Origin: Nitrospira lenta
Lineage (GTDB): Bacteria > Nitrospirota > Nitrospiria > Nitrospirales > Nitrospiraceae
Length of the DNA: 64,000 bases
Reading direction: 5' to 3'
Assembly (NCBI RefSeq): GCF_900403705.1
Contig: NZ_OUNR01000001.1
Location: 1 to 64,000, forward strand
A program made the position numbers and the translations under genes. The notes under the pieces are model-generated. The model saw only the letters and a list, made by a program, of their open reading frames with translations. It was not told where the DNA came from and ran no database searches. Every line of letters starts with the position of its first letter. Position 1 is the first letter of the stretch. Shown piece after piece: positions 1-64,000 of this stretch.

Positions 1-10
1 TCAATCCTCC
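1..10 (-). promoter_or_regulatory. Candidate ribosome binding site of a gene off the left edge (possibly tuf)
   Basis: Read on the minus strand the first ten bases are GGAGGATTGA, a strong Shine-Dalgarno core that would precede a start codon just outside the window. In many bacteria a Tyr-Gly-Thr tRNA cluster is followed directly by tuf, so the missing gene may be elongation factor Tu. The site is seen; the identity of the gene is inferred. Confidence 0.3.
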
Positions 11-102
11 CTAAAAGAACATGCCGAGTGAATAGTGATCAACGCCGGATCAGCAACCTCGGCCTTCATCACTCGCCACCCTTTGGCCGTTACAGTCCTG
101 CA

Positions 103-178
103 TGGAGCCCACGACGCGAATCGAACGCGTGACCTCGTCCTTACCAAGGACGTGCTCTGCCAACTGAGCTACGTGGGC
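103..178 (-). tRNA. tRNA-Thr (anticodon GGU)
   Basis: The minus strand folds as a 76-nt cloverleaf with a 7-bp acceptor stem (GCCCACG pairing with CGTGGGC), the D-loop sequence AGCTCAGTTGGCAGAGC, anticodon loop TTGGTAA and T-loop GTTCGATTC. The CCA end is encoded. Anticodon GGU reads ACC and ACU threonine codons. It is the last of three tRNAs transcribed leftward. Confidence 0.96.
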
Positions 179-227
179 ATTTCGGTCCATCATCTGCATT
201 CCACCCATGACACACATCTCAACTCGA

Positions 228-302
228 TGGAGCGGGCGATGGGATTTGAACCCACGACAGCCAGCTTGGAAGGCTGGAACTCTACCACTGAGCTACGCCC
301 GC
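228..302 (-). tRNA. tRNA-Gly (anticodon UCC)
   Basis: The minus strand gives a 75-nt tRNA with acceptor stem GCGGGCG/CGCCCGC, anticodon loop CTTCCAA and T-loop GTTCAAATC, with an encoded CCA. Anticodon UCC reads GGA and GGG glycine codons. It lies between tRNA-Tyr and tRNA-Thr in the same orientation and is probably co-transcribed with them. Confidence 0.96.
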
Positions 303-391
303 CCGAATATCGTCGCCACACATGTCGCGATCCCACCACACTACAGCCTGCTATACTTCGCGTCATGCACGGCACCACAACAGATCTACGC

Positions 392-477
392 TGGTGGGCA
401 GGCAAGGATTTGAACCTTGGAAGACATAAGCCAGCAGATTTACAGTCTGCCCCCTTTGGCCACTTGGGTACCTGCCC
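392..477 (-). tRNA. tRNA-Tyr (anticodon GUA)
   Basis: The 86-nt minus-strand gene is a class II tRNA with a long variable arm, acceptor stem GGGCAGG/CCTGCCC, anticodon loop CTGTAAA and an encoded CCA. It is the first gene of the tRNA cluster. A TATAAA sequence at 544-549 could be its -10 box, but no convincing -35 box is visible. Confidence 0.96.
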
Positions 478-712
478 GTTCCAACTCGCCTGCGTGTTCG
501 CCCCTCAAAACTCAAATCAAATTCAGCGAATTCACTCGCCACTTTTATACTGAAAAACTAGAGTAAGCCTGTCCGCACACAGCTCTCTCCCCTCATCGAT
601 GAGGAGAAACAGCTGATCTGGCGAACAAGGCTATTTCAAGAAACGCTGGATTCTATTGACGAAGTTGCGCCATGTCAAGAGGAGAAATGGTCCCTCTGCC
701 TTTTTTTTCGCC

Positions 713-1627
713 CTATGAGGGCTCGACCTGGCAAGGCCTCCCCACGGAAATATTTTTACCCTGACCAACAGCCTTCGCGGCAGCCTCGATAATTTTTTCT
801 GGCAAACCAAGCACTTGCTTCATCAGGCGCTGACTTTCCTCCAGTGAAAGCTGTGATCCTGGGGCAAGAAACCGCTTCTGCGTCACCCGCCGCTCGTCGG
901 GATCCTGGGGGGCGTAATACCCTCGGAACTCACCCGCCTCAATCGCTCGACGAAACCGAGACACCCACTCACCGGAGAGCTGAGCGGTGTCATTCATCGA
1001 CCGGCGCCCCTTCTTTTCGATCTCCAGCTGATTCCAGATAGCCCACCCGACAAACACCGCCCAGGTTTCATTCAGAGCTTCCCACGCTTCAGGATCGGAG
1101 AGATAGCGAACCTCCGTCTCGTGGCTCCGCTGGATCACCGGGGTAATCAACACCTCTCGGTACCGGCAGACCTGCATCTCGCGCGCAAACGCGATCAACC
1201 CCTGCTCAGGCCCCGGCAACACCCCGCCAGACTCCTTCGACTCAAGGTAATCGATATAGGCATGAAACAATTCGTGGTACAGCACCTCCAACTCTTTGGA
1301 TGTCATCGTCGTAAGCGGCCGCACATCACGTCCCGCGGCATGAAACGACAGCGTCCGGTTCAAGACCATCCGATGCTCTCCCGGATGATACTCCGCCGCA
1401 TAGGTGCGCAGATCGTCGAATTCAAATTGCACAAAGTCCGGAGGCATGGCCTTCAGAAAGCCGGTGGGCAATCGAAGCGTTGCCGCTCCGCTGATGAGCT
1501 GCTCCCACATCCGGGCGGACCCCGAAGCGCTTTGCCCTGCAGCCGGTGACGAGATCGCCGCCGCAGCGCAGAGCAGAGACAGGCCGACAAGAACCATGCA
1601 GGACCGTTGTATCAGGGAGCCGCGCAT
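713..1627 (-). CDS. Secreted zincin-like hypothetical protein
   Basis: This 304-residue protein starts with a signal peptide (hydrophobic stretch at about residues 9-30, ending SPAAGQS). The sequence YHELFHAY at residues 117-124 contains an HExxH zinc-protease motif (H118, E119, H122). A glutamate in NETWAVF near residue 187 could be the third zinc ligand. I infer a periplasmic metallopeptidase-like protein, but I do not recognise the family and activity is unproven. The ATG at 1627 has GAGG four bases upstream. The downstream neighbour on the same strand is unrelated (it lies upstream in transcription, with a 43-bp gap). Confidence 0.8.
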   Translation of the reverse strand: MRGSLIQRSCMVLVGLSLLCAAAAISSPAAGQSASGSARMWEQLISGAATLRLPTGFLKAMPPDFVQFEFDDLRTYAAEYHPGEHRMVLNRTLSFHAAGRDVRPLTTMTSKELEVLYHELFHAYIDYLESKESGGVLPGPEQGLIAFAREMQVCRYREVLITPVIQRSHETEVRYLSDPEAWEALNETWAVFVGWAIWNQLEIEKKGRRSMNDTAQLSGEWVSRFRRAIEAGEFRGYYAPQDPDERRVTQKRFLAPGSQLSLEESQRLMKQVLGLPEKIIEAAAKAVGQGKNISVGRPCQVEPS

Positions 1628-1670
1628 GCGACCTCAAACAAAATGGAGAGTGATTGAGATACCCCGCGAA

Positions 1671-3698
1671 CTAATAGTAGGGATCATGAGACCGTCCCCA
1701 CTCCCCTCGCCCGCCCTCTTCGACCAATGCCACCTGGTCCAACAGATCAGAAGACACATGGTCCAGGAACCGAGAAGGCTTCGACAACAACATCCCGCTG
1801 CTCTTGTCGTAGACATTAATGGGATAGGTCAGGAAGAGATGCCGCTTGGCCCGAGTGACGGAGACATAGAACAACCGCCGCTCCTCCTCCAAATCCTCAT
1901 CCGCAACAAATGAATACACCGACGGAAACCGGCCATCCACAATCCAGATCACAAACACCGCCTGCCACTCCAACCCCTTGGCCGAATGGATCGTCGAGAG
2001 CACCAGCCGCTCATCATCCCGATCGGGCGCATCCACACCCGAGGCGCTCCCGTCCGGCGGCTCCAGGGCCAGGTCGGCAAGAAACTCGTTCACGCCGGGA
2101 TAGCCTTCGGCAATCGTATGAAGATGATCGAGATCCCGCGTACGCTTGGGATAGTCGTCGTACTGCTCCTTAAGAATCGGAAGATAGTACTCGTAGATCT
2201 GGTTCACCTGCTCCGACGGCGAGCGCGCCTCGGCGCCCGAAAGACTCTCCAGCGTATTTGCCAGACTCTTGAGCCCCTGGCCGGAGCGGCCGCTCACCCC
2301 GCGTAATACGTCGAACGGCTGGCCGCCCTTCACAATCGCCGCGAGCAGATCATGAGCTTTCTTCGGCCCGACCCCTTCTACCAGCATCAGCACCCGATTC
2401 CAGCTGACCGTATCCAGCGGGTTCGCGATCACCCGCACATGCGCGAGCAGATCTTTGACATGCGCCGTCTCGATAAACTTGACGCCGCCACGCTTGATGA
2501 AAGGTAGCCCCTTGCGCGACAGCTCGATTTCCAGATCGAAGGAATGAAAGCTGGACCGGAACAGCACCGCCACTTCACTCAGCGGCACACCCTCTTCACG
2601 CAACTCCAGAATCTTCTGCGCAATAAAGCGGGACTGCGTGTTCTCCCCCGCCGCTTCCACCAGAGACGGCAACGGCCCGTCGATCTTCCGTGTGAACAAG
2701 CGCTTCGTATACTTCTCCGCCGCCTCGTCGATAATGCAGTTCGCCAGATTCAGAATCGGCTGTGTACTGCGATAGTTTTCTTCCAGCTTATAGATCTGCG
2801 TGCCGGGAAAGAGCTGCGGAAACTCCATGATGTTCTTGAATGTCGCCCCGCGGAACGCATAGATCGATTGCGAATCGTCCCCCACCACCATCACATTATT
2901 ATGCGTCGCGGCCAACTTCCGAACCACTTCGGCCTGCAACCGGTTCGTATCCTGATACTCATCTACAAGAATGTAGCGGAACTGCCGCGAGATCGTCATC
3001 CGCGCCGTTTCGTCGAGCAACAACAGCTGCCGCAGCATCACCAGCAAATCGTCATAGTCGAGCAACTGCTTTTGCCGCTTCGCCGATTGATACGCCGTTT
3101 TCAACCGGCTCAAATCTTCGATGTGATCGGCAAAATGTCCGAACTCGTCGAGGATGATCTCTTCCAGCGAGCGCAGCGTGTTCTCGCTCTTGCTGATCAT
3201 CTCCATAATCGTCCCCTTGCGGGGGAAGCGCTTATCCTTTTCATTCAACCCGAGCTGCGACCGAACCAGCGCAATCAAGTCTTCCGCATCGCCGCGATCT
3301 AAAATTGTAAAGCCCGGCTCCACCCCGATGGACCGCCCATAGCGCCGCAATAACAGATTCGCCACCGAATGAAATGTGCCGCCACATACGCGTTCACTGC
3401 GCGCGCCGATCAATTCACCGGCCCGCTGCACCATTTCTTGCGCTGACTTACGAGTGAATGTCAGGAGGAGAATATTCGAGGGATCGACCCCAGAATCAAT
3501 CAGGTACGCCACGCGATAGACCAGCGTGCGCGTCTTACCGCTGCCCGCGCCGGCGATCACCAGCGATGGGCCTTCACCCGCCGTCACCGCCGCCAACTGT
3601 TGCGAATTCAACGCCGCGGCATAGTCGATCGACAGCTTGCGCGGCACAGCATCATCGTCAGAGCGTTTCAGGACGTACGTTTTAACTTCTCGTTCCAT
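1671..3698 (-). CDS. UvrD/PcrA/Rep-family ATP-dependent DNA helicase
   Basis: The 675-residue protein is a superfamily 1A 3'-5' DNA helicase that unwinds DNA in repair or replication restart. Visible motifs in order are Walker A AGAGSGKT (about residues 50-57), motif Ia LLTFTRKSA, motif II VDEYQDT, motif III GDDSQSIYAFRGA, motif IV ENYRS, motif V STIHSAKGLEW and motif VI RRLFYVSVTRAK. All catalytic motifs look intact. The length matches UvrD/PcrA, and the C-terminal tail is short. Which of the UvrD, Rep or PcrA subfamilies it belongs to cannot be decided by eye. The SD upstream of the chosen ATG is weak. Confidence 0.93.
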   Translation of the reverse strand: MEREVKTYVLKRSDDDAVPRKLSIDYAAALNSQQLAAVTAGEGPSLVIAGAGSGKTRTLVYRVAYLIDSGVDPSNILLLTFTRKSAQEMVQRAGELIGARSERVCGGTFHSVANLLLRRYGRSIGVEPGFTILDRGDAEDLIALVRSQLGLNEKDKRFPRKGTIMEMISKSENTLRSLEEIILDEFGHFADHIEDLSRLKTAYQSAKRQKQLLDYDDLLVMLRQLLLLDETARMTISRQFRYILVDEYQDTNRLQAEVVRKLAATHNNVMVVGDDSQSIYAFRGATFKNIMEFPQLFPGTQIYKLEENYRSTQPILNLANCIIDEAAEKYTKRLFTRKIDGPLPSLVEAAGENTQSRFIAQKILELREEGVPLSEVAVLFRSSFHSFDLEIELSRKGLPFIKRGGVKFIETAHVKDLLAHVRVIANPLDTVSWNRVLMLVEGVGPKKAHDLLAAIVKGGQPFDVLRGVSGRSGQGLKSLANTLESLSGAEARSPSEQVNQIYEYYLPILKEQYDDYPKRTRDLDHLHTIAEGYPGVNEFLADLALEPPDGSASGVDAPDRDDERLVLSTIHSAKGLEWQAVFVIWIVDGRFPSVYSFVADEDLEEERRLFYVSVTRAKRHLFLTYPINVYDKSSGMLLSKPSRFLDHVSSDLLDQVALVEEGGRGEWGRSHDPYY

Positions 3699-3868
3699 GG
3701 ACCTGTAAGGGAGAGTGGTTGAGGAACCGCCGATCAGACGGTTGGGCTGTATAGCATATCGCCGAACCCCTTCTCAACGAGCCATCCCCTGCGCTAAGTC
3801 TCCGAAACCACCCCTTTCATCCCCAAACATTCCTCCGCTATAATTGCGCTCCTTGAACAGGAGCACGT

Positions 3869-4717
3869 ATGGGAACCGCCAATAAAGAATATCACGCGCA
3901 ACTTCGCCAACTCGCCGAACTCATGCTCGCCGTCTCGGGCGAATCCGTCACCATGATGAAACGCAACGCCCCGGAGCAGGCGCTGAAGCTGAAGCGGCAG
4001 GATGAGTGGGGCATCTATCTCGAATTCCTGAAGGTCATGTTCAACCTGACCGACCGGCTGACGGCGCTGCACATCCCAATCAAGGATCAATTGGAATTCA
4101 TGAACGGATTGGAAGACGCGGTGACCACTCAATTAAAAACCGTCCTAGAGCCGGCCTTCGGTAACAATGCGGATCAAATGGAAATCGTCCTAACAGTCGG
4201 CAATGCCGTGGCCGAAAGTCGCGACCTTTACGAGAAGTACAAGTTCCTCATTACCGAAGATTCCAAACCGAAGAATGAACTCTTTCAGGTCTTTGCTGAG
4301 CGCGTCGCCCAAGCACTGGGGGCGTCGCAGAACGGCCAGGTCATTGCCGCCGCAACCCTGTGCGCAAGCGCCATCATTCCCGCAGTCAGCGCCGTCCTGC
4401 AAGGACAAGCGCCACCCACGGCCGCGCCTTCCACTCCGACTCAGCAACCAGCGAAGGCCACCGGCAACGGTGAGCAGGCCAAGAAAGGTCCGACGGGACA
4501 GGACATCAAGCTGGTAAGCCTCATGTCGAATGTGAGCGGCGAAGAAGTCGAAACCCGCTGGGGCCTCCATCCGCGTTTTCGCGGGGATCTCACGCCCGCT
4601 GAGCTGCAGCAACTCACCAAGCACCTGAACCGAGTTGCAAAAATCCTTGGCGAACGCTACGCCGCCGTGGCATTCTCCGAGGAATGGAACTCATGGCACA
4701 AGACCGGACACGCCTGA
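3869..4717 (+). CDS. Conserved-looking hypothetical protein
   Basis: This is a 282-residue soluble protein with no signal peptide. The first 175 residues look mainly helical; a Pro/Ala/Thr-rich linker (about residues 183-210) follows, then a small C-terminal domain of about 70 residues. I do not recognise either domain. The ATG is preceded by an AGGAG at 3858-3862, which supports the start. It stands alone between the divergent helicase gene and glgP, 76 bp before the latter, so co-transcription with glgP is possible. No function is assigned. Confidence 0.75.
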   Translation: MGTANKEYHAQLRQLAELMLAVSGESVTMMKRNAPEQALKLKRQDEWGIYLEFLKVMFNLTDRLTALHIPIKDQLEFMNGLEDAVTTQLKTVLEPAFGNNADQMEIVLTVGNAVAESRDLYEKYKFLITEDSKPKNELFQVFAERVAQALGASQNGQVIAAATLCASAIIPAVSAVLQGQAPPTAAPSTPTQQPAKATGNGEQAKKGPTGQDIKLVSLMSNVSGEEVETRWGLHPRFRGDLTPAELQQLTKHLNRVAKILGERYAAVAFSEEWNSWHKTGHA

Positions 4718-4793
4718 CCCCGGCACGATTGATCCGCCCGTCTTCGCCAGTCTCCTCTAACCCCTACACCGCACCCCAGGCAAAGGAGTCCGT

Positions 4794-6953
4794 GTGAATA
4801 CCGTCGATAACGCGAATCCTATTCCCAAGCACCTCCCGCAGAATCTGATCCGTCTGGCCGAGCTCTCACAAAATCTCTGGTGGAGCTGGACGCTGGAAGC
4901 CCGACAGCTGTTCGAACAAATTGATCCGACGCTCTGGTACTTCACCCATCACAATCCCGTTCGTCTACTCCAGGAAGTGAAACCCGAACGGCTTCAAGAA
5001 CTCGCGCACGATCCGGTCTTCGTCCGGTTTTACTCGGCGGTGATGAAACGCTTCGACGAATACCGCTTGGGCAACGGCACCTGGTACGGCAAGACGTACG
5101 GCCATCCGAAGAGCCCATCCATCGCCTATTTCTCCGCAGAGTTTGGCCTGCACACCTCTATCCCCATCTATAGCGGCGGCCTGGGCATCCTCGCGGGCGA
5201 CCACTGCAAAGAAGCCAGCGACCTGGGTGTGCCGCTCGTAGGAATCGGCTTCATGTATCCGCAAGGCTACTTTCGCCAGCGGATCACACCGGAGGGCTGG
5301 CAAGAAGCAGCCTATGCGCCGTTCAACCGCGAAGAGTCCCCGATCCGCCCCGCCCTTACCCCGTCAGGCACACCCTGCAAAATTACGGTGGTGATGGGGC
5401 ATCGTACGGTGGCGGCACAGGTGTGGCGCGTCGAAGTCGGACGCATCGTGCTCTATTTGATCGACACCGATGTCCCGGAAAATAACCCGGAGAATCGGGC
5501 GCTCTCGGCCCGTCTGTACGGCGGCGATCAGGAAATTCGTCTCTGCCAGGAAATCCTCCTGGGCATCGGCGGCGTGCGCATGCTGCGGGAACTCGGGATC
5601 AATCCGACCGTCTTCCATGCCAATGAAGGACACTCGGCTTTTCTCACATTGGAACGTATCCGCGAATTCGTCCAGAAGGGATCGACCCACGCTGAGGCCA
5701 GTGAACTCGTTCGCCAAAGCACGGTCTTTACGACCCATACCCCGGTCCCGGCCGGCCATGATGTCTTCCCCTATTATTTGATGGACCGTTATTTCACGGG
5801 CTACTGGGAACAACTGGGATTGAGCCGAGAGGAATTCCTCCGGCTGGGTGAAACCCCGGAATCGCGCGGACAGGGTTTCAACATGACGGCGCTGGCCATG
5901 AACCTGGCGGCGCACGTGAACGGCGTGAGTCGTGAACATGGCCGCGTCTCCCGCGAGATGTGGCAGCACCATTGGCCCGGCCTCGCGACGGACCTGATAC
6001 CGATCAAGAGTGTGACGAACGGCATCCACGCCCCAACCTGGATCGGTCCGGATATGAGCCAGCTCTACGGCAAATTCATCGGCCCGGACTGGGCCGAACG
6101 CTGCGACGAACAGACCCAGTGGCAGCGCGTCAGCGATATCCCTGACAGCCAGCTCTGGGCCGTGCGGCAACATATGAAACGGAGACTCATGGGTTTCATC
6201 CGCGAGCGCGCCAGAACCGGATGGATCAACGGCCATCTGCAGTCCTCGCAAGTCATCGCCCGCGGAACGTTGCTCGATCCCGAAGCCTTGACCATTGGAT
6301 TCGCCCGCCGCTTCGCCACCTATAAACGCGCCACGCTGCTCTTCAGCGATCTTGAACGGCTGAAACGTCTGTTACAAAATCATTGGCGGCCGGTGCAGCT
6401 CGTGTTCGCCGGCAAGGCCCATCCCGCCGATGAACCGGGACGCTACTTCATCCATGAGGTCGTAAATTTCTGCAATGACCACAAGCTCGGCGGCCACGTC
6501 GCTTTTCTCGAAGACTACGACATGCATATGGCCAAGTTCTTAGTGCAGGGAGTGGATGTGTGGCTCAACACCCCGCGCTTCCCGCTTGAAGCCAGCGGCA
6601 CCAGTGGGATGAAAGCCGCACTGAACGGCGTCATCAATTGCAGCGTACTCGACGGCTGGTGGAAAGAAGGTTACAACGGCGCAAACGGATGGGGCATCGA
6701 CCCACTGCCGCCCTCGACCGACCAGCACGAGCAGGATGTCCATGACGCGGAAGAGCTCTACCGCCTGCTTGAACAAGAAATCGTACCCCTTTACTATCAG
6801 CGCGACCTCGACGGCACGCCGCGAGGCTGGCTCCAAATGGTGAAGGAATGTATCCGGACGATCGCCCCGCAGTTCTGCACAAAGCGCATGGTGAAGGACT
6901 ACGTCGAGACGATGTACAGCAAAGCCGCTGTCCGCACACCGTCGTCATGGTAA
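4794..6953 (+). CDS. glgP: Alpha-glucan phosphorylase (GT35 family)
   Basis: The 719-residue enzyme releases glucose 1-phosphate from glycogen or maltodextrin using pyridoxal phosphate. The N-terminal part carries FSAEFGLH and YSGGLGILAGDHCKEASDLGVP, typical of the short alpha-glucan phosphorylase subfamily. HTPVPAGHDVF and the PLP-site sequence EASGTSGMKAALNG (about residues 600-613, with the Schiff-base lysine) follow. It begins with GTG at 4794 behind an AAGGAG. The stop overlaps the start of the next gene, suggesting translational coupling. A cytoplasmic role in glycogen use is expected from the family. Confidence 0.95.
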   Translation: MNTVDNANPIPKHLPQNLIRLAELSQNLWWSWTLEARQLFEQIDPTLWYFTHHNPVRLLQEVKPERLQELAHDPVFVRFYSAVMKRFDEYRLGNGTWYGKTYGHPKSPSIAYFSAEFGLHTSIPIYSGGLGILAGDHCKEASDLGVPLVGIGFMYPQGYFRQRITPEGWQEAAYAPFNREESPIRPALTPSGTPCKITVVMGHRTVAAQVWRVEVGRIVLYLIDTDVPENNPENRALSARLYGGDQEIRLCQEILLGIGGVRMLRELGINPTVFHANEGHSAFLTLERIREFVQKGSTHAEASELVRQSTVFTTHTPVPAGHDVFPYYLMDRYFTGYWEQLGLSREEFLRLGETPESRGQGFNMTALAMNLAAHVNGVSREHGRVSREMWQHHWPGLATDLIPIKSVTNGIHAPTWIGPDMSQLYGKFIGPDWAERCDEQTQWQRVSDIPDSQLWAVRQHMKRRLMGFIRERARTGWINGHLQSSQVIARGTLLDPEALTIGFARRFATYKRATLLFSDLERLKRLLQNHWRPVQLVFAGKAHPADEPGRYFIHEVVNFCNDHKLGGHVAFLEDYDMHMAKFLVQGVDVWLNTPRFPLEASGTSGMKAALNGVINCSVLDGWWKEGYNGANGWGIDPLPPSTDQHEQDVHDAEELYRLLEQEIVPLYYQRDLDGTPRGWLQMVKECIRTIAPQFCTKRMVKDYVETMYSKAAVRTPSSW

Positions 6954-8356
6954 ACGCCGCCGCCGCGGGACATCCCCATCGTGCGCGGCGGAGCGCTCTG
7001 ACTGTGGCACTCTGCTGCGCCGTCATGACGGGTCTGCTGCTCCAACTTGCAGCACCAAGTGAAACGTCGGCGGCAACCTCCGCGACTTCCGCCCAAGACA
7101 AAGACCTCCCCGCGCTCTTTAAAGCGGGCGACTATCCGGCCATCGTGCAGCGCTTTCAGGCGCTCCCCAAAGACGCCACGCCGTCAAAAGAGATGCTCCG
7201 CCTGGCCTTCCACAGTTTGGTGAAACTCGGCCGCGGGGAAGAAGCCCTGCCGTTGTATCCTCGACTCAAGACGGAAGGCCAACCGGACGATCTGACGTTG
7301 CTCAGCCCCCTCGCGCTTAGTCTCGTGACCAGCCGTGTGCGCGATCAGAAAGAACATGTGCGTATCGCTGCCTACACAGTCTTGGCCGAGCTAGGCCTTC
7401 CGGAAACCGGCCCGCTGCTGGAAGACGGTCTGCTGAATAGCTCGGTGTTGGTCCGCGCACGCGCCGCGGAAGCGATCGGACGCGCCGGGCTCGCCGCCAA
7501 GTCGGGCGCGCTGAAACGGGCCATCAACGACGAAGCACCGAGCGTCCGCATCGCCGCCATGAATGCGTTGGGTGATGCCCGCATCATGGAGATGAAACCG
7601 CGGTTGATTGAAATCGGCCGGACCGAAGAAGGTCCCGAGGCCATTTTTGCCTATGCGGCTCTCTTTAAGATGGGCCAAACCGACATGCTCATCGACATCA
7701 CCAACGCCGCCACCTTACCGGATGCCGAAGTCCGCATGGCCGCGATCGGGGTCCTCGGCCGACTGAAACGACCGGCCAGTCTGGCCGTACTCAGTCAGGC
7801 CGTGTACGATCCCAACCCATCCGTGCGGGCCTTTGCCGCCGGAGCACTGGGAGAATTCGGATCCCCCGGAGGAGTCGCCCCGCTGACTCATGCGTTAGGC
7901 GATGAAATGGCGATGGTACGCGGCGTGGCAGCCGGCAGCCTGGGCCGGTTAGGCCTCAAGGAGAATCGCCCCTTGTTGCAAGCCCTTACCAAGGATCCCA
8001 GCCTGCAAGTGCGAGCCAGCGCTGCGGAAAGCCTGCTTCGCCTGGGTGATTCATCGGTCTTGCTCATGGCGGCCGACCTGGCGAGAAACCCGGATCCGTC
8101 TATTCGAGGAAGCGCGGCCCAAGCCCTGAGTGCAACGTCTGACAAGGAAGCGTTGTCGGTACTGCAGGCGCTGCTCCAGGATCAACAACCGCTCCCGCGG
8201 CTCATGGCCGCAAAGGCCTTGGGCAAGCTCTCCGGGCCCGTGATTCCGATTCTTCTGAAAGGGCTGCAAGACTCCGATGAGGCCGTGCGGATCACCGCAG
8301 CCGGCAGCCTCTTGCAACAGACCGCCCGCGCCGCACGACCCACGCGTCGGCCCTAA
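6947..8356 (+). CDS. Exported HEAT-repeat protein
   Basis: The protein has an arginine-rich N-terminus and a hydrophobic segment (ALTVALCCAVMTGLLLQLAA), consistent with export or membrane anchoring. It continues as a long run of HEAT-like helical repeats with the pattern VRxxAAxALGxLG from about residue 130 to the end. Such repeats usually bind other proteins. I chose the ATG at 6947, which overlaps the glgP stop, giving 469 residues. A longer reading frame upstream would be embedded in glgP. It is followed after 14 bases by another membrane-anchored gene. A later ATG at 7025 cannot be excluded. Confidence 0.82.
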   Translation: MVNAAAAGHPHRARRSALTVALCCAVMTGLLLQLAAPSETSAATSATSAQDKDLPALFKAGDYPAIVQRFQALPKDATPSKEMLRLAFHSLVKLGRGEEALPLYPRLKTEGQPDDLTLLSPLALSLVTSRVRDQKEHVRIAAYTVLAELGLPETGPLLEDGLLNSSVLVRARAAEAIGRAGLAAKSGALKRAINDEAPSVRIAAMNALGDARIMEMKPRLIEIGRTEEGPEAIFAYAALFKMGQTDMLIDITNAATLPDAEVRMAAIGVLGRLKRPASLAVLSQAVYDPNPSVRAFAAGALGEFGSPGGVAPLTHALGDEMAMVRGVAAGSLGRLGLKENRPLLQALTKDPSLQVRASAAESLLRLGDSSVLLMAADLARNPDPSIRGSAAQALSATSDKEALSVLQALLQDQQPLPRLMAAKALGKLSGPVIPILLKGLQDSDEAVRITAAGSLLQQTARAARPTRRP

Positions 8357-8370
8357 ACATCCGGAGGCCC

Positions 8371-8826
8371 ATGCTCAAATTTCTCGGAACCCTGATTCTG
8401 ATCGCCGCCTCATTCGGTGCCGGCTATTATGTGGGGCAGCGCCCAGTCGGCACTCTCCAGCACACCGTCACCGACCTGCAGGAATCGATTACGAAGCTGT
8501 CACGCAATGTCTTGGATACCACGCAGGGCATTGAGCGAGATCTGCGGCGGCGCCAGGGGCTCGTAGATGCGAAGTCACGGGTTGTGCAAGCGAAGGCCAA
8601 TCTATTCGATCGCAACTTTGGAGACGCCGCGAAAGAACTGGGGGAAGCGGTGACGGTCTTGGAACTCGCCACCAAAGGCGCAAAGGCCGATCCTACACTC
8701 GACGCAGTGCGAGAGCTGGCCAGCGCGTTACGGGAAGTACGCTTAGAAGTCGCGATGGGAAAGTCGATGCCGATGAAACGGCTCGATGAGATCCAGCTGA
8801 GGCTGGACAAAGAACTGAGCCGGTAA
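8371..8826 (+). CDS. Small membrane-anchored coiled-coil protein
   Basis: This 151-residue protein starts with one transmembrane segment (FLGTLILIAASFGAGYYVG) and continues as a long charged helix with heptad-like spacing. It looks like a bitopic envelope protein. A CCGGAGG precedes the ATG, and the gene follows the HEAT-repeat gene by 14 bp, so the two are probably co-transcribed. It converges tail to tail with the next gene, one base apart. The family is not recognised. Confidence 0.78.
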   Translation: MLKFLGTLILIAASFGAGYYVGQRPVGTLQHTVTDLQESITKLSRNVLDTTQGIERDLRRRQGLVDAKSRVVQAKANLFDRNFGDAAKELGEAVTVLELATKGAKADPTLDAVRELASALREVRLEVAMGKSMPMKRLDEIQLRLDKELSR

Positions 8827-8827
8827 G

Positions 8828-9658
8828 CTAGGCATTCGCCGGTTGGGAGACCGGCTGCTTCTTCCACTTGGCCAGGATCCGCTCGACACGCATCTTCACC
8901 ACCATATCGGGATCCTTGAGCAGCGGCTTGATCGCCTCACGACCCCGGTCATCGCCGATCGATTCCAATGCGGCCGCCGCAATCAGCCTGGTGAACCAAT
9001 CCTTATCCTGCAACATGGCGATGAGCGGATCGATCGACTCGCTGTGCTTGATCCGGCCCAATCCCAATACGGCGCTCTGACGCACACTCTCTTCTCTATC
9101 CTTCAGTGCGGCGATAAATTTCGGTACCGCCGGCTCACCGAGTTCCACGAGCGCATTGATCGCGTCATCTTTGAACTCGTCGTTCCGCAACTGCACCATC
9201 AAGGGATCCAACACCCGTTCATCACGAATCTTTCCGAGGGCCAAGATGGCGTACTTCCGCACATCCCAGTCGCGGAGCAGCTTCAAGAGGATGTCGACGG
9301 CCGGGGAGCCGACCTGCCCGAGCGCCTCGATGGCGACTTCGCGCACTTGCCAGTCACCGTCGCGCAGTGCGCGTGACAACGGCTCGACACACCGCTCATC
9401 CCCCATCTCGCCGAGCGTAATGACGGCTTCGCGCCGCACGACCCAGTCCGGATCGCTGAGGAGATCGATCTGAATCTCGATCTCGTCCTTGACCTTCTCC
9501 TCTTCCAGGATAACCTGGTCGGGAGCGACGGCCATAAGCTCCTGGGAACCCGCAGGGGTCAGCGCCAGGTCTTCAGCCACCTTATCGGTCAGCTCATCGC
9601 TGGCAGGAAGCTGGTCGGAGGTCTCAGCGGACGGGGATGCTTGACGGGGGTGTTCCAT
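8828..9658 (-). CDS. Cytoplasmic HEAT-repeat protein
   Basis: The 276-residue protein has an acidic, low-complexity N-terminus of about 75 residues and then six or so HEAT repeats (for example DWVVRREAVITLGEMGD and DWQVREVAIEALGQVG). The repeats resemble the PBS-lyase type HEAT family. No signal peptide is visible, in contrast with the HEAT protein at 6947-8356. The ATG has AGGA seven bases upstream. A scaffold or protein-binding role is inferred only from the fold. Confidence 0.85.
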   Translation of the reverse strand: MEHPRQASPSAETSDQLPASDELTDKVAEDLALTPAGSQELMAVAPDQVILEEEKVKDEIEIQIDLLSDPDWVVRREAVITLGEMGDERCVEPLSRALRDGDWQVREVAIEALGQVGSPAVDILLKLLRDWDVRKYAILALGKIRDERVLDPLMVQLRNDEFKDDAINALVELGEPAVPKFIAALKDREESVRQSAVLGLGRIKHSESIDPLIAMLQDKDWFTRLIAAAALESIGDDRGREAIKPLLKDPDMVVKMRVERILAKWKKQPVSQPANA

Positions 9659-9701
9659 AGTTCAATCCTACAACATTCGCTCGCACATCATGGTGACCGG
9701 A

Positions 9702-9896
9702 CTACTTCGCGGGCGTCGCGGCCTTCTTTCCTGCCGCATGCTTCTGCCTGAGCGCCAAGGATCGGCGGCGGCGCTGTTCCCGCTTCAACCGTTTCCGCAA
9801 GGCCCGCACGGCGGCTCCGCCGTCATCCGCTTTCTTCGTGGTGAGTTTCTTCTTCAACTTGGCTTCTTCGGATTCTCCTGCCGTCTTCTTCGCCAT
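9702..9896 (-). CDS. Small lysine/arginine-rich basic protein
   Basis: The 64-residue product is very basic, beginning MAKKTAGESEEAKLKKKL and containing KRLKREQRRRR. It resembles short histone-H1-like or nucleic-acid-binding proteins, but no defined domain is visible. An AAGAGGAG lies about ten bases before the ATG, and the composition is clearly coding-like compared with the flanks. It sits 43 bp before the HEAT gene on the same strand. Nucleic-acid binding is inferred from charge only. Confidence 0.6.
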   Translation of the reverse strand: MAKKTAGESEEAKLKKKLTTKKADDGGAAVRALRKRLKREQRRRRSLALRQKHAAGKKAATPAK

Positions 9897-10008
9897 GCCG
9901 TCTGACTCCTCTTCCTCAAATCGATAATGGGCGTGATCTGCCCTTGAATTTTGACGGCCCAGTGTAGAGGAGACCTTCCAGCACTGTCAACCGCGCCGGC
10001 TCCCGCCG

Positions 10009-10683
10009 CTATCCGATGACGAGCGTGATGTTTTCAGTATGGGCCGTATGGTCGGCCGCTAAGAAGGACGGGACTCGACGAATGCGCCGCTGCATCAACA
10101 CATCGGTCGGCAGAATGCGCGGACGATGCGCCGACGAGGAAACCGGCAATCCCAATGTAGCGACGGGAGGAACCCGGATGGCGAGCGGGTCGAGATGGTG
10201 GACACTGAGGAGCGCGGATTGCGTCGAAGGAGCCTCTTCTTCCGCCAGCACAAAGTCCGGACGGCGGTCTCCAACGACCTCCAACTGAATCACAGACAAT
10301 CCGTTCTGCACCATGCCCAACTTCACGGCCGCGGCCTGAGAAAGATCGAGGATCCGGCCATTCACATAGGGACCGCGATCGTTGATTCGCACACGGACAT
10401 GCTTCCCGTTCGTCAGGTTCACCACGCGCACCATGCTGCCGAGCGGAAGAGTCCGGTGCGCGGCGGTCAGGGCCTGCATGTCAAATAGCTCCCCATTGGC
10501 AGCCTGTTTGCCATGAAACTGCTCCCCGTACCAGGAAGCAATGCCCCGGTCCTTAATGCCGACATCCAGTCCGGTTTCTCCCTTCGGCACCCACGAGCAG
10601 GCGCCGAACGATACACAGAGGGCGGCCACGAGGACCCCCGAAAGGCCGATGCGCGGATGTGTCGTACAGATTTGACGTGTCAT
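10009..10683 (-). CDS. rlpA: RlpA-family septal ring lytic transglycosylase / lipoprotein
   Basis: The 224-residue protein carries the double-psi beta-barrel of RlpA: GIASWYGEQFHGKQAANGE near residue 47, then AAHRTLPLGS, VRINDRGPY and GRILDLSQAAA. The N-terminal hydrophobic segment ends in SFGACS, a plausible lipobox with cysteine 29. RlpA proteins cleave denuded glycan strands at the septum or poles. The SPOR domain found in some relatives is absent and is replaced by an unrelated tail. GGAGG lies eleven bases upstream of the ATG. Confidence 0.92.
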   Translation of the reverse strand: MTRQICTTHPRIGLSGVLVAALCVSFGACSWVPKGETGLDVGIKDRGIASWYGEQFHGKQAANGELFDMQALTAAHRTLPLGSMVRVVNLTNGKHVRVRINDRGPYVNGRILDLSQAAAVKLGMVQNGLSVIQLEVVGDRRPDFVLAEEEAPSTQSALLSVHHLDPLAIRVPPVATLGLPVSSSAHRPRILPTDVLMQRRIRRVPSFLAADHTAHTENITLVIG

Positions 10684-10994
10684 CTTCGTTCAATCCTCCA
10701 CTTGTAGGCTAGGACGTCCGGCTCACAGGTGTCAGCCTACGGGAGGTTGCCGGCCTCAACAATACCGACTGCGTACTCCTTACCCCCTACATTTGTACGG
10801 GGGAAATCCCGGGCACATTCACAATCGGGTGGTACGAGAACGAACACAACGGCATGTTTCGAAAGAACGCGGTGACGCTATATATAGGGAGGACGGGAAA
10901 AGAGTCAACCTGCGGCCAGGGATAGAGCCGGCCCAAACGACGACCGCACGTCCGGGAAACCGACCTGGAGTCGGCTTCCCGGAACAGATGGCGA
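10684..10994. other. Intergenic region with two hairpins, no gene
   Basis: No convincing coding sequence is present. Two stem-loops are visible: one at 10783-10803 (CCCCC-TAC against GTA-C-GGGGG, one bulge) and one at 10951-10983. A weaker inverted repeat, GTAGGCT/AGCCTAC, lies at 10704-10740. The rlpA promoter should be within this stretch, but I cannot identify its boxes. Confidence 0.55.
10951..10983 (-). terminator. Terminator-like hairpin after the YajG-like lipoprotein gene
   Basis: TCCGGGAA-CCGAC pairs with GTCGG-TTCCCGGA around a CTGGA loop, with a single A/C mismatch. The hairpin lies 12 bases past the stop of the gene ending at 10995. No U-tract follows, so intrinsic termination is uncertain and an RNA-stability role is equally possible. 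Confidence 0.45.
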
Positions 10995-11621
10995 CTAGCG
11001 AAAACGCAATGCCGTTCCATCAAATTTGGTCGTGCTCATGAACTTTTCAAAGTTCCGTTCCAACACTTCACTCACAAGTTCCTCGCCGTCTTCAGGGGCA
11101 TACCAGAACACGGTGTAGTTCCCCGTGTGGCTATTGGTACTAGTGATCGAACTTCCGTCCACCTGGTTAGCCGCATGCACGGTCATTTTACTCTTCGCGG
11201 TGATGTCCGTGGATCCGACGACACCATGCGCGTCAGCCGACAACTCGAGAACCTTCCCGGAGATCACCACATCCGCTCCCCCGGTCTGACTGGCAGAGGC
11301 CGCATACTGCGCCCGCCATCCCTTACGGGTCAGATAGTCGGCGAACGCTTTGGCCGTGGCTTCTCCGACCGTCCCGCTCTTGACGGTCAAGACCTGATCG
11401 GCACCCCAGAGTGAATGACGCGTCCCCAGCTTCGTACGGTCAGACCGGTCGTCCTGAAAAGGAATCACGACCACTTTGACCGAGCTGACGGGAGCCGCCG
11501 CGGTCGGCGTTGCGGCAGGAGTGATCCCCACATTCATCGGCACCGCTTCACCCTTGGCCGCACACCCTCCTAACCACACCAGGCTGCCCAATAGCATTGC
11601 GCTCCAAGCCATCTGTTTCAC
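10995..11621 (-). CDS. Lipoprotein, YajG-like
   Basis: This 208-residue protein begins with a lipoprotein signal peptide ending LVWLGGCAAKG (lipobox LGGC, cysteine 20). After a Pro/Ala/Thr linker comes a domain with VKVVVIPFQDDRSDRT, and the alternating strands are reminiscent of YajG-type outer-membrane lipoproteins; the match is by general appearance only. It starts at a GTG (11621) with AGGAGG five bases upstream. It is monocistronic on the minus strand and has a hairpin immediately downstream. Confidence 0.75.
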   Translation of the reverse strand: MKQMAWSAMLLGSLVWLGGCAAKGEAVPMNVGITPAATPTAAAPVSSVKVVVIPFQDDRSDRTKLGTRHSLWGADQVLTVKSGTVGEATAKAFADYLTRKGWRAQYAASASQTGGADVVISGKVLELSADAHGVVGSTDITAKSKMTVHAANQVDGSSITSTNSHTGNYTVFWYAPEDGEELVSEVLERNFEKFMSTTKFDGTALRFR

Positions 11622-11884
11622 ACGGACCTCCTCTGAGAGAAAAATAAGTGGTGACCATCGAGTCAGCGATGAATCGTATTCGGCGACGCGGGGAAAAACT
11701 CTAGCAGGTCACTCCCCAACTGTAAAGATTGCTTCTGCCGGTATCGGAGGCCGTTAGTGTTAGCCGGTGCCGTATTGACTGATCCCGGCGGACTCAGTAA
11801 GATCCGACGCGTGATGACGATGTGCTCGTGCAGTGCGATCGTACGACGAACTCCTTCACAGTTGATTACCCCGACACCATAGTC

Positions 11885-12874
11885 ATGATTGACGTTCAGA
11901 ACATTACCAAGCGGTATGGGAATCTCACGGCCATCGACCGGGTCACCTTTTCCGTGGCCAAAGGCGAGGTGTTGGCATTTCTTGGCCCGAACGGCGCCGG
12001 GAAGACCACCACCATGCGCATTCTCACCTGTTTCATGCCGGCCACCGAGGGCAGGGCTACAGTCGCCGGATTTGATTGCGCCGACCAGCCCCTCGACGTG
12101 AAACGCCGCATCGGCTATCTCCCGGAAACGCCACCGGTCTATCTGGAATTCACCGTCTCGGAATATCTGACCTTCGTCGGCCGGATGCGCGGCATGGTCG
12201 GCAAAAACCTCACGACGGCGATCGATCAATCCATTGAAAAGTTAGCACTAGGCACCGTCCGCCATCGCCTGATCGGCAACCTGTCGCGAGGCTATCGTCA
12301 ACGCGTGGGGCTGGCTCAAGCCGTCCTGCATGATCCGCCGGTCTTGATTCTCGACGAACCGACCGTCGGGCTGGATCCGAAACAGATCATCGAAATTCGT
12401 GACTTGATCAAGGGGCTGGCCGGGTCGCATTCCGTGATCCTCAGCACGCACATCCTTCCCGAAGCCACCGCCGTCTGCCAGCGGGTTGTTATTATCAGCG
12501 GCGGACGGATCGTTGCCGAAGACACCCCCGATCAGCTGTCTGCGCGACTCCGGCATTCGGAAAAAATCTCGGTGACGATCAAAACGCCGCCGGACAACTG
12601 TCTGGCCAAGCTCCAATCCATCCCGGGCATTCTGAATGTGTTTCAAGGCCAGTCCGCCGGCACATTCCTCCTGGAATGCGCGCTGGGTCAGGACAAGCGT
12701 GATGAGGTCGCCCGGTTCATCATCGCCAATCAGTGGGGCCTCCTCGAACTACGGACCATCTCCATGACCCTTGAAGACGTCTTCCTGCAACTGACCCGCC
12801 ATGAAGAGGGCATGACACCTCAAGCCGACCAGGTAAGCGAGCTCCCCCAGGCCACCCAGGAGACCGCCTCATGA
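11885..12874 (+). CDS. ABC transporter ATP-binding protein (GldA/ABC-2 type)
   Basis: The ATPase has Walker A GPNGAGKTTT (about residues 38-47), signature LSRGYRQRVGLAQ and Walker B VLILDEPTVGLD, followed by a C-terminal domain of about 110 residues usual in ABC-2 exporters. I chose ATG 11885 (MIDVQNITKRYG), which gives 329 residues and the normal family N-terminus. A GTG at 11822 would add 21 residues with no family similarity. The 4-bp overlap with the permease gene indicates an operon of four genes up to 16545. Confidence 0.92.
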   Translation: MIDVQNITKRYGNLTAIDRVTFSVAKGEVLAFLGPNGAGKTTTMRILTCFMPATEGRATVAGFDCADQPLDVKRRIGYLPETPPVYLEFTVSEYLTFVGRMRGMVGKNLTTAIDQSIEKLALGTVRHRLIGNLSRGYRQRVGLAQAVLHDPPVLILDEPTVGLDPKQIIEIRDLIKGLAGSHSVILSTHILPEATAVCQRVVIISGGRIVAEDTPDQLSARLRHSEKISVTIKTPPDNCLAKLQSIPGILNVFQGQSAGTFLLECALGQDKRDEVARFIIANQWGLLELRTISMTLEDVFLQLTRHEEGMTPQADQVSELPQATQETAS

Positions 12875-13641
12875 CTCCGGTACAGGCCATTATCGCGAAA
12901 GAACTGCGCGGCTACTTTGTGTCTCCGGTAGTCTATGTCGTCGGCGCCATCTTTTTGCTCATCTTCGGATTCTTGTCCTATCTCTACGTGGTCTATGCCG
13001 GCTATCAGGCCATCCAGATCATGCAGATGCAAGGCGGCCAGGCGCAGTTAAACTTGAACGACCTGGTCTTCCGGAATCTCTTCGCGAGTATGCGGTTTGT
13101 GCTCCTCATCATTCTCCCCATTCTCACGATGCGGCTCTTTGCAGAAGAGCGCAAACTGCGCACCTTCGAATTTCTGATGACCTCGCCGATCGGCATCAAT
13201 GAAATCGTGGCCGGCAAATTCGTCAGCGTGTTTCTTGTCTTCTTGGGCCTCCTCGGCCTGACCGGCCTCGTGCCGACGGTCCTAATGCTCTTCAGCGACT
13301 TCGACTGGAATCCGATTTGGACCGGCTATCTCGGCATGACCCTGCTCGGCGCCCTGTTTATCTCAGTCGGTCTACTCGCATCGGCGATCACGGAAAACCA
13401 GATCGTCGCCGCGTTTCTCAGCTTCGGCATATTGCTGCTCATCTGGTTGATCTCCGGCTTGGGCGCGCTGTTGGGCGACACCACCCTGGGACAAATCATT
13501 TCGTATGTCTCGTTCATGGACCATTACGATCGCCTGGTGCGCGGCCTGATCGACACGAAAGACCTGGTGTACTTCTTCAGCAGCCTGGCCTTCATGCTCT
13601 TTCTCACCCACCGCGCGGTGGAATCGACCAGGTGGAAATGA
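12871..13641 (+). CDS. ABC-2 type permease (GldF-like)
   Basis: The 256-residue membrane protein has about six transmembrane segments, with the ABC-2 feature RLFAEERKLRTFEFLMTSPI in the cytoplasmic loop around residues 88-107. Together with the preceding ATPase it would form a membrane exporter. The gene overlaps both neighbours by 4 bp (ATGA), indicating tight translational coupling. GldF-like architecture is inferred from gene order and size; the substrate is unknown and there is no sign of gliding genes nearby. Confidence 0.9.
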   Translation: MTPVQAIIAKELRGYFVSPVVYVVGAIFLLIFGFLSYLYVVYAGYQAIQIMQMQGGQAQLNLNDLVFRNLFASMRFVLLIILPILTMRLFAEERKLRTFEFLMTSPIGINEIVAGKFVSVFLVFLGLLGLTGLVPTVLMLFSDFDWNPIWTGYLGMTLLGALFISVGLLASAITENQIVAAFLSFGILLLIWLISGLGALLGDTTLGQIISYVSFMDHYDRLVRGLIDTKDLVYFFSSLAFMLFLTHRAVESTRWK

Positions 13642-15161
13642 GCCTGAAAGCCCTCCCGCTCGGCATCATTGGAACTGTCCTGGCCGTTGCCGGCCTGATC
13701 GCCTATAGCCTCACGCCTGATCTCCTGTGGGCCGTCACGATCGCGGAAGGACTGGCGCTCCTGTGCCTGGTCCTCTTTTTCATCCTGCATTTTGACGCCG
13801 TCAAAGCCTTTTCAAGCCGCCGCTCAACCCATATGGGAGCGAACAGCCTTCTCATGATTCTGCTGGTCACGGCTATTCTCGTGATTGTGAACTTCCTGGC
13901 GGCGCGCCATTCCATCCGTTGGGATCTCTCGGAGAATCAGAATTTCACCCTGGCGCCACAGACCTATCGTGTACTCCGCAGTCTTCCGCAAGATGTGAAG
14001 ATTACCGTCTTCACGCGCGAAAAAGACCCTGGCTATACCGGCTACAAAGAGCGGCTTGAAAGTTATCGCCAAGCCTCGAATAAACTCACCGTCGAATTCG
14101 TCGATCCGGAACGGCAACCGAAAATCGCGCAGAACTACGGCATCTTCCGAACCGACACGGCCATCTTCGAGAGCAACGGACAAACGATTCGTATCACCAG
14201 TCCATCGGAAGTCGAACTCACCGGCGCGCTGATCCGTATTTCCAAACCCGCCAAGAAACGCATCGTCTTCCTAGAGGGCCACAGCGAACGCAGCCTGGAA
14301 GACAAAGAACGCAACGGCCTGTCCCTGGCAAAGGAAGCGCTGAGCAAACAGGGCTACGACATCGGCACTCTGTCGCTGCTGAAGGACGCGGCCGTCCCGG
14401 ACGACACCGCCGTGCTCGTCCTCGCCGGTCCGCGCAACCAGGTGACCAAAGAAGAACAAGACCGCATTCGAACCTACGTGGACAAGGGCGGGCACCTGCT
14501 CGCGATGATCGACCCGGACACCAAGACTGAACTGGATCCATTGCTTGCCCACTACGGCCTCGGCTTGGGCCAGGGAGTCCTCGTCGATCTCCAAGATCGA
14601 CTGGCCCAAGGGGACCTGACCTCCCTGTTGGTCCGCACCTTCACGGAGCATGAAATTACCCAGGACCTGACCGCGGCGGTCCTGTTCCCGCTCGCTCGCC
14701 ACCTGATCTTCGATGAGCAGACCGGGAAAGACTGGGATTATGTCCCGTTGGCACGGACGTCCCCGAACAGTTGGGCCGAGACCAACATGCAAGGCCGTGT
14801 CGTCAGCTTGAATGAAAACGAAGACGTGAAGGGGCCCTTGCCGCTCGCCGCCGCGCTGGCACCCCAAAAGGCTCCGGAGGAAGGGAAGCCCAGACCAGCC
14901 ATCGTGGTCATAGGCAATTCAACATTCGCCACCAATGCGTTTTTCAACTTCCCCGGCAACACCGACTTTTTCTTGCACACCACCGGATGGCTTGCCGAGG
15001 AGCGGGATCTGATCTCTATCGTCCCCAAAGAGCCGGCTCTCCGGCCTTTCATCCCGAATCCTACGCAAGAGCGGACATTGCTCTACATTCAAGTCCTCTT
15101 CCTCCCCATCATGACGATGCTGACCGGCGTGATGGTCTGGAGAAAACGTCGCAGGCTGTAA
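13638..15161 (+). CDS. GldG-like ABC transporter auxiliary protein
   Basis: The protein has two or three N-terminal transmembrane segments, then a large extracytoplasmic domain of the ABC_transp_aux/GldG type (RWDLSENQNFTLAPQTYRVL, then LPQDVKITVFTREKDPGY), and a C-terminal transmembrane segment before RKRRRL. The start is ATG 13638 (MSLKALPLG), overlapping the permease stop by 4 bp, giving 507 residues. A longer frame reading back to 13317 would run inside the permease gene and is not real. It probably completes the ABC-2 complex. Confidence 0.9.
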   Translation: MSLKALPLGIIGTVLAVAGLIAYSLTPDLLWAVTIAEGLALLCLVLFFILHFDAVKAFSSRRSTHMGANSLLMILLVTAILVIVNFLAARHSIRWDLSENQNFTLAPQTYRVLRSLPQDVKITVFTREKDPGYTGYKERLESYRQASNKLTVEFVDPERQPKIAQNYGIFRTDTAIFESNGQTIRITSPSEVELTGALIRISKPAKKRIVFLEGHSERSLEDKERNGLSLAKEALSKQGYDIGTLSLLKDAAVPDDTAVLVLAGPRNQVTKEEQDRIRTYVDKGGHLLAMIDPDTKTELDPLLAHYGLGLGQGVLVDLQDRLAQGDLTSLLVRTFTEHEITQDLTAAVLFPLARHLIFDEQTGKDWDYVPLARTSPNSWAETNMQGRVVSLNENEDVKGPLPLAAALAPQKAPEEGKPRPAIVVIGNSTFATNAFFNFPGNTDFFLHTTGWLAEERDLISIVPKEPALRPFIPNPTQERTLLYIQVLFLPIMTMLTGVMVWRKRRRL

Positions 15162-15165
15162 CTCT

Positions 15166-16545
15166 ATGCGCTATTGGCCCACATTACTTCTGCTGTTCAT
15201 TCTGGCGGGACTGGGGAGCTACCTCTATTTCGTCGAATTGCCGGCGAAGCAAAGCGAAGAAAAACAGATTGTCGCGCAACAGAACCTTCTCCCCTTCGCT
15301 GAAACAGACATCACCGGACTCACCGTCTCCACGCCGCAGGGCGTCGTCGAGATGAAGCGACGAGACCAGAAGGGCTGGTCGATTACCGCGCCGCTTCAGA
15401 CCGACGCCGATATGCGGGAAGTGCAGTCGATGATTCGGGCGCTCGTCACCGGAAAGGTGCTCCGCAGCGTCGAAGAAAATCCCAGCGCGCTGGCCCCATT
15501 CGGGCTCGAACAACCGATCACGACCATCACCGTCACCGCGGGCGCGCAACAGGAAACCCTGTCGATCGGCGACAACGGTCCCCTCTCCTCGACGCTCTAC
15601 GTCCATCGGCATTCCTCACACAGCGTGCTCTTGACGGACCTGACCACGAAAAGCTTCGTCAATAAAACCTTGCTGACGTTCCGCCGGAAGGATCTGCTGC
15701 AATTTGTGCAAGCCGACCTCGACCGCGTGCGTCTGACCTACCCGACGACGGAAATCGTGCTCTACAATCTGTCAAAGAATAAACCCAAGCCGACGTGGAA
15801 AATCCGCTACCCGATCGAAGCCGAGGCGGACCAGACGGAAGTGCGCTCGCTGCTGTTCAAGATGGAAGATTTGAAAGCGCTCGGCATCATCGATCCCGGT
15901 CCTGAACGGACGGCGATTGCGAAGACGCTGACCACCCCAAAGCTGAAGATCACCCTACACACCACCGATGGGGATCAGACGGTGAAGCTCTATCAGCCCG
16001 ATCCTGAGAGCGGGGAAGCCTTTGCTGAAACCAGACCGGATGCGCCGCTCTACCGGATCAACCCGCTGGTCATTAAAGATCTGTCGCGTGAGCTCTTCAC
16101 CCTCCAGGACAAGCGCCTGTTGGGAATCGACTACACGGAGATCGCGATGCTCTCCGTGAAGACGCGAGATAAACAGTACGTATTGATCAATGAGAATGGC
16201 CAGTGGGTCCTCGAAGACCAACCGACAGAGAAACTGGTTCAGGAAGCCGCCGATCTGCTCGTCAGCCGCGTGGCCAATCTTCCCGCCGAAGAACGGGTCA
16301 CCAAGCAAGCGGCCGCCCTGGCCCCCTATGGACTCGTCGCCCCGACGGCGGAGTTTGTCGCTACCGGGAGAGACGGCAAGATCGCCGGCCGCCTCACGCT
16401 CGGCACCCAGGCCGGTAACCTCATCTATGCGACCGGCGAGCGCCTACAAGGCGTCTTCCAGGCCCGCCCCGATCTCCTCAATCAGATTCCGGCCAAAGCC
16501 GAGCTCGTAGCCAAACCGGCCGACAAGAATGCGTCGGCGCACTAG
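15166..16545 (+). CDS. DUF4340 domain-containing protein
   Basis: This 459-residue protein has one N-terminal transmembrane anchor (LLLLFILAGLGSYLYFVEL) followed by two copies of a DUF4340-like beta-rich domain (roughly residues 55-230 and 300-445). DUF4340 proteins typically sit right after GldG-like genes, as here, four bases downstream. It is expected to be extracytoplasmic and part of the same exporter system. The biochemical role is not known. It converges with the ccm operon. Confidence 0.88.
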   Translation: MRYWPTLLLLFILAGLGSYLYFVELPAKQSEEKQIVAQQNLLPFAETDITGLTVSTPQGVVEMKRRDQKGWSITAPLQTDADMREVQSMIRALVTGKVLRSVEENPSALAPFGLEQPITTITVTAGAQQETLSIGDNGPLSSTLYVHRHSSHSVLLTDLTTKSFVNKTLLTFRRKDLLQFVQADLDRVRLTYPTTEIVLYNLSKNKPKPTWKIRYPIEAEADQTEVRSLLFKMEDLKALGIIDPGPERTAIAKTLTTPKLKITLHTTDGDQTVKLYQPDPESGEAFAETRPDAPLYRINPLVIKDLSRELFTLQDKRLLGIDYTEIAMLSVKTRDKQYVLINENGQWVLEDQPTEKLVQEAADLLVSRVANLPAEERVTKQAAALAPYGLVAPTAEFVATGRDGKIAGRLTLGTQAGNLIYATGERLQGVFQARPDLLNQIPAKAELVAKPADKNASAH

Positions 16546-16577
16546 ACGGCAGGAACCATCCGGCAAGATCGTTCGAG

Positions 16578-17864
16578 CTAGGGGATTTCCCGGTCGATGA
16601 CGATGGCGACGGTGTGTGTCCCCGATTGCAGCGGCTCACTCATCCCTTGAAGATCACCGCTCTTAGGCATGGCCTCGCCGGATTTCGACAGGCGAGCCAC
16701 AATCACAACAGGGCCGACATCGGACAGCTTTCGCGATGGCATGGGGCTGGTCGAATCATCGAGTCGGAAGGTGAAGGGTAAATCTTTCCGGGTGGCGCGC
16801 ACGATCGACACCGGCATGGGCGGACCGTTCACCTCGCGGGCAAAGACGAAGAGCGTATCGGTCGGCGAGCCTTTTTCGGCAAGACCCGGCGCAATCGTCA
16901 CCTGACCGCTGATCGTAACCGCCGGTCCAGCCTGGTTGGCCGGATTCGCCGGTGCCGGCGGCGTTGAAACCTGCGCCGCCTGGCGACCACCCGCAAGTTC
17001 TCTCGCTTCGGCAATACCGGCCACAATTTCCTGGATCGCATCCGGATCCGTCCCGGGAGGCAGATTGGTACGCGCCTCTTCCCAGTAGGAGGCGGCACGG
17101 CCGAACTCTTTGTGATTGTAGGCCACCGTCCCAGCCAACATCAGAGCTTTGATATTTTTGGGATCGGCCTTCAGAGCCTGCTGAATCAATGCCTCCGGCC
17201 GACCGTCTAACTTCCGGCCGTTCAGCACACCCAACGCATCGGCATAATCCGCCAGCATTTGTGCGTCATTGGGAATCAGCCGCATCGCCGTCTCATAGAT
17301 CGGGACCGCCTCTTGATGCCGCCCCAACTCCACATAAGCCCGGGCAAGTAACGACCACCCCACACCGTCGGTCGGATTCTGTTCGAGTTTGTTTTTCAGC
17401 CGTTCCGTCAAGGCCTCCATCTCACTCAGCGTGAAAGGCGCCCGCTCTCCACTCTCCTGCCCCGAGGCACCCGATGCCGTGAGACCGGAATGAATAATAG
17501 CCTGCGGACTGCCGAGCTTGGCGTACAACACAACGCTGACCGTGGGAATGACCAGGGCAAGGACGACAGCCACCGCTTTGCTGCTCAACTGAGGCCCGGA
17601 TGCCGACGCTGGAATCTCCGCACGACCGGTCTCTTCAAGCACACGGCGATCCAACTCACGGCGAGCGATCTGATACTGCTCGTCGGTCAACACGCCGTTC
17701 CGGTGATCCTGCTCCAACTCAACGAACTGCTGCCGGTAGACCGACAGTCGCTTCTCCTGTTCACCCGCGTCCATGGCAACCGGACGCCGCAGCAAGGGCC
17801 AGAGCAACGGACCGAGGATCGCGAGCATTAGACCGGATACGACGAGCCAAAAAGTCACGATCAT
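16578..17864 (-). CDS. ccmI: Cytochrome c maturation protein CcmI (CycH)
   Basis: The 428-residue protein has two transmembrane segments (about residues 3-24 and 95-117) flanking the charged CcmI helix that contains VYRQQFVELEQDHRNGVLTD. A periplasmic TPR region (about 145-280) and a C-terminal beta domain (about 310-425) follow. CcmI chaperones apocytochrome c to the CcmFH ligase. It is the last gene of the ccm operon and overlaps ccmH by 4 bp. Confidence 0.93.
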   Translation of the reverse strand: MIVTFWLVVSGLMLAILGPLLWPLLRRPVAMDAGEQEKRLSVYRQQFVELEQDHRNGVLTDEQYQIARRELDRRVLEETGRAEIPASASGPQLSSKAVAVVLALVIPTVSVVLYAKLGSPQAIIHSGLTASGASGQESGERAPFTLSEMEALTERLKNKLEQNPTDGVGWSLLARAYVELGRHQEAVPIYETAMRLIPNDAQMLADYADALGVLNGRKLDGRPEALIQQALKADPKNIKALMLAGTVAYNHKEFGRAASYWEEARTNLPPGTDPDAIQEIVAGIAEARELAGGRQAAQVSTPPAPANPANQAGPAVTISGQVTIAPGLAEKGSPTDTLFVFAREVNGPPMPVSIVRATRKDLPFTFRLDDSTSPMPSRKLSDVGPVVIVARLSKSGEAMPKSGDLQGMSEPLQSGTHTVAIVIDREIP

Positions 17865-18328
17865 GGGTGTTTGGCTCCATCGGATAACAACTGTTCCACA
17901 CGCGCATGGTCGGCGTCGGAGACAACAACTTCGGGAAGAGTTTTCTGCCTTCGCCGGACCGTCAGGATCATCGCCGTTCCTCCGATAGCAAGCAGAAGAA
18001 ACGGCCCGACCCAGAGCAACGTGGTCGTCACTCGCAACGGCGGCCGGTACAACACAAAGTCCCCGTAGCGCTCGACGAGGAACTCGATGATCTCCTGATC
18101 GCTCATATTCTTCGCGATCATCTCGCGCACTTCCCGGCGCAGATCCTCAGCCAGCGGCGCATTGGAATCCGCCAGCGTTTGGTTTTGACAGACCAGGCAA
18201 CGCAGTTCGACCGCTAAGGCCTTGAGTCGGGCCTCGGCCTGAGGATTCTCTGCCAACGGCCGCGCGTCTTGAGCCGCCGCCAGGCCAGGGATCGTCATCA
18301 CACACAGCAACGCCCAGATCCGGATCAT
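17861..18328 (-). CDS. ccmH: Cytochrome c maturation protein CcmH (CycL)
   Basis: The 155-residue protein has a signal peptide, the redox motif ELRCLVCQNQ with C44 and C47, the conserved MSDQEIIEFLVERYGDFVLY segment and a C-terminal transmembrane helix. It keeps apocytochrome CXXCH cysteines reduced for heme ligation. It overlaps ccmG and ccmI by 4 bp on either side. It is the short CcmH type, with CcmI encoded as a separate protein. Confidence 0.95.
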   Translation of the reverse strand: MIRIWALLCVMTIPGLAAAQDARPLAENPQAEARLKALAVELRCLVCQNQTLADSNAPLAEDLRREVREMIAKNMSDQEIIEFLVERYGDFVLYRPPLRVTTTLLWVGPFLLLAIGGTAMILTVRRRQKTLPEVVVSDADHARVEQLLSDGAKHP

Positions 18329-18852
18329 TGGTTCTGCAGCTCCCGTACAAGAGGAAGAATCTTCTTCTCCAGGATATCCTGATCCACCGGCCCGATCTGC
18401 TTGTACCTGATTGTCCCCGCCTTATCGATCACGTAGGTCTCCGGAACTCCGTAGACGCCATAGTTGATGCCGATCCGGCCGGCTTCATCGACGGCGACCA
18501 ATTGATAGGGATTCCCCCAGCGTTGCAGCCAGGCCAGAGCTTCCGGTCTCGTGTCCTTATAATCCACGCCATAGATCGGCACTTCTCCGGACTTCGCCAT
18601 CTGCATCAACACCGGATGTTCATCTTTACAGCCGCTGCACCAGGAGGCCCAGAAGTTCAGCAACCAGACTTTCCCCGCCAACTCCTTCGGTGCAAAGACC
18701 TTGTCCGGCTCGTGCAACTGAGGCAGGGAAAAATCAGGCGCCGCTTTGCCCACGAGCGGAGACGGGACCTCGCGGGGGTTCAAGGTCAATCCGACCGCGA
18801 GGAATCCCACCATCACCACAAAGATTGCAAGCGGAAGTAAAAAGCGCTTCAT
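18325..18852 (-). CDS. ccmG: Thiol:disulfide interchange protein CcmG/DsbE
   Basis: This is a 175-residue membrane-anchored thioredoxin-fold protein with N-terminal anchor FVVMVGFLAVGLTLN and active site WASWCSGCKDEHP (C72, C75). CcmG reduces CcmH and apocytochrome c in the periplasm. The ATG at 18852 overlaps the ccmF stop (ATGA). A longer in-frame extension upstream to 18981 lies within ccmF and lacks family similarity. Confidence 0.94.
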   Translation of the reverse strand: MKRFLLPLAIFVVMVGFLAVGLTLNPREVPSPLVGKAAPDFSLPQLHEPDKVFAPKELAGKVWLLNFWASWCSGCKDEHPVLMQMAKSGEVPIYGVDYKDTRPEALAWLQRWGNPYQLVAVDEAGRIGINYGVYGVPETYVIDKAGTIRYKQIGPVDQDILEKKILPLVRELQNQ

Positions 18853-20840
18853 ACAGTCGGAGACCCGACCGCTTGAGGGGCGGCAGATGCCGCCGTTTGT
18901 TCGCGGCGCCACGCCAGGCGATAGCGGCGATCGGTGATCGCCAATACTCCGCCTAACGCCATGATCAGACAGCCTCCCCAAATCCAGTCGATAAAGGGTT
19001 TGTGATAGAGCCGCACACTCCAGGCTCCGGCCTCAAGCGGCTCACCCAACGACACATAGAGATCCCGCCACAATCCCGAATCGATCGCCGCTTCGGTCAT
19101 CGTTTGCTTCTGCACCATATATCGACGCTTCTCCGGATACATCACGGTGACATCGTGACCGTCCTTCGTCACGCGGAAGGTCCCGCGGGCGGCGATGTAG
19201 TTCGGGCCCGCAAATTCTTTCGCGCCATCGAACTGAAAGGTATAGGTCCCGATGGTCGCATGATCGCCGACATTCATCCGCAAATCCTGTTCGGTTTCAA
19301 ACCCCTTCACCATCGTCACTCCGACGATGAAGACCGCGATTCCGCAATGGGCGATGATCATGCCCCAATAGGAGCGTGGCACCGCTGCGAGACGCGCGGC
19401 CAAACCGGCGCCGTCACCATGGGTCAGCCGTTCACGGACATTAATTACCGCCGTCGTCGCAATCCACAAGGCCAACAACAGGCCCAGACTGAGCAGCGGC
19501 GTCCATTTGCCCAGCACGAACGGCAGCAGCACAGCCGTGACGACACTGGCTCCGAAGGCCCAGCGCAGCCGTAAGGCGAGACTCGGCAGGCTCGCTTTCT
19601 TCCATTGGGCCAGCGGCCCGATACCCATCAGAAAAATGGCGGGCGTCATGAGGGGAACGAAGACCGTATCGAAATACGGCGGGCCGACTGAAATTTTCCC
19701 GAGTCCTAACGCGTCCAGAAACAGCGGATACAGCGTCCCCAGCAACACCGATCCCATGGCGACGACGAGCAACACATTGTTCGCCAGCAGCATCGCTTCA
19801 CGCGAGACCAGATCGAATCCGCCGCCCAATCCGACGCGCGGCGCCCGCCAGGCATAGAGCAGGAGAGACCCGCCAATGACGATCGCCAGAAAGACCAGGA
19901 TAAATAACCCGCGTTTAGGATCCGTCGCGAACGCATGGACTGAGGTCAACACACCGGACCGCACCAGGAATGTGCCGAGGAGACTGAGCGAGAACGCCAT
20001 AATGGCCAGGAGCACCGTCCAGACCTTAAACCCGCCTCGTTTATCCGTCACCGCCAGCGAGTGAATCAACGCCGTCCCGGCCAGCCAGGGCATGAAGGAG
20101 GCATTCTCCACCGGATCCCAGAACCACCAGCCACCCCACCCCAATTCGTAGTAGGCCCATCCGCTGCCTAACGCGATCCCGACCGTCAAGAAGCACCAGG
20201 CGACCGTCGTCCAAGGGCGAGACCAGCGCGCCCAGGCTGCATCCAGGTTGCCACCCAGCAACGCAGCGATGGCAAACGCAAACGCGACGGAAAACCCCAC
20301 ATACCCCATATAGAGCATCGGCGGATGCATGACCATCCCGGGATCCTGGAGCAACGGATTCAGATCGCGGCCATCGAGCGCAGCAGGGATCAACCGCTCA
20401 AACGGGTTCGAGACCGTCAACATGAACAGGAGAAATCCGAGACTCACCAAACCCATGACGCCAAGAATGCGCGCCCGCATAGCTTCCGGAAGATGTTTCG
20501 AAAAGAGCGTCACCGCCATCATCCAGAGCGTCAGAATAAACGTCCACAAGAGGAGCGAGCCTTCATGAGCTCCCCAAATGGCGGCCAGACGATACTGCAG
20601 TGGCAGCTTGGAATTGGCATTCGCCGCAACATAGAGCACCGAAAAGTCTTTATCGGCAAACGCATAGCCCAGGCAACAGAAGGCGATGAGCACCAGCAGA
20701 AACTGCCCCCGCGCCGCAGGCTTCGCGACTGCCATGAGGGACGCGTTGCCGGACGCGGCTCCAAAAATCGGCACGGTGCCCTGGACGGCGGCGACACAGA
20801 GCGCGAGGATCAAAGCAAACTGGCCGATTTCTGGAATCAT
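18849..20840 (-). CDS. ccmF: Heme lyase CcmF
   Basis: The 663-residue multi-spanning membrane protein carries the tryptophan-rich heme-handling motif WGGWWFWDPVENASFMPWL at about residues 230-250, and conserved histidines in HPPMLYMGY and AHEGSLLLW. CcmF with CcmH/I attaches heme covalently to apocytochrome c. It is separated from ccmE by only 19 bp and overlaps ccmG by 4 bp. The length is typical of the family. Confidence 0.96.
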   Translation of the reverse strand: MIPEIGQFALILALCVAAVQGTVPIFGAASGNASLMAVAKPAARGQFLLVLIAFCCLGYAFADKDFSVLYVAANANSKLPLQYRLAAIWGAHEGSLLLWTFILTLWMMAVTLFSKHLPEAMRARILGVMGLVSLGFLLFMLTVSNPFERLIPAALDGRDLNPLLQDPGMVMHPPMLYMGYVGFSVAFAFAIAALLGGNLDAAWARWSRPWTTVAWCFLTVGIALGSGWAYYELGWGGWWFWDPVENASFMPWLAGTALIHSLAVTDKRGGFKVWTVLLAIMAFSLSLLGTFLVRSGVLTSVHAFATDPKRGLFILVFLAIVIGGSLLLYAWRAPRVGLGGGFDLVSREAMLLANNVLLVVAMGSVLLGTLYPLFLDALGLGKISVGPPYFDTVFVPLMTPAIFLMGIGPLAQWKKASLPSLALRLRWAFGASVVTAVLLPFVLGKWTPLLSLGLLLALWIATTAVINVRERLTHGDGAGLAARLAAVPRSYWGMIIAHCGIAVFIVGVTMVKGFETEQDLRMNVGDHATIGTYTFQFDGAKEFAGPNYIAARGTFRVTKDGHDVTVMYPEKRRYMVQKQTMTEAAIDSGLWRDLYVSLGEPLEAGAWSVRLYHKPFIDWIWGGCLIMALGGVLAITDRRYRLAWRREQTAASAAPQAVGSPTV

Positions 20841-20859
20841 GCGGGTGTCCTACTCTCTA

Positions 20860-21324
20860 TTACGGCGTCACGACAAGTGTATTGCTGCTCTGCTTCCCGG
20901 CGGCCTTGGCCTTGGCCATCGCCTCGGCGGCTTCCGGCGGCATATAGTTTTCGTCGTGCTTGGCCAGTACCTCGCTGGCCACGAAGGTCCCCTCGGGCGA
21001 GAGCTTCCCCTGAGCCACCGCCCCCTTCCCCTCCTTGAAGAGATCCGGGAGGATGCCCTTGTACATCACCGGGACACGTTTCACCGTATCGCTCATCACG
21101 AAATGGACGGTCAAGCCGTCGTTCTCCCGAGTGAGCGTCCCGGCTTCGACCATGCCCCCAATGCGGAAGCTTTGGCCTTTCGGCACTTCCCCGTTCGCCA
21201 CCTGGGTCGGCGTGAAAAAGAACACCAGATTGCTTTGGAACGCGTTCAGGACCAACGCCGCGGCGATACCCAAGGCCACGAGGCCAAGACCGATCAGGCT
21301 GAATCGTTTTCGTCGCGGAGTCAT
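20860..21324 (-). CDS. ccmE: Heme chaperone CcmE
   Basis: This periplasmic heme chaperone has one N-terminal anchor ([20 protein letters not shown]) and the OB-fold domain. The sequence [11 protein letters not shown] contains the histidine (H123) that binds heme covalently and the conserved tyrosine. ATG 21324 overlaps the ccmD stop by one base. A GTG three bases earlier is an alternative start, and the AGGAG spacing fits either. Confidence 0.95.
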
Positions 21325-21494
21325 CACTGGTTCACTCCTTCTTCAGGAGACTCAATCCGCAACGCCATGGCCTGACGGCGGCGCACCATCACGACTTCCC
21401 AGACCATGCACAGAGCGGTCATCCCAAACGACAGCCACACATAGAAACCATACCCGCCCATCGCCAGAAACTCCGAGAGGCTCCCCCACTTCAT
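21324..21494 (-). CDS. ccmD: Cytochrome c maturation protein CcmD
   Basis: This 56-residue protein was found by reading between ccmC and ccmE. It starts [20 protein letters not shown], has one transmembrane helix with the CcmD-like GGYxxYVW pattern, and a charged tail with RRRQA. CcmD bridges CcmC, CcmE and CcmAB in heme loading. Its ATG overlaps the ccmC stop by 4 bp, and its stop overlaps the ccmE start. Confidence 0.9.
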
Positions 21495-22255
21495 GAACGA
21501 ACCTCCTTCAGGCTCTGCTCGAACACCGTCTGACTCGACCGCATCTGACGATTCCGCTCAAGTATCACACAACGCAGACGCACCAGAATCACCGCGATAC
21601 TGTACATCCAAAAGCCCACGGTCATGAGCAACATCGCCATCAACATGGTCGCGGCCATCTTCGGCGCCGCCGTCATACTGACCGATGCGCCTTGATGCAG
21701 CGTGTTCCACCAGCGCACCGAAAAATAAATGATCGGCACATTGACCACGCCGACCAATGCGAACAACGCACTCGCCCGGTCCGCCCGGCGGAGATCATCG
21801 ATCGAGGCATGCAACAGCATCACGCCCAGATACAAGAAAAACAAAATCAGCTCAGAGGTGAGCCGCGCATCCCAGACCCACCAGGCCCCCCAAGTCGGCT
21901 TCCCCCACAGGGCACCGGTAAAGAGCGCCAGAAAGGTGAACATCGCGCCGGTGGGAGCAATCGCTTGCGCCATCATAAAGGATGGACGCGCCTTCAACCC
22001 CAAACCGAGTCCCGCCCAGATGGCCATCACCACATACAGAAACATCGACATCCAGGCCGCCGGCACATGCACGAAGATAATGCGATAGGCATCCCCCTGC
22101 TGAAAGTCTGTGGGGGCAACGAAAAACCCCAGATAGAGTCCGGCCGCCATAAACAGGGCCGCCACGCCCGCACACCAGGGGATGAGCCTCCCGGCAAACG
22201 GATACAGGGCCTGTGGCGAGGAATACTTTGACCATGTGACGCGCGATTCGCTCAT
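21491..22255 (-). CDS. ccmC: Heme exporter protein CcmC
   Basis: The 254-residue protein has six transmembrane segments and the heme-handling motif TWGAWWVWDARLTSELILFF, with flanking histidines in FVHVPAAWMS and LHQGAS. CcmC loads heme onto CcmE. I start at ATG 22255 (MSESRVTWSKY). The longer frame reaching 22936 is a shadow of ccmB in another frame. It follows ccmB by 11 bp. Confidence 0.94.
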   Translation of the reverse strand: MSESRVTWSKYSSPQALYPFAGRLIPWCAGVAALFMAAGLYLGFFVAPTDFQQGDAYRIIFVHVPAAWMSMFLYVVMAIWAGLGLGLKARPSFMMAQAIAPTGAMFTFLALFTGALWGKPTWGAWWVWDARLTSELILFFLYLGVMLLHASIDDLRRADRASALFALVGVVNVPIIYFSVRWWNTLHQGASVSMTAAPKMAATMLMAMLLMTVGFWMYSIAVILVRLRCVILERNRQMRSSQTVFEQSLKEVRS

Positions 22256-22266
22256 ACTGTTCCCGT

Positions 22267-22950
22267 TTACTCTACCGCAATACGCACCGCTGCCGCCGCA
22301 GCCCAGGGGGCCAGCGGAAGCGCCACCATTAAGCAGGCCCCGAGCAGCGACAGATTGGCCTCTGCCCCGATCCCCGACACTGTACTGCTCACTGCGCCCG
22401 CGCCGAAAATCAACACCGGAATGAACAACGGCAAGACCAGCAGCGCTACCAGCATCCCGCTGCCACGCACTCCCAGAGTGAGCGCCGCCCCAATCGATCC
22501 GATCAAACTCAACGTCGGCGTTCCAAGCAGCAGCGACAGCGCGAGCACTCCCAACGCCTCTCCTTCCAACCCGAACTGCACTCCCAGCAACAGCGACAAC
22601 AAGACGACCGGCAACCCGGACACCAGCCAATGAGCAACCACCTTGGCCAACACCAGCACCGTGAGCGGATGCGGAATCAACACCATCTGTTCTAACACGC
22701 CATCCTGGTAGTCCGCTGTAAAGACTCGCCCGAGCGAGAGCAGACAGGACAGCAGGGCCGCTACCCACAACACCCCCGGCGCGATCATCCGCAAGACGGC
22801 TGGCTCGGGGCCGACTCCCAAAGGAAACAGACTGGCGACCATGACAAAGAAAAATACCGTTGTCATCATGTCGGCGCGCCGGCGAAAAGCCAGCAGGAGA
22901 TCCCGCCTCACGATCGCCCGCATCGCGCCGCCCCAACCAGACTGATTCAT
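22267..22950 (-). CDS. ccmB: Heme exporter permease CcmB
   Basis: The 227-residue integral membrane protein has six hydrophobic segments and the conserved FTADYQDGVLEQMVLIPHPL segment. It is the permease partner of CcmA in the ATP-driven release of holo-CcmE. Its start overlaps the ccmA stop by 4 bp (ATGA). Confidence 0.94.
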   Translation of the reverse strand: MNQSGWGGAMRAIVRRDLLLAFRRRADMMTTVFFFVMVASLFPLGVGPEPAVLRMIAPGVLWVAALLSCLLSLGRVFTADYQDGVLEQMVLIPHPLTVLVLAKVVAHWLVSGLPVVLLSLLLGVQFGLEGEALGVLALSLLLGTPTLSLIGSIGAALTLGVRGSGMLVALLVLPLFIPVLIFGAGAVSSTVSGIGAEANLSLLGACLMVALPLAPWAAAAAVRIAVE

Positions 22951-23567
22951 CCGGGAAGCCTCAGGTATCGCAGAGAGTCCCGAGGAAGCGCGACCTCTTG
23001 ATGCGTCGCTACGACGGCCATCCCCCCCGCGTCCAGATGCTGTTTGAACCGCTGCGTCAGAAGCGTGATCCCGCCCTCGTCCAACGCGGCAAACGGTTCA
23101 TCCAAAATCCACAGCGGCCGCCTCGACAGCCAAAGCCGGGCCAGCGCCACGCGGCGTTTTTGCCCCTGCGAAAGCACTCTTGTCGGCAACGCCTGGACGC
23201 GCCGCCCCAGGCCGACCGCCTGCAACGCCTCCTGCGCGGAACCCGCGGATGAATCATCACCGGACAGGTGCGCGGACATCTGCACATTCTCCACCGGCGT
23301 CAGATCATCCTTGATGCCGTTGAGATGCCCCAGATACGTCAGATGCTGCGTATACTCGTCGTTCATTCCGGCGATATCCGTCCCATTCCACCGGATCGTT
23401 CCTTGCTCCCCCGGGAGTAACCCGCACAACATGCGGAGCAAGCTCGACTTCCCACTGCCGTTCTCTCCCACAACCGCGAAGAGAAGACCGGGTGTCACGG
23501 TGACATTGAGACCGGAGAATAGTTCGCGCGCTCCGCGCGCGCAGGCCAGATCAATCGTTTCAAGCAT
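22947..23567 (-). CDS. ccmA: Heme exporter ATP-binding protein CcmA
   Basis: The ABC ATPase has Walker A VVGENGSGKSS, signature LSQGQKRRVALARL and Walker B LWILDEPFAALD. It powers the CcmAB step of heme delivery. I chose ATG 23567 (MLETIDLACARG, 206 residues). A GTG at 23594 would add nine residues, and neither has a strong SD. It is the first gene of the nine-gene ccm operon, so the promoter should lie within 23568-23888. Confidence 0.93.
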   Translation of the reverse strand: MLETIDLACARGARELFSGLNVTVTPGLLFAVVGENGSGKSSLLRMLCGLLPGEQGTIRWNGTDIAGMNDEYTQHLTYLGHLNGIKDDLTPVENVQMSAHLSGDDSSAGSAQEALQAVGLGRRVQALPTRVLSQGQKRRVALARLWLSRRPLWILDEPFAALDEGGITLLTQRFKQHLDAGGMAVVATHQEVALPRDSLRYLRLPG

Positions 23568-23888
23568 CGTCAATGTGGTCCAAGAAAACGGCACAATCCC
23601 GGCCAGGTAAGGACCGCATCCCTCCCTGCAACCCGCAGATATTGCCTGCGCCGGAGAGCGCTTGCAAGAAGCAAAGCGAGCCTACGGTCACTGGTTCATA
23701 AATGGGTCCGAGCAGGTTATCCAATACTCTGGCCTACGGACCTGCCCGCAGGCCCGGCTCCACCTCGGATCATGGCACGAAGATACTTGAGCCTGACAGA
23801 AGGCTCAGGTACCGTATCGATAGAACTGTCCCCGTCGAACCCGGCCCCAGAGGAACGATTCGTCTGCAGGGAAGGAACCGGTGAACTG
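23568..23888. other. Divergent intergenic region between ccmA and the DUF4832 gene
   Basis: The stretch should hold the ccm promoter (leftward) and that of the DUF4832 gene (rightward), but I see no clear boxes. A hairpin at 23788-23807 pairs TGAGCCT with AGGCTCA around a six-base loop. Small open frames here have no start signal or recognisable product. Confidence 0.45.
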
Positions 23889-25298
23889 ATGAATCAGATG
23901 CGCCTGGCAGTACCCCTCATGCTGACAGCGCTCGTGATAACCAACACGTCGTGCGCCGTGCCTTCCGCGCGACAGGCAACGGATCTCCCTCGCACGTCGG
24001 CGACCACACAGAGGGTGACCCTCCATCCTCGGGAAATCACAGACATCCTCTATAACCCGGGAATGGGCTTCGCCGATTTCCACTTCGGATTCGGCCACCC
24101 GCCCACGCCCGACACCTACCCGCGCTCGACCGTGGCCTACTTCCGCTGGTCCTGGGCCGACCTCGAACCAACGGAAGGCCAATACGCCTTCGATCTGATC
24201 GATCGCATCATCGAGCAGGCCAAAGCTAAAGGCGAGCGGCTGGCATTCCGCGTCATGTCCGAATATCGTTCCGGGTCTCCGGCCTGGCTGCTGGCGAAAG
24301 GCGTCCCCACGATTGCCGTCGGCGGCGGGCGCTTCCCCGATTACAACAACCCGATCTTTCTCGCCTATCACGAAAAGCTCATCGCGGCCTTGGGCGCGCG
24401 CTATGGCCAATCGCCGGATATCGATCATGTGGACATCGGATCGATCGGATGCTGGGGAGAGTGGAATATGGCCTGCTGCCAAGGCGTGGAACGGCAGTGC
24501 CAGCAATACTTTCCCACCGAAGATGTCCAGCTCATGATCACCGATTGGTATTTCAAATATTTTCCGCAAGTCCCGTTAGTCATGCTGCATGGCGGGCAAC
24601 TCCGGTATGCCACCGAGCGCGGGGCCGGCTGGCGGGGCGACTGCTTCGGCGACTATGGATACTTTCGCCCGGATTGGAATCATATGGAGCAGGCCTATAC
24701 ACCCGTGCTCCATGATCCGGTCATCGCCGCCGCATGGAGGCGCGGCCCGGTGCAGTTTGAAGTCTGCGGCGTCATGCAGGATTGGGAAGACAAAGGCTTC
24801 GACATCGATCGCATTCTGCAACAGGGTTTGGATTGGCACGTCTCCGTCCTGAACGCAAAGTCTTCGCCGGTGCCGGCTCGCTGGCGGTCTAAAGTCAATG
24901 AGTTCCTCAAGAAGATCGGTTATCGGCTAGTGCTGCGGACCGTCAGCCACCCGGCGGAAGTCACAGTTGGTCCGACCTGGACCCTTCAGACCGAATGGGA
25001 AAACATCGGCGTAGCGCCTATCTACCGACCCTGGCCGCTTGCCTTCCGACTGAGAAATGCGACCGATGACGTCGTCGCCCAGTGGACCAGCCACGCCGAC
25101 GTGAAACAATGGCTCCCTGGCACGCGCTATCAGATTGAGGATGCCCTGAGAATCCCCGCCCAGATTGCATCAGGAGCCTATCGGCTGGATGTCGCCGTGC
25201 TCCATGAAACAGGCGGATCAGCGCTCGTCGAACTCGCGATCGAAGGCAAGCGCGCGGACGGCTGGTACGAGCTCTCCACCATCACCGTAGATGAATAG
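23889..25298 (+). CDS. DUF4832 domain-containing exported protein
   Basis: This 469-residue protein has an N-terminal signal peptide (LAVPLMLTALVITNTSC; the cysteine lacks a canonical lipobox). It continues as a glycoside-hydrolase-like TIM barrel with YNPGMGFADFHFGFG near residue 57, YFRWSWADLEPTEGQY, and DIGSIGCWGEWN around residue 185. A C-terminal beta-sandwich with DUF4832 features (VGPTWTLQTEWENIGVAPIY) follows. The family is often annotated as beta-galactosidase-like, but substrate and activity are unknown. I chose ATG 23889 over an upstream frame to 23772 because it opens the signal peptide. Confidence 0.78.
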   Translation: MNQMRLAVPLMLTALVITNTSCAVPSARQATDLPRTSATTQRVTLHPREITDILYNPGMGFADFHFGFGHPPTPDTYPRSTVAYFRWSWADLEPTEGQYAFDLIDRIIEQAKAKGERLAFRVMSEYRSGSPAWLLAKGVPTIAVGGGRFPDYNNPIFLAYHEKLIAALGARYGQSPDIDHVDIGSIGCWGEWNMACCQGVERQCQQYFPTEDVQLMITDWYFKYFPQVPLVMLHGGQLRYATERGAGWRGDCFGDYGYFRPDWNHMEQAYTPVLHDPVIAAAWRRGPVQFEVCGVMQDWEDKGFDIDRILQQGLDWHVSVLNAKSSPVPARWRSKVNEFLKKIGYRLVLRTVSHPAEVTVGPTWTLQTEWENIGVAPIYRPWPLAFRLRNATDDVVAQWTSHADVKQWLPGTRYQIEDALRIPAQIASGAYRLDVAVLHETGGSALVELAIEGKRADGWYELSTITVDE

Positions 25299-25378
25299 CC
25301 AGAGGCCTTCACTATCCCCCTTCAACGGATCAAGGACGCATCAGAGGCTGCAGTGTGTATGGAGAACTGTCGAGGAGG

Positions 25379-26563
25379 CTACGTTCGCACGCGAAGCTTT
25401 TTCATTTCCCGAATGGTTCCCGTCTCTCGTGTGTCGTAGCCGCCGAGCGCTTCGATTTCCGACCGAAACACGCGGCTGACGATCGTATTGAAGAAGATCG
25501 ACAGCGTGGGATGTTGGGCGAGCAGCTGAGTAGGAATGACCAAATCGTAGCGTTCATCCTGGAGCGGGATGAAATCGAGGTTGTAGAGCCTCGCCACGGA
25601 GCGAAGGCCGATCCCCGCATCCACCTGCTCCTCCGCGATGTGCCTGGCGATTTCGATGTGGGAGGTAGCGAGATGATCATACCCCTTGATGTGATTCGGC
25701 TTGAGGCCGACCCCGCGTAGCCTGCGATCGAGTAACTCGCGCGCCCCGGATCCGGATTCACGATTCATGATCGCGATGTTTTTCCGGTCCAGATCGGCCA
25801 CCTCTCGGATCTGCTTCGGATTCCCGCGCTTGACCATGAGCCCCGCTTCCCATTGGGCGAAGGTCACGATGGTCACATCACCCGCGCCGAGATGCTTCCG
25901 GAGATAAGGCAAATTCCACTCGCCGGATTGCGTATCTTGAACGTGCAGTCCCGCGACATGCACCTCCCGGCGCTTGACCGCTTCAAGCGCCGCAGCACTT
26001 CCCATCGTCCATCCGACGACGGAGGTCTTTTCGTTCTGCCGGCGAACGTATTCTCCGACAAGGAAAATCGCCGGATCGCAGCCGGCCACGATGATCTCGT
26101 CCTCGATGAACCGGTGATCGCGAAGCAATTCCACCTTGACGTTTCGGGTCCCCCGCCGTGACCCCGCAGCGGCCCCAAGCAGCAAGCCATCCGCAGGCAC
26201 CGTGAGACTCAAGACATCCCCTAATTCCGACACCGGCCGTACGATCGTGCGATCGCCGATCTTGGCGACCTTGACGCGAATCCGGTCCGCAACAGGCGCC
26301 GATCCGATCAGCTCGCCCTCGATCACTTCCCCATCGGAAATCAGCGAGAAAATATCTTCAACCCGGCACTGAAGTGACTTGGCTAAACGCAGCGCAACCG
26401 GGGTCGTTGGAAAATAGCGCGACGTTTCTATCGCATAGACTGCCTGCCGCGTCAGCCCCGCCATCTGAGCCAAGTCGCCTTGAGACAACCCCGTGGCTGA
26501 CCGGAGGGCCTTCAGACGGTTCTCAATATTGCTGGCCGGCTCTGCTTTGCTTTTGTCACTCAT
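25379..26563 (-). CDS. XRE-type HTH regulator with PBP-like ligand domain (molybdate/tungstate-type)
   Basis: The 394-residue protein has a XRE-family HTH at residues 14-68 (LSQGDLAQMAGLTRQAVYAIE). A middle region of about 80 residues follows, then a periplasmic-binding-protein-like domain (about 150-380) with ESGSGARELLDRRL, of the PF12727 type often found with molybdate genes. It is a soluble one-component sensor. A paralogue lies at 62513-63706. The next gene upstream in transcription is mop, which supports Mo/W sensing. No SD precedes ATG 26563. A TTGACA box 38 bases before the ATG suggests a leaderless mRNA, and a 23-bp palindrome at 26597-26619 suggests autoregulation. Confidence 0.85.
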   Translation of the reverse strand: MSDKSKAEPASNIENRLKALRSATGLSQGDLAQMAGLTRQAVYAIETSRYFPTTPVALRLAKSLQCRVEDIFSLISDGEVIEGELIGSAPVADRIRVKVAKIGDRTIVRPVSELGDVLSLTVPADGLLLGAAAGSRRGTRNVKVELLRDHRFIEDEIIVAGCDPAIFLVGEYVRRQNEKTSVVGWTMGSAAALEAVKRREVHVAGLHVQDTQSGEWNLPYLRKHLGAGDVTIVTFAQWEAGLMVKRGNPKQIREVADLDRKNIAIMNRESGSGARELLDRRLRGVGLKPNHIKGYDHLATSHIEIARHIAEEQVDAGIGLRSVARLYNLDFIPLQDERYDLVIPTQLLAQHPTLSIFFNTIVSRVFRSEIEALGGYDTRETGTIREMKKLRVRT

Positions 26564-26596
26564 ACGCAGGTTCGGTAACAGAATCGAGAGGAGAAT

Positions 26597-26619
26597 GTCA
26601 AATATCAGCAGTATTTGAC
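26597..26619. promoter_or_regulatory. Palindromic operator with -35 box of the XRE-PBP regulator
   Basis: GTCAAATA and TATTTGAC form a perfect 8-bp inverted repeat around the 7-bp spacer TCAGCAG. The left arm includes TTGACA on the minus strand (26596-26601), placed as a -35 box for the regulator. The -10 is weak. The half site ATATTTGACA matches motifs before five other transcription units in the window. Confidence 0.6.
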
Positions 26620-26654
26620 GGCAATAGGTGACCTCGAAACACTGCGGGCACCGA

Positions 26655-26747
26655 GACCGTCGTGGGAAGAACGCACGACGGTCGGCCGTCGAGGGCTAAG
26701 CGCGAAGAGTCGCGCAGCAGCGAGTGTCATTCCATGACACTCGCTGC
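26655..26747. other. Three consecutive stem-loops between mop and the regulator
   Basis: Three hairpins stand in a row. GACCGTCGTG pairs with CACGACGGTC at 26655-26683 (10 bp, 9-nt loop). GCGCGA pairs with TCGCGC at 26700-26715 (6 bp, 4-nt loop). GCAGCGAGTGTCA pairs with TGACACTCGCTGC at 26717-26747 (13 bp, 5-nt loop). They follow the mop stop on the minus strand and precede the regulator promoter. No U-tract follows, so a terminator, processing site or structured RNA are all possible. Confidence 0.6.
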
Positions 26748-26772
26748 CAGACTACGGCTCCTGAACGAGCAC

Positions 26773-26976
26773 TTACTTCCCGATCATCACCTCGGTCGCC
26801 TTGACGGCCACCGTCACGGTATCCCCGTTCTTCAAGCCCATATTCTTGACCGAGCCCTCCGTGATCGCCGCGACAAATTCGAGGCTTCCCACCTTCACCG
26901 TCACTTCAGCCATCGCGGCGCCCTCGGTGATCTTTGTGACCGTTCCCTGAAATTGATTCCGTGCGCTGAGCTTCAT
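26773..26976 (-). CDS. mop: Molbindin / molybdenum-pterin-binding protein Mop
   Basis: The 67-residue protein is a single Mop/TOBE domain: MKLSARNQFQGTVTKITEGA, then EVTVKVGSLEFVAAIT and VKNMGLKNGDTVTVAVKATEVMI. Molbindins assemble as hexamers and store molybdate or tungstate in the cytoplasm. It follows the HTH-TOBE gene by 10 bp and is probably co-transcribed with it. An AGGAGA lies before the ATG. Confidence 0.93.
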   Translation of the reverse strand: MKLSARNQFQGTVTKITEGAAMAEVTVKVGSLEFVAAITEGSVKNMGLKNGDTVTVAVKATEVMIGK

Positions 26977-26986
26977 GAGATTCTCC

Positions 26987-27388
26987 TTAGTCTTTCACGA
27001 CCATAACTTCGGTTGCTTTCACGAGGGCGATGGCGGTGTCTCCGACACGCAGCCCAAGGTCCTCAAGTGCATCCCGCGTAATCACAGCCGTAATTCTGTG
27101 TGAACCGATATTGATGTCTACTTGCGCCATGATCGCGTCCCGTTTAATCGCCGTCACTTTCCCGACCAACTTGTTGCGCCCGCTGACGTCTTCGCCGCCG
27201 GCTTTTTGCTTTCCCATCGATCGGTCAAGGAGCGATTTACTGAACCGGTACCGGCCGCCGATCTTTGGCGCGTGCAGCTTCCCCTCCCAGATGTACCGGT
27301 AGAAGGTCGGCAACGTCAGACGCACGTACTTGGCGGCTTCTTTCGCGGTCAGGACGTCACCTGCTCCGTCTCGGGATCTCCCTGCCAT
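26987..27388 (-). CDS. Helix-turn-helix (excisionase-type) protein with C-terminal TOBE domain
   Basis: The product combines a MerR/excisionase-like HTH (LTAKEAAKYVRLTLPTFYRY, residues 12-31) with a C-terminal Mop/TOBE domain (GRNKLVGKVTAIKRDAIMAQ onward). It is a likely molybdate-responsive DNA-binding protein. I chose ATG 27388 (133 residues) because GGAAAGGG lies eight bases upstream and the domain starts right after. ATG 27463 (158 residues) is an alternative. The further open frame to 27718 does not look coding. It precedes mop by 10 bp. Confidence 0.78.
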   Translation of the reverse strand: MAGRSRDGAGDVLTAKEAAKYVRLTLPTFYRYIWEGKLHAPKIGGRYRFSKSLLDRSMGKQKAGGEDVSGRNKLVGKVTAIKRDAIMAQVDINIGSHRITAVITRDALEDLGLRVGDTAIALVKATEVMVVKD

Positions 27389-28050
27389 CAGCAACACCCT
27401 TTCCCCGGCTGCGGCACCGAAGATGTCTTCCGCAGCAGGATTGTTCGATTGACCTCCTTTCATCCCGGTGTCGCCTGCGGAGACTGCCCGATCCGTATCT
27501 GCAGTCACCGTAGCATGAGGCCGTGAGAATTGGAGACGAGTCACATGAGAATTTGTCGCTAGTCGAACGTCCCGCGTGACCTGATGCAGATTCAGATATT
27601 CGCACCAAATAATCAAGACCGGCGCCGGCGCCGGCGCTGCCGAGCCACGATCCTCCACAATCCCGATCCAAAGAGACGGGCCTCTCCAAATACTCTGGAA
27701 GTCGAGCGCCACGGCCACACCTCACGATAGGGATCCCCCCGTTGGAAGCACGCACAATCCATAGCGGAGCAGGACGACCCACTGCTCCCTGCCATTTTTA
27801 CCGCTCTCGTAATACGACTTTGAGGAAGGGTTAACACACCGATCAGCGCGGGGTCGTATATATGTCGCAGATAAATTGGGGCAGCCGGTTCTTCTCGAAC
27901 CGTTCATTCCCCTAGCACGCTGTCATCGGACAGGGTCCGGCGGGACCGGGCGGCGGAAGTGAATCGATACCGGTCCATCTCATGGGAAAGCGTCTCAACG
28001 CCTTCAATACCCGAAAATATATTTTGGGCCACTGGGATTCAGAGGAGATC
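27389..28050. other. Divergent intergenic region between the HTH-TOBE gene and the esterase
   Basis: About 660 bp without a convincing gene. A GCCGGC-type repeat run lies near 27624-27641. AT-rich sequence around 27855-27870 (CGTATATATGTCG) is a candidate promoter zone for the leftward genes. The right end holds a palindrome, described separately. Several open frames overlap here, but none has an SD or a recognisable product. Confidence 0.45.
28010..28028. promoter_or_regulatory. AT-rich palindrome before the carboxylesterase gene
   Basis: The 19-bp sequence has CCC and GGG ends flanking the perfect 12-bp palindrome AAAATATATTTT, with one mismatched pair. It lies 22 bases before ATG 28051, just upstream of the AGGAG. 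It could be a repressor site or form a hairpin in the leader. Function is inferred from position only. Confidence 0.4.
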
Positions 28051-29718
28051 ATGATTCGCGCTGAAAAAACCGAGCGGCGGCTTACTGTCGCACATCTCGT
28101 AGGTCTCATTCTGTTGCTCCTCATCGTTGCCGCCTGCACCCAATCGCCGTCACACAATATTCCCCCCGGCCTTGGCGCCCCCTCCATTCAGCCGGACAAT
28201 ACGGTCGTACGGATCGAAGGGGGAACGATCGAGGGCACGGTCTCCCGCAAGGTCCTGTCATTTAAAGGCGTGCCCTTCGCCGCGCCGCCGACAGGACCTT
28301 ACCGCTGGCGCGCGCCGCAACCGGTCATACCCTGGACGGGAGTGCGCAAGGCCGCGATGTTCGGACATGACTGTATGCAAGCGATAGAAACCAGCGCCGC
28401 CACCACGCCGAACTCCTCCCCGTCAGAGGATTGTCTGGTACTGAACGTGTGGCGCCCGGCACACCAGGAGCCGGGCGAGCGGCTGCCGGTCCTCGTCTGG
28501 ATCCATGGAGGCGCCTATGTGAACGGGGGCACTTCGACACCGCTGTATGACGGGAGCGCGTTCGCACGACAGGGCCTCATCGTGGTCAGTATCAACTATC
28601 GGCTCGGACGGTTCGGGTTCTTCGCGCATCCAGCTCTGATCAGCGCGAACGAGGGTCCCATCGGGAACTTTGGGTATATGGATCAGATTGCGGCCTTGCG
28701 ATGGGTACAGCGCAACATCGCGGCGTTCGCCGGAGACTCACACCAAGTGACGCTCATCGGTGAATCCGCAGGCGGCGATTCGGTGATGCATCTGCTCACC
28801 TCACCACAAACAACGGGCCTATTTCAGAGAGCCATTGTGATGTCTGGGCATGGGCGTATGCATGCGCTCGGGGGATACACGCTGAGCGGAGGGACCCCGC
28901 AGAAGCCGTCCGCCGACCAGATCGGTGTCAATTTCGCGAAGAGCTTGGGGATCATCGATACCGGACCTCGCGCACTGAGCGCGTTGCGCGATCTCCCGGC
29001 AGACAAAATATGCGGCGATCTCAGCACCTCTTGGCTACTGAGATCCACCCTGGGCCCGCCGACCTATGCCAAGGGCGCCATCGTCGATGGATCAATCGTC
29101 ATCACCTCCCCAGAGGAAATGCTGCGCCGCAAGAAAGCGAACAAGGTACCGCTGATGATCGGAACCACCAGCCAAGACCTTTCCCCGGCAGTTCCTCCTT
29201 CCGCGAAAGACCCGCTGGCGTACTTCGGCCTGAACACCAAACAGGCGCGCGCACTCTACAAAGCAGACGGCCTGCTCATGCCGAACGACATGTACGCAGC
29301 CGCAGGCGCCGACATGACGATGCACGAGCCCGCGCGCTTTGTCGCACACCAAATGACGCAAGCGGGAATGCCGGTCTGGCTCTACCGCTTCAGCTACGTA
29401 GCCGATTCATTGCGCCCGAAGATTCGCGGAGCGGCGCATGCCAGCGAACTACCCTTCGTCTTCGGCACGCTCCTAGCCCGGTACGGCGAGGCCGTCACGG
29501 AAAGAGATCGGAGGACGGAATCGTCCGTGAACGCCTACTTCGCCAACTTCGCGAAGCATGGCGATCCGAATGGAGCCGGCTTGCCGACCTGGCCCACCTT
29601 CGATCCGGGGCGATCCGACTTGATGATGTTCACGATGGACAATGGACCGGTCATCATCCCCGATCCATTGAAAGAGCGGCTCGACCTCGTCGAGCAAGCG
29701 GCAAAAGCCTGGCGATAG
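28051..29718 (+). CDS. Type B carboxylesterase lipoprotein
   Basis: The 555-residue protein has a lipoprotein signal peptide (VGLILLLLIVAACTQS, lipobox VAAC). A carboxylesterase family domain follows, with GTVSRKVLSFKGVPFAAPPTG, the oxyanion region PVLVWIHGGAYVNGG, and nucleophile motif LIGESAGGDSVM (serine near residue 235). A histidine in RGAAHASELPFVFG is the likely triad base. It hydrolyses carboxylic esters; the substrate is unknown. ATG 28051 has AGAGGAG five bases upstream and opens the signal peptide, so the longer frame from 27982 is rejected. Confidence 0.9.
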   Translation: MIRAEKTERRLTVAHLVGLILLLLIVAACTQSPSHNIPPGLGAPSIQPDNTVVRIEGGTIEGTVSRKVLSFKGVPFAAPPTGPYRWRAPQPVIPWTGVRKAAMFGHDCMQAIETSAATTPNSSPSEDCLVLNVWRPAHQEPGERLPVLVWIHGGAYVNGGTSTPLYDGSAFARQGLIVVSINYRLGRFGFFAHPALISANEGPIGNFGYMDQIAALRWVQRNIAAFAGDSHQVTLIGESAGGDSVMHLLTSPQTTGLFQRAIVMSGHGRMHALGGYTLSGGTPQKPSADQIGVNFAKSLGIIDTGPRALSALRDLPADKICGDLSTSWLLRSTLGPPTYAKGAIVDGSIVITSPEEMLRRKKANKVPLMIGTTSQDLSPAVPPSAKDPLAYFGLNTKQARALYKADGLLMPNDMYAAAGADMTMHEPARFVAHQMTQAGMPVWLYRFSYVADSLRPKIRGAAHASELPFVFGTLLARYGEAVTERDRRTESSVNAYFANFAKHGDPNGAGLPTWPTFDPGRSDLMMFTMDNGPVIIPDPLKERLDLVEQAAKAWR

Positions 29719-29848
29719 ATACCCGCGACAAGAGAAGATCGGCGGCTCTTCATGCAGACGTTGAGAGGAAGAATCGAACGAAGTGACCTCTAGCTTCCCC
29801 CCTACGCTTTTCGTATCATCCTAACTGATAGATTTCCGCGAGGTGATT

Positions 29849-30271
29849 GTGGCAACTGGAATTCTCTTCGGCTATATAGCGCTGCTCTACTTCGGCTCCG
29901 TCATCGCGCCTGGCGTGGGTCTTTCCGGACATCTCCTGACAGAGCTGCCCGTCTGGCTGTTGGATTGGGCTCACGCGCCCGGCTATGGAGTCTTGGCGAT
30001 TCTGTTGACGCTCGGCCTGCAGCGTCGCGGCTGGCCGCTGGGTTATGCGCTGGCGCTGGCAGGGTCGGCAGCCTTTACATTTGGGCTCTTCACCGAATTT
30101 CTCCAAGGCTCGGTCCCCGGGCGGCATTCTTCCTCCGGCGATCTCTTGGTGAATGCGGTCGGAATTGGCATCGCAGCGATGATAATGGTTGTCCGGGAAT
30201 CGCAATCCCCGCTTCAGTCAGATCATTCAACCAGTCCGGCGCCTGCGAGTGAGAGCTCCAACCACGACTAA
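29849..30271 (+). CDS. VanZ-like membrane protein
   Basis: The product of about 140 residues has four transmembrane segments and the VanZ-type pattern WAHAPGYGVLAILL, then TEFLQGSVPGRHSSSGDLLVNAVG. VanZ-like proteins are small membrane proteins of uncertain function. The start is a GTG at 29849 with GAGG five bases upstream; a GTG at 29843 is possible. It is isolated, 130 bp after the esterase, and converges with the sorting-tail island. Confidence 0.8.
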   Translation: MATGILFGYIALLYFGSVIAPGVGLSGHLLTELPVWLLDWAHAPGYGVLAILLTLGLQRRGWPLGYALALAGSAAFTFGLFTEFLQGSVPGRHSSSGDLLVNAVGIGIAAMIMVVRESQSPLQSDHSTSPAPASESSNHD

Positions 30272-30361
30272 AATCCCGCTGACTGCGGCCGATGCCGCAG
30301 CGAACTGATTCTTAATTACATCGAATACCGGCACGCTCAGATGATGCTGAAGCGACCGGGG

Positions 30362-31222
30362 CTACGCGACCCACGCCTTGCGCCACATCAAGCTTGCCGC
30401 TCCCATCAGCCCGGTCCCGAATAACCAGAACGCGGCCGGAACGGGCACCGGCGCGATGTAGCCGACCGACAACTGCGGCCGCATGGCGGGGTCGAGCGAT
30501 TCTTTGGTGAAAAACGCGCGATGGGTTTGCCGCGCATTCTCGTCGGCATTGATCAGCATCCAGCCGAAGTTTGACGATGGCGAGTCCAACCACTCTTGGA
30601 CATCAGCCACCATACCGGGCGTGGACTGCCAAGTCTGGGAAGAAAAAAACTGGCTCCCGACGGCCAAGCTCCCACTGGGCGTCGCTCGAAAATCACCACC
30701 GGGGGTCGTCCAGTCCGTGCTGCCGAAGTGCCGCGCATTCCAGGTTGCGTCGCCGGGGTTGGCAGGAAAGCCCTGGCCCGTCCCTCCGATCGTCGTGGAA
30801 TTTGACCCCGTGCTCCCTTCCCCCCAGTCGGCCGTCACATGGAACAGGCTGATGGTGCGAGACGTTTGATCGCCCAACCCCGGCGCACCGCCGGATCCAG
30901 CCACGATGCCAATAGCCAGCGTCATTGAGACATCGGTAATAATCGAACCGGCTGGAACAGTGCCCGCAATGTCGAAGGCGATCAGCCCACGATGAGCCGC
31001 CAACGCGCCGTTGCCTCCCGAAAATAGGCCGGGCCCCGCTCCGTTACTTCGATTGAACAGGTCCTGGCCGTCGGTATTGGGGATCCCTTGATTGCTGCTC
31101 GCTCCGAAAATCGTGGCATCCTTACTCGCCCCAAGCATCACCGTTTCACCCCGCGCAAACGACACATCCGTCAACACGAGCAAAATCGGCAATATCCGGA
31201 CAAACTGTTTATACGTCGTCAT
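30362..31222 (-). CDS. DNRLRE-like secreted protein with VPxPA sorting tail
   Basis: This 286-residue secreted protein has a signal peptide, a beta-rich DNRLRE-like domain (ASKDATIFGAS, then RGLIAFDIAGTVPAG) and a C-terminal tail APVPVPAAFWLFGTGLMG followed by WRKAWVA. The tail is a VPxPA-CTERM/PEP-CTERM-like signal: motif, hydrophobic helix, basic end. ATG 31222 has AGGAG at good spacing. It overlaps the preceding gene by 14 bp. Two paralogues lie at 31209-32078 and 36839-37750. No exosortase is encoded in this window. Confidence 0.85.
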   Translation of the reverse strand: MTTYKQFVRILPILLVLTDVSFARGETVMLGASKDATIFGASSNQGIPNTDGQDLFNRSNGAGPGLFSGGNGALAAHRGLIAFDIAGTVPAGSIITDVSMTLAIGIVAGSGGAPGLGDQTSRTISLFHVTADWGEGSTGSNSTTIGGTGQGFPANPGDATWNARHFGSTDWTTPGGDFRATPSGSLAVGSQFFSSQTWQSTPGMVADVQEWLDSPSSNFGWMLINADENARQTHRAFFTKESLDPAMRPQLSVGYIAPVPVPAAFWLFGTGLMGAASLMWRKAWVA

Positions 31223-32078
31223 GTTGTCTCCTGCTTGGATGAACGCTGATGGCATGTTGGGACTGATTTATCTTCCGGTGCATCGCTCCGGTCAACGCCA
31301 AAATCCCACTGCCGAACAACCAGGCCGCCGCCGGCACCGGCACCGTAGCGACGTCATAGGTGATCACCAATTGTGGGCGAAGCAATGGATCCATCCAATC
31401 TTTGGTATACAACGCCCGATACGTTCCGGCGGTGCGCTCATCCGGATTGAGCAGCATCCATCCATAGCCGAGCGAGGGCGAATCGAGCATGAATTGCACA
31501 TCCGCGACCAACGCCGGCGTTGAGGCCCAGGTATACGCGCCGTTCACGGTCGATCCCACCACGGTGCTCGCGCTGACAGTCGGACTGAAATCGCCTCCCG
31601 GCGTGGTCCAGGGTTGACTCTGTAGGTACCGCCGGTCGTTCCATGTCGGGCTCGGAGGAATGGCGGGAAAGCCCTGATCCGTTCCACTGATTACCTGCAC
31701 GCCGTATCCCGTCGGACCGTGGGCCCAATCGCCGATGATTCGATGCAGCTCAATCGTCCGCGGCGTCGCATCGGGCGTACCGGTGTCCGCTCCAGCGACC
31801 ATTCCCACATACATGGTCAAATCCGCGCTGACGATCGTAGCCCCGGCGGGAATATTGGCCGCGACATTGAAATCCATCAGCCCCCGTCGCGGCGAGCCGC
31901 TGCTGTCGCCTCCGACGAAGACGGCCGGGCCGCGGCCGATGCTGTTCTCCGGCTGATTTTCAAAAATCGTCGAGACCTTGCCTACCCCCAGCGTCACGGT
32001 GACCGCCGAGGCGTTCACCGGACAGACGCCGATCACGATCAAGATCAGGAGCGTAATAGATGACAACCTCCTAAACAT
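31209..32078 (-). CDS. DNRLRE-like secreted protein with VPxPA sorting tail
   Basis: The 289-residue paralogue of the neighbouring gene has a signal peptide (LLILIVIGVCPVNASA), then GKVSTIFENQ and RRGLMDFNVAANIPAG, and the tail TVPVPAAAWLFGSGILALT. Unusually, 20 or so residues follow the tail (INQSQHAISVHPS), beyond the usual short basic end. That extension coincides with the overlap with the next gene's start. ATG 32078 has GGGAG five bases upstream. Confidence 0.83.
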   Translation of the reverse strand: MFRRLSSITLLILIVIGVCPVNASAVTVTLGVGKVSTIFENQPENSIGRGPAVFVGGDSSGSPRRGLMDFNVAANIPAGATIVSADLTMYVGMVAGADTGTPDATPRTIELHRIIGDWAHGPTGYGVQVISGTDQGFPAIPPSPTWNDRRYLQSQPWTTPGGDFSPTVSASTVVGSTVNGAYTWASTPALVADVQFMLDSPSLGYGWMLLNPDERTAGTYRALYTKDWMDPLLRPQLVITYDVATVPVPAAAWLFGSGILALTGAMHRKINQSQHAISVHPSRRQHDDV

Positions 32079-32103
32079 CGCCTCTCCCTTCATTACACCC
32101 GCC

Positions 32104-33489
32104 CTACAACCCGCGCAGGAAATTCAGCACGTGCTGTTTGTCGATTTCAGTCAATCGATTGAACCGGGCCACGGACTCGTTGGCCTCCGATGCCGGATAG
32201 CGCCAGTCGCCCCGGCCTGCGTGCGCGGTAATGGCCTCCACTAAATCCTTCGTGCGCCCGTCGTGCAGCAGAAAAAACCGGTCGCTCAACCCCCAAAGCG
32301 GCGCCGTGCGGAATTCATCGCCCCGCGCATCCCCCTGAGTGATGTCGTCGGCCAAACCGGGCCCCATATTGTGGAGCAGCAGATCGGAGTAGAGCCTCAC
32401 TTCTTGATCGCGCAGGAATGGATGGGCGACGTTGCCGGTCCGCAGCATCGGCGTGTGACACATCGCACAACCGACCTCGCCGAACAGCCCTCGCCCACGA
32501 ACGATCGAGTCAGTCTCCGGCAACGGTTCAGGCGGCGCTAGGAACCGGACAAACAGCGACGCTTTCACCACATCGCTGAGCGCATCGAGGGGCGTACCCG
32601 CATCCATGTGGACGGTGCTTTCCGGCGTCATGGTGAACCGGCAGGCCGCCGCCTCTTCGACCTCCTGAGGGAAGAGATCCGTCGTAATGCCCTGCTCGAC
32701 GTTGAACGCCTGCGCGACGAAGAGTTCGATCGACTTGACCTGCGCCTTCCATCCGAATCGCGAGACCGTATGATCGTGTTCGTTGGTGTTCGGACGCCCG
32801 GCCCCATTGGCGCGGCCGCGAATGCCTGACGCAAACTTTCTCGCGCTGTCGGCCCGCATATTGGCGAGAATCGCCGCGTCATCGATCGCTTCGATCAGCC
32901 CCGCGCCGAACATGGGAGTCGGAATGCGGAAACTCAGATTATTCAACGCCGCTGCCCGCCTGAAATTTGGTTGCTGCAAAAAGCAGCCCGGCGCATCCGA
33001 ACGTCCACTGATCGTAAACAACGCTTGCACCCCGTCCTCCTGCTTGCCGTCTTGGGGAAACTTGAACCGCGCGACGCGGACAGGTCCGTCCACTGCGATA
33101 AACGGCGGAATCTCATTGGTCGCTCCTTCTCGCGTGGCCAATTCCACTTGAGGATTGACGAGCGGGCTCGTGCCGCCGAGATGCGGATGCGCATGACATC
33201 CGCCGCAACTGTCCAGATTGAACCGCGGCCCTAATCCAGAACGTGTCGCCGGCGCTGTTCCCTGAACAGACGCCGCCTCATTGAATACCCGATGCCCATC
33301 GATGAATAGCTGATGCTCAACGTGAGGCAACTCTTTGAACGCGGTGCCGCTTCGACTCGGCGTCTTCCGTGCGCCAGGATCGTGCGCCTTGAACGGCGGC
33401 GCGATCTGAGAGCCGGCTTCCATCCACGGAAAAAGAATGGCCAACAGGAACCCGGCGACTGCCACTTGCGAAGCCCGTGCGAACGACAT
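32104..33489 (-). CDS. Di-heme oxidoreductase (DHOR) family c-type cytochrome
   Basis: The 461-residue protein has a signal peptide and two heme-binding motifs, CGGCH (about residue 95) and CAMCH (about residue 340), in the context of the di-heme thiol-oxidoreductase-like family (FNLDSCGGCHAHPHLGG; FGEVGCAMCHTPML). It should be a periplasmic di-heme c-type cytochrome matured by the ccm system encoded at 16.6-23.6 kb. The physiological substrate is unknown. It sits inside the sorting-tail island, 25 bp upstream in transcription of a VPxPA gene, but has no such tail itself. Confidence 0.88.
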   Translation of the reverse strand: MSFARASQVAVAGFLLAILFPWMEAGSQIAPPFKAHDPGARKTPSRSGTAFKELPHVEHQLFIDGHRVFNEAASVQGTAPATRSGLGPRFNLDSCGGCHAHPHLGGTSPLVNPQVELATREGATNEIPPFIAVDGPVRVARFKFPQDGKQEDGVQALFTISGRSDAPGCFLQQPNFRRAAALNNLSFRIPTPMFGAGLIEAIDDAAILANMRADSARKFASGIRGRANGAGRPNTNEHDHTVSRFGWKAQVKSIELFVAQAFNVEQGITTDLFPQEVEEAAACRFTMTPESTVHMDAGTPLDALSDVVKASLFVRFLAPPEPLPETDSIVRGRGLFGEVGCAMCHTPMLRTGNVAHPFLRDQEVRLYSDLLLHNMGPGLADDITQGDARGDEFRTAPLWGLSDRFFLLHDGRTKDLVEAITAHAGRGDWRYPASEANESVARFNRLTEIDKQHVLNFLRGL

Positions 33490-33505
33490 CAGAAAAGACC
33501 TTTCA

Positions 33506-35212
33506 TCAAAAATGAATTCCCTGCGACTCGGGAGTCTTGATCTTGTTTCTTCGCCTCATCTCAACGATCGCGGCCAATCCACTGCCAAAAAGCCACACCG
33601 CCGCCGGAACCGGCACAGGAGCCACGCCACTCACGGCATAGCCACTGAAACTCGTGGCGACGAAGCTGGCAAAGGTGCCGTCGTAGGCGAGATCCGTATT
33701 CAGATACCGATCCCAGCTCAATCCGTTGTAGTGCCAGAGATTGAGATCGTAAAACTTTTGCCCACCGTCGACTTGCAGCGACAGGTACACCGGATCGCCG
33801 GTCGTATAGCCGGTGGCGGAAAAATCCCAGGCCCCGAGCACCGCCTGGCCGGGCGTGAGCAGGCCCTGTAGCACACTGACCTGGCTGGGGTTCATCAACG
33901 CCGCTGTGAGGCTCAGGCTCGAAGGGGCGGTCGCCGCTTGAAAGCTCGCGCCGACTAGCTTGCCCGTCGCGCTATCCGTGATCAACATCCGCTGCGTCAC
34001 CGCGCGATCAATCGTCGTGGCCACTCCGGCTTGGCCCGTTGCGGCCGTCGACACCGTCACACTATGGTTGGTCTGATCGTAGACACCGCCAAGAGCCTGC
34101 ACCTGCCCACTGCCGCTCCAACTGCCCGCGCTGATCGGCGTATAGGTCCCGTTCGCCGCCGTGGCCTTCGCCGCCATGCGGATCGTCCCGTCGTTGATGA
34201 GAGCGCCTGTGCTCGTCACGGTGCTGCCAGTTCCAACATCCATTGTCACGACCGACGCGCTATTGATGGTGAGCGCAGAGGCCGTAAACGCCGCGCCATC
34301 ACTCAAGCTGAGCTGTCCGGTGCCGGATTGGCCGACGTGGACCCCGTGGAGATTGGTCCATTGCGAGCTCGCCCCATTCACCATCACCGTGCCCTTGGAA
34401 CCGTTGAAGATGCCGAGACCGGAATCCTGCACTGAACCATCAACGGCCAAGACCGCCCCGTTGGTCACAGTCAGACGGCCTACTCCGCCACCTCCATCAA
34501 TCCCAATACCCACTTGCAACCCAGAAGTGCCGACGTTCCAGGAGGAGCCCGGCCCGTCAACCACCACAATGCCGGTGCCCGTGCTGTACCGTCCAACCGT
34601 GCCGTAATAGGTTGTGGCGGACGCGCCATTCTTGATCGTCAACAATCCCGTTCCACGATCGCCCACTGCCAGCGCGTTGTTTAACTGCGAGCCGGCGCCA
34701 TCGACCGTGGCAATCCCCGTCGAGCCAACGGCATCACCAAGCGCGGCCCCATTGGCCAAGATTCCGCCGTTCGAGATGTTCAGGATGCCCGTCGAGTTGT
34801 TCGCAAAACCGACGCGCAGACTGAGGCCGCTCATCAATCCGCCATTGGTCAGATTAATGACCCCAATGCCGCCGGCACCGTTGCCGGCAGTAATGCGGGA
34901 GGCGCCGAACCCTTGCCAGGCCGACCCGGCCCCATCGACCGAGATCGTACCGGTGACACCTGCCGCATTGCCTAGATTCGCCGTCACGCTTCCTAGATTG
35001 ACAGTGCTGCCCGAATCGAGCACGACCGCACCATTGGAGGTGGTTCCGATCGAGACGGTTGAACCATTGGTCCAGTTTGCTGAGTTGACGGGATTGACAT
35101 CTCCGGTTGTGAGAAGAGCCGCTTGCGCCAGCCCAGCGACCAGCCCTACCATCGCCGCCGGCAGGGCAAATGCACCGCTTAACATGAGTGTCGATACGTT
35201 GACTCGCCGCAT
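33506..35212 (-). CDS. Secreted repeat protein with VPxPA sorting tail
   Basis: The 568-residue protein has a signal peptide and many imperfect beta repeats of the kind VDGAGSxW...GNxGxGxLxISNGG (residues 60-320). These resemble the right-handed beta-helix repeats of autotransporter-like surface proteins. A non-repeated domain and the tail APVPVPAAVWLFGSGLAAI follow, ending in basic residues. AGGAGG stands seven bases before ATG 35212. A surface structural or adhesive role is inferred from the repeats. Confidence 0.82.
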   Translation of the reverse strand: MRRVNVSTLMLSGAFALPAAMVGLVAGLAQAALLTTGDVNPVNSANWTNGSTVSIGTTSNGAVVLDSGSTVNLGSVTANLGNAAGVTGTISVDGAGSAWQGFGASRITAGNGAGGIGVINLTNGGLMSGLSLRVGFANNSTGILNISNGGILANGAALGDAVGSTGIATVDGAGSQLNNALAVGDRGTGLLTIKNGASATTYYGTVGRYSTGTGIVVVDGPGSSWNVGTSGLQVGIGIDGGGGVGRLTVTNGAVLAVDGSVQDSGLGIFNGSKGTVMVNGASSQWTNLHGVHVGQSGTGQLSLSDGAAFTASALTINSASVVTMDVGTGSTVTSTGALINDGTIRMAAKATAANGTYTPISAGSWSGSGQVQALGGVYDQTNHSVTVSTAATGQAGVATTIDRAVTQRMLITDSATGKLVGASFQAATAPSSLSLTAALMNPSQVSVLQGLLTPGQAVLGAWDFSATGYTTGDPVYLSLQVDGGQKFYDLNLWHYNGLSWDRYLNTDLAYDGTFASFVATSFSGYAVSGVAPVPVPAAVWLFGSGLAAIVEMRRRNKIKTPESQGIHF

Positions 35213-35285
35213 AAAAGAACCTCCTGATGAATCGATCATGCCAGCTGCCGTTCGCACATCAGCTGATACGTGACTCTTTATCGAC

Positions 35286-36143
35286 CTATGCCGCCGTATG
35301 ATTTCTCTCTCGCTTCGTCACTCCCGCCATCGCCGCGAGACCGCTCCCAAACAACCAGACCGCTGCGGGAACCGGCACGGGGGTGAGGGTTTCAAGCCCG
35401 CGGAAACCGACTAGCCCGCTGGCCTGTAAGGAAAATCCGCTCGACGTAATCGAATAGAGGGCGCCTTGCTGGGTCACGCCCCAGAGCGTGCCGTCGGGGG
35501 TAAAGGCAATGTCCTGCACTCCTGCGCCTGGGCCATCGCCTTGCGGTCCAATGTAGGTTGAATTTCCCGTAATGGGATCGACGGTCCGCAGACCGCGCGT
35601 GCTCGCATCACCCGATTGATTGACGCCATACATGATCCCGGTCGCGATATTCGCGGTCAAGGCACTCAACGCCGCGGCATTAGTCGAGCCAATGAGCGTG
35701 GCAACGCCGGTCGTGCGATTGATACTGTACAAATTGTTGATGGTCCCGCCGACCGGCAGCCCCGAGCCATATAACGTTCCGTCACTACCTACCGCCAAGC
35801 CCGTCATGAAACTGATCCCCCCGGCATCGGTGGTGGTCAACGGCGCGACGAGCGTGCCAGCGCCGGTAGTTGGATCGATGGTGATGAGCCGGCTGGTCGT
35901 ATTGGAACCCGCAATCGCGTAGTACGTGCCGTCCGGTGCGAGAGCGAGGTCTTGCAATGCGGAGAATCCGGAATTACCGAGGAGGGTCTGAGCCCCCGTG
36001 ATCGTATCGATGCGATAGACCCCTGCGAGAAAGGTATTATTACCCTGCTGCAACCCGATCAAATCCGCATGCCCCGGTGTGACATCGATCCACGACACCA
36101 TGAGTCCGACTGCGATGATTGCGAAGGATGCCCACCGCTTCAT
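35286..36143 (-). CDS. Beta-propeller-like secreted protein with VPxPA sorting tail
   Basis: The 285-residue protein has a signal peptide and five or six repeats of the type YRIDTITGAQTLLG / LYSINRTTGVATLIG, as in small beta-propellers. The tail is TPVPVPAAVWLFGSGLAAM. ATG 36143 has GGAGG six bases upstream, so the long upstream extension of the frame to 36518 is rejected. An AT-rich stretch just upstream (36155-36168) may hold the promoter. Confidence 0.82.
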   Translation of the reverse strand: MKRWASFAIIAVGLMVSWIDVTPGHADLIGLQQGNNTFLAGVYRIDTITGAQTLLGNSGFSALQDLALAPDGTYYAIAGSNTTSRLITIDPTTGAGTLVAPLTTTDAGGISFMTGLAVGSDGTLYGSGLPVGGTINNLYSINRTTGVATLIGSTNAAALSALTANIATGIMYGVNQSGDASTRGLRTVDPITGNSTYIGPQGDGPGAGVQDIAFTPDGTLWGVTQQGALYSITSSGFSLQASGLVGFRGLETLTPVPVPAAVWLFGSGLAAMAGVTKRERNHTAA

Positions 36144-36838
36144 TACACACCTCCATCTATATAAATAAGTTTTGGAAGAATACGCTCGATCACCGCCGAA
36201 TACGGACGACCGCCTGAGTACCAAACCCGTCTCGTTTTTGAGGGGAAGGAAAGCACCACGACCTGAACGCAACGATACCTGTTCCGGGTCTTTCAAAAAG
36301 ACCGCCGAAACCAGCTTCAGAAAGCGAACAGGAAGGACTTTCGTCTGTGGGCGAACGTGGCACATCGATCTGTCCTCACTGAAGTGGCGGTACCTGTGTA
36401 CCGGTCCAACCCATACAGTCCACATGTCTGCCAGGCAGATACCGTTGACCGCCGGTTTCTCTTCAGCGGCGAACCCACCCCGCCGCCTTGACCGCCCGAT
36501 CGAAACCGAGAGGCCCACAGGCCAGGTACTCGCCGCCGCAAAGATGATTCCGTTGCCTTACACAATAACGACGCCAGAGCAGCATGCGTAGACATGCCGT
36601 TGCGAACCACCAACGGCGAGTCGGTCTCTACCAGCACTTATCTGGTCGTGACGGATGACTCGGCTGCATTCCCTTGAACGAAAAGACTCACAGACGCTTG
36701 AGTGAATTGACTGCCCCCACAGAGGCAACAGCACACCGATACGGGCTTAGCCGTGACGCGCTCCTTTCGAGACCATTCGAATCCGCATGAGAGACATGGC
36801 ACGATCGTCCCTCTCAAGGACGACCGTGCCCAGGTGTC
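36144..36838. other. Intergenic region of about 700 bp
   Basis: Overlapping open frames on both strands are present, but none has an SD, a plausible composition or a recognisable domain. A small hairpin CGGTAC-CTGT-GTACCG lies at 36388-36403. I searched for c-di-GMP and similar riboswitch cores by eye and saw none. The leftward promoter for the gene starting at 36143 should be at its left end. Confidence 0.45.
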
Positions 36839-37750
36839 TCACACGCGAACGCCCACGGCCTTGCGGCGCGCAATTCCGGCAACTGCGGCTAGGCCGCTCC
36901 CGAACAGCCAGACGGCTGCGGGAACCGGAATCGGGGCCACGGTGTAGTCGATCAACAGCCGCGGACCCGTCCCCAACCCGAGCGCCTCTCCTTCTTTGGT
37001 ATAGAAGGCACGGAACGATTGAAACCCTTCGTTGACTGTCGGCGTGCTGGGATTGTCGACTTCATCCACATTCCGCAAGAGCCAGCCATAATTCGTCGAC
37101 GGGGTGTTCAACATGGCCTGCACATCGGCCACCAATTGAGCGGTCGAACCCCAGGTAAAGGTCTGGTTCTGAGCCCCACCTACGGCAAGGCCTCCTTGGA
37201 TCTGCACGCTGGCACTGGCCGTAGCATTGGCATTGCCCAACCCGCCCGGCGTGGTCCATGACGACTGGTTGAATTTGTTTTGCGTCCAGGTTGCATCGCC
37301 CGGGTTCGCCGCAAATCCTTGCCCCGTCCCGCCGATCATCGTAGCGGTGCTTCCCGTCGTCCCTTCGCCCCACTCCGTGTTCATCCGATAGAGTTCGATG
37401 GTCCGCGTGATCTGATCTCCTCCACTTCCGGATCCTCCCGAGCCGGCCACCTGACCGACCGTCAATTGCACTTGCGCGCTATTGATGATCGCGCCGACCG
37501 GCAGCGCCCCGGCGATATCGAAGGCCAACAGACCGCGCCGCGGCGACTGATTACTGTTTGACCCGGCAAACATCCCGGGTCCGGCGCCGTTGCTTTGTGT
37601 GGCGCCGTTGCCCCCGGACTGGAACGCATTTTCAAAAATCGTGGCATCGTGACTGGCCGTCAGCGTCATCAGATCGGCGCTCGCCCCTATGGGCTGCACG
37701 AACGCCAGTGCGACGAGCGCAACACTGCCCAACATAATTTGTTTCAACAT
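36839..37750 (-). CDS. DNRLRE-like secreted protein with VPxPA sorting tail
   Basis: The 303-residue protein is the third DNRLRE-like paralogue (ASHDATIFENA, RRGLLAFDIAGALPVG, GGTGQGFAANPGDATW). It carries signal peptide SVALVALAFVQPIGASA and tail APIPVPAAVWLFGSGLAAVAG with a basic end. GGGAGGGG lies four bases before the ATG. It is closer in sequence to the protein at 30362-31222 than to 31209-32078, judged by shared segments. Confidence 0.85.
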   Translation of the reverse strand: MLKQIMLGSVALVALAFVQPIGASADLMTLTASHDATIFENAFQSGGNGATQSNGAGPGMFAGSNSNQSPRRGLLAFDIAGALPVGAIINSAQVQLTVGQVAGSGGSGSGGDQITRTIELYRMNTEWGEGTTGSTATMIGGTGQGFAANPGDATWTQNKFNQSSWTTPGGLGNANATASASVQIQGGLAVGGAQNQTFTWGSTAQLVADVQAMLNTPSTNYGWLLRNVDEVDNPSTPTVNEGFQSFRAFYTKEGEALGLGTGPRLLIDYTVAPIPVPAAVWLFGSGLAAVAGIARRKAVGVRV

Positions 37751-37783
37751 TCGTCCCCTCCCGATGAATACACTCCCATGAAT

Positions 37784-38617
37784 CTATGCCACTGCGCCGC
37801 TCGCCTTGCGGCGCGCGAAGCCGACCAATCCGACGATCCCACTCCCAAACAACCACAGCGCCGCCGGCACGGGGACCGGCGCCAGATCCGCGGTCACAAT
37901 GAACTGCGGATGGTTCGTCGAGTACGATTTGGCATTGAACAAGAAGCCGACATTCTCGTCCGCCGCGCTGAAGTAGAGTGACGTCAACCCGCTGGTCACG
38001 ACGTCATTCACCAGATTGGGATCCAGCGCCAGGTTGTAGGAGCGATACGTGTTGTCGCCAGGCGGGGTATAGAGGAACGTGCCCAGCGCCGCGCTGGTGC
38101 CCGACAGCAAGGTCGTCGCTTTGTTTCCGAACGTAACGCTTGGAGGATTCCCCGGAGCGGTTCCCATGCCGCTGCCCGTGCCCTCAATCCAGCTGTTATT
38201 CGAAATCCATTGGACGTTGAACTGCCCCGCATTGATGGCGTTGAAGTTCGCGTTGTTCGGCTGCTCGCCCTGATCGCCGAAGTTGCTCGCCAAGTTCAAC
38301 GCGATGCTGGTGATCTGCCAATTGCCCGCGCCGAACGCGGCATTGAATTGTGCCGCCGCCCCGGCCGTATTCCACTGCACCACACTGTCGAATTGCCCTT
38401 TCGTCGAAGAGGCGGGAGCAATGGCCAGTGTCCCTGCGCCGCCGAAATTCAAACTACCGCAGCCCGTGCCACACCCCGGATTATTTGCCGAACCGGCCGC
38501 CAGAAAGGCGTCGGCCGTGGAAGTGTTCACTGTAAAAATGGAGTCCGCCCGGCTGACGCCCGGCTGCAACAACAGACCGCAGGCCAGCACAGTCGCTACA
38601 CGGAGAGAAGATTTCAT
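37784..38617 (-). CDS. Secreted protein with VPxPA sorting tail
   Basis: The 277-residue protein has a signal peptide (ATVLACGLLLQPGVSRA), a beta-rich domain with a disulfide-capable CGTGCG near residue 52, and tail APVPVPAALWLFGSGIVGLVG followed by RRKASGAVA. The ectodomain is not recognised. ATG 38617 follows AGGAG in GAAGGAGTGTGTA. A longer frame upstream to 38779 overlaps the orphan tail region and is rejected. Confidence 0.8.
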   Translation of the reverse strand: MKSSLRVATVLACGLLLQPGVSRADSIFTVNTSTADAFLAAGSANNPGCGTGCGSLNFGGAGTLAIAPASSTKGQFDSVVQWNTAGAAAQFNAAFGAGNWQITSIALNLASNFGDQGEQPNNANFNAINAGQFNVQWISNNSWIEGTGSGMGTAPGNPPSVTFGNKATTLLSGTSAALGTFLYTPPGDNTYRSYNLALDPNLVNDVVTSGLTSLYFSAADENVGFLFNAKSYSTNHPQFIVTADLAPVPVPAALWLFGSGIVGLVGFARRKASGAVA

Positions 38618-38676
38618 TACACACTCCTTCGTTAAATGAATCAGTGATGAGAGTGACGGCCACGCGCCTTCGCGCT

Positions 38677-38853
38677 TCAGACAACCGCGCCGCCGGCGTT
38701 GCGTCTCGCAATCCCCGCCATCGCGGCAACTCCGCTTCCAAAGAGCCAGACGGAGGCGGGCACGGGTGCCACGCTCCACGTGCCGATGCCGCTGACGCTC
38801 AACGGGACCGGCTCCGGCCTTGGGCCGGTGCCGGTCCCCTCATTCCATCTGTG
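38677..38853 (-). pseudogene. Orphan in-frame VPxPA sorting tail after the stop of the upstream gene
   Basis: Reading on through the TAA stop of the gene ending at 38854, the same frame stays open for 58 codons. It encodes a second complete tail, VAPVPASVWLFGSGVAAMAG, then ARRNAGGAVV and TGA. No start codon or SD serves it alone. It is most simply the 3' end of a lost sorting-tail gene joined in frame by deletion. Stop readthrough giving a two-tailed protein is a less likely alternative. Confidence 0.7.
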
Positions 38854-39999
38854 TTATGCGGCCGTCCGATTCATCTTCCGCCGCGCGATTCCGACGATCC
38901 CGACAATCCCGCTTCCGAACAACCACACCGCCGCCGGCACGGGAACCGGAGTCAACGGCGCCCCGAGTACTTCCAGCCCCACAAGATTGGACACAAAGCG
39001 GCCCGCCCGGACATCTCCGGGAACAATCAGTCTGGCGAAACCAGCCGTCCCCAATCCCGCGCCGCTTTCGTCGTATGCCACCAGGATGTCGTCGGCGCCG
39101 AAGTTCGGATTGAACTCGCCCAGCGACACAACCGCCTTGTATCCGTCGCTGCCGGTCGCGACCACATACTTTCCAAGAATATCGTTCTTCACGCTGGGGT
39201 CAGTGACGATGCCGCCACCGGCCGCCGCGCTCGTCAACAGTGTCCAGAGCGAGACCCCGGTAAAGGTTCTGACTTGCGGAGTCGGATTTCCGCCCGACAA
39301 GACAGACACCGTCTTCGTGATTGACGGCAGCGCTTGCAGATCGGCCAGGTTAAACGCGCGCGGGTTCACAATCTGGCCCGCCAAGGCAAAGGACTGAGAC
39401 AGCCCGCCGCCGGTTCCCTGAATCTGCGACGAATCAGTGGCGCTGAACACATCGATTCGACTGATGTTCGAGACATAGCGTCCGCCGCGGGCATCGGTGG
39501 GGGCCGTGGTTCTGGCAAATCCGTCGTTTCCAAGGCCGGTCGGCGCCGACCCGGATGGGTTGGCCTGTTGGTAGGCGATCACGGACTGCGTCTGGCCGAA
39601 ATTGGGATGAATTTCCCCGACAGAGGTCACCGCTCGATATCCGTCGCTTCCCGTCACCACGACATAATCGCGGAGCGCATCGTTACCGACGCCTGGAGTC
39701 AGGACAATTCCGCCACCGCCGTTCACCCCCGGATCGTTCAAAAAGTTGTACAGCGACGCGCCCGTGAAGTCCTGCGTGACCGAGGTCGAGCCCGCCAGAT
39801 ACGTCGTCGTCTGGGTAATGGGCACGAAGGCCTGCAAGTTACTGAGATTGTAGGTGCCGGGGTTATTGACGATACCGGAGAGCGCGAACGAATCGGTCGT
39901 CGGAAGCGCGTGGGCCTGGCCGCTAAGAATAGCCGCACAGGCCACGGCGGCAAAGGCAGACCGCAACACGGCGGTACTGGAACGGGCTGGGCGAAGCAT
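38854..39999 (-). CDS. Duplicated molybdopterin-oxidoreductase-like secreted protein with VPxPA tail
   Basis: The 381-residue protein has a signal peptide, two copies of a domain of about 150 residues (about 35-187 and 200-348), and tail TPVPVPAAVWLFGSGIVGIVG. Each copy contains NPGTYNLSNLQAF-like, FTGASLYNFL-like and GSDGYRAVxSxGE-like segments, as in small sulfite-oxidase-fold (Oxidored_molyb) proteins. The mature part has no cysteine, so the Mo-ligating residue of sulfite oxidase is missing. A well-formed promoter lies at 40178-40206. Binding of a molybdenum cofactor is uncertain. Confidence 0.75.
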   Translation of the reverse strand: MLRPARSSTAVLRSAFAAVACAAILSGQAHALPTTDSFALSGIVNNPGTYNLSNLQAFVPITQTTTYLAGSTSVTQDFTGASLYNFLNDPGVNGGGGIVLTPGVGNDALRDYVVVTGSDGYRAVTSVGEIHPNFGQTQSVIAYQQANPSGSAPTGLGNDGFARTTAPTDARGGRYVSNISRIDVFSATDSSQIQGTGGGLSQSFALAGQIVNPRAFNLADLQALPSITKTVSVLSGGNPTPQVRTFTGVSLWTLLTSAAAGGGIVTDPSVKNDILGKYVVATGSDGYKAVVSLGEFNPNFGADDILVAYDESGAGLGTAGFARLIVPGDVRAGRFVSNLVGLEVLGAPLTPVPVPAAVWLFGSGIVGIVGIARRKMNRTAA

Positions 40000-40570
40000 G
40001 GGTCCCTCCTCGATGAAAGTGTGACAGCACCCGCGTGCCGATCAAAAAACTGACGGCCATGGCCCGGTCTCTCCGGGTGCCATGGAACCGCCGGTTCTCT
40101 TTCAACGTTGGACCCGCCCCATTGCCTGCGATCGCCCCATCGAAGCAATGTGCCCTACGCTGCAAGTAACGGCACGCTTATAGTTTAATACTTGTCACTT
40201 CGTCAATTGTTATTGACCACATTTGACAATTAATTAACACGCATCACTGCGTCCATCGAAGGATCGCCGGCGGTCTTTGGGGGATCGGAACCTTTCTCAC
40301 TCACAATGCCTGGATGGCGAGCCACCTTCAGAACCAATTGAGCCTACCCCCGCTTCACGGGAACGCTTCGGCGAGCAAGTTCCGCGGCGCCAGGAGGACC
40401 GGTGCCTGAACTACGCCACGAACTCAGAGAGGAATGAAGAAAGTTGATCAAGAGAAAGCAGAGACGGCAAGACAGGGAGCGTACGGAACTGCCTCCCTGC
40501 CAGAACAAGCAGAGGCAGTGGAGGCCTCTGCGCCGCGATCACGGATCACCTCGGCAATCCGTGACACATC
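40000..40570. other. Intergenic region holding a leftward promoter
   Basis: The first 260 bases contain the promoter and inverted repeat for the gene starting at 39999, described separately, with a leader of about 170 bases. A second TTTGACAA element stands at 40222-40229. The remainder, to 40570, shows no gene I can support; a 63-codon open frame at 40434-40625 runs into the convergent lipoprotein gene and is not convincing. Confidence 0.5.
40178..40217 (-). promoter_or_regulatory. Sigma70-type promoter with overlapping inverted repeat
   Basis: On the minus strand, -35 TTGACG (40201-40206) and -10 CTATAA (40178-40183) are separated by 17 bp. The perfect inverted repeat GTCAAT-TGTT-ATTGAC at 40202-40217 overlaps the -35 box. 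ATACTTGTCA, at 40188-40197 within the spacer, matches the motif shared with five other promoters in the window. It should drive the gene 38854-39999. Confidence 0.6.
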
Positions 40571-41074
40571 TTATTTTCCCAATGGAGGTTCATTGAGCCC
40601 TTTGGCCGGAGGCCCTTCCGCCTGATTCTTTTCCGACTGGGTGGAAACGGGTGGCGGCGGTACGGCCGACCCAACCGAACCTGCCTGCTCAATCTCCTTA
40701 AGGTAGTCCGTCGTTGCTCTCAATCGCTGCTGTAGATCGGATTGCTCTGCCTTCAAGGAGCGCACGATCGCGTCGCGGAGCGTCGCATTGGCCCCTTGAG
40801 ACGCGACCCGCTCCTTCTGCAGCGCGTCTTGTAACACCTGTAGCTCCCGCACCTTGTCAGACAGACTTGCGAGAGTATGCGCCTGCGCCTCGAAAGCCTT
40901 GACGATATGCACCTGCAGCTCTTCAGCGGCTTTCTGCTTGGCCTCGCTCTGCGCGCGCATCTCCTGCATCTCTTTCTGAACGTTTTGCCGTACGCCTGCC
41001 AGATCTTGAGACGTGGCGCATCCGAACATCACGGCGGTCATAGCGAAAAGACAATGCCTCAATCGAATATGCAC
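40571..41074 (-). CDS. Coiled-coil lipoprotein
   Basis: The 167-residue protein has a signal ending AMTAVMFGCATS (lipobox-like before C19). A long helix follows, rich in Gln, Glu and Ala with coiled-coil periodicity, and a Pro-rich C-terminus. I chose the GTG at 41074 because AGGAGG lies four bases upstream. ATG 41089 would add five residues but lies before the SD. It follows the TOBE-like gene by 23 bp and is likely co-transcribed. The family is not recognised. Confidence 0.72.
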   Translation of the reverse strand: MHIRLRHCLFAMTAVMFGCATSQDLAGVRQNVQKEMQEMRAQSEAKQKAAEELQVHIVKAFEAQAHTLASLSDKVRELQVLQDALQKERVASQGANATLRDAIVRSLKAEQSDLQQRLRATTDYLKEIEQAGSVGSAVPPPPVSTQSEKNQAEGPPAKGLNEPPLGK

Positions 41075-41097
41075 GGCGCCTCCTTTCATGATTCCTG

Positions 41098-41655
41098 TCA
41101 GACTTGAGCAATGCCGGACGACGACTCATCCGCCACGCGTGACACCAACAGTCGCCGCTGAAGCCGGGCGCAGGTCCCCAGCGGGACGACGCGCATGGCA
41201 CCGGGAGCGATACTCAGCGTGACGCAATCCCAGACCTGCAACGCTCTCCCCTGCCCAATGTCCATACTCAGACTCTTAAGCGTCACCTGCTGCCCGCGAA
41301 TCTTGACGGTCACGAGGCCTCGGTCGCGCTCAACCAGCACGACCCGGCCCACCCATTCGTTGCATCCCGCAGAAACAGCAGATGGCAAGACCCTCACTTT
41401 TACATCTGCCGCATCAATGGCCAATAGCACGCGATGGCCGGCCTCAAAGAACCGTTGCACCTCCGGCGCGCACACGGTGTCATCTATTTCCAAATCCAGT
41501 ACTCCACCGTCATCTGTGCGCACATACAGCGTCTGCTGTGATTGTACGGCGACGGCCAGAATGGTGCCCATGATCCGATTGATAACCCGGCGGGGCGTCC
41601 CGCTATGAGATGAAAGCGTGAGATCGATTTCAGAATCCCTAACGAGCATGGCCAT
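41098..41655 (-). CDS. TOBE/Mop-like double-domain protein (paralogue of 60538-61410)
   Basis: This is a 185-residue soluble protein with two beta-rich halves. The first (IMGTILAVAVQSQQTLYVRT) and second (WVGRVVLVERDRGLVTVKIR, then TLKSLSMDIG) look like OB/TOBE-type modules. The second half matches the protein at 60538-61410 at WVGRVVL, TVKI, TLKS and WD-V positions. Position next to modABC and a motif-bearing promoter at 41772-41800 suggest a molybdate-related role. The TOBE assignment is by appearance and needs profile support. GGAGAG precedes ATG 41655. Confidence 0.68.
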   Translation of the reverse strand: MAMLVRDSEIDLTLSSHSGTPRRVINRIMGTILAVAVQSQQTLYVRTDDGGVLDLEIDDTVCAPEVQRFFEAGHRVLLAIDAADVKVRVLPSAVSAGCNEWVGRVVLVERDRGLVTVKIRGQQVTLKSLSMDIGQGRALQVWDCVTLSIAPGAMRVVPLGTCARLQRRLLVSRVADESSSGIAQV

Positions 41656-41771
41656 TTTCGCTCTCCTTTCACCGGACAGCTGAAGGACACCACTGGATGA
41701 ACATCGGCGCAGTCACGAGCGACCTTCCGACCCAACATCTCTCGATGCCCTATGCCCTACACCGCAGAATC

Positions 41772-41800
41772 ATTCTGAGAAAGATCGTAATACTTGTCAA
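41772..41800 (-). promoter_or_regulatory. Promoter of the TOBE-like gene with shared motif
   Basis: On the minus strand TTGACA (41795-41800) and CAGAAT (41772-41777) are separated by 17 bp, a good sigma70 arrangement. ATACTTGTCA at 41790-41799 on the plus strand coincides with the -35 box and is identical to the site at 40188-40197. The leader to ATG 41655 is about 110 bases. The rest of 41656-41899 holds no gene. Confidence 0.6.
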
Positions 41801-41899
41801 TATGGAATATATACACGCATTCGCGCACCGTGTGTTTTACGCGAGTCCCGCGCGGACCGGAGTATCCCGATCCTGCCAACACAGGCCCTGCGAGAGTTG

Positions 41900-42073
41900 T
41901 TAGGATTTTCCCAGAGTGCCGATCAACGGCTGCCGACAAGAGCCGCCTGAAACCGCCGCGATGAATTTACCGCTGAATATCCTCGTCCGCATGGGCCAAT
42001 GGCATCCCGCTCCACCCAGACCGATCAACCCACCCAACAACCCAATGGGCGCTCCATACAGAAAAGCCTTCAT
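41900..42073 (-). pseudogene. Truncated TauE/SafE-like fragment after modC
   Basis: An ATG one base after the modC stop opens a 57-codon frame that starts MKAFLYGAPIGLLGGLIGLG, the first transmembrane helix and GLGG motif typical of TauE/SafE anion exporters. Similarity is lost immediately after IGLGGA, and the frame ends at TAA 41900-41902. A complete TauE/SafE protein would be about 250 residues. The piece is probably the relic of an anion-exporter gene that once followed modC in the operon. Confidence 0.55.
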
Positions 42074-42074
42074 C

Positions 42075-43166
42075 TCACTCGGTCAGTCCCTCGACGAGCG
42101 CCGCGGCCTTGATATGCGCGGTAAGCTTCAGCCCCGGCTTGAGATGGAGATGCACGAATGATTTCCGAGTGATCCTGGCCACGAGCGGACAGCCCACATC
42201 GAGCAAAACATCCATGGTCGATTGATCCGCCTCTTTGATGTCGACGACCGTGGCCTCCAGCCGGTTCAAGATACTGGTGTCGACGGAAGGCGGGCCGAGC
42301 ATCAGACTGACATCGCTGGACAAAATATGCGCGCGCAAGGGCTCGCCGATATCGAACGGTCGAAACGGCACATACAGCGACTGCCCATTGAACTGGAGGC
42401 GTGTCAGGCCGAACTCCGGTTCGTGCGCCGCCACCGTGACGTCGATGACCCCGCCGATCGGGTTGGGCCCCAAGGCTTGATGCAGATCGAGCCGGGCAAA
42501 TACTTCGCTCAACGGCCCAACCGCGACAATCTTGCCCTGCCGGAGAAACGCAATGTGATGAGCCAGTTGCAGAATTTCGTTGAGCGAATGGCTCACATAC
42601 ACAATCGGAATCTGCATTTCACGATACAACCGCTGAATGAACGGAAGAATCTCCCGCTTGCGCTCGCCGTCCAGCGACGACAGCGGCTCATCCAGCAGCA
42701 ATAACCGGGGACTGGTCAACAAGGCCCGGCCGATCGCGATGCGTTGCTGCTCACCACCCGACAGTTTGTGGGTTCGGCGGTCCAACAGCGACTCGATGCC
42801 GAGCATCTCCACTACCTGCTCGACGGACACTCTCCGCAGTTGGCTCGGCGTGCGATGAAATCCATACATCAGGTTCGAACGAACGCTCAGATGCGGAAAC
42901 AACCGCGCGTCTTGGAACACATAGCCGATTGAACGCCGGGAGATCGGCACATACAGATCGCGGGACTCGTCTTGCCACACGTCGTCGCCGAGGCGCAGAT
43001 ATCCGCTCGGCGCGCGCTCCAACCCGGCAAGACAACGGACCAGCGTCGTTTTCCCGGACCCGGAAGGACCGAACAGCGCCAGAATTCCCGCCGCCGGCAT
43101 GTCCAATTCAGCCTGCAACCGAAAGTCTGGATACGCGACGTCAAACCGCGCAATCAGGCGGGTCAT
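42075..43166 (-). CDS. modC: Molybdate ABC transporter ATP-binding protein ModC
   Basis: The 363-residue ATPase has Walker A GPSGSGKTT (about residues 33-41), signature LSGGEQQRIAIGRAL, Walker B LLLLDEPLSSLD, and a C-terminal TOBE domain (VVDIKEADQSTMDVLLDVGC, then VHLHLKPGLKLTAHIKAAAL). It powers molybdate import through ModB. Its start overlaps the modB stop by 4 bp. Confidence 0.95.
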   Translation of the reverse strand: MTRLIARFDVAYPDFRLQAELDMPAAGILALFGPSGSGKTTLVRCLAGLERAPSGYLRLGDDVWQDESRDLYVPISRRSIGYVFQDARLFPHLSVRSNLMYGFHRTPSQLRRVSVEQVVEMLGIESLLDRRTHKLSGGEQQRIAIGRALLTSPRLLLLDEPLSSLDGERKREILPFIQRLYREMQIPIVYVSHSLNEILQLAHHIAFLRQGKIVAVGPLSEVFARLDLHQALGPNPIGGVIDVTVAAHEPEFGLTRLQFNGQSLYVPFRPFDIGEPLRAHILSSDVSLMLGPPSVDTSILNRLEATVVDIKEADQSTMDVLLDVGCPLVARITRKSFVHLHLKPGLKLTAHIKAAALVEGLTE

Positions 43167-43834
43167 GATACGTGGATGGGAAATTTACGGTTGAACGCAT
43201 ACACGCCCAGCAGCACCAGAAAGGAAAAGGCGAGCATCCCGGCGGAAATGATATGCGCCTGCGTATACTCCATGACTTCCACGTGATCGAACACCGTCGT
43301 CGAGAGCACGCGCGTTTGCCCTGGGATCGAACCGCCGACCATCAAGACCACGCCGAACTCCCCCATCGTATGGGCGAAGCCGAGCACGATCCCTGAAATA
43401 TACCCGCGGATCGCCAAGGGAGACGCCACCGTCAAAAAGGCGTCGAGCGGAGAGGCGCGCAGAGACCACGCGGCTTCCAACGGCGCTTTGCCGACGGCCT
43501 CAAAGGCCGCGTGCAGCGGCTGAATCACAAACGGCATGGAATAAAACGCCGACGCGATGACCAAGCCCCAAAACGTAAATGCGAACGTCATGCCGGTCAG
43601 CCGGCCGATGGGACCGAACGGCCCCAATGCGACGAGAATATAAAACCCGAGCACCGTCGGCGGGAGCACGATCGGCAGCGCCACCACGGCTTCGACGACC
43701 GCCCGAAACCGCGAGCGGGTATGGGCCAGCCACCACGCGATCGGCGTGCCCACGATCAAGAGCACGATCACCGTCATGCAGGCGAGACGTAAGGTGACCC
43801 AGAGGGCGCTCCAATCGAGTTCGCTCAATTCCAT
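43163..43834 (-). CDS. modB: Molybdate ABC transporter permease ModB
   Basis: The 223-residue permease has five or six transmembrane segments and the binding-protein-dependent transport signature with an EAA-type loop (EAAWSLRASPLDAFLTVASPLAIRG). VLPPTVLGFYILVALG is characteristic of ModB. It forms the membrane channel for molybdate or tungstate. It lies between modA (14 bp) and modC (4-bp overlap). Confidence 0.95.
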   Translation of the reverse strand: MELSELDWSALWVTLRLACMTVIVLLIVGTPIAWWLAHTRSRFRAVVEAVVALPIVLPPTVLGFYILVALGPFGPIGRLTGMTFAFTFWGLVIASAFYSMPFVIQPLHAAFEAVGKAPLEAAWSLRASPLDAFLTVASPLAIRGYISGIVLGFAHTMGEFGVVLMVGGSIPGQTRVLSTTVFDHVEVMEYTQAHIISAGMLAFSFLVLLGVYAFNRKFPIHVS

Positions 43835-43848
43835 ACGTTGCTCACCAC

Positions 43849-44613
43849 TTAGTTCACGTGATAGCCGTACCGCTCGATCACGGCGCGCGCCCGCTGACTC
43901 TGCAAGAATTCCATCAGCGCCTTGGCCGCGAGGCTGTTCTGGCCCTTGGTTAACAACACCGCATCCTGTTTGATCGGTTCGTGGAGATCTTCAGGCACCT
44001 CCCACCGGCTTCCCTTTCCTCGCAGCCTCTCATCGAGCACCTGCGAGAGAGCGAGAAATCCAAGCTCCGCGTTGCCCGACTCCAGAAAGCCGCTGGTCTG
44101 CCCCTGATTTTCTCCCATCACGATCTTGGGCTGGAGACTCTCCCATACACCCAATTTCATCATGGCCTGCATGGCCGCCGTCCCATACGGCGCAGTCTTA
44201 GGATTGGCGATGGCCAAATGCTTGAACGTGCCGGTTCGCAACGTGTCCGCCCCCGTCACCAAGGCAGGGTCCTGGCCCCACAACACAAGCCGTCCGATCG
44301 CATACGTAAACCGGCTTCCTTTTACGCCCAGTCCTTCGTCTTCAAGCAGTTTGGGCCGCTCGTCGTCGGCGGATAAGAACACCTCGAACGGCGCGCCGTT
44401 CTTGATCTGCGCATAAAACTTTCCGCTCGACCCGGCGCTGATCTGGACACTGTGCGCGGAGGCTTTCTCGAACTCTGCCGCAATTTCCTTAAAAGGCGGA
44501 ACGAAATTGGCAGCGACCGCCACTTGCACTTGTTCCGCCTGCGCACCCGGCGCGATGAGCAACCAGGCACAGAGACCCGTAAGACACGACAGCAGCCTTG
44601 ACTGACTGTTCAT
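43849..44613 (-). CDS. modA: Molybdate-binding periplasmic protein ModA
   Basis: The 254-residue protein has a signal peptide ending APGAQA, then the ModA sequence VAVAANFVPPFKEIAAEFEK and SAGSSGKFYAQIKNGAPFEVF, with the Ser residues that hold the oxyanion. It captures molybdate or tungstate in the periplasm for ModBC. It follows a small exported gene by nine bases and is probably the second gene of a five-gene operon. Confidence 0.95.
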   Translation of the reverse strand: MNSQSRLLSCLTGLCAWLLIAPGAQAEQVQVAVAANFVPPFKEIAAEFEKASAHSVQISAGSSGKFYAQIKNGAPFEVFLSADDERPKLLEDEGLGVKGSRFTYAIGRLVLWGQDPALVTGADTLRTGTFKHLAIANPKTAPYGTAAMQAMMKLGVWESLQPKIVMGENQGQTSGFLESGNAELGFLALSQVLDERLRGKGSRWEVPEDLHEPIKQDAVLLTKGQNSLAAKALMEFLQSQRARAVIERYGYHVN

Positions 44614-44622
44614 GAGACTCCT

Positions 44623-45171
44623 CTATTTGTATTGATTGAATCCGATCATAAAACCCTCCGGGCCGAACACCTCCAAGCGAACGGCCTGGCGGTCGCCGCG
44701 CTTCACCTCCGGCTTCAGCCGAAACCGGATGATCGCATTCCGCTCTGACTCCCCCAGCTTCGCGACTGGGGACGCTTGATAGAATCGTTCCAGCTCCTGC
44801 TGAACGGCCGCCGCGTCCGGCACGGAGAAATTGATCTGTACCCATCCGGTCGGGCGCGGCTGTTGTAAGTCCTGCCGCACAACAATCGAGAGCCCGCGAT
44901 AACAGTAGCCCTTGAGACGATCCCGGCCAGGATGTTCGCGTTGCTCGATCACCGGCGCCTTTACGATGTCGAAGAACTGTTCATAGGGGGCCAGATCCGA
45001 CGTTTCAATCTGAACGCTTTCGACCCCGGCCCCGGATAGACAGGCGGACGACACAGGCGACATCTGGGAATGTCCCTCGTGCGGCGAACCAGCCCCATCG
45101 GCGGAATATCCGCTCACCGGAACCGACAGGGCGACCACCATCCCTAACACGACACACCGACGACGATTCAT
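44623..45171 (-). CDS. Exported VOC (glyoxalase-fold)-like protein
   Basis: The 182-residue protein has a signal peptide (VVLGMVVALSVPVSGYSA) and a single domain that looks like a half of the vicinal-oxygen-chelate fold: VESVQIETSDLAPYEQFFDI, then WVQINFSVPDAAAVQQELERF and a terminal EVFGPEGFMIGFNQ. Metal ligands cannot be assigned by eye. It lies nine bases upstream of modA, so it may be a periplasmic accessory of molybdate uptake. ATG 45171 has AGAGGTG upstream. Confidence 0.68.
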   Translation of the reverse strand: MNRRRCVVLGMVVALSVPVSGYSADGAGSPHEGHSQMSPVSSACLSGAGVESVQIETSDLAPYEQFFDIVKAPVIEQREHPGRDRLKGYCYRGLSIVVRQDLQQPRPTGWVQINFSVPDAAAVQQELERFYQASPVAKLGESERNAIIRFRLKPEVKRGDRQAVRLEVFGPEGFMIGFNQYK

Positions 45172-45175
45172 GGAT

Positions 45176-45451
45176 TCACCTCTGACTCCGTACTCTGAAC
45201 CTGGCTGCTGTCCATTGATGGATCGAGCCCGCTCCGCGGCACTGAACGTCGGAGACATCATCCCCGTTCAATTCAGTGACACACTTATAGGACCCGGCAA
45301 ATCCTTTCCCAAAACGCCGATCTGGTTCGCGTTGTTCGTCTGCGCAGAGCGCGGTTTCTGTGACGGCAAAGGCACAAGCCCCGCACCTCCAAAACGCGCC
45401 CGTCTCAAACATCTTCCGCTGCCGGCAGTTGGGACACCAATGAAGTCTCAT
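45176..45451 (-). CDS. Putative small zinc-ribbon protein
   Basis: The 91-residue frame starts MRLHWCPNCRQRKMFETGAF and continues WRCGACAF, forming a CxxC-14-CxxC zinc-ribbon pattern in the first 30 residues. The remaining two thirds have no recognisable feature and may not be coding in the real protein. GAGGG lies five bases before ATG 45451. It is four bases upstream of the VOC-like gene, which suggests the first gene of the mod operon. Confidence is moderate because of its size. Confidence 0.45.
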   Translation of the reverse strand: MRLHWCPNCRQRKMFETGAFWRCGACAFAVTETALCADEQREPDRRFGKGFAGSYKCVTELNGDDVSDVQCRGAGSIHQWTAARFRVRSQR

Positions 45452-45791
45452 GCAATCCCTCATGATGAATCTATGGTCGGATAACTTGATCGCTCTCCGG
45501 ACAACCTCGCCGATGCGGGCCCCGCCGGATCGTTCAATACCAGGCACCCGAGAAGATCGCCCCACCTCCTTCCTTCATCTGATTCCAGACAGCCACCACG
45601 GGCGTTCCTCAACCAAGGACCCGTGATACTGTCCGCGTCGGCCAGCGTGGGGGACGGGGGAGCGGGCTGCCGTTATTCACGGCAGCCCGTCCACAATCAG
45701 AGGGCCCGGGAGCAACCCCGTATGCCTCCGAATGCGAAGACCTAGTGACCGGTGGGCGTGCCGGTCACCAAACCTTCCCGTGTGCGTGCCC
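45452..45791. other. Intergenic region with two strong hairpins
   Basis: No gene is visible. CGGGCTGCCGT pairs with ACGGCAGCCCG around TATTC at 45663-45689 (11 bp perfect). GTGACCGG pairs with CCGGTCAC at 45745-45768 (8 bp). The second lies 24 bases after the gspC stop and may act as terminator for the long leftward tps operon, though no U-tract follows. The mod operon promoter should lie near 45480-45600. Confidence 0.5.
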
Positions 45792-46727
45792 TCACCGTAT
45801 CTCCACGGCAAGGGTCATCGGCTGACTCTGTCTGACGACATTGAGCCGGACAGTCCGTTCATGCTGAAGCTGCTTAAATATCTCCCAGAGCCGCCCCGGA
45901 TCGCGCAGCTCGACTCCATTGATGCCTGCGAGCACATCCTCATTCTTTAAACCGGCGCTCTCCAGCGCCCCGACTTGCCGAAGGCCGTCCACGCGAAACC
46001 CATCCAGCTGGCCGTTCCCGGAAAAATGCGGCTGAAACCGCGCCTCATTGAGATACGCCTGGGGAGAGGCCGCCAGCTGAACGAACTGAGCGCGATCGAC
46101 GATGCGCCGGCCGGGCGGAGCCGCCGGTGCCGGAATCGACGGCGATCCCTCCATCGCCGGTTGGAACGGCCGCGGGAACGGCTTCATCTCGGCCCGCTGT
46201 TTCACAATCGCAAGATCCAGCCATTCCTCTTGCGCGCCCTCACGAAATAACACGCGATCTTTCTCAATCGCCGCTAATTCACCCACGTCGGGAATCCGTT
46301 GCGCCACCTTATAGAGCACTTGTTTCCTGCCGGGCAGCTCCTCAAGAATCGCCTGCGCCCCCGATGCGCCCATCACAATACCGAGCAACGCAACCTTCCT
46401 CCCCGCATCCAGCGGAGGACCGACGGAAACGGCGGTGACGCCTTGCGCCGTTACAGCCGCGGGCGGCGGCGGAAGCACAAACAATCCGCTGGACAAAATA
46501 TCGTGAACCAACTGCTGACTGTTCACCTGCGCCGCAGGAACATCCGGCTCTCGCGACACACCCAGGCCCTGTGCCTCCGCTTGGATAACGGGAAGCGAGA
46601 GGGAGTCCGCCACCACCGCATTGACACCATGGGCCAACACCAGCGCGCCGGCGCCCAAGAATAGCGCCGGAAGGAGCCAGGCAGCCAGTTGATGACGATC
46701 CATTTGCGGCAAGGACATCTTGAACAT
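45792..46727 (-). CDS. gspC: GspC-like type II secretion protein with PDZ domain
   Basis: The 311-residue protein has an N-terminal transmembrane segment (about residues 15-40), a GspC-type homology region (KVALLGIVMGASGAQAILEE, about 110-130) and a C-terminal PDZ-like domain with GLRQVGALESAGLKNEDVLAGING. GspC links the inner-membrane platform to the secretin in type II secretion. No other gsp gene is in the window. It is the last gene of the leftward tps-exb-tonB cluster, 41 bp after tonB. Confidence 0.85.
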   Translation of the reverse strand: MFKMSLPQMDRHQLAAWLLPALFLGAGALVLAHGVNAVVADSLSLPVIQAEAQGLGVSREPDVPAAQVNSQQLVHDILSSGLFVLPPPPAAVTAQGVTAVSVGPPLDAGRKVALLGIVMGASGAQAILEELPGRKQVLYKVAQRIPDVGELAAIEKDRVLFREGAQEEWLDLAIVKQRAEMKPFPRPFQPAMEGSPSIPAPAAPPGRRIVDRAQFVQLAASPQAYLNEARFQPHFSGNGQLDGFRVDGLRQVGALESAGLKNEDVLAGINGVELRDPGRLWEIFKQLQHERTVRLNVVRQSQPMTLAVEIR

Positions 46728-46768
46728 CCTGAGACAACCCCTCTGCGAATACCGGCACGCGCTCCCGA

Positions 46769-47434
46769 CTACGGAGGATAAAACTTCACCACGACTGTCC
46801 GGGACATCCCGGGAGGCGGAGGCCGAACTTGCCGCAACCGCGACAGCGCCAACTGAGCCGAACGGTCGAAGAGCGGACTCCCCGACGAATTCAACAGTTG
46901 ATACGTGAGGACATGCCCCTCCTCATCCAGCACCAACTGGCACAACACCGCATACTCCAGCGCGTCCGGCAGCTCCGGCGGTTGTTGATACACCGCGTGA
47001 ATGGAGGCCATCAGCGCATCCTCGTACCCCGCGAACCGGCCTCGCCCCTTGCCGATCACCATCGGTCCCGCATCCACCGGCGCAGAGTCCGCGTCTTCTC
47101 CGGCCGAAGGCAGTGCGGGAGACGGCTCGTCCGCCGGTTCTAGAGGCGCCGGTTCCGGCGGCAGGTCCTTCACCATGGGCGGAGACTCAGGCGGAATCTC
47201 CGGCGGCGACTCCGGTGCCGGCTCGTCCTTGTCCTGAGGCGGCGGATCCTTCGGCTTCACCGGTTCTGGAACCGTCACCAGCTTCGACACCTTGATCAGA
47301 TGTTGGAAATAGTCCGTCTGAGCGATCCGGTACGCGCCCACGGCAAGCACACCATGCACCGCCAGCACAGCGGCGATGGTCGTGGTACTCCACCCGTTCC
47401 GCTTGTTCCTGTGATAACCGGTATAACCAGGCAT
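46769..47434 (-). CDS. tonB: TonB-family energy transducer
   Basis: The 221-residue protein has an N-terminal helix (TTTIAAVLAVHGVLAVGAYRI), a long Pro/Glu-rich periplasmic spacer (VPEPVKPKDPPPQDKDEPAP) and a C-terminal TonB-like domain (LCQLVLDEEGHVLTYQLLNS, ending VVVKFYPP). It would transmit proton-motive force to an outer-membrane receptor. No TonB-dependent receptor is encoded here; the partner may be TpsB or a protein elsewhere. It belongs with exbB and exbD upstream. Confidence 0.9.
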   Translation of the reverse strand: MPGYTGYHRNKRNGWSTTTIAAVLAVHGVLAVGAYRIAQTDYFQHLIKVSKLVTVPEPVKPKDPPPQDKDEPAPESPPEIPPESPPMVKDLPPEPAPLEPADEPSPALPSAGEDADSAPVDAGPMVIGKGRGRFAGYEDALMASIHAVYQQPPELPDALEYAVLCQLVLDEEGHVLTYQLLNSSGSPLFDRSAQLALSRLRQVRPPPPGMSRTVVVKFYPP

Positions 47435-47494
47435 ACGTCACGAAATCGTTTCGGCGCAGCACGGGATCGATCGGTCGCCCCCATCGCATGCGCA

Positions 47495-47914
47495 TTACAG
47501 CCCTTCTTCGATCGGTTTCGTTGCAATCGCCAGATCTTCGACCGGAATCCGTTGAAGAATGTCCAGCACCGCCACGACGTGCTTGTACTCGACTGCGGCA
47601 TCGCCCCGCAGCACCAGCGGAAGCTTGCCGCCTTTCGCTGCTTTCAAATCCCGGATAAGCCGCTCCAACTCGCTCAGCTTCACCGGCTCTTCGTCCATAT
47701 AGATATCGCCGTTCTTCTTCACCGAGAGCGTCGGCGTATTGCTCTCCATATCCGTTTCATGCGGCGTCGACTCCGGCAATTTGAGTTCGATACCCTGCAC
47801 CATCGCCGTCGTCGTGATGATGAAAATCACGAGCAGGACCCACGCCAGATCGAGGAGCGGAGTCATGTTGATATCCGCGACTGCGCTATGACTCTTTCTG
47901 GAGAATCGTCTCAT
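47495..47914 (-). CDS. exbD: Biopolymer transport protein ExbD
   Basis: The 139-residue protein has the ExbD/TolR arrangement: a short cytoplasmic end, one transmembrane helix with the conserved aspartate in NMTPLLDLAWVLLVIFII, and a periplasmic domain with VKKNGDIYMDE and LRGDAAVEYKHVVAVLD. ATG 47914 (MRRFSRKSHSAV) is chosen over the longer frame from 47980. With ExbB it forms the proton channel driving TonB. Confidence 0.92.
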   Translation of the reverse strand: MRRFSRKSHSAVADINMTPLLDLAWVLLVIFIITTTAMVQGIELKLPESTPHETDMESNTPTLSVKKNGDIYMDEEPVKLSELERLIRDLKAAKGGKLPLVLRGDAAVEYKHVVAVLDILQRIPVEDLAIATKPIEEGL

Positions 47915-48010
47915 GCGCGCGTCATGCTCCGTCACACCGGAATCCGCAAGCACAGTACGGTGCGTCGGAACCGTTCCCAACCTCCCGATGCCCCTCTCGC
48001 AAGTCCCGCA

Positions 48011-48793
48011 TCAATGCCCCGTCGCTGCCGAGGAGGGCTCCGCATCCTGGTCCTGCCCGCGCGGACGGTACTCTTCGATGTCGTCCTGGGCGAAGGCGGT
48101 CCCGTTCGTCTCGCGGAGAAACTCCGTCATGAACACGGTTTCGAGATGGGCGGCGAAATTGTCTAATTCCATCATGAGCGTTTTGATTTTCGTAACGAGC
48201 ACGTTGTAGCAAAAGAGCGATGGGATGGCGACCATCAGCCCGGCGACCGTCGCTATCAGCGCCGACGCCACACCCGGCGCCATCGTCGCGAGCGTGGCCG
48301 ACTGGGCCTTGCCGATGCCGGCGAAGGTATCCATCACGCCCCACACGGTGCCGAGCAACCCGATAAAGGGTCCGCCGCTGATGGCCGTCGCCAGCACGAT
48401 CATCCCCGACTCCAGCCCCACCGCCGCCTCGCCCAGCACCCGCTCCAAGGCAATCCGCACCGCGCTCATCCCGTGACGCGGAATCTTCTCGGTGCTGTAT
48501 TTCTCCCGCTGCGCGGCCAACTCCTCACAGCCTCCCCAATAGAGCTCATACATCGGCGATCCCTGCAACTGCGGCAGCAACCCTTTGGAAAAAATCACCA
48601 GCGGCCCTTTGGATCGGGAATAGAAATCCAGGAACAGCCGGTTTCGTGTCTTCGCTTTCGACAGCATGCGGAACTTATTGAGGATGACCGTCCAGCTCAC
48701 GAGTGAGAACACGAGCAAGACGGCAATCGTGATTTTCCCTTCGAGCGTCGCGTGACTGAGCGCAAACCCGACTCCGCCGGACACCATCTCCAT
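48011..48793 (-). CDS. exbB: MotA/TolQ/ExbB proton channel family protein
   Basis: The 260-residue protein has three transmembrane segments and the ExbB signature in GGPFIGLLGTVWGVMDTFAGI followed by MAPGVASALIATVAGLMVAI. It forms the pentameric stator around ExbD. It follows tpsB by 44 bp and precedes exbD by 96 bp. A C-terminal cytoplasmic tail of about 25 residues is charged and unremarkable. Confidence 0.93.
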   Translation of the reverse strand: MEMVSGGVGFALSHATLEGKITIAVLLVFSLVSWTVILNKFRMLSKAKTRNRLFLDFYSRSKGPLVIFSKGLLPQLQGSPMYELYWGGCEELAAQREKYSTEKIPRHGMSAVRIALERVLGEAAVGLESGMIVLATAISGGPFIGLLGTVWGVMDTFAGIGKAQSATLATMAPGVASALIATVAGLMVAIPSLFCYNVLVTKIKTLMMELDNFAAHLETVFMTEFLRETNGTAFAQDDIEEYRPRGQDQDAEPSSAATGH

Positions 48794-48837
48794 GACACGC
48801 CCCCTCGCCTTTCAATCGTTCGAACCGGCTGCGCCGC

Positions 48838-50559
48838 TTAAAACACCGCTTCCACAGAAAAATGCCCGTAGAATCCGCCGGCCTGCGTGAACGGCCCATG
48901 TGTCAACGCCCAAGCCGCATCGTAGCGAACGCGCAAGTGCTCGTTCAGCGCGAACCGCACCCCCACGCCGGCGCCTTGCAGATTCCATCGGGCCGTCTGC
49001 CCCGGCAACGGGTTCTTCACCCAGAGATGCGCAACATCGTAGAACGCGGCCACGCGAATCGAGCGGCGCACGTTTTCCAACGGCCATTGCGGAAGCGGCG
49101 CGCTCGTCAGCTCCACCGTCGCATGCATCGCATGATCGCCGACCGCTTCGTACTCGCGATAACCGCGCACGGATTCCAGTCCGCCGGCAAAGTACTGCTC
49201 GGTCGGGATCAACGCTTCACTGGCCCACTGACCGTCGACTCGCGCCGAGAGCGCAAAGTCTTGCGGCAGGCTCTGATACCGATCGATCCCGCCTTGCACC
49301 ACGGCGAAGGTCCCGCTCGAACCGCGCCGCAGTCCCGGCCGTTCTAAAGGATCGTTCGGATCGCCTTGAAAATCTTCCTTCGCGCCTTGGTGCACCAGTC
49401 CGGCAACATACCCACGTGTGGTCAGCGTGATCTTCGTCAAACCCCATTGGTCCTGGCGCACCCCGATATACCCGATTGACGCCGGCGTATAGGTGATGGG
49501 ATTACTGACCGTAATGGAGCCGAAGCCGCCGACAATTTCCGCCGTACTCCGTCCGAGATGTTTGTAATCGATCCCCAACGACAGTTGATGCTTCATGGCT
49601 CCGCCTTCGGCGAACGGAACCAGATAGCGCGTGCCGGCCATGACCGAGTTGCCGATGATGTCGAGCCCGCCGCCGACCGGAATGGGACTTTCCCCGAGCT
49701 TGGCGCGGCTGCGCGCGGTCGCGCCATAGAACATCACTTGATGATCCGGCGCTCCGAGCGGAATGACGTAGTTGCCGCTATACACTTCCACCGCTCCCCA
49801 ATCCTGGGGTGTCTGGCTAGTCTGCACCGTGAGCGTCTGATCCGCATCGAACAAATTAGTGTATTGCAGGGCGGCGTTCAGCCGAAGCCTCGGCGTGGTC
49901 GGGACGCCGCGATTGTTCAGTTCGACTTTCCCATGCACCGGCGGACGCTCCTTGGCTTTCAATTCAAGATCCAGCAAGCCGGGCTCGTCGGACGGTTTGA
50001 GAATCGGAACGACTTTCAGATCCGGATTGGTATTCAGCGCATCCAGCTGCTTCAAGACGGTCGGCTCATGCAAGAGCGCGCCGATCCTGATCGACGGGAG
50101 CTTGTCCCGCACATACCCATGAGAGAAGAACCAGGTATCCGTGACCTCGATGGATTTGATCCGGCCTTCGAGGACCGTCAGCGTGATGATGCCGAACTCC
50201 ACGGTCTGCTCCGGCACCGTAACGGCGACGGTGGGATAGCCCAGCTCGCGATACGCCTGCTCAAGGGCGGCGCGGGCTTGCTCGATATCGCTGAATCGCC
50301 GTGCCGTACCGGTATAGGGCAGAAGAATAGACTCGACGCGCTCCAGCGACAGGAGACTGTTCCCTTCAACAAAAAAATCCCGAATGGCAAACGTAGGATC
50401 ATCGGCACCCGCCGGCGCGGCATCCTGCCGAGCCGGTTGCGCCTTCGATGGCGCAGCGAGCGCGCAATCGAAGGCGGGCACGATGAGAACAGCGCAGGTC
50501 ACAAAAACCAGACACTCCTTCCAGGCCCATGTTTTGCCCCCAACGCCCATTGGTGCCAA
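48838..50559 (-). CDS. TpsB-type two-partner secretion transporter (ShlB/FhaC/HecB family)
   Basis: The 573-residue outer-membrane protein has a signal peptide, a POTRA_2-like domain (IRDFFVEGNSLLSLERVESI, then TVAVTVPEQTVEFGIITLTV), a second POTRA-like stretch and a 16-strand barrel of the FhaC kind ending VRYDAAWALTHG...FSVEAVF with a terminal phenylalanine. The barrel has AGGLESVRGYREYE, the conserved loop-6 VRGY motif. It should secrete the TpsA protein at 53380-57615. Two genes separate the pair, which is unusual. Confidence 0.92.
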   Translation of the reverse strand: MAPMGVGGKTWAWKECLVFVTCAVLIVPAFDCALAAPSKAQPARQDAAPAGADDPTFAIRDFFVEGNSLLSLERVESILLPYTGTARRFSDIEQARAALEQAYRELGYPTVAVTVPEQTVEFGIITLTVLEGRIKSIEVTDTWFFSHGYVRDKLPSIRIGALLHEPTVLKQLDALNTNPDLKVVPILKPSDEPGLLDLELKAKERPPVHGKVELNNRGVPTTPRLRLNAALQYTNLFDADQTLTVQTSQTPQDWGAVEVYSGNYVIPLGAPDHQVMFYGATARSRAKLGESPIPVGGGLDIIGNSVMAGTRYLVPFAEGGAMKHQLSLGIDYKHLGRSTAEIVGGFGSITVSNPITYTPASIGYIGVRQDQWGLTKITLTTRGYVAGLVHQGAKEDFQGDPNDPLERPGLRRGSSGTFAVVQGGIDRYQSLPQDFALSARVDGQWASEALIPTEQYFAGGLESVRGYREYEAVGDHAMHATVELTSAPLPQWPLENVRRSIRVAAFYDVAHLWVKNPLPGQTARWNLQGAGVGVRFALNEHLRVRYDAAWALTHGPFTQAGGFYGHFSVEAVF

Positions 50560-50686
50560 AACTCGTCACACTTTCTAACAGCATGTATGTCGCGCTCCCC
50601 CCGGAAGCGGGAAGGATCGGTCAGCTGATTACTCGGGTACCGCTTGCTCGTGAAACAACCTCCTGCCCAACCAATTCCCGCAGGTC

Positions 50687-50722
50687 CCCGGGAGGCAGCG
50701 CGGGTACGCGCTGCCTCCCGGG
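50687..50722 (-). terminator. Perfect 16-bp hairpin between the PstS-like gene and tpsB
   Basis: CCCGGGAGGCAGCGCG pairs perfectly with its complement around a GGTA tetraloop, starting 20 bases after the PstS-like stop on the minus strand. No U-tract follows. It may reduce transcription into tpsB or protect the upstream mRNA so that binding protein exceeds transporter. Confidence 0.55.
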
Positions 50723-50742
50723 ATCTCACCGCACATCCGGCC

Positions 50743-52308
50743 TTACCGGCAGGCTGGATGATCGCCCGGTTCGAAGTTGATCGGGCCCTTGGTTTCACCC
50801 TTGGTCACCGACATCTCCGTGTTCACGGGTTGACCGGGCTGGCGGACGTTCCGCGCCCAGAAATACCCCGTCGTCGTCTTCGGCAGCAGGGTGCCGATCG
50901 CCGCGACGTATTGATTCCACAGCGCCTGGTTCGGATTCGCCGGACCCGACGTCCGTTGAATGCCGACCCAGTCGGACCAGAACGGATACCGGCCGCAGCG
51001 GAACTCCTTCTGCGAGACCGCTCGTTCTGCACTGGTGGGGTTCGCGAGAACCGCCGGTGCGAGGTAGTTGCTGGGCAAGGCCCCATCTACCGGAACCGGA
51101 TACCCGCCGCGCATCCGCCCGACGTTGCCGGTGCCGAAGACCAACGGGCTGGCAGATTCATCTGCCCGATTGTAGGTAATGGCGTTATTGTTCGCCGGAG
51201 TCGTCGGTGCTGCCGCCCGTCCTTGCACACAGGCTAATCCGTCAGCCACCGTCGGCGCGAGATAGTTGATGTCGGTGTTGAACGGAAAGGTGTACGTGCC
51301 GTAGCTCACTTCCGCGGCATCTTTCATCATCGTCGCATCGAACGCGATGCGAGTTCCGGCCGTCACCGGCCGCGAGCAGGTCACGATGGATTGATCGATG
51401 CTGCCATTGAACGGCGTGCCGATCGGAGACATATCTCCGGCGCCCGCACCCAATGCACCGTCCGGAGGCGAGAGCGCCTGGACGGGATACACGCAGTAAC
51501 CGAGTTGATTCCAACTCGAGACCTGTCCGCTGAAGATCGCTTCCACTTGCAGCCGAGTCAGCGTAATCTTCCCGGCCGCCGCTTGGGTGACGGGATCGCA
51601 CTTCTGCACGCCGTTCCCGACGATCATGGCAAACGGAGTCGCCGTGATGGGAAAGGAGACGATCCCGGTATCAGAAATCGGCGACGCGCAAGACGGCACG
51701 GTCTGCGGATCGCACATCGTATTCGTAAATGCCGTGCCCTTGGTGTCCGACGTCGCAAAATCAGCCTGCACCAGCTCTTTCTGCGAGCAGCTTTGGAAGC
51801 TGTTGTACTGACGGCCGGTGCCCGGGTCTGTCTTGGGATTGCCGCCCGTGGCCGCCGTACATCCCGTTCCGCCCGGCACGATGGTCGTAAAGAGCGCGGC
51901 CGCGTTGGGAGTCCCCGGAGGGAGCACATAGGGCGCCTTGATGTTGCCGTATCCCTTGGCCGAAAATCCGCCGGTGTAACGGAAGGCGAAATTCGGCACT
52001 CCGCCGACGGTGCACCGCCACACGACGATATTGCCGGCTGGAATCAGAATGTTGGCATCGGTAAGATCCGTGATATTCCCCTGATTCTGATAGCGCTCCG
52101 GCATCGGCCCGCCGGCGTCGCAGAGACTCAGCGGAATCGATGCCGCCGCTTGACCCGCTACCGGGTTGGCGACGCCCTGGTAATTTTGCCCGTGGGTGGA
52201 CCCGACGATATTCAGGTCAGCCTGTGCCGCATAGGGCGTCAGGAGACCAACCGCAATCGCAGCAGCGGCGGCCACGCGCCCCCTGCCGGTAATCAACTTA
52301 GGTGACAT
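50743..52308 (-). CDS. Secreted PstS-like oxyanion-binding protein
   Basis: The 521-residue protein has a signal peptide ending AAQADLN and a large PstS-like fold. TRLQVEAIFSGQVSSWNQLGY (about residue 275) matches the hallmark of phosphate-binding proteins where the first lobe meets the hinge. The mature protein has about ten cysteines, which is unusual for periplasmic PstS and suggests an extracellular location. No pst permease genes are nearby. Phosphate is the family ligand; another tetrahedral oxyanion is possible in this context. AAGGAG lies before ATG 52308. Confidence 0.8.
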   Translation of the reverse strand: MSPKLITGRGRVAAAAAIAVGLLTPYAAQADLNIVGSTHGQNYQGVANPVAGQAAASIPLSLCDAGGPMPERYQNQGNITDLTDANILIPAGNIVVWRCTVGGVPNFAFRYTGGFSAKGYGNIKAPYVLPPGTPNAAALFTTIVPGGTGCTAATGGNPKTDPGTGRQYNSFQSCSQKELVQADFATSDTKGTAFTNTMCDPQTVPSCASPISDTGIVSFPITATPFAMIVGNGVQKCDPVTQAAAGKITLTRLQVEAIFSGQVSSWNQLGYCVYPVQALSPPDGALGAGAGDMSPIGTPFNGSIDQSIVTCSRPVTAGTRIAFDATMMKDAAEVSYGTYTFPFNTDINYLAPTVADGLACVQGRAAAPTTPANNNAITYNRADESASPLVFGTGNVGRMRGGYPVPVDGALPSNYLAPAVLANPTSAERAVSQKEFRCGRYPFWSDWVGIQRTSGPANPNQALWNQYVAAIGTLLPKTTTGYFWARNVRQPGQPVNTEMSVTKGETKGPINFEPGDHPACR

Positions 52309-52359
52309 ATCGCACTCCTTTTCTGTCGCGTAATTGTCTGGTAATTCTTGGCACGCATC

Positions 52360-53178
52360 CTAGACCGCTAAGGCTGCCAGCTTGCGCCGGGCAATGCCGA
52401 CCAAGCCGACCAAACCGCTGCCGAACAGCACGGCCGCTGCGGGAACCGGGATGGGTGCCACGCTGCAATCGGCGCCGCCGCAGACGGTCAACATCCCGCT
52501 TGCGGAAAGAGTGGCCCGGCCGACATTCGAGATGGTATTGAAGACACCGGATTCATTGCGCACGCGTCCCTGTATGAGATGCAGGACGTCTCCGATAGAT
52601 CCCTGCATGCCCCCGTCATTCCACGACCCACCATAGGTTCCGCTCAGGTTGAAATTATCGGGGTTCGTGAAGGCAGCGGGATTGCTGGAAGGCAGCAGCA
52701 CGGACGCCCCCGGCCCCGCGGGAGTCGGGCCCGTCTGCGTATTGAGGCCAGAATTCCATCCCTGGATGCGCGAATTTTGAGGAGCGATCGCAGGGACAAT
52801 CGAAATATTCTCCGCCGGATTTTGCGATGCCGAAAAGGTATAGATCCCGTTTGCCGCTGGAGTCGCAGTGACCGGATTCCGCCCGACGATGGTCCATTGC
52901 GTCTCCGGGCCGGCCACAACGCCCGTTCCCGGTGCGAACGGCGATCCGGGAAGCGCGGCGATGTCGAACGACGCCTGCGCTCCTACTGTCAGAAGCGGCG
53001 CAAAGTTGCCGATATCGTAGTAGAGCTCCGTGCTATTGCCGAAAATGGCAAGAACTAAGTCTCCGTTATTGAATTGAAAGGCTGAGGCGGCTTGAGGCAG
53101 TCCAGCCAACCCCAAGACGGCCGATAGCGCTACGGCTGCGGCCCTGCGGACTCTCTTTGTTGTCCTGTTGTTCATCAT
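52360..53178 (-). CDS. Secreted protein with VPxPA sorting tail in the tps cluster
   Basis: The 272-residue protein has a signal peptide (VALSAVLGLAGLPQAASA), an unrecognised beta-rich domain beginning FQFNNGDLVLAIFGNSTELY, a CGGADC pair near the end, and the tail APIPVPAAAVLFGSGLVGLVG with RRKLAALAV. The tail lacks the usual tryptophan (AVLFGSG instead of VWLFGSG). It lies between tpsA and the PstS-like gene, so it links the sorting-tail proteins to this locus. AAGGTGA precedes the start. Confidence 0.8.
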   Translation of the reverse strand: MMNNRTTKRVRRAAAVALSAVLGLAGLPQAASAFQFNNGDLVLAIFGNSTELYYDIGNFAPLLTVGAQASFDIAALPGSPFAPGTGVVAGPETQWTIVGRNPVTATPAANGIYTFSASQNPAENISIVPAIAPQNSRIQGWNSGLNTQTGPTPAGPGASVLLPSSNPAAFTNPDNFNLSGTYGGSWNDGGMQGSIGDVLHLIQGRVRNESGVFNTISNVGRATLSASGMLTVCGGADCSVAPIPVPAAAVLFGSGLVGLVGIARRKLAALAV

Positions 53179-53379
53179 TCACCTTCCTTGTTCTGAACAC
53201 ACTCCATCGCATCTCTTACCCACAGTCACTCGACCGCCATTCCACATCACGCGGACCGGCGATCGCATTGCATTGGCTCACTCGCGTGTATCGATTGGGC
53301 GCTCACCTCCTCTCCGGATGTTCGCCCAAACATCCTGTGCAACTCGTGAAACGACGGTCATTGACGGCCTGTCCATTGG

Positions 53380-56300
53380 TCACATCGCCGGTTCCTGCTT
53401 GGTCTCGACTTTGATTTTGACTTTGTCCCTGACACGGAGCGAGCCGGCGGCGAGCTGTCCGTCGCCTTTCTTTTTCCCGCGATCTGAAACGGTCTTCGAT
53501 TCGCCGTCCCGCTGAGATGACGTGGCCTCCGCTGCGGCTTTTGAAAGGGTCAGCGAGGTCGTCGACGCGCTCGCCGTGACCGACGATGTCGTCGTGACGT
53601 TGCCGACATTGCCGGTGATGTTGCCGAGACCGAGTGACTGGCCGGGTGTGCCGTTGGAACCAAATCCTTGCTGGATGACGAAGGCACCGGTGATGCTCGA
53701 CAGCGGTCCTTTGAGTACGCCGCCGAGCTGGGCATTGAGAATCCCCCGGATCTCCCCTCCTTGCAGTTCGAGATTGTGCCCGGCTTCGATCGTGATGTTG
53801 CGGCCACGGATACCGGCCGGCGGCACAATGACATCGTGCCCCGCCGTCAGCCTGATGTCTCCGAGACGAAATCCCGCAAAGAGCTGCCGGACACTCTGGT
53901 CGTATTGATTCTTCCAGGCCTCCCGGGCCGCTGGAATCAAGGGTTCCAGCGACGACACATCATGTCCGAACAATTGATGCATGAGGACCTCCGCTTCAAA
54001 CGGCGAGATCGGGTTGAACGCCGGGATATTCGGTAAATTGCCGTCCTGCGGATGGATCGTAAAAATCCCGCTTCCCGGAACCTGGAAGAACGTTCTCACG
54101 ATTGTCCCGTTCGGTCCCACTTCTGAAATTGGAAACTGCGTGACATCGCCGCGGGCGCCGCTTCCCGCGTTGATGTCGCCGGTTGTCGACGTCACCGTGA
54201 TATTCCCCCCGCCCAGCGTGGCAATCCGGGACAGATTCACATCCACATTCCCGGTGGCCTTCAGATCGATGGCTCCACCGCGCACCGTGAGAATTCCCGT
54301 TTCCACGTTCGGAGCGTTGCCTTTGCTCCCGACATTGACCGCTCCTCCGACCGGCACGACAACCTGGACAGCACGTCCATCGACCGACAGCGTGACGCCC
54401 CCGTTTCCCACGCTTGGACGGCCATCGATCGCGGCGGTTCCAGAGAGCGTCCCCAAGACGGTTTTCCCGTTGATGACCGCCACGACCGTGCCATCGGCCA
54501 GTTGCACCAATGGCCGATCAAGTACCGCCGTGTTATGCACGAGATCGCCGGACGTGATGACGCTGGACGTGGCGGTTTCCACTGAGACCGGCTTGCCGTT
54601 CGAGCCCAACGCCACCTGCCCGTTCACCAACAGAACCCTTTGCCCCACGACGGAATCTCTCGCCCCGACAGCCACCGGCAATCCCGCGATATCCAGCACG
54701 GCCTTTCCGCCGGCCATGTAGATGACATTTCCAAGGAGCACCTGATTGTCGTCGTTCACCGGAATGAGCGTGCGGCCATCCTGCCCTACAATCGGGACAC
54801 CGCCGACCGCCAGCACACGCTGCCCATTCACCGTCGTGACACCAAGCGTCGCGCTGGTCGCCAAGGCGCTCGAACCGGCGATCGGTGCGCCCGCATTCAA
54901 TCCGTGAATGAACACACTCGCGCCATGATCGCTTCGGATGCTCGACTGCGTCATGAGGAGGTTGCCGCCGACCGCCACGTCCAACAGCCCGCCCTGATTG
55001 CCCTCGGTCGTGAGTGTCTTCGCGTCAAAGACAAAACGCAGACCTTGACTCTGCCCAAGATTTAAATCTTCTCTGACCGTCACACGAGCCAGGCCGTTAC
55101 CGCCGAAGGTAAATCCAGAATTCGTATCACCCTGAATTTGTCCGGAGAAATCGATACGCCTCGCCGAGATCGAGACGGCCGGGATGAGCTGGCCGGCCTG
55201 GTCTCGGCCATAATCAGGCACCGCGAATCTTCCGGAGACGCGGGTGATATCGCCTCCGGCTGAGATCGTCACCCGTTTGCGATAGGAATCGATCAGGTGA
55301 AGACTCAACCCACTGATGTCGCCGCCGGCGCTGAGGGTAATCGGTGAGACGGTCTGAGAAGCCGGATTGGTAATGGGATTACAGGTCGATGGGCAATCCA
55401 GCGCGATGCCCGCGTCCTGGCTACCCAGAATCGATTGACCGGCGGAAAATTGCAGCGTCCCAACCGGCGAAGGCCAGAACTGGAGCAGGCTCTCGAAGAA
55501 AATGTTTCCGCCCGGCGCGCGCGCAATCAGGGACGCAGGATAGATTCTCCGCCGCACGTCGCCAAAGATGCCCGGACCGGGACTCGGCGGACTTAAGTGA
55601 ATGTCGCCTTGGCGTGAGAACAGGCTCACGGAGCTTTCGGGATGGGCGGTCACGGATAACGTCGGCGTCTGGCCAGGAATTCGATCTGCCACGCCCCGAT
55701 CCTGCACGAGGCCGAGATAGATATTGTTCTGGGCCGTCACATCGACGGTGGTCTTTCCGCTGGTGCCGTCAGCGAAACGAGTCCCCACCGTAACATTGGC
55801 ATAGTTGTCCGATGAACCGAGACTGCCGCCGATATCGAGCGTCGCGGTTCCTGATGAGAGTACGAATCCCGGGCCGGCTTTCTGGCCATTGACAATACCG
55901 CCCAAAAAATCTCCGGTCCTGGTCGTAATATCGAGATTGCCGATACCTTCCAATCGAATGCCGGAGTATTGATTGCTGGGACCAGGTATTCCCCCTTGGA
56001 ATGCACTGGGCGCGATCAGATTGCGGCCAGCGATAATCGACAGGTTGCCGCCGGTGAAGGTTTGGAGAATCGTATGGCCGCCCCCAGCGTCGGGAACCAA
56101 TTTGATGTCTCGTACGGCATCCAAGGAAAGGCTGCCACCGCCGCCGGTAAACAGTTTCGTGCTATTGAACAAGATATCGTTGTCGGCCTTGAGCACGTAG
56201 CTCCATTTTGCGGTCGAGAGGCCGGCGCTTGCCCCGGACGACGCGCCGTTCTGAATGATCGTGTTCGGTGAGAAGATCAGATTGTTTCCTGCGGTAAACC

Positions 56301-57615
56301 TGAGAAACCCTGTTTGGCCAGCCGGTAGCGCCCAGCCGGAAAGAAGCGCGCCGCTATCCGGATCAAAGACCGGTGCAAGGTTGTAGTAGCTAACGCTTAC
56401 CGTCAGGTCTGTTCCGGCGGGAGACCTGAATTCCACATCCGAGGCGCCGCTGCCGGAGAAACTTTCCAAATCAGACGTAGAGACGGTCTGTGTACCAACG
56501 GTCGGATCGATGAGAAAGCGCCCCCCGCGATACCCCTGCGCCACGCCGGCTAAAAATCGCCCCCCGAGGGAAACACTTGAACCGCTTACCTCGGCAAACC
56601 CGCCGTTCCCCCCCTGTACACCGCCGGAGACATCGATCACGGCGCCGTGGGAAAACTCTGTCTGACCGGTCGTGAGGTTCGACTTCACGAGAATCGTGCC
56701 CCCGTCCGACGACACCTGATCGTCACCTTGAGCTTTTGTTACGCTTCCCGCCGTGAGCGCGATTCGATCGCTCGCCACGAGTTCGATTTTGCCGTTCTGT
56801 TGCCGGACCGTGTTCGCCTGGACGAGGCCGCTCTGGGTCACCAACCGTCCGATCATGCTGACTTGTCCGCCGTCGGCAATCATGCGCCCGACGTTCAACG
56901 CATCACCGGCCGGAGCAGTCACTTCGGTCAGGAAGCCGCGCCCATCGGCCCGGTTCGACAGATAGGCCGTCGTTCCCGCCCCCAACGCGATCTGGCCTCC
57001 CGGCGTCGTGATGATGCCGCTGTTGGTCACATTGGGCGCCAAGAGATACACGCCGAACGGCCCGGCGGTGATCAATCCTTCATTGCGCACCATCCCGGCA
57101 GAGGCGGATCCGTCGAATGCATAGTGACCGTTCACGAAGTTGGTATCGGTGAGATTCAGGGAAGATGCGATGAGCCCGCCGACGTTCACTTGCGACTGCG
57201 GGCCGAAGAACACCCCGTTCGGATTGATGAAGATGACCGAGCCATTGGCGAACACCGATCCCAGAAACTGACTCGGATCGGCGCCGCCGATGACATTCAA
57301 AGCAACGGAGCCCGTCGACGGTTGGTTATACCGGAGGACTTCGCCTGCTTTGTTACCGAGACTGTCCCAGTGTATTTTGGCCAATTGCGACGCCTGGTTC
57401 ACCGTCACATTGGCCGTTCCAAGCCCGGTCACGGTCCCGGCGCCGATGTGGAACGCCGGGTTGGCGGCATCCGTCGATCCCGCCCGCGCAGGACTCGCCA
57501 GCCCCAACGCCACGCACAGCATGACCAGCGCCGTGCGCGTGCTCTCCGCGACAGCGCGAAGCGACGCGAAGGTGTCACTTGCCCGATCAGCCTGCTGTTC
57601 CATAAGCAATGTCAT
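53380..57615 (-). CDS. TpsA-type two-partner secreted exoprotein (filamentous hemagglutinin family)
   Basis: The protein of about 1411 residues has a signal peptide (ALVMLCVALGLASPARA) followed by the TPS secretion domain (about residues 50-300), with the hallmark VIFINPNGVFFGPQSQVNVGG and GGADPSQFLGS. The remainder is beta-helix-like repeats rich in Gly, Asn and Ser, then a C-terminal lysine-rich tail (KDKVKIKVETKQ). It should be secreted by the TpsB at 48838-50559. I chose ATG 57615; ATG 57603 and an upstream start at 57681 are possible. A good promoter at 57689-57717 supports a start close by. Function as adhesin or binding scaffold is inferred. Confidence 0.9.
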   Translation of the reverse strand: MTLLMEQQADRASDTFASLRAVAESTRTALVMLCVALGLASPARAGSTDAANPAFHIGAGTVTGLGTANVTVNQASQLAKIHWDSLGNKAGEVLRYNQPSTGSVALNVIGGADPSQFLGSVFANGSVIFINPNGVFFGPQSQVNVGGLIASSLNLTDTNFVNGHYAFDGSASAGMVRNEGLITAGPFGVYLLAPNVTNSGIITTPGGQIALGAGTTAYLSNRADGRGFLTEVTAPAGDALNVGRMIADGGQVSMIGRLVTQSGLVQANTVRQQNGKIELVASDRIALTAGSVTKAQGDDQVSSDGGTILVKSNLTTGQTEFSHGAVIDVSGGVQGGNGGFAEVSGSSVSLGGRFLAGVAQGYRGGRFLIDPTVGTQTVSTSDLESFSGSGASDVEFRSPAGTDLTVSVSYYNLAPVFDPDSGALLSGWALPAGQTGFLRFTAGNNLIFSPNTIIQNGASSGASAGLSTAKWSYVLKADNDILFNSTKLFTGGGGSLSLDAVRDIKLVPDAGGGHTILQTFTGGNLSIIAGRNLIAPSAFQGGIPGPSNQYSGIRLEGIGNLDITTRTGDFLGGIVNGQKAGPGFVLSSGTATLDIGGSLGSSDNYANVTVGTRFADGTSGKTTVDVTAQNNIYLGLVQDRGVADRIPGQTPTLSVTAHPESSVSLFSRQGDIHLSPPSPGPGIFGDVRRRIYPASLIARAPGGNIFFESLLQFWPSPVGTLQFSAGQSILGSQDAGIALDCPSTCNPITNPASQTVSPITLSAGGDISGLSLHLIDSYRKRVTISAGGDITRVSGRFAVPDYGRDQAGQLIPAVSISARRIDFSGQIQGDTNSGFTFGGNGLARVTVREDLNLGQSQGLRFVFDAKTLTTEGNQGGLLDVAVGGNLLMTQSSIRSDHGASVFIHGLNAGAPIAGSSALATSATLGVTTVNGQRVLAVGGVPIVGQDGRTLIPVNDDNQVLLGNVIYMAGGKAVLDIAGLPVAVGARDSVVGQRVLLVNGQVALGSNGKPVSVETATSSVITSGDLVHNTAVLDRPLVQLADGTVVAVINGKTVLGTLSGTAAIDGRPSVGNGGVTLSVDGRAVQVVVPVGGAVNVGSKGNAPNVETGILTVRGGAIDLKATGNVDVNLSRIATLGGGNITVTSTTGDINAGSGARGDVTQFPISEVGPNGTIVRTFFQVPGSGIFTIHPQDGNLPNIPAFNPISPFEAEVLMHQLFGHDVSSLEPLIPAAREAWKNQYDQSVRQLFAGFRLGDIRLTAGHDVIVPPAGIRGRNITIEAGHNLELQGGEIRGILNAQLGGVLKGPLSSITGAFVIQQGFGSNGTPGQSLGLGNITGNVGNVTTTSSVTASASTTSLTLSKAAAEATSSQRDGESKTVSDRGKKKGDGQLAAGSLRVRDKVKIKVETKQEPAM

Positions 57616-57688
57616 CGTGAATCCGCTGAGCACGCATACCGAACAACGACGGCGTGCGCGCCGCACGCTCCTCCGTCCCACCAGTGAC

Positions 57689-57717
57689 CTATAGGCGTAT
57701 AGTTGTCATACTGTCAA
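57689..57717 (-). promoter_or_regulatory. tpsA promoter with shared motif
   Basis: On the minus strand TTGACA (57712-57717) and CTATAG (57689-57694) are spaced by 17 bp, a near-ideal sigma70 promoter. ATAGTTGTCA at 57699-57708 lies in the spacer and matches the motif found before other units. The longer sequence CGTATAGTTG-CA recurs at 57855-57867 before the divergent operon. Confidence 0.65.
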
Positions 57718-57861
57718 TATTGATGGACTAGATTTGATCGGCTCGTAACATGACTCCACCGCTCCCGAATATCCGCCCCATCTATGCCATTCAGATCACA
57801 ACCCTCGCGTTCACGACCACATCTACCCGACCACGCACTGACTTTTAGCCCTATCGTATAG

Positions 57862-57890
57862 TTGACAATGATGTAATGTATTCTGTATTT
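57862..57890 (+). promoter_or_regulatory. Promoter of the lipoprotein-porin-TOBE-regulator operon
   Basis: TTGACA at 57862-57867 is followed 17 bp later by GTATTT (or TATTTC at 18 bp), a plausible though weak -10. ATAGTTGACA at 57858-57867 overlaps the -35 and matches the shared motif. The leader to ATG 57924 would be about 27 bases. Between this and the tpsA promoter nothing else is recognisable. Confidence 0.5.
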
Positions 57891-57923
57891 CTACGAATCA
57901 TCGAAGTGCAACCAGGAATCGCC

Positions 57924-58574
57924 ATGCGGGCATCGCTTACGATCGGGTTACAGTCAACGCTCCTCTTCTTGTCGCTCGGCCTCACGTTCGCCGGTTGCGC
58001 CAGACTCCCCGAGACGACACGCGTGCTGCACGAAGACGATCGCGTCGCGGTACGGCTCGAAACCGACCTTGATGCCCCCCTCAAGGCGTACACCAGCCCA
58101 ACCGAGCTCTCGCAGGAGCACATCCTCACGCTCTTGCGCGGCTATTCCGTTCGCGTCGAATCGCGCGCACCGGTCCGCCTGCTGGTCGACGACACCCCGC
58201 CCAGAAAGCTGTTTCGAGAGATGGAACTCACGGCGCTGGCCCCGGTCCTTCGCGAGGCCTTGCAGACAGTGGGATTTCGAGAGCGGGTCCGCTTTGAAGT
58301 GGTCTCGCCGGGACGGAACCCCCGGTATTGGCGCGATGTCACCGGCGGATGGATCAAGGTGCGGGATCACTATCTGCACCTGCACATCGATTACTTTCAT
58401 GCGGAACAGCCGATCCGTAAGGCGGACGCCTACGATCGGAACTATCCCAGTCCATGGACTCCCGAGAAAACGTACTCGGTGTATTTCGAACCCGGTCGTT
58501 TCTACAGAATCGACCCGCTGTTGAACGATTCCGCCGTGGATCTGAACTTATTGACCGGCGCCACGTCGCCGTAA
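57924..58574 (+). CDS. Lipoprotein of unknown function
   Basis: The 216-residue protein has a clear lipoprotein signal, LSLGLTFAGCARLPE (lipobox FAGC). Its mixed alpha/beta body has no family I recognise; YSVYFEPGRFYRIDPLLND lies near the end. AGGA lies six bases before ATG 57924, preferred over 57876 because it opens the signal peptide. It is first in a rightward operon with a porin, a TOBE-like protein and a response regulator, so an envelope role in the same system is inferred. Confidence 0.75.
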   Translation: MRASLTIGLQSTLLFLSLGLTFAGCARLPETTRVLHEDDRVAVRLETDLDAPLKAYTSPTELSQEHILTLLRGYSVRVESRAPVRLLVDDTPPRKLFREMELTALAPVLREALQTVGFRERVRFEVVSPGRNPRYWRDVTGGWIKVRDHYLHLHIDYFHAEQPIRKADAYDRNYPSPWTPEKTYSVYFEPGRFYRIDPLLNDSAVDLNLLTGATSP

Positions 58575-58667
58575 GGACAACACAATCGTCGGCGTGACAC
58601 GCGCATCGGGCCCCGCGAAAGGTCCCATGAACGCACAGTCATCATGGATTGCATCATGGAATTGGTC

Positions 58668-60506
58668 ATGCGGAACAAGATAACACCGGTGACGCCGGCG
58701 GCAACCGCCCGTCGGCGGCGCACGATCGGACTAATGCTCATGCTGTGCATCGGCGTTGCGAGCGGCATCGACTCTCGAGGCGGTGCCATCGCCGGCGAAA
58801 CCAACGGTCCATTCATCAAGGATCCTCCAGCCGCCGCCGCGGACGGAATCGACCCGGTGACAAAGTTTCTACTAGACGACGCGCTGGCCCAAGGCCGCGT
58901 CACAAAGCAGCGGTACGCAGCCCTGATGCGGGATTACGAGGAGCAGGCTTATCTCCGCCAACCGGCCTTCAAGTTTTGGTACGACCGGGGGTTCAATTTG
59001 GGCACGACCGACAATGCGTTTCTCTTACGCATTCGCGGGCGCCTTGACGCGCAGTTCGTACAGCGCGCGCGCAACGAGGCATGGAGGGACCCGGGCGACG
59101 GAAAAAACTTCCCGGATCTCGTCGGTGTATTCGGAGACTACCGGGTCAATCGGTCGGAGAAGGACGCCTCGACGATGAGCCTTCGTCGCGCCCGCCTATA
59201 CTTCATGGGGCATGTGTTCGACCCGGACATGAAGTTCTTTGTTCAGATCCGCATGGACTCCGCCGGCGATAGCTCGCAGACGCAGAGCGCCGTCCAACTG
59301 TACGACTACTACATCCTCAACACCAAGCTGGACTGGGCGAACGCTCAAATCGGCCAGTACAAAGTCTATTTCAATCGCGCGCAAATCAACTCGACCGCCT
59401 CAATGCAATTCGCTGAGCGCGCCCTCGTGCAGGACGCCTTCACCGCCAGCGGCCTGGACCGCCGCGACATCGGCCTCACAATCATGAACGACGAGGAACG
59501 CCATCCGGTCAATTACTACCTCGGCGTGTTCGGCGGCGCGGGCCCCAACTTTACGCGGCTGGGGAATTTCGACAGTGAACAGATTCAGCAGGGCTGCCCA
59601 GGGGGACAACAGACAGTGCCGTTCCCACCTGGTGCGGTCACTTGCAGCGATATTACGAACACCACCCTTCAGGTGAGCCCCCTGCAACGCAACCTGAATG
59701 CCGATACCCGCCGGAGCCTCGACCGGCTCATGTTTTCAGCCCGGCTTAATTGGAACGTGCTGGGCCGACCGGGATACGGCGAAGGAGATATGGCCTACTC
59801 GAAATCTCCGCAGTTCGCCATCGGCGGCGGCTATGCCTACAACCCGCGCGTCAACACCAGCACGAACAATGCCTTCATCGGAGTCGATCTGGCGAATTTA
59901 AACGTGCGGCGCCAGATCGCGGCGGGCGGCAACGGCCGTCAGTTGGGTTGGGGCGTCGTGGACTATGCCACGTGGGCGGTAGACAGCGTGTTCAAGTACC
60001 GCGGATTCTCCCTACAAGGAGAGTTTTATTACAAGAATGTCATCCGCCGCGAGAAGGGCCCGCCTTGCGTAGAATACTCCCAGCAACTAGGGGTTGGAGG
60101 ATTCATTGCAGGCACTCCGTTCACCTGCACACGCCAGGCACCGGGCGAATTGGGAAATGCCTATGGCTGGTATGCCCAAAGCGGTTATTACCTCATCCCC
60201 CGCTATCTGGAATTGGCCGCACGCTATTCCTACTGGGACCCCGATACCAACGCCGCAGCCGACTTGATCAAGCAGGCGGACGTGTCGCTGAACTGGTTTA
60301 TCAACGGCACCTACGACCATGCGGTCCAAATTACCTACTCGAATGTTGCCATGGGCACCGGTGGCTTTGCCATTGGACGCAGCAACCCATTACCGGTCAT
60401 CAATTCTTCCCAGGCAACGTTTCCCAACGCCTCTATTCCAGTCGATGCCGTCGGCGGCACATTGGTCGAGAACGCGATCAGAATTCAGTACCGATTGTTT
60501 TTTTAA
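58668..60506 (+). CDS. OprO/OprP-type phosphate-selective-like porin
   Basis: The outer-membrane protein (about 612 residues) has a signal peptide, a short periplasmic helix (DPVTKFLLDDALAQGRVTKQ) and a barrel with porin O/P features: LRIRGRLDAQFVQRAR, then SLRRARLYFMGHVFDPDMKFF and AQIGQYKVYFNRAQINS, ending IQYRLFF. The C-terminal phenylalanine suits Bam assembly. Family members pass phosphate or polyphosphate, but selectivity here is unproven; a molybdate-like oxyanion is possible given the context. ATG 58668 is chosen; 58644 and 58656 are alternatives. Confidence 0.85.
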   Translation: MRNKITPVTPAATARRRRTIGLMLMLCIGVASGIDSRGGAIAGETNGPFIKDPPAAAADGIDPVTKFLLDDALAQGRVTKQRYAALMRDYEEQAYLRQPAFKFWYDRGFNLGTTDNAFLLRIRGRLDAQFVQRARNEAWRDPGDGKNFPDLVGVFGDYRVNRSEKDASTMSLRRARLYFMGHVFDPDMKFFVQIRMDSAGDSSQTQSAVQLYDYYILNTKLDWANAQIGQYKVYFNRAQINSTASMQFAERALVQDAFTASGLDRRDIGLTIMNDEERHPVNYYLGVFGGAGPNFTRLGNFDSEQIQQGCPGGQQTVPFPPGAVTCSDITNTTLQVSPLQRNLNADTRRSLDRLMFSARLNWNVLGRPGYGEGDMAYSKSPQFAIGGGYAYNPRVNTSTNNAFIGVDLANLNVRRQIAAGGNGRQLGWGVVDYATWAVDSVFKYRGFSLQGEFYYKNVIRREKGPPCVEYSQQLGVGGFIAGTPFTCTRQAPGELGNAYGWYAQSGYYLIPRYLELAARYSYWDPDTNAAADLIKQADVSLNWFINGTYDHAVQITYSNVAMGTGGFAIGRSNPLPVINSSQATFPNASIPVDAVGGTLVENAIRIQYRLFF

Positions 60507-60537
60507 GCGTCCCAGGCTTCATCAAGGGAGGATCATC

Positions 60538-61410
60538 ATGCCGCATCTTAACCGTCAGCCGTCAGAATGGAGCGAACCTCACAGTCACACGTCGCCTCCC
60601 TGCGGAGATGACGCGGCCGCAGCAGCGCTGCGTCCCAATGTCTTGACCGGCGTGGTGATCTCCGGTGCGGCCGGACTCACCAAGACGACGTATCGCATCC
60701 GCATCGGAGAACGTACCGACCTTCATGTACGCTGGCCGCTCGCCGCTCCGGCGCGTCGAACGCTTGAGGCCGGTCAACCCGTGCACCTCACAATCCCGCA
60801 GGAAGCCGTTCAGTTGGAGGCCGGCGGATTTCGCCGCGGCAAGCAACGGTGGAATCGGTGGGTCGGACGTGTTGTCCTGGCGAGCCCACATGGCAAAGCC
60901 GGCTCGACGACCGTCAAGATCCATCAGGATCCCATTACGCTGAAAAGTTCCGCTCCCGTGATCGGCGCGCGCGTGCCGCTGACGACCTGGGATACGGTCA
61001 ACGTCGTGATCGATCCCCAGCGCATACAGGTCTGCCATTGCACCCGGGCTTCCGTCCACACGCCGCCGTCTCGCCTGCCGGCGAATACCGCTGGGACGCC
61101 GACCTCGGTGTGGCTGCGAACCGTCGTCCGCGCCGTACGCGCCATGCCTACCGCGCTTCATCTGACACTAAGCGCAGGCGACGTGACGCTTTCCGTTCTG
61201 ATTGAGGTCGGCACGGCCTCGGCAGCCGCCTGGCAGGTCGGCGATTCGCTCGAAGTCAACATCGGCCACGGCGACGCATGGGTGCGACAACAGGCTCAAG
61301 GCCCTATCGTGCCGTGCTGCATCGTACTCTCCAGCGAGTTCGACGAAGCGCGATCTCTGGGATTCGTTCAGCAGCACGACCGCTCGCGAGCGGCGGCCTC
61401 GATGTCATGA
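60538..61410 (+). CDS. TOBE/Mop-like multi-domain protein (paralogue of 41098-41655)
   Basis: The 290-residue soluble protein has three beta-rich modules: about 28-80 (NVLTGVVISGAAGLTKTTYR), about 95-165 (WVGRVVLASPHGKAGSTTVK, then ITLKSSAPVIG and TWDTVNVVI) and about 185-260 (TSVWLRTVVRAVRAMPTALH). The second matches the smaller paralogue clearly. They look like TOBE or OB modules that could bind molybdate, but this is by eye. GGGAGG lies before ATG 60538, so the longer frame from 60319 within the porin gene is rejected. Confidence 0.7.
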   Translation: MPHLNRQPSEWSEPHSHTSPPCGDDAAAAALRPNVLTGVVISGAAGLTKTTYRIRIGERTDLHVRWPLAAPARRTLEAGQPVHLTIPQEAVQLEAGGFRRGKQRWNRWVGRVVLASPHGKAGSTTVKIHQDPITLKSSAPVIGARVPLTTWDTVNVVIDPQRIQVCHCTRASVHTPPSRLPANTAGTPTSVWLRTVVRAVRAMPTALHLTLSAGDVTLSVLIEVGTASAAAWQVGDSLEVNIGHGDAWVRQQAQGPIVPCCIVLSSEFDEARSLGFVQQHDRSRAAASMS

Positions 61411-61461
61411 CGCGACTATTTCAGTCCCATTATTTTGTCACACCGGAAAAGAGGTACCACC

Positions 61462-62355
61462 ATGCGCATCAAGATGTTCAAGGGCACTGTGCTCCTCGTC
61501 ACCCTCAATGAGCGCCTCAGGAACAACCTCCGGACGGCGATGCTGCAGGCCGGCTATATGTTTATGGCGGTTCGGAATCAGGATGAAGCACTCCGGAAGC
61601 TGCGAACCTCCGACTTGTCGATCATCGTCGTGGACCGTCACGAATCCGGGTTCTTGCGCCTGCATCACGAAACGCCCTTCCGCATTCCCATCGTGACCAT
61701 CGCCCATCACGCCGAAGGCTGCGATGAACAACATTGCATCCAAGATCTCGAGAATGGCGCGGCCAGAGCCGTGTGCAACGCAAGCAGCGCAATGGTCGTC
61801 GCCCTGACGGGAGCCATCCTTCGCCGCCAGCGATGGGATCGCTCGGTTTCAGACCTCTACCGGTTTGACGGCGTCACTATCGACTTGCAGAACTATACGG
61901 TCAGCGTTGCCGGGACACCGGTCAATGTGAAGCCGACTGAATTTCGCATTTTGAAAAGCCTCGCGATTGCGCCCGGACACTTCCTGTCCCGCAATGCCTT
62001 GATTGATCGCGTCTGGGGTGAAGATTACGCCCTCTGCCCGCACACGCTCGATGTTCACATCTCCTCAATCCGGCAGCAACTTGTCCCCTATGGCGTATCG
62101 TCGGATTTCGTGTCAACCGTCAGGGGACTCGGATTCAAACTGCGATCGGCCTCTGCCCGCAGCAAGACCCCGGTCGATCAGTCATCCCCTCTCGTGGCTC
62201 AGGCCTTTACACCCCAACCCGTCAGCGTACGCCAACCACGCGCGCGCGCCATGAAGAGCGCGGCAGCGGGAGGGGCTCCGTGGAGACACACCCCGGCCGA
62301 AGCTCTTTCCGCGCGATATCGCATCAAGCCTGCTCAAACGCGCGATGAACAATAG
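61462..62355 (+). CDS. OmpR/PhoB-type response regulator with degenerate receiver
   Basis: The 297-residue protein has an N-terminal receiver-like domain (residues 8-125) and an OmpR/PhoB winged helix (about 135-235) with NVKPTEFRILKSLAIAPGHF, RNALIDRVWGEDYAL and VDVHISS-like HTLDVHISSIRQQL. The phosphoacceptor position may be D58 in IIVVDRHES, but the acidic pair after beta-1 is replaced (LLVTLNE instead of the usual VVDDE). Phosphorylation by a kinase is therefore doubtful. No histidine kinase is nearby. GAGG lies eight bases before ATG 61462. It probably controls this locus. Confidence 0.82.
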   Translation: MRIKMFKGTVLLVTLNERLRNNLRTAMLQAGYMFMAVRNQDEALRKLRTSDLSIIVVDRHESGFLRLHHETPFRIPIVTIAHHAEGCDEQHCIQDLENGAARAVCNASSAMVVALTGAILRRQRWDRSVSDLYRFDGVTIDLQNYTVSVAGTPVNVKPTEFRILKSLAIAPGHFLSRNALIDRVWGEDYALCPHTLDVHISSIRQQLVPYGVSSDFVSTVRGLGFKLRSASARSKTPVDQSSPLVAQAFTPQPVSVRQPRARAMKSAAAGGAPWRHTPAEALSARYRIKPAQTRDEQ

Positions 62356-62512
62356 ACGGATATGGACCGGATCGTGACGATGGAGGAAACAGAGAATCCA
62401 AACTCTTCACACACACGGCCGTGCTGGCGGATCAGACCGCCGGCGCGGCTGCCTGCCTGCCAACGCTAACCTGTAACCCTGTTCATGTGGAAGACCGAGT
62501 GAAGCGGCTGAT

Positions 62513-63706
62513 TTACTCCGGCCGCAATTGCCGGATCTTTCCCGTCTCCGTGGTATCGTAGCCCCCAAGTGCTTCAATCTCCGTGCGGAACTGGCGGCTG
62601 ACGATCGCCTCAAGAAGATTGCCGATACTGGGATGGGCCGTTAAATACGGCTTGGGCACGACGAGATCGTAGCGGGACTGCTGCAAGGGGATAAAATCCA
62701 ATCCAAACATATTGCTGGCCGACCGGACACCGACTCCGACGTCGGCCTGCCCTTCCGCAATGCGCCGCGCGACTTGAAAGTGTGAATCCGCAATCAAGTT
62801 GTAGCCTCGCACATCCCGATTCCGCATCCCTTCTTTTTCGAGCCGTTGGTCCAATAAGTGGCGCGCCCCGGCGCCCTCTTCGCGATTGATGAGCGTCACA
62901 TCGCTCCTGGAGAGATCTTCGATCTTGCGAATGCCTTTGGGGTTTCCCTGCCGCACGATCAATCCTTCCTCCCAGGCGGCAAACGTCACAATCAGATAGT
63001 CATCGCCCCGCAAGTGCTGGCGCAGATACGGCAGGTTGGACTCGCCGGTTTTCCCATCCACGATATGCAAGCCGGCCACATGCACTTCTCGACGCTTCAA
63101 CGCCTCGAGCGCGGCGCTGCTCCCCATGGTCCAGCCGGTTACCGTGGCCGTTTCTTTATACCGGCGCAAATATTCTCCGGCGAGGAAGATCGCGGGATCA
63201 CAGCCGGCAATGGCAATTTCTTGCTCGATGATACGACGATCTCTGAGAAGCTGGACCCGTGCGCGCTTCGCCGCCTTTCCGCGAGCCTTCGCAGACACGT
63301 CATTGGCTACCAGCAGACCGTCGGCCGGAACCGTATAGGCGAGCAGCTCGCCTAGGGCCGTGACCGGTCGAATCACATACCGGTCCTCGACTCTAGCCAC
63401 CTTGACTCGCAGCGGCATCTGATTATCGTCCCACCGATCCTGCTCCCCAACCAGTTCACCGATGACAATTTCTCCCGTTGCCCGCAGACTGAAGAGGTCT
63501 TCCACCCGGCAGCCGATGACCCCCGCCAAGCGCAATGCTACGGCCGTGGTGGGAAGATACTGGCTGCTTTCAATGGAAGACACCGCCTGACGGGTGATAT
63601 GGGCAGACTTCGCCAAATCCCCTTGGGACAAGCCCTTTGCGACCCGAAGGGCCTTCAGCCGATTGTCGATATTGCTGACTGGCTCAGCTCGATGCCGTTC
63701 ACCCAT
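62513..63706 (-). CDS. XRE-type HTH regulator with PBP-like ligand domain (second paralogue)
   Basis: The protein of about 397 residues is a full-length paralogue of the regulator at 25379-26563: XRE HTH LSQGDLAKSAHITRQAVSSIE at residues 26-46, a middle region, then the PBP-like domain with EEGAGARHLLDQRL. Many stretches are identical, including VHVAGLH and CDPAIFL. It should sense the same or a related ligand. ATG 63706 has no SD; a TTGACA box 36 bases upstream suggests a leaderless transcript, as for the other paralogue. A GTG at 63721 is an alternative start. Confidence 0.84.
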   Translation of the reverse strand: MGERHRAEPVSNIDNRLKALRVAKGLSQGDLAKSAHITRQAVSSIESSQYLPTTAVALRLAGVIGCRVEDLFSLRATGEIVIGELVGEQDRWDDNQMPLRVKVARVEDRYVIRPVTALGELLAYTVPADGLLVANDVSAKARGKAAKRARVQLLRDRRIIEQEIAIAGCDPAIFLAGEYLRRYKETATVTGWTMGSSAALEALKRREVHVAGLHIVDGKTGESNLPYLRQHLRGDDYLIVTFAAWEEGLIVRQGNPKGIRKIEDLSRSDVTLINREEGAGARHLLDQRLEKEGMRNRDVRGYNLIADSHFQVARRIAEGQADVGVGVRSASNMFGLDFIPLQQSRYDLVVPKPYLTAHPSIGNLLEAIVSRQFRTEIEALGGYDTTETGKIRQLRPE

Positions 63707-63713
63707 CCCATAC

Positions 63714-63747
63714 AAGTACACGCATACTTTACACTATGTCAAGTATT
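63714..63747 (-). promoter_or_regulatory. Promoter/operator of the second XRE-PBP regulator
   Basis: On the minus strand TTGACA (63737-63742) and GTACTT (63714-63719) are spaced by 17 bp. ATACTTGACA (63737-63746) matches the shared motif. Two overlapping inverted repeats, ATACTT with AAGTAT and AAGTA with TACTT, run down toward the start codon. Together with the missing SD this suggests a leaderless mRNA under autoregulation. Confidence 0.5.
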
Positions 63748-64000
63748 CAAACGCCATCTCAGCCTGAACGTTCTCGGATCCCAGGCCAACTCAGCGCGAC
63801 TGCCTGCCCCGCCACGCGTGCCCACGAAGATTCATGCATGCACACCGGATCGGCGGATCCGCGGTGCACCGGTTTCACAAGGCTTGATACAGCCGTAACA
63901 CTGGCGCGCTATCCTAGAAAGACTGATCGTGCATGGGAAACCGGTCAGAGCTCACATTCACCGGATCGCACACCATGACCACGATCGCGCCAAAGACCAT
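63748..64000. other. Right-edge intergenic region
   Basis: No complete gene is present. An ATG at 63975 begins an open frame (MTTIAPK) running off the right edge. It could be the start of a rightward gene, but the SD is weak and no more can be said. Confidence 0.35.

Follow-up and report, generated by a model that had tools for sequence, protein, structure and literature searches.

Is an oxyanion still bound by a TOBE barrel that lacks its side-chain ligands, or has such a barrel turned into a regulatory subunit? This question is raised by two proteins of Nitrospira lenta, A and B, whose genes lie in the opening 64 kb of a contig of 1.1 Mb (genome size 3.76 Mb), a stretch referred to here as the window. 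The nitrite oxidoreductase of Nitrospira is a molybdenum enzyme, and the supply of molybdenum therefore bears directly on nitrification. An initial annotation had put A and B forward as a candidate new family of TOBE-like, multi-module proteins that bind molybdate or tungstate. With this family, TOBE proteins that stand free and lack the usual metal-holding residues would join the known architectures for storage, transport and regulation. The two genes are:

41098..41655, - strand: protein A, 185 aa, with two predicted TOBE-like modules and a C-terminal helix (from the ORF, the model and PDB matches)
60538..61410, + strand: protein B, 290 aa, with two predicted TOBE-like modules and a probable third (from the ORF, the ribosome site, Pfam TOBE_2, the AlphaFold model and PDB matches)

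Both ORFs are present at these coordinates, and all of the motifs first used to link them were found again, as EWVGRVVL...VTVKI...VTLKS...VWDCV in A and RWVGRVVL...TTVKI...ITLKS...TWDTV in B. The two proteins are homologous (BLASTP, 46/136 identities, 34%, E 9e-12), and a search of the whole genome with A returned only A itself and B, the latter at E 8e-9. Of 269 genomes of the class, 29 gave family members in a profile search. Chance sharing of motifs between A and B is ruled out by BLASTP, the whole-genome search and these homologs. Synonymous change exceeds non-synonymous change (dN/dS < 1) in those family pairs where it was measurable, which together with the homologs in the class indicates that A and B are real genes. 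A ggagg ribosome site precedes B. The family had no name before, and a literature search of partial coverage returned no paper on it.

The proposed TOBE-like fold is supported by both profile searches and structure prediction, which point to ModG, ModE, ModC and Mop/Tub. AlphaFold models were built on a 12-sequence alignment, with a mean pLDDT of 74 and core blocks of B mostly at 80-94. Residues 30-168 of the B model matched ModG (1h9m) with a Z-score of 17.0 over 135 residues at 2.4 A, followed by the ModE di-Mop domain (1h9s, Z 16.2), the ModC tail (3d31, Z 15.3, 22% identity) and PotA (Z 12.6); unrelated OB folds reached only Z 7 to 8. ModG was likewise the best PDB match of the A model (Z 14.3). 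When single A or B proteins were used as queries, sequence searches of the PDB returned nothing useful, and only the family profile reached ModG: with 25 members against 177,635 PDB sequences, and without recourse to the models, it retrieved ModG (1.1e-6), ModE (5e-5), ModC (0.0036) and Mop/Tub (0.007), a weak match to AlgS and little else. Equally, hhalign of the family profile gave 67% to Mop and 66% and 76% to two sets of ModC tails. Membership of the TOBE superfamily is well supported.

Protein B scores 24.4 bits against Pfam TOBE_2 (PF08402), above the curated 21-bit cut-off, and at E 0.1 TOBE (PF03459) is found in 11/25 family members and TOBE_2 in 10/25. Protein A alone has no Pfam TOBE match and is placed in the superfamily because it is homologous to B. 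Neither protein matches ABC_tran or HTH in Pfam, and neither NCBIfam nor PHROGs holds a family for them. The view that they are unlike simple Mop is supported, and they have no dedicated Pfam, NCBIfam or PHROG family. The family had at first not been recognised; B does reach the TOBE_2 cut-off, so the two proteins represent a divergent TOBE branch and not a wholly unknown family. A below-threshold match of A to Phage-tail_3 (PF13550, E 0.016) was dismissed as chance. Simple descent from a ModC tail is disfavoured: ModC tails and Mop obtain similar scores with the profile, and in each of them family module 1 aligns to a single TOBE domain.

Two readings outside the molybdate proteins have to be weighed against these matches. 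A PilZ fold, named in advance as the outcome that would overturn the TOBE assignment, or another unrelated beta-barrel would fit the beta-rich sequences and a genome with some 30 PilZ domains. When compared with the genome's own PilZ set, hhalign gave only 0.9% for the family and 1.5% for the last module of B, and no Pfam PilZ match was found in A, B or the family members, leaving this reading a negligible chance. A role for the family as nucleic-acid-binding OB proteins in control of the locus would be in keeping with the basic character of most members (pI about 8-11) and with the basic stretch FRRGKQRWNRW that opens the second module in proteins of the B/C type. This stretch is missing from the A type, the nearest structures are those of molybdate proteins and nucleic-acid OB folds rank far lower, and we regard such a role as very improbable.

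Additional similar modules and a multi-module build had also been suggested, and both suggestions were supported: a second TOBE-like module lies ahead of the common one in A and in B, giving two modules in A and two plus a probable third (residues 191-268) in B. The modules are:

60625..60828, + strand: B module 1 (residues 30-97), which matches Pfam TOBE_2 and has a profile alignment to ModG
60829..61044, + strand: B module 2 (residues 98-169), also present in A and marked by NRWVGRVVL/TVKI/TLKS/WD-V (BLASTP, model, PDB matches)
61108..61341, + strand: B module 3 (residues 191-268), a probable third TOBE-like barrel (strand order in the model, hhalign)
41386..41586, - strand: A module 1 (residues 24-90), from the model
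41176..41370, - strand: A module 2 (residues 96-160), the module common to B (BLASTP, model)

The models contain two five-stranded barrels and a C-terminal helix in A and three barrels in B, with unstructured N-terminal regions in both, so that fold class and module number are predicted features. The third barrel of B is probable: its strand order in the predicted model is that of the other modules, and hhalign scored it at 60% against Mop and at 47% against module 1. The window copy of this module has no Pfam match, and PmrD (Z 7.4) is the only entry listed for it among the PDB fold matches.

Whether such barrels hold an oxyanion can be approached through the residues that do so in Tub. In its type-2 tungstate site the ligands are supplied by the side chains of Ser4 and Lys60, by backbone atoms from Arg6 and Ala61, and by Ser40 from the neighbour, and the type-1 site is formed by backbone atoms of three subunits (PMC11980592). 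We assigned the corresponding columns of module 1 from profile alignments, including that to ModG, and those of module 2 by eye from the N-x-x-x-G anchor and the D-P strand. At the position of Ser4, 1/25 members have Ser in module 1 and likewise in module 2, and at that of Lys60, 0/25 members have Lys in either module; the Asn of the SARN motif is retained (21/25 in module 1, 24/25 in module 2). The 26 TOBE domains of Mop, HTH-Mop and ModC proteins taken from the same loci all keep both Ser and Lys; in one row for ModC and in at least four for Mop the automatic motif column fell on an earlier match, and SARN and IKA/VKA were read from the sequences. The core modules therefore have a predicted molbindin fold without the molbindin side-chain site. 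The window-type ModC and its relatives carry S-x-L-N in place of SARN, having lost the Arg and kept Ser and Lys, and a second ModC type in other Nitrospirota retains SARN.

With the type-2 Ser and Lys ligands absent from both core modules, the proposed binding of molybdate or tungstate is so far unsupported. Because the type-1 site uses only backbone atoms it cannot be judged from sequence; after loss of the type-2 side chains, binding may still occur at type-1 sites or through other conserved residues (R111, K127 and S137 of B). Molybdate and tungstate are not told apart by sequence or structure alone (PMC11980592).

Among known systems, ModG of Azotobacter vinelandii (1h9j/1h9k/1h9m), the best fold and profile match, is like A and B free-standing with two tandem TOBE barrels; A and B differ in lacking the Ser and Lys oxyanion ligands and B in its probable third module, and identity is about 17%. 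The two-barrel fold of the ModE di-Mop domain (1h9s, 1o7l) is the same as that predicted for A and B, which have no HTH domain and have lost the ligand residues. The C-terminal regulatory domain of ModC (3d31) shares the two-barrel form and the mod operon setting, whereas A and B have no ATPase domain and lack the ligands that the ModC proteins of the same loci keep. Mop/Tub molbindins (9beb), a weak profile match, have the TOBE barrel in common with A and B, which retain the SARN Asn and the Gly that follows it; they are, however, single domains of 67-70 aa with S-x-R-N and I-K-A, and A and B are 185-290 aa long without either motif. Finally, the TOBE_2 tails of the MalK/PotA type, whose Pfam cut-off module 1 of B reaches and to which the B model is linked by its PotA match, are fused to an ATPase, unlike A and B.

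The surroundings of both genes are as had been described, A beside modABC and B in a porin operon. Gene A follows modC on the same strand, at a distance of 419 bp that holds no other gene, and B starts 31 bp past the stop codon of a Porin_O_P-type porin. The neighbours in the window are:

25379-26563, 26773-26976 and 26987-27718, - strand: a second TaoR-like regulator, Mop and an HTH-Mop protein
40571..41089, - strand: a coiled-coil lipoprotein-like ORF, a recurrent partner of A-type genes
42075..43166, - strand: modC, molybdate ABC transporter ATPase with a C-terminal TOBE (TIGR02142, 421.9 bits; Pfam TOBE)
43163..43834, - strand: modB, permease (Pfam BPD_transp_1)
43849..44613, - strand: modA, substrate-binding protein (Pfam SBP_bac_11)
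44623..45261, - strand: conserved mod-locus neighbour with no Pfam match, near the family gene in 9/25 loci
57876..58574, + strand: conserved ORF upstream of the porin, near the family gene in 12/25 loci
58644..60506, + strand: outer-membrane porin, Porin_O_P (Pfam), ending 31 bp before B
61435..62355, + strand: OmpR/PhoB-type DNA-binding protein downstream of B (Pfam Trans_reg_C)
62513..63721, - strand: HTH_3 + PBP_like regulator (Pfam), near the family gene in 20/25 loci

The HTH_3 + PBP_like architecture of the last gene has been called TaoR-like (PMC11980592). The order of B and the OmpR/PhoB-type gene is kept in three other genomes (G003, G027, G122); the receiver domain of the window protein is barely recognisable (Response_reg, E 0.27). 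The Mop at 26773-26976 is a canonical protein of 67 aa with SARN and VKA motifs; it and the HTH-Mop protein, which adjoin the second TaoR-like HTH + PBP_like regulator, keep the SARN/SGRN and VKA motifs that are absent from A and B. In G122 and G103, relatives of the lipoprotein-like ORF are direct neighbours of A-type genes. A promoter scan upstream of A gave TTGACA-17-CAGAAT at 41800-41772, and such matches were no more numerous than in shuffled sequence.

In a scan of 84,980 species genomes that relies on short conserved patterns, the family was found in Nitrospirota only. A phylum-wide sample of 395 genomes yielded 24, almost all from the taxonomic family of the host, Nitrospiraceae; a single clear member came from a different family of the order, and a marginal match from elsewhere in the class. 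A core tree separates seven A-type sequences on one side of a branch (support 98/100) from 18 of the B/C type. Gene context was counted for the 25 family genes with readable neighbourhoods, and all but one (24/25) lie no more than 6 kb from a porin, TaoR-like regulator, mod gene or Mop. Within 6 kb we found the porin for 21/25, the TaoR-like regulator for 20/25, modA for 19/25, and modB, modC and Mop or HTH-Mop for 14/25 each. Two layouts are common: TaoR-like - porin - modA - modB - modC - family gene, and TaoR-like - porin - family gene - modA - Mop - modB - modC. Two copies in G103 sit outside a clear mod operon, and B and its closest orthologs lie behind the porin with no mod gene nearby. 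In four genomes of the genus from which the family is missing (G127, G024, G129, G017), the TaoR-like - porin - modA - modB - modC operon is kept and stops at modC; the family is therefore a facultative add-on.

A multi-module store or buffer, binding molybdate or tungstate in ModG-like barrels and supplying Moco synthesis, builds on the binding first proposed for A and B. It draws on the closest solved structures, ModG and the ligand-bound ModE di-Mop, on the position of the family genes in an uptake locus, and on the backbone-only type-1 sites (PMC11980592), which would survive the side-chain loss. Against it, equivalents of Ser4 and Lys60 are absent from both core modules of every or almost every member, the window already carries a canonical Mop gene and Mop or HTH-Mop lies near 14/25 copies, and in the genus the majority of genomes that share this ModC manage without the family. 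Given the loss of Ser and Lys and the nearby genes for standard Mop and ModC TOBE domains, which have these residues, the family is most probably no molybdate store, and we rate this reading as rather unlikely. Gene context alone cannot separate a regulator from a buffer.

Modulation appears likelier than storage because a normal Mop and a ModC TOBE are at hand and the gene is dispensable for the operon. We lean towards the reading that the family, in a broad sense, modulates the uptake or homeostasis of Mo/W from within the cytoplasm, a role that we infer. Inspection of A and B by eye showed no signal peptide or membrane segment, and both are presumably cytoplasmic. As modulators, A and B would be Nitrospirota-restricted, free-standing tandem-TOBE proteins that form an optional addition to a molybdate/tungstate uptake operon of TaoR-like regulator, porin, ModA, ModB and ModC, with a two-module core predicted to fold like ModG and the ModE di-Mop domain. 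They may assemble with other TOBE domains, speculatively Mop or the ModC tail, and so tune uptake; weak oxyanion sensing, either at a type-1 site of backbone atoms or by way of partners loaded with ligand, is a speculative addition. More tentatively, and with more doubt than confidence, A and B could be 'pseudo-molbindins', lineage-specific tandem or triple TOBE proteins that have lost oxyanion ligation and regulate molybdate import by co-assembly with ligand-bearing ModC/Mop TOBE domains.

A narrower form of the modulator reading, which overlaps with it, makes A and B a decoy of the ModC tail: the free tandem TOBE would pair with ModC tails and alter transport inhibition while binding no ligand itself. 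The match of the two-barrel core to the ModC tail is in line with this, as is the family gene overlapping or abutting modC in several genomes (G018 and G159, and also G012 and G140, where the two genes share about 20 bp). So is co-occurrence with the window-type ModC, present in 9/10 carriers and 23/69 non-carriers of the genus (Fisher p 0.001, in a test that ignores relatedness). That B and the orthologs closest to it follow a porin and have no mod gene nearby is hard to square with a decoy, however, and the family profile is no nearer to ModC tails than to Mop; we think it unlikely.

Near modABC and A, the window also encodes a PEP-CTERM protein (38854-39999, - strand) with apparently two Oxidored_molyb-like (PF00174) repeats, one of them scored by Pfam. 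Relatives of this protein lie beside A-type genes in two further genomes, at 13 bp in G103 and about 4 kb in G081. Shortened or fused family copies occur in G151 (L058:5782-6018) and G169 (L072:9643-10116), and the G169 copy continues into Oxidored_molyb-protein-like sequence, as if two genes had been joined.
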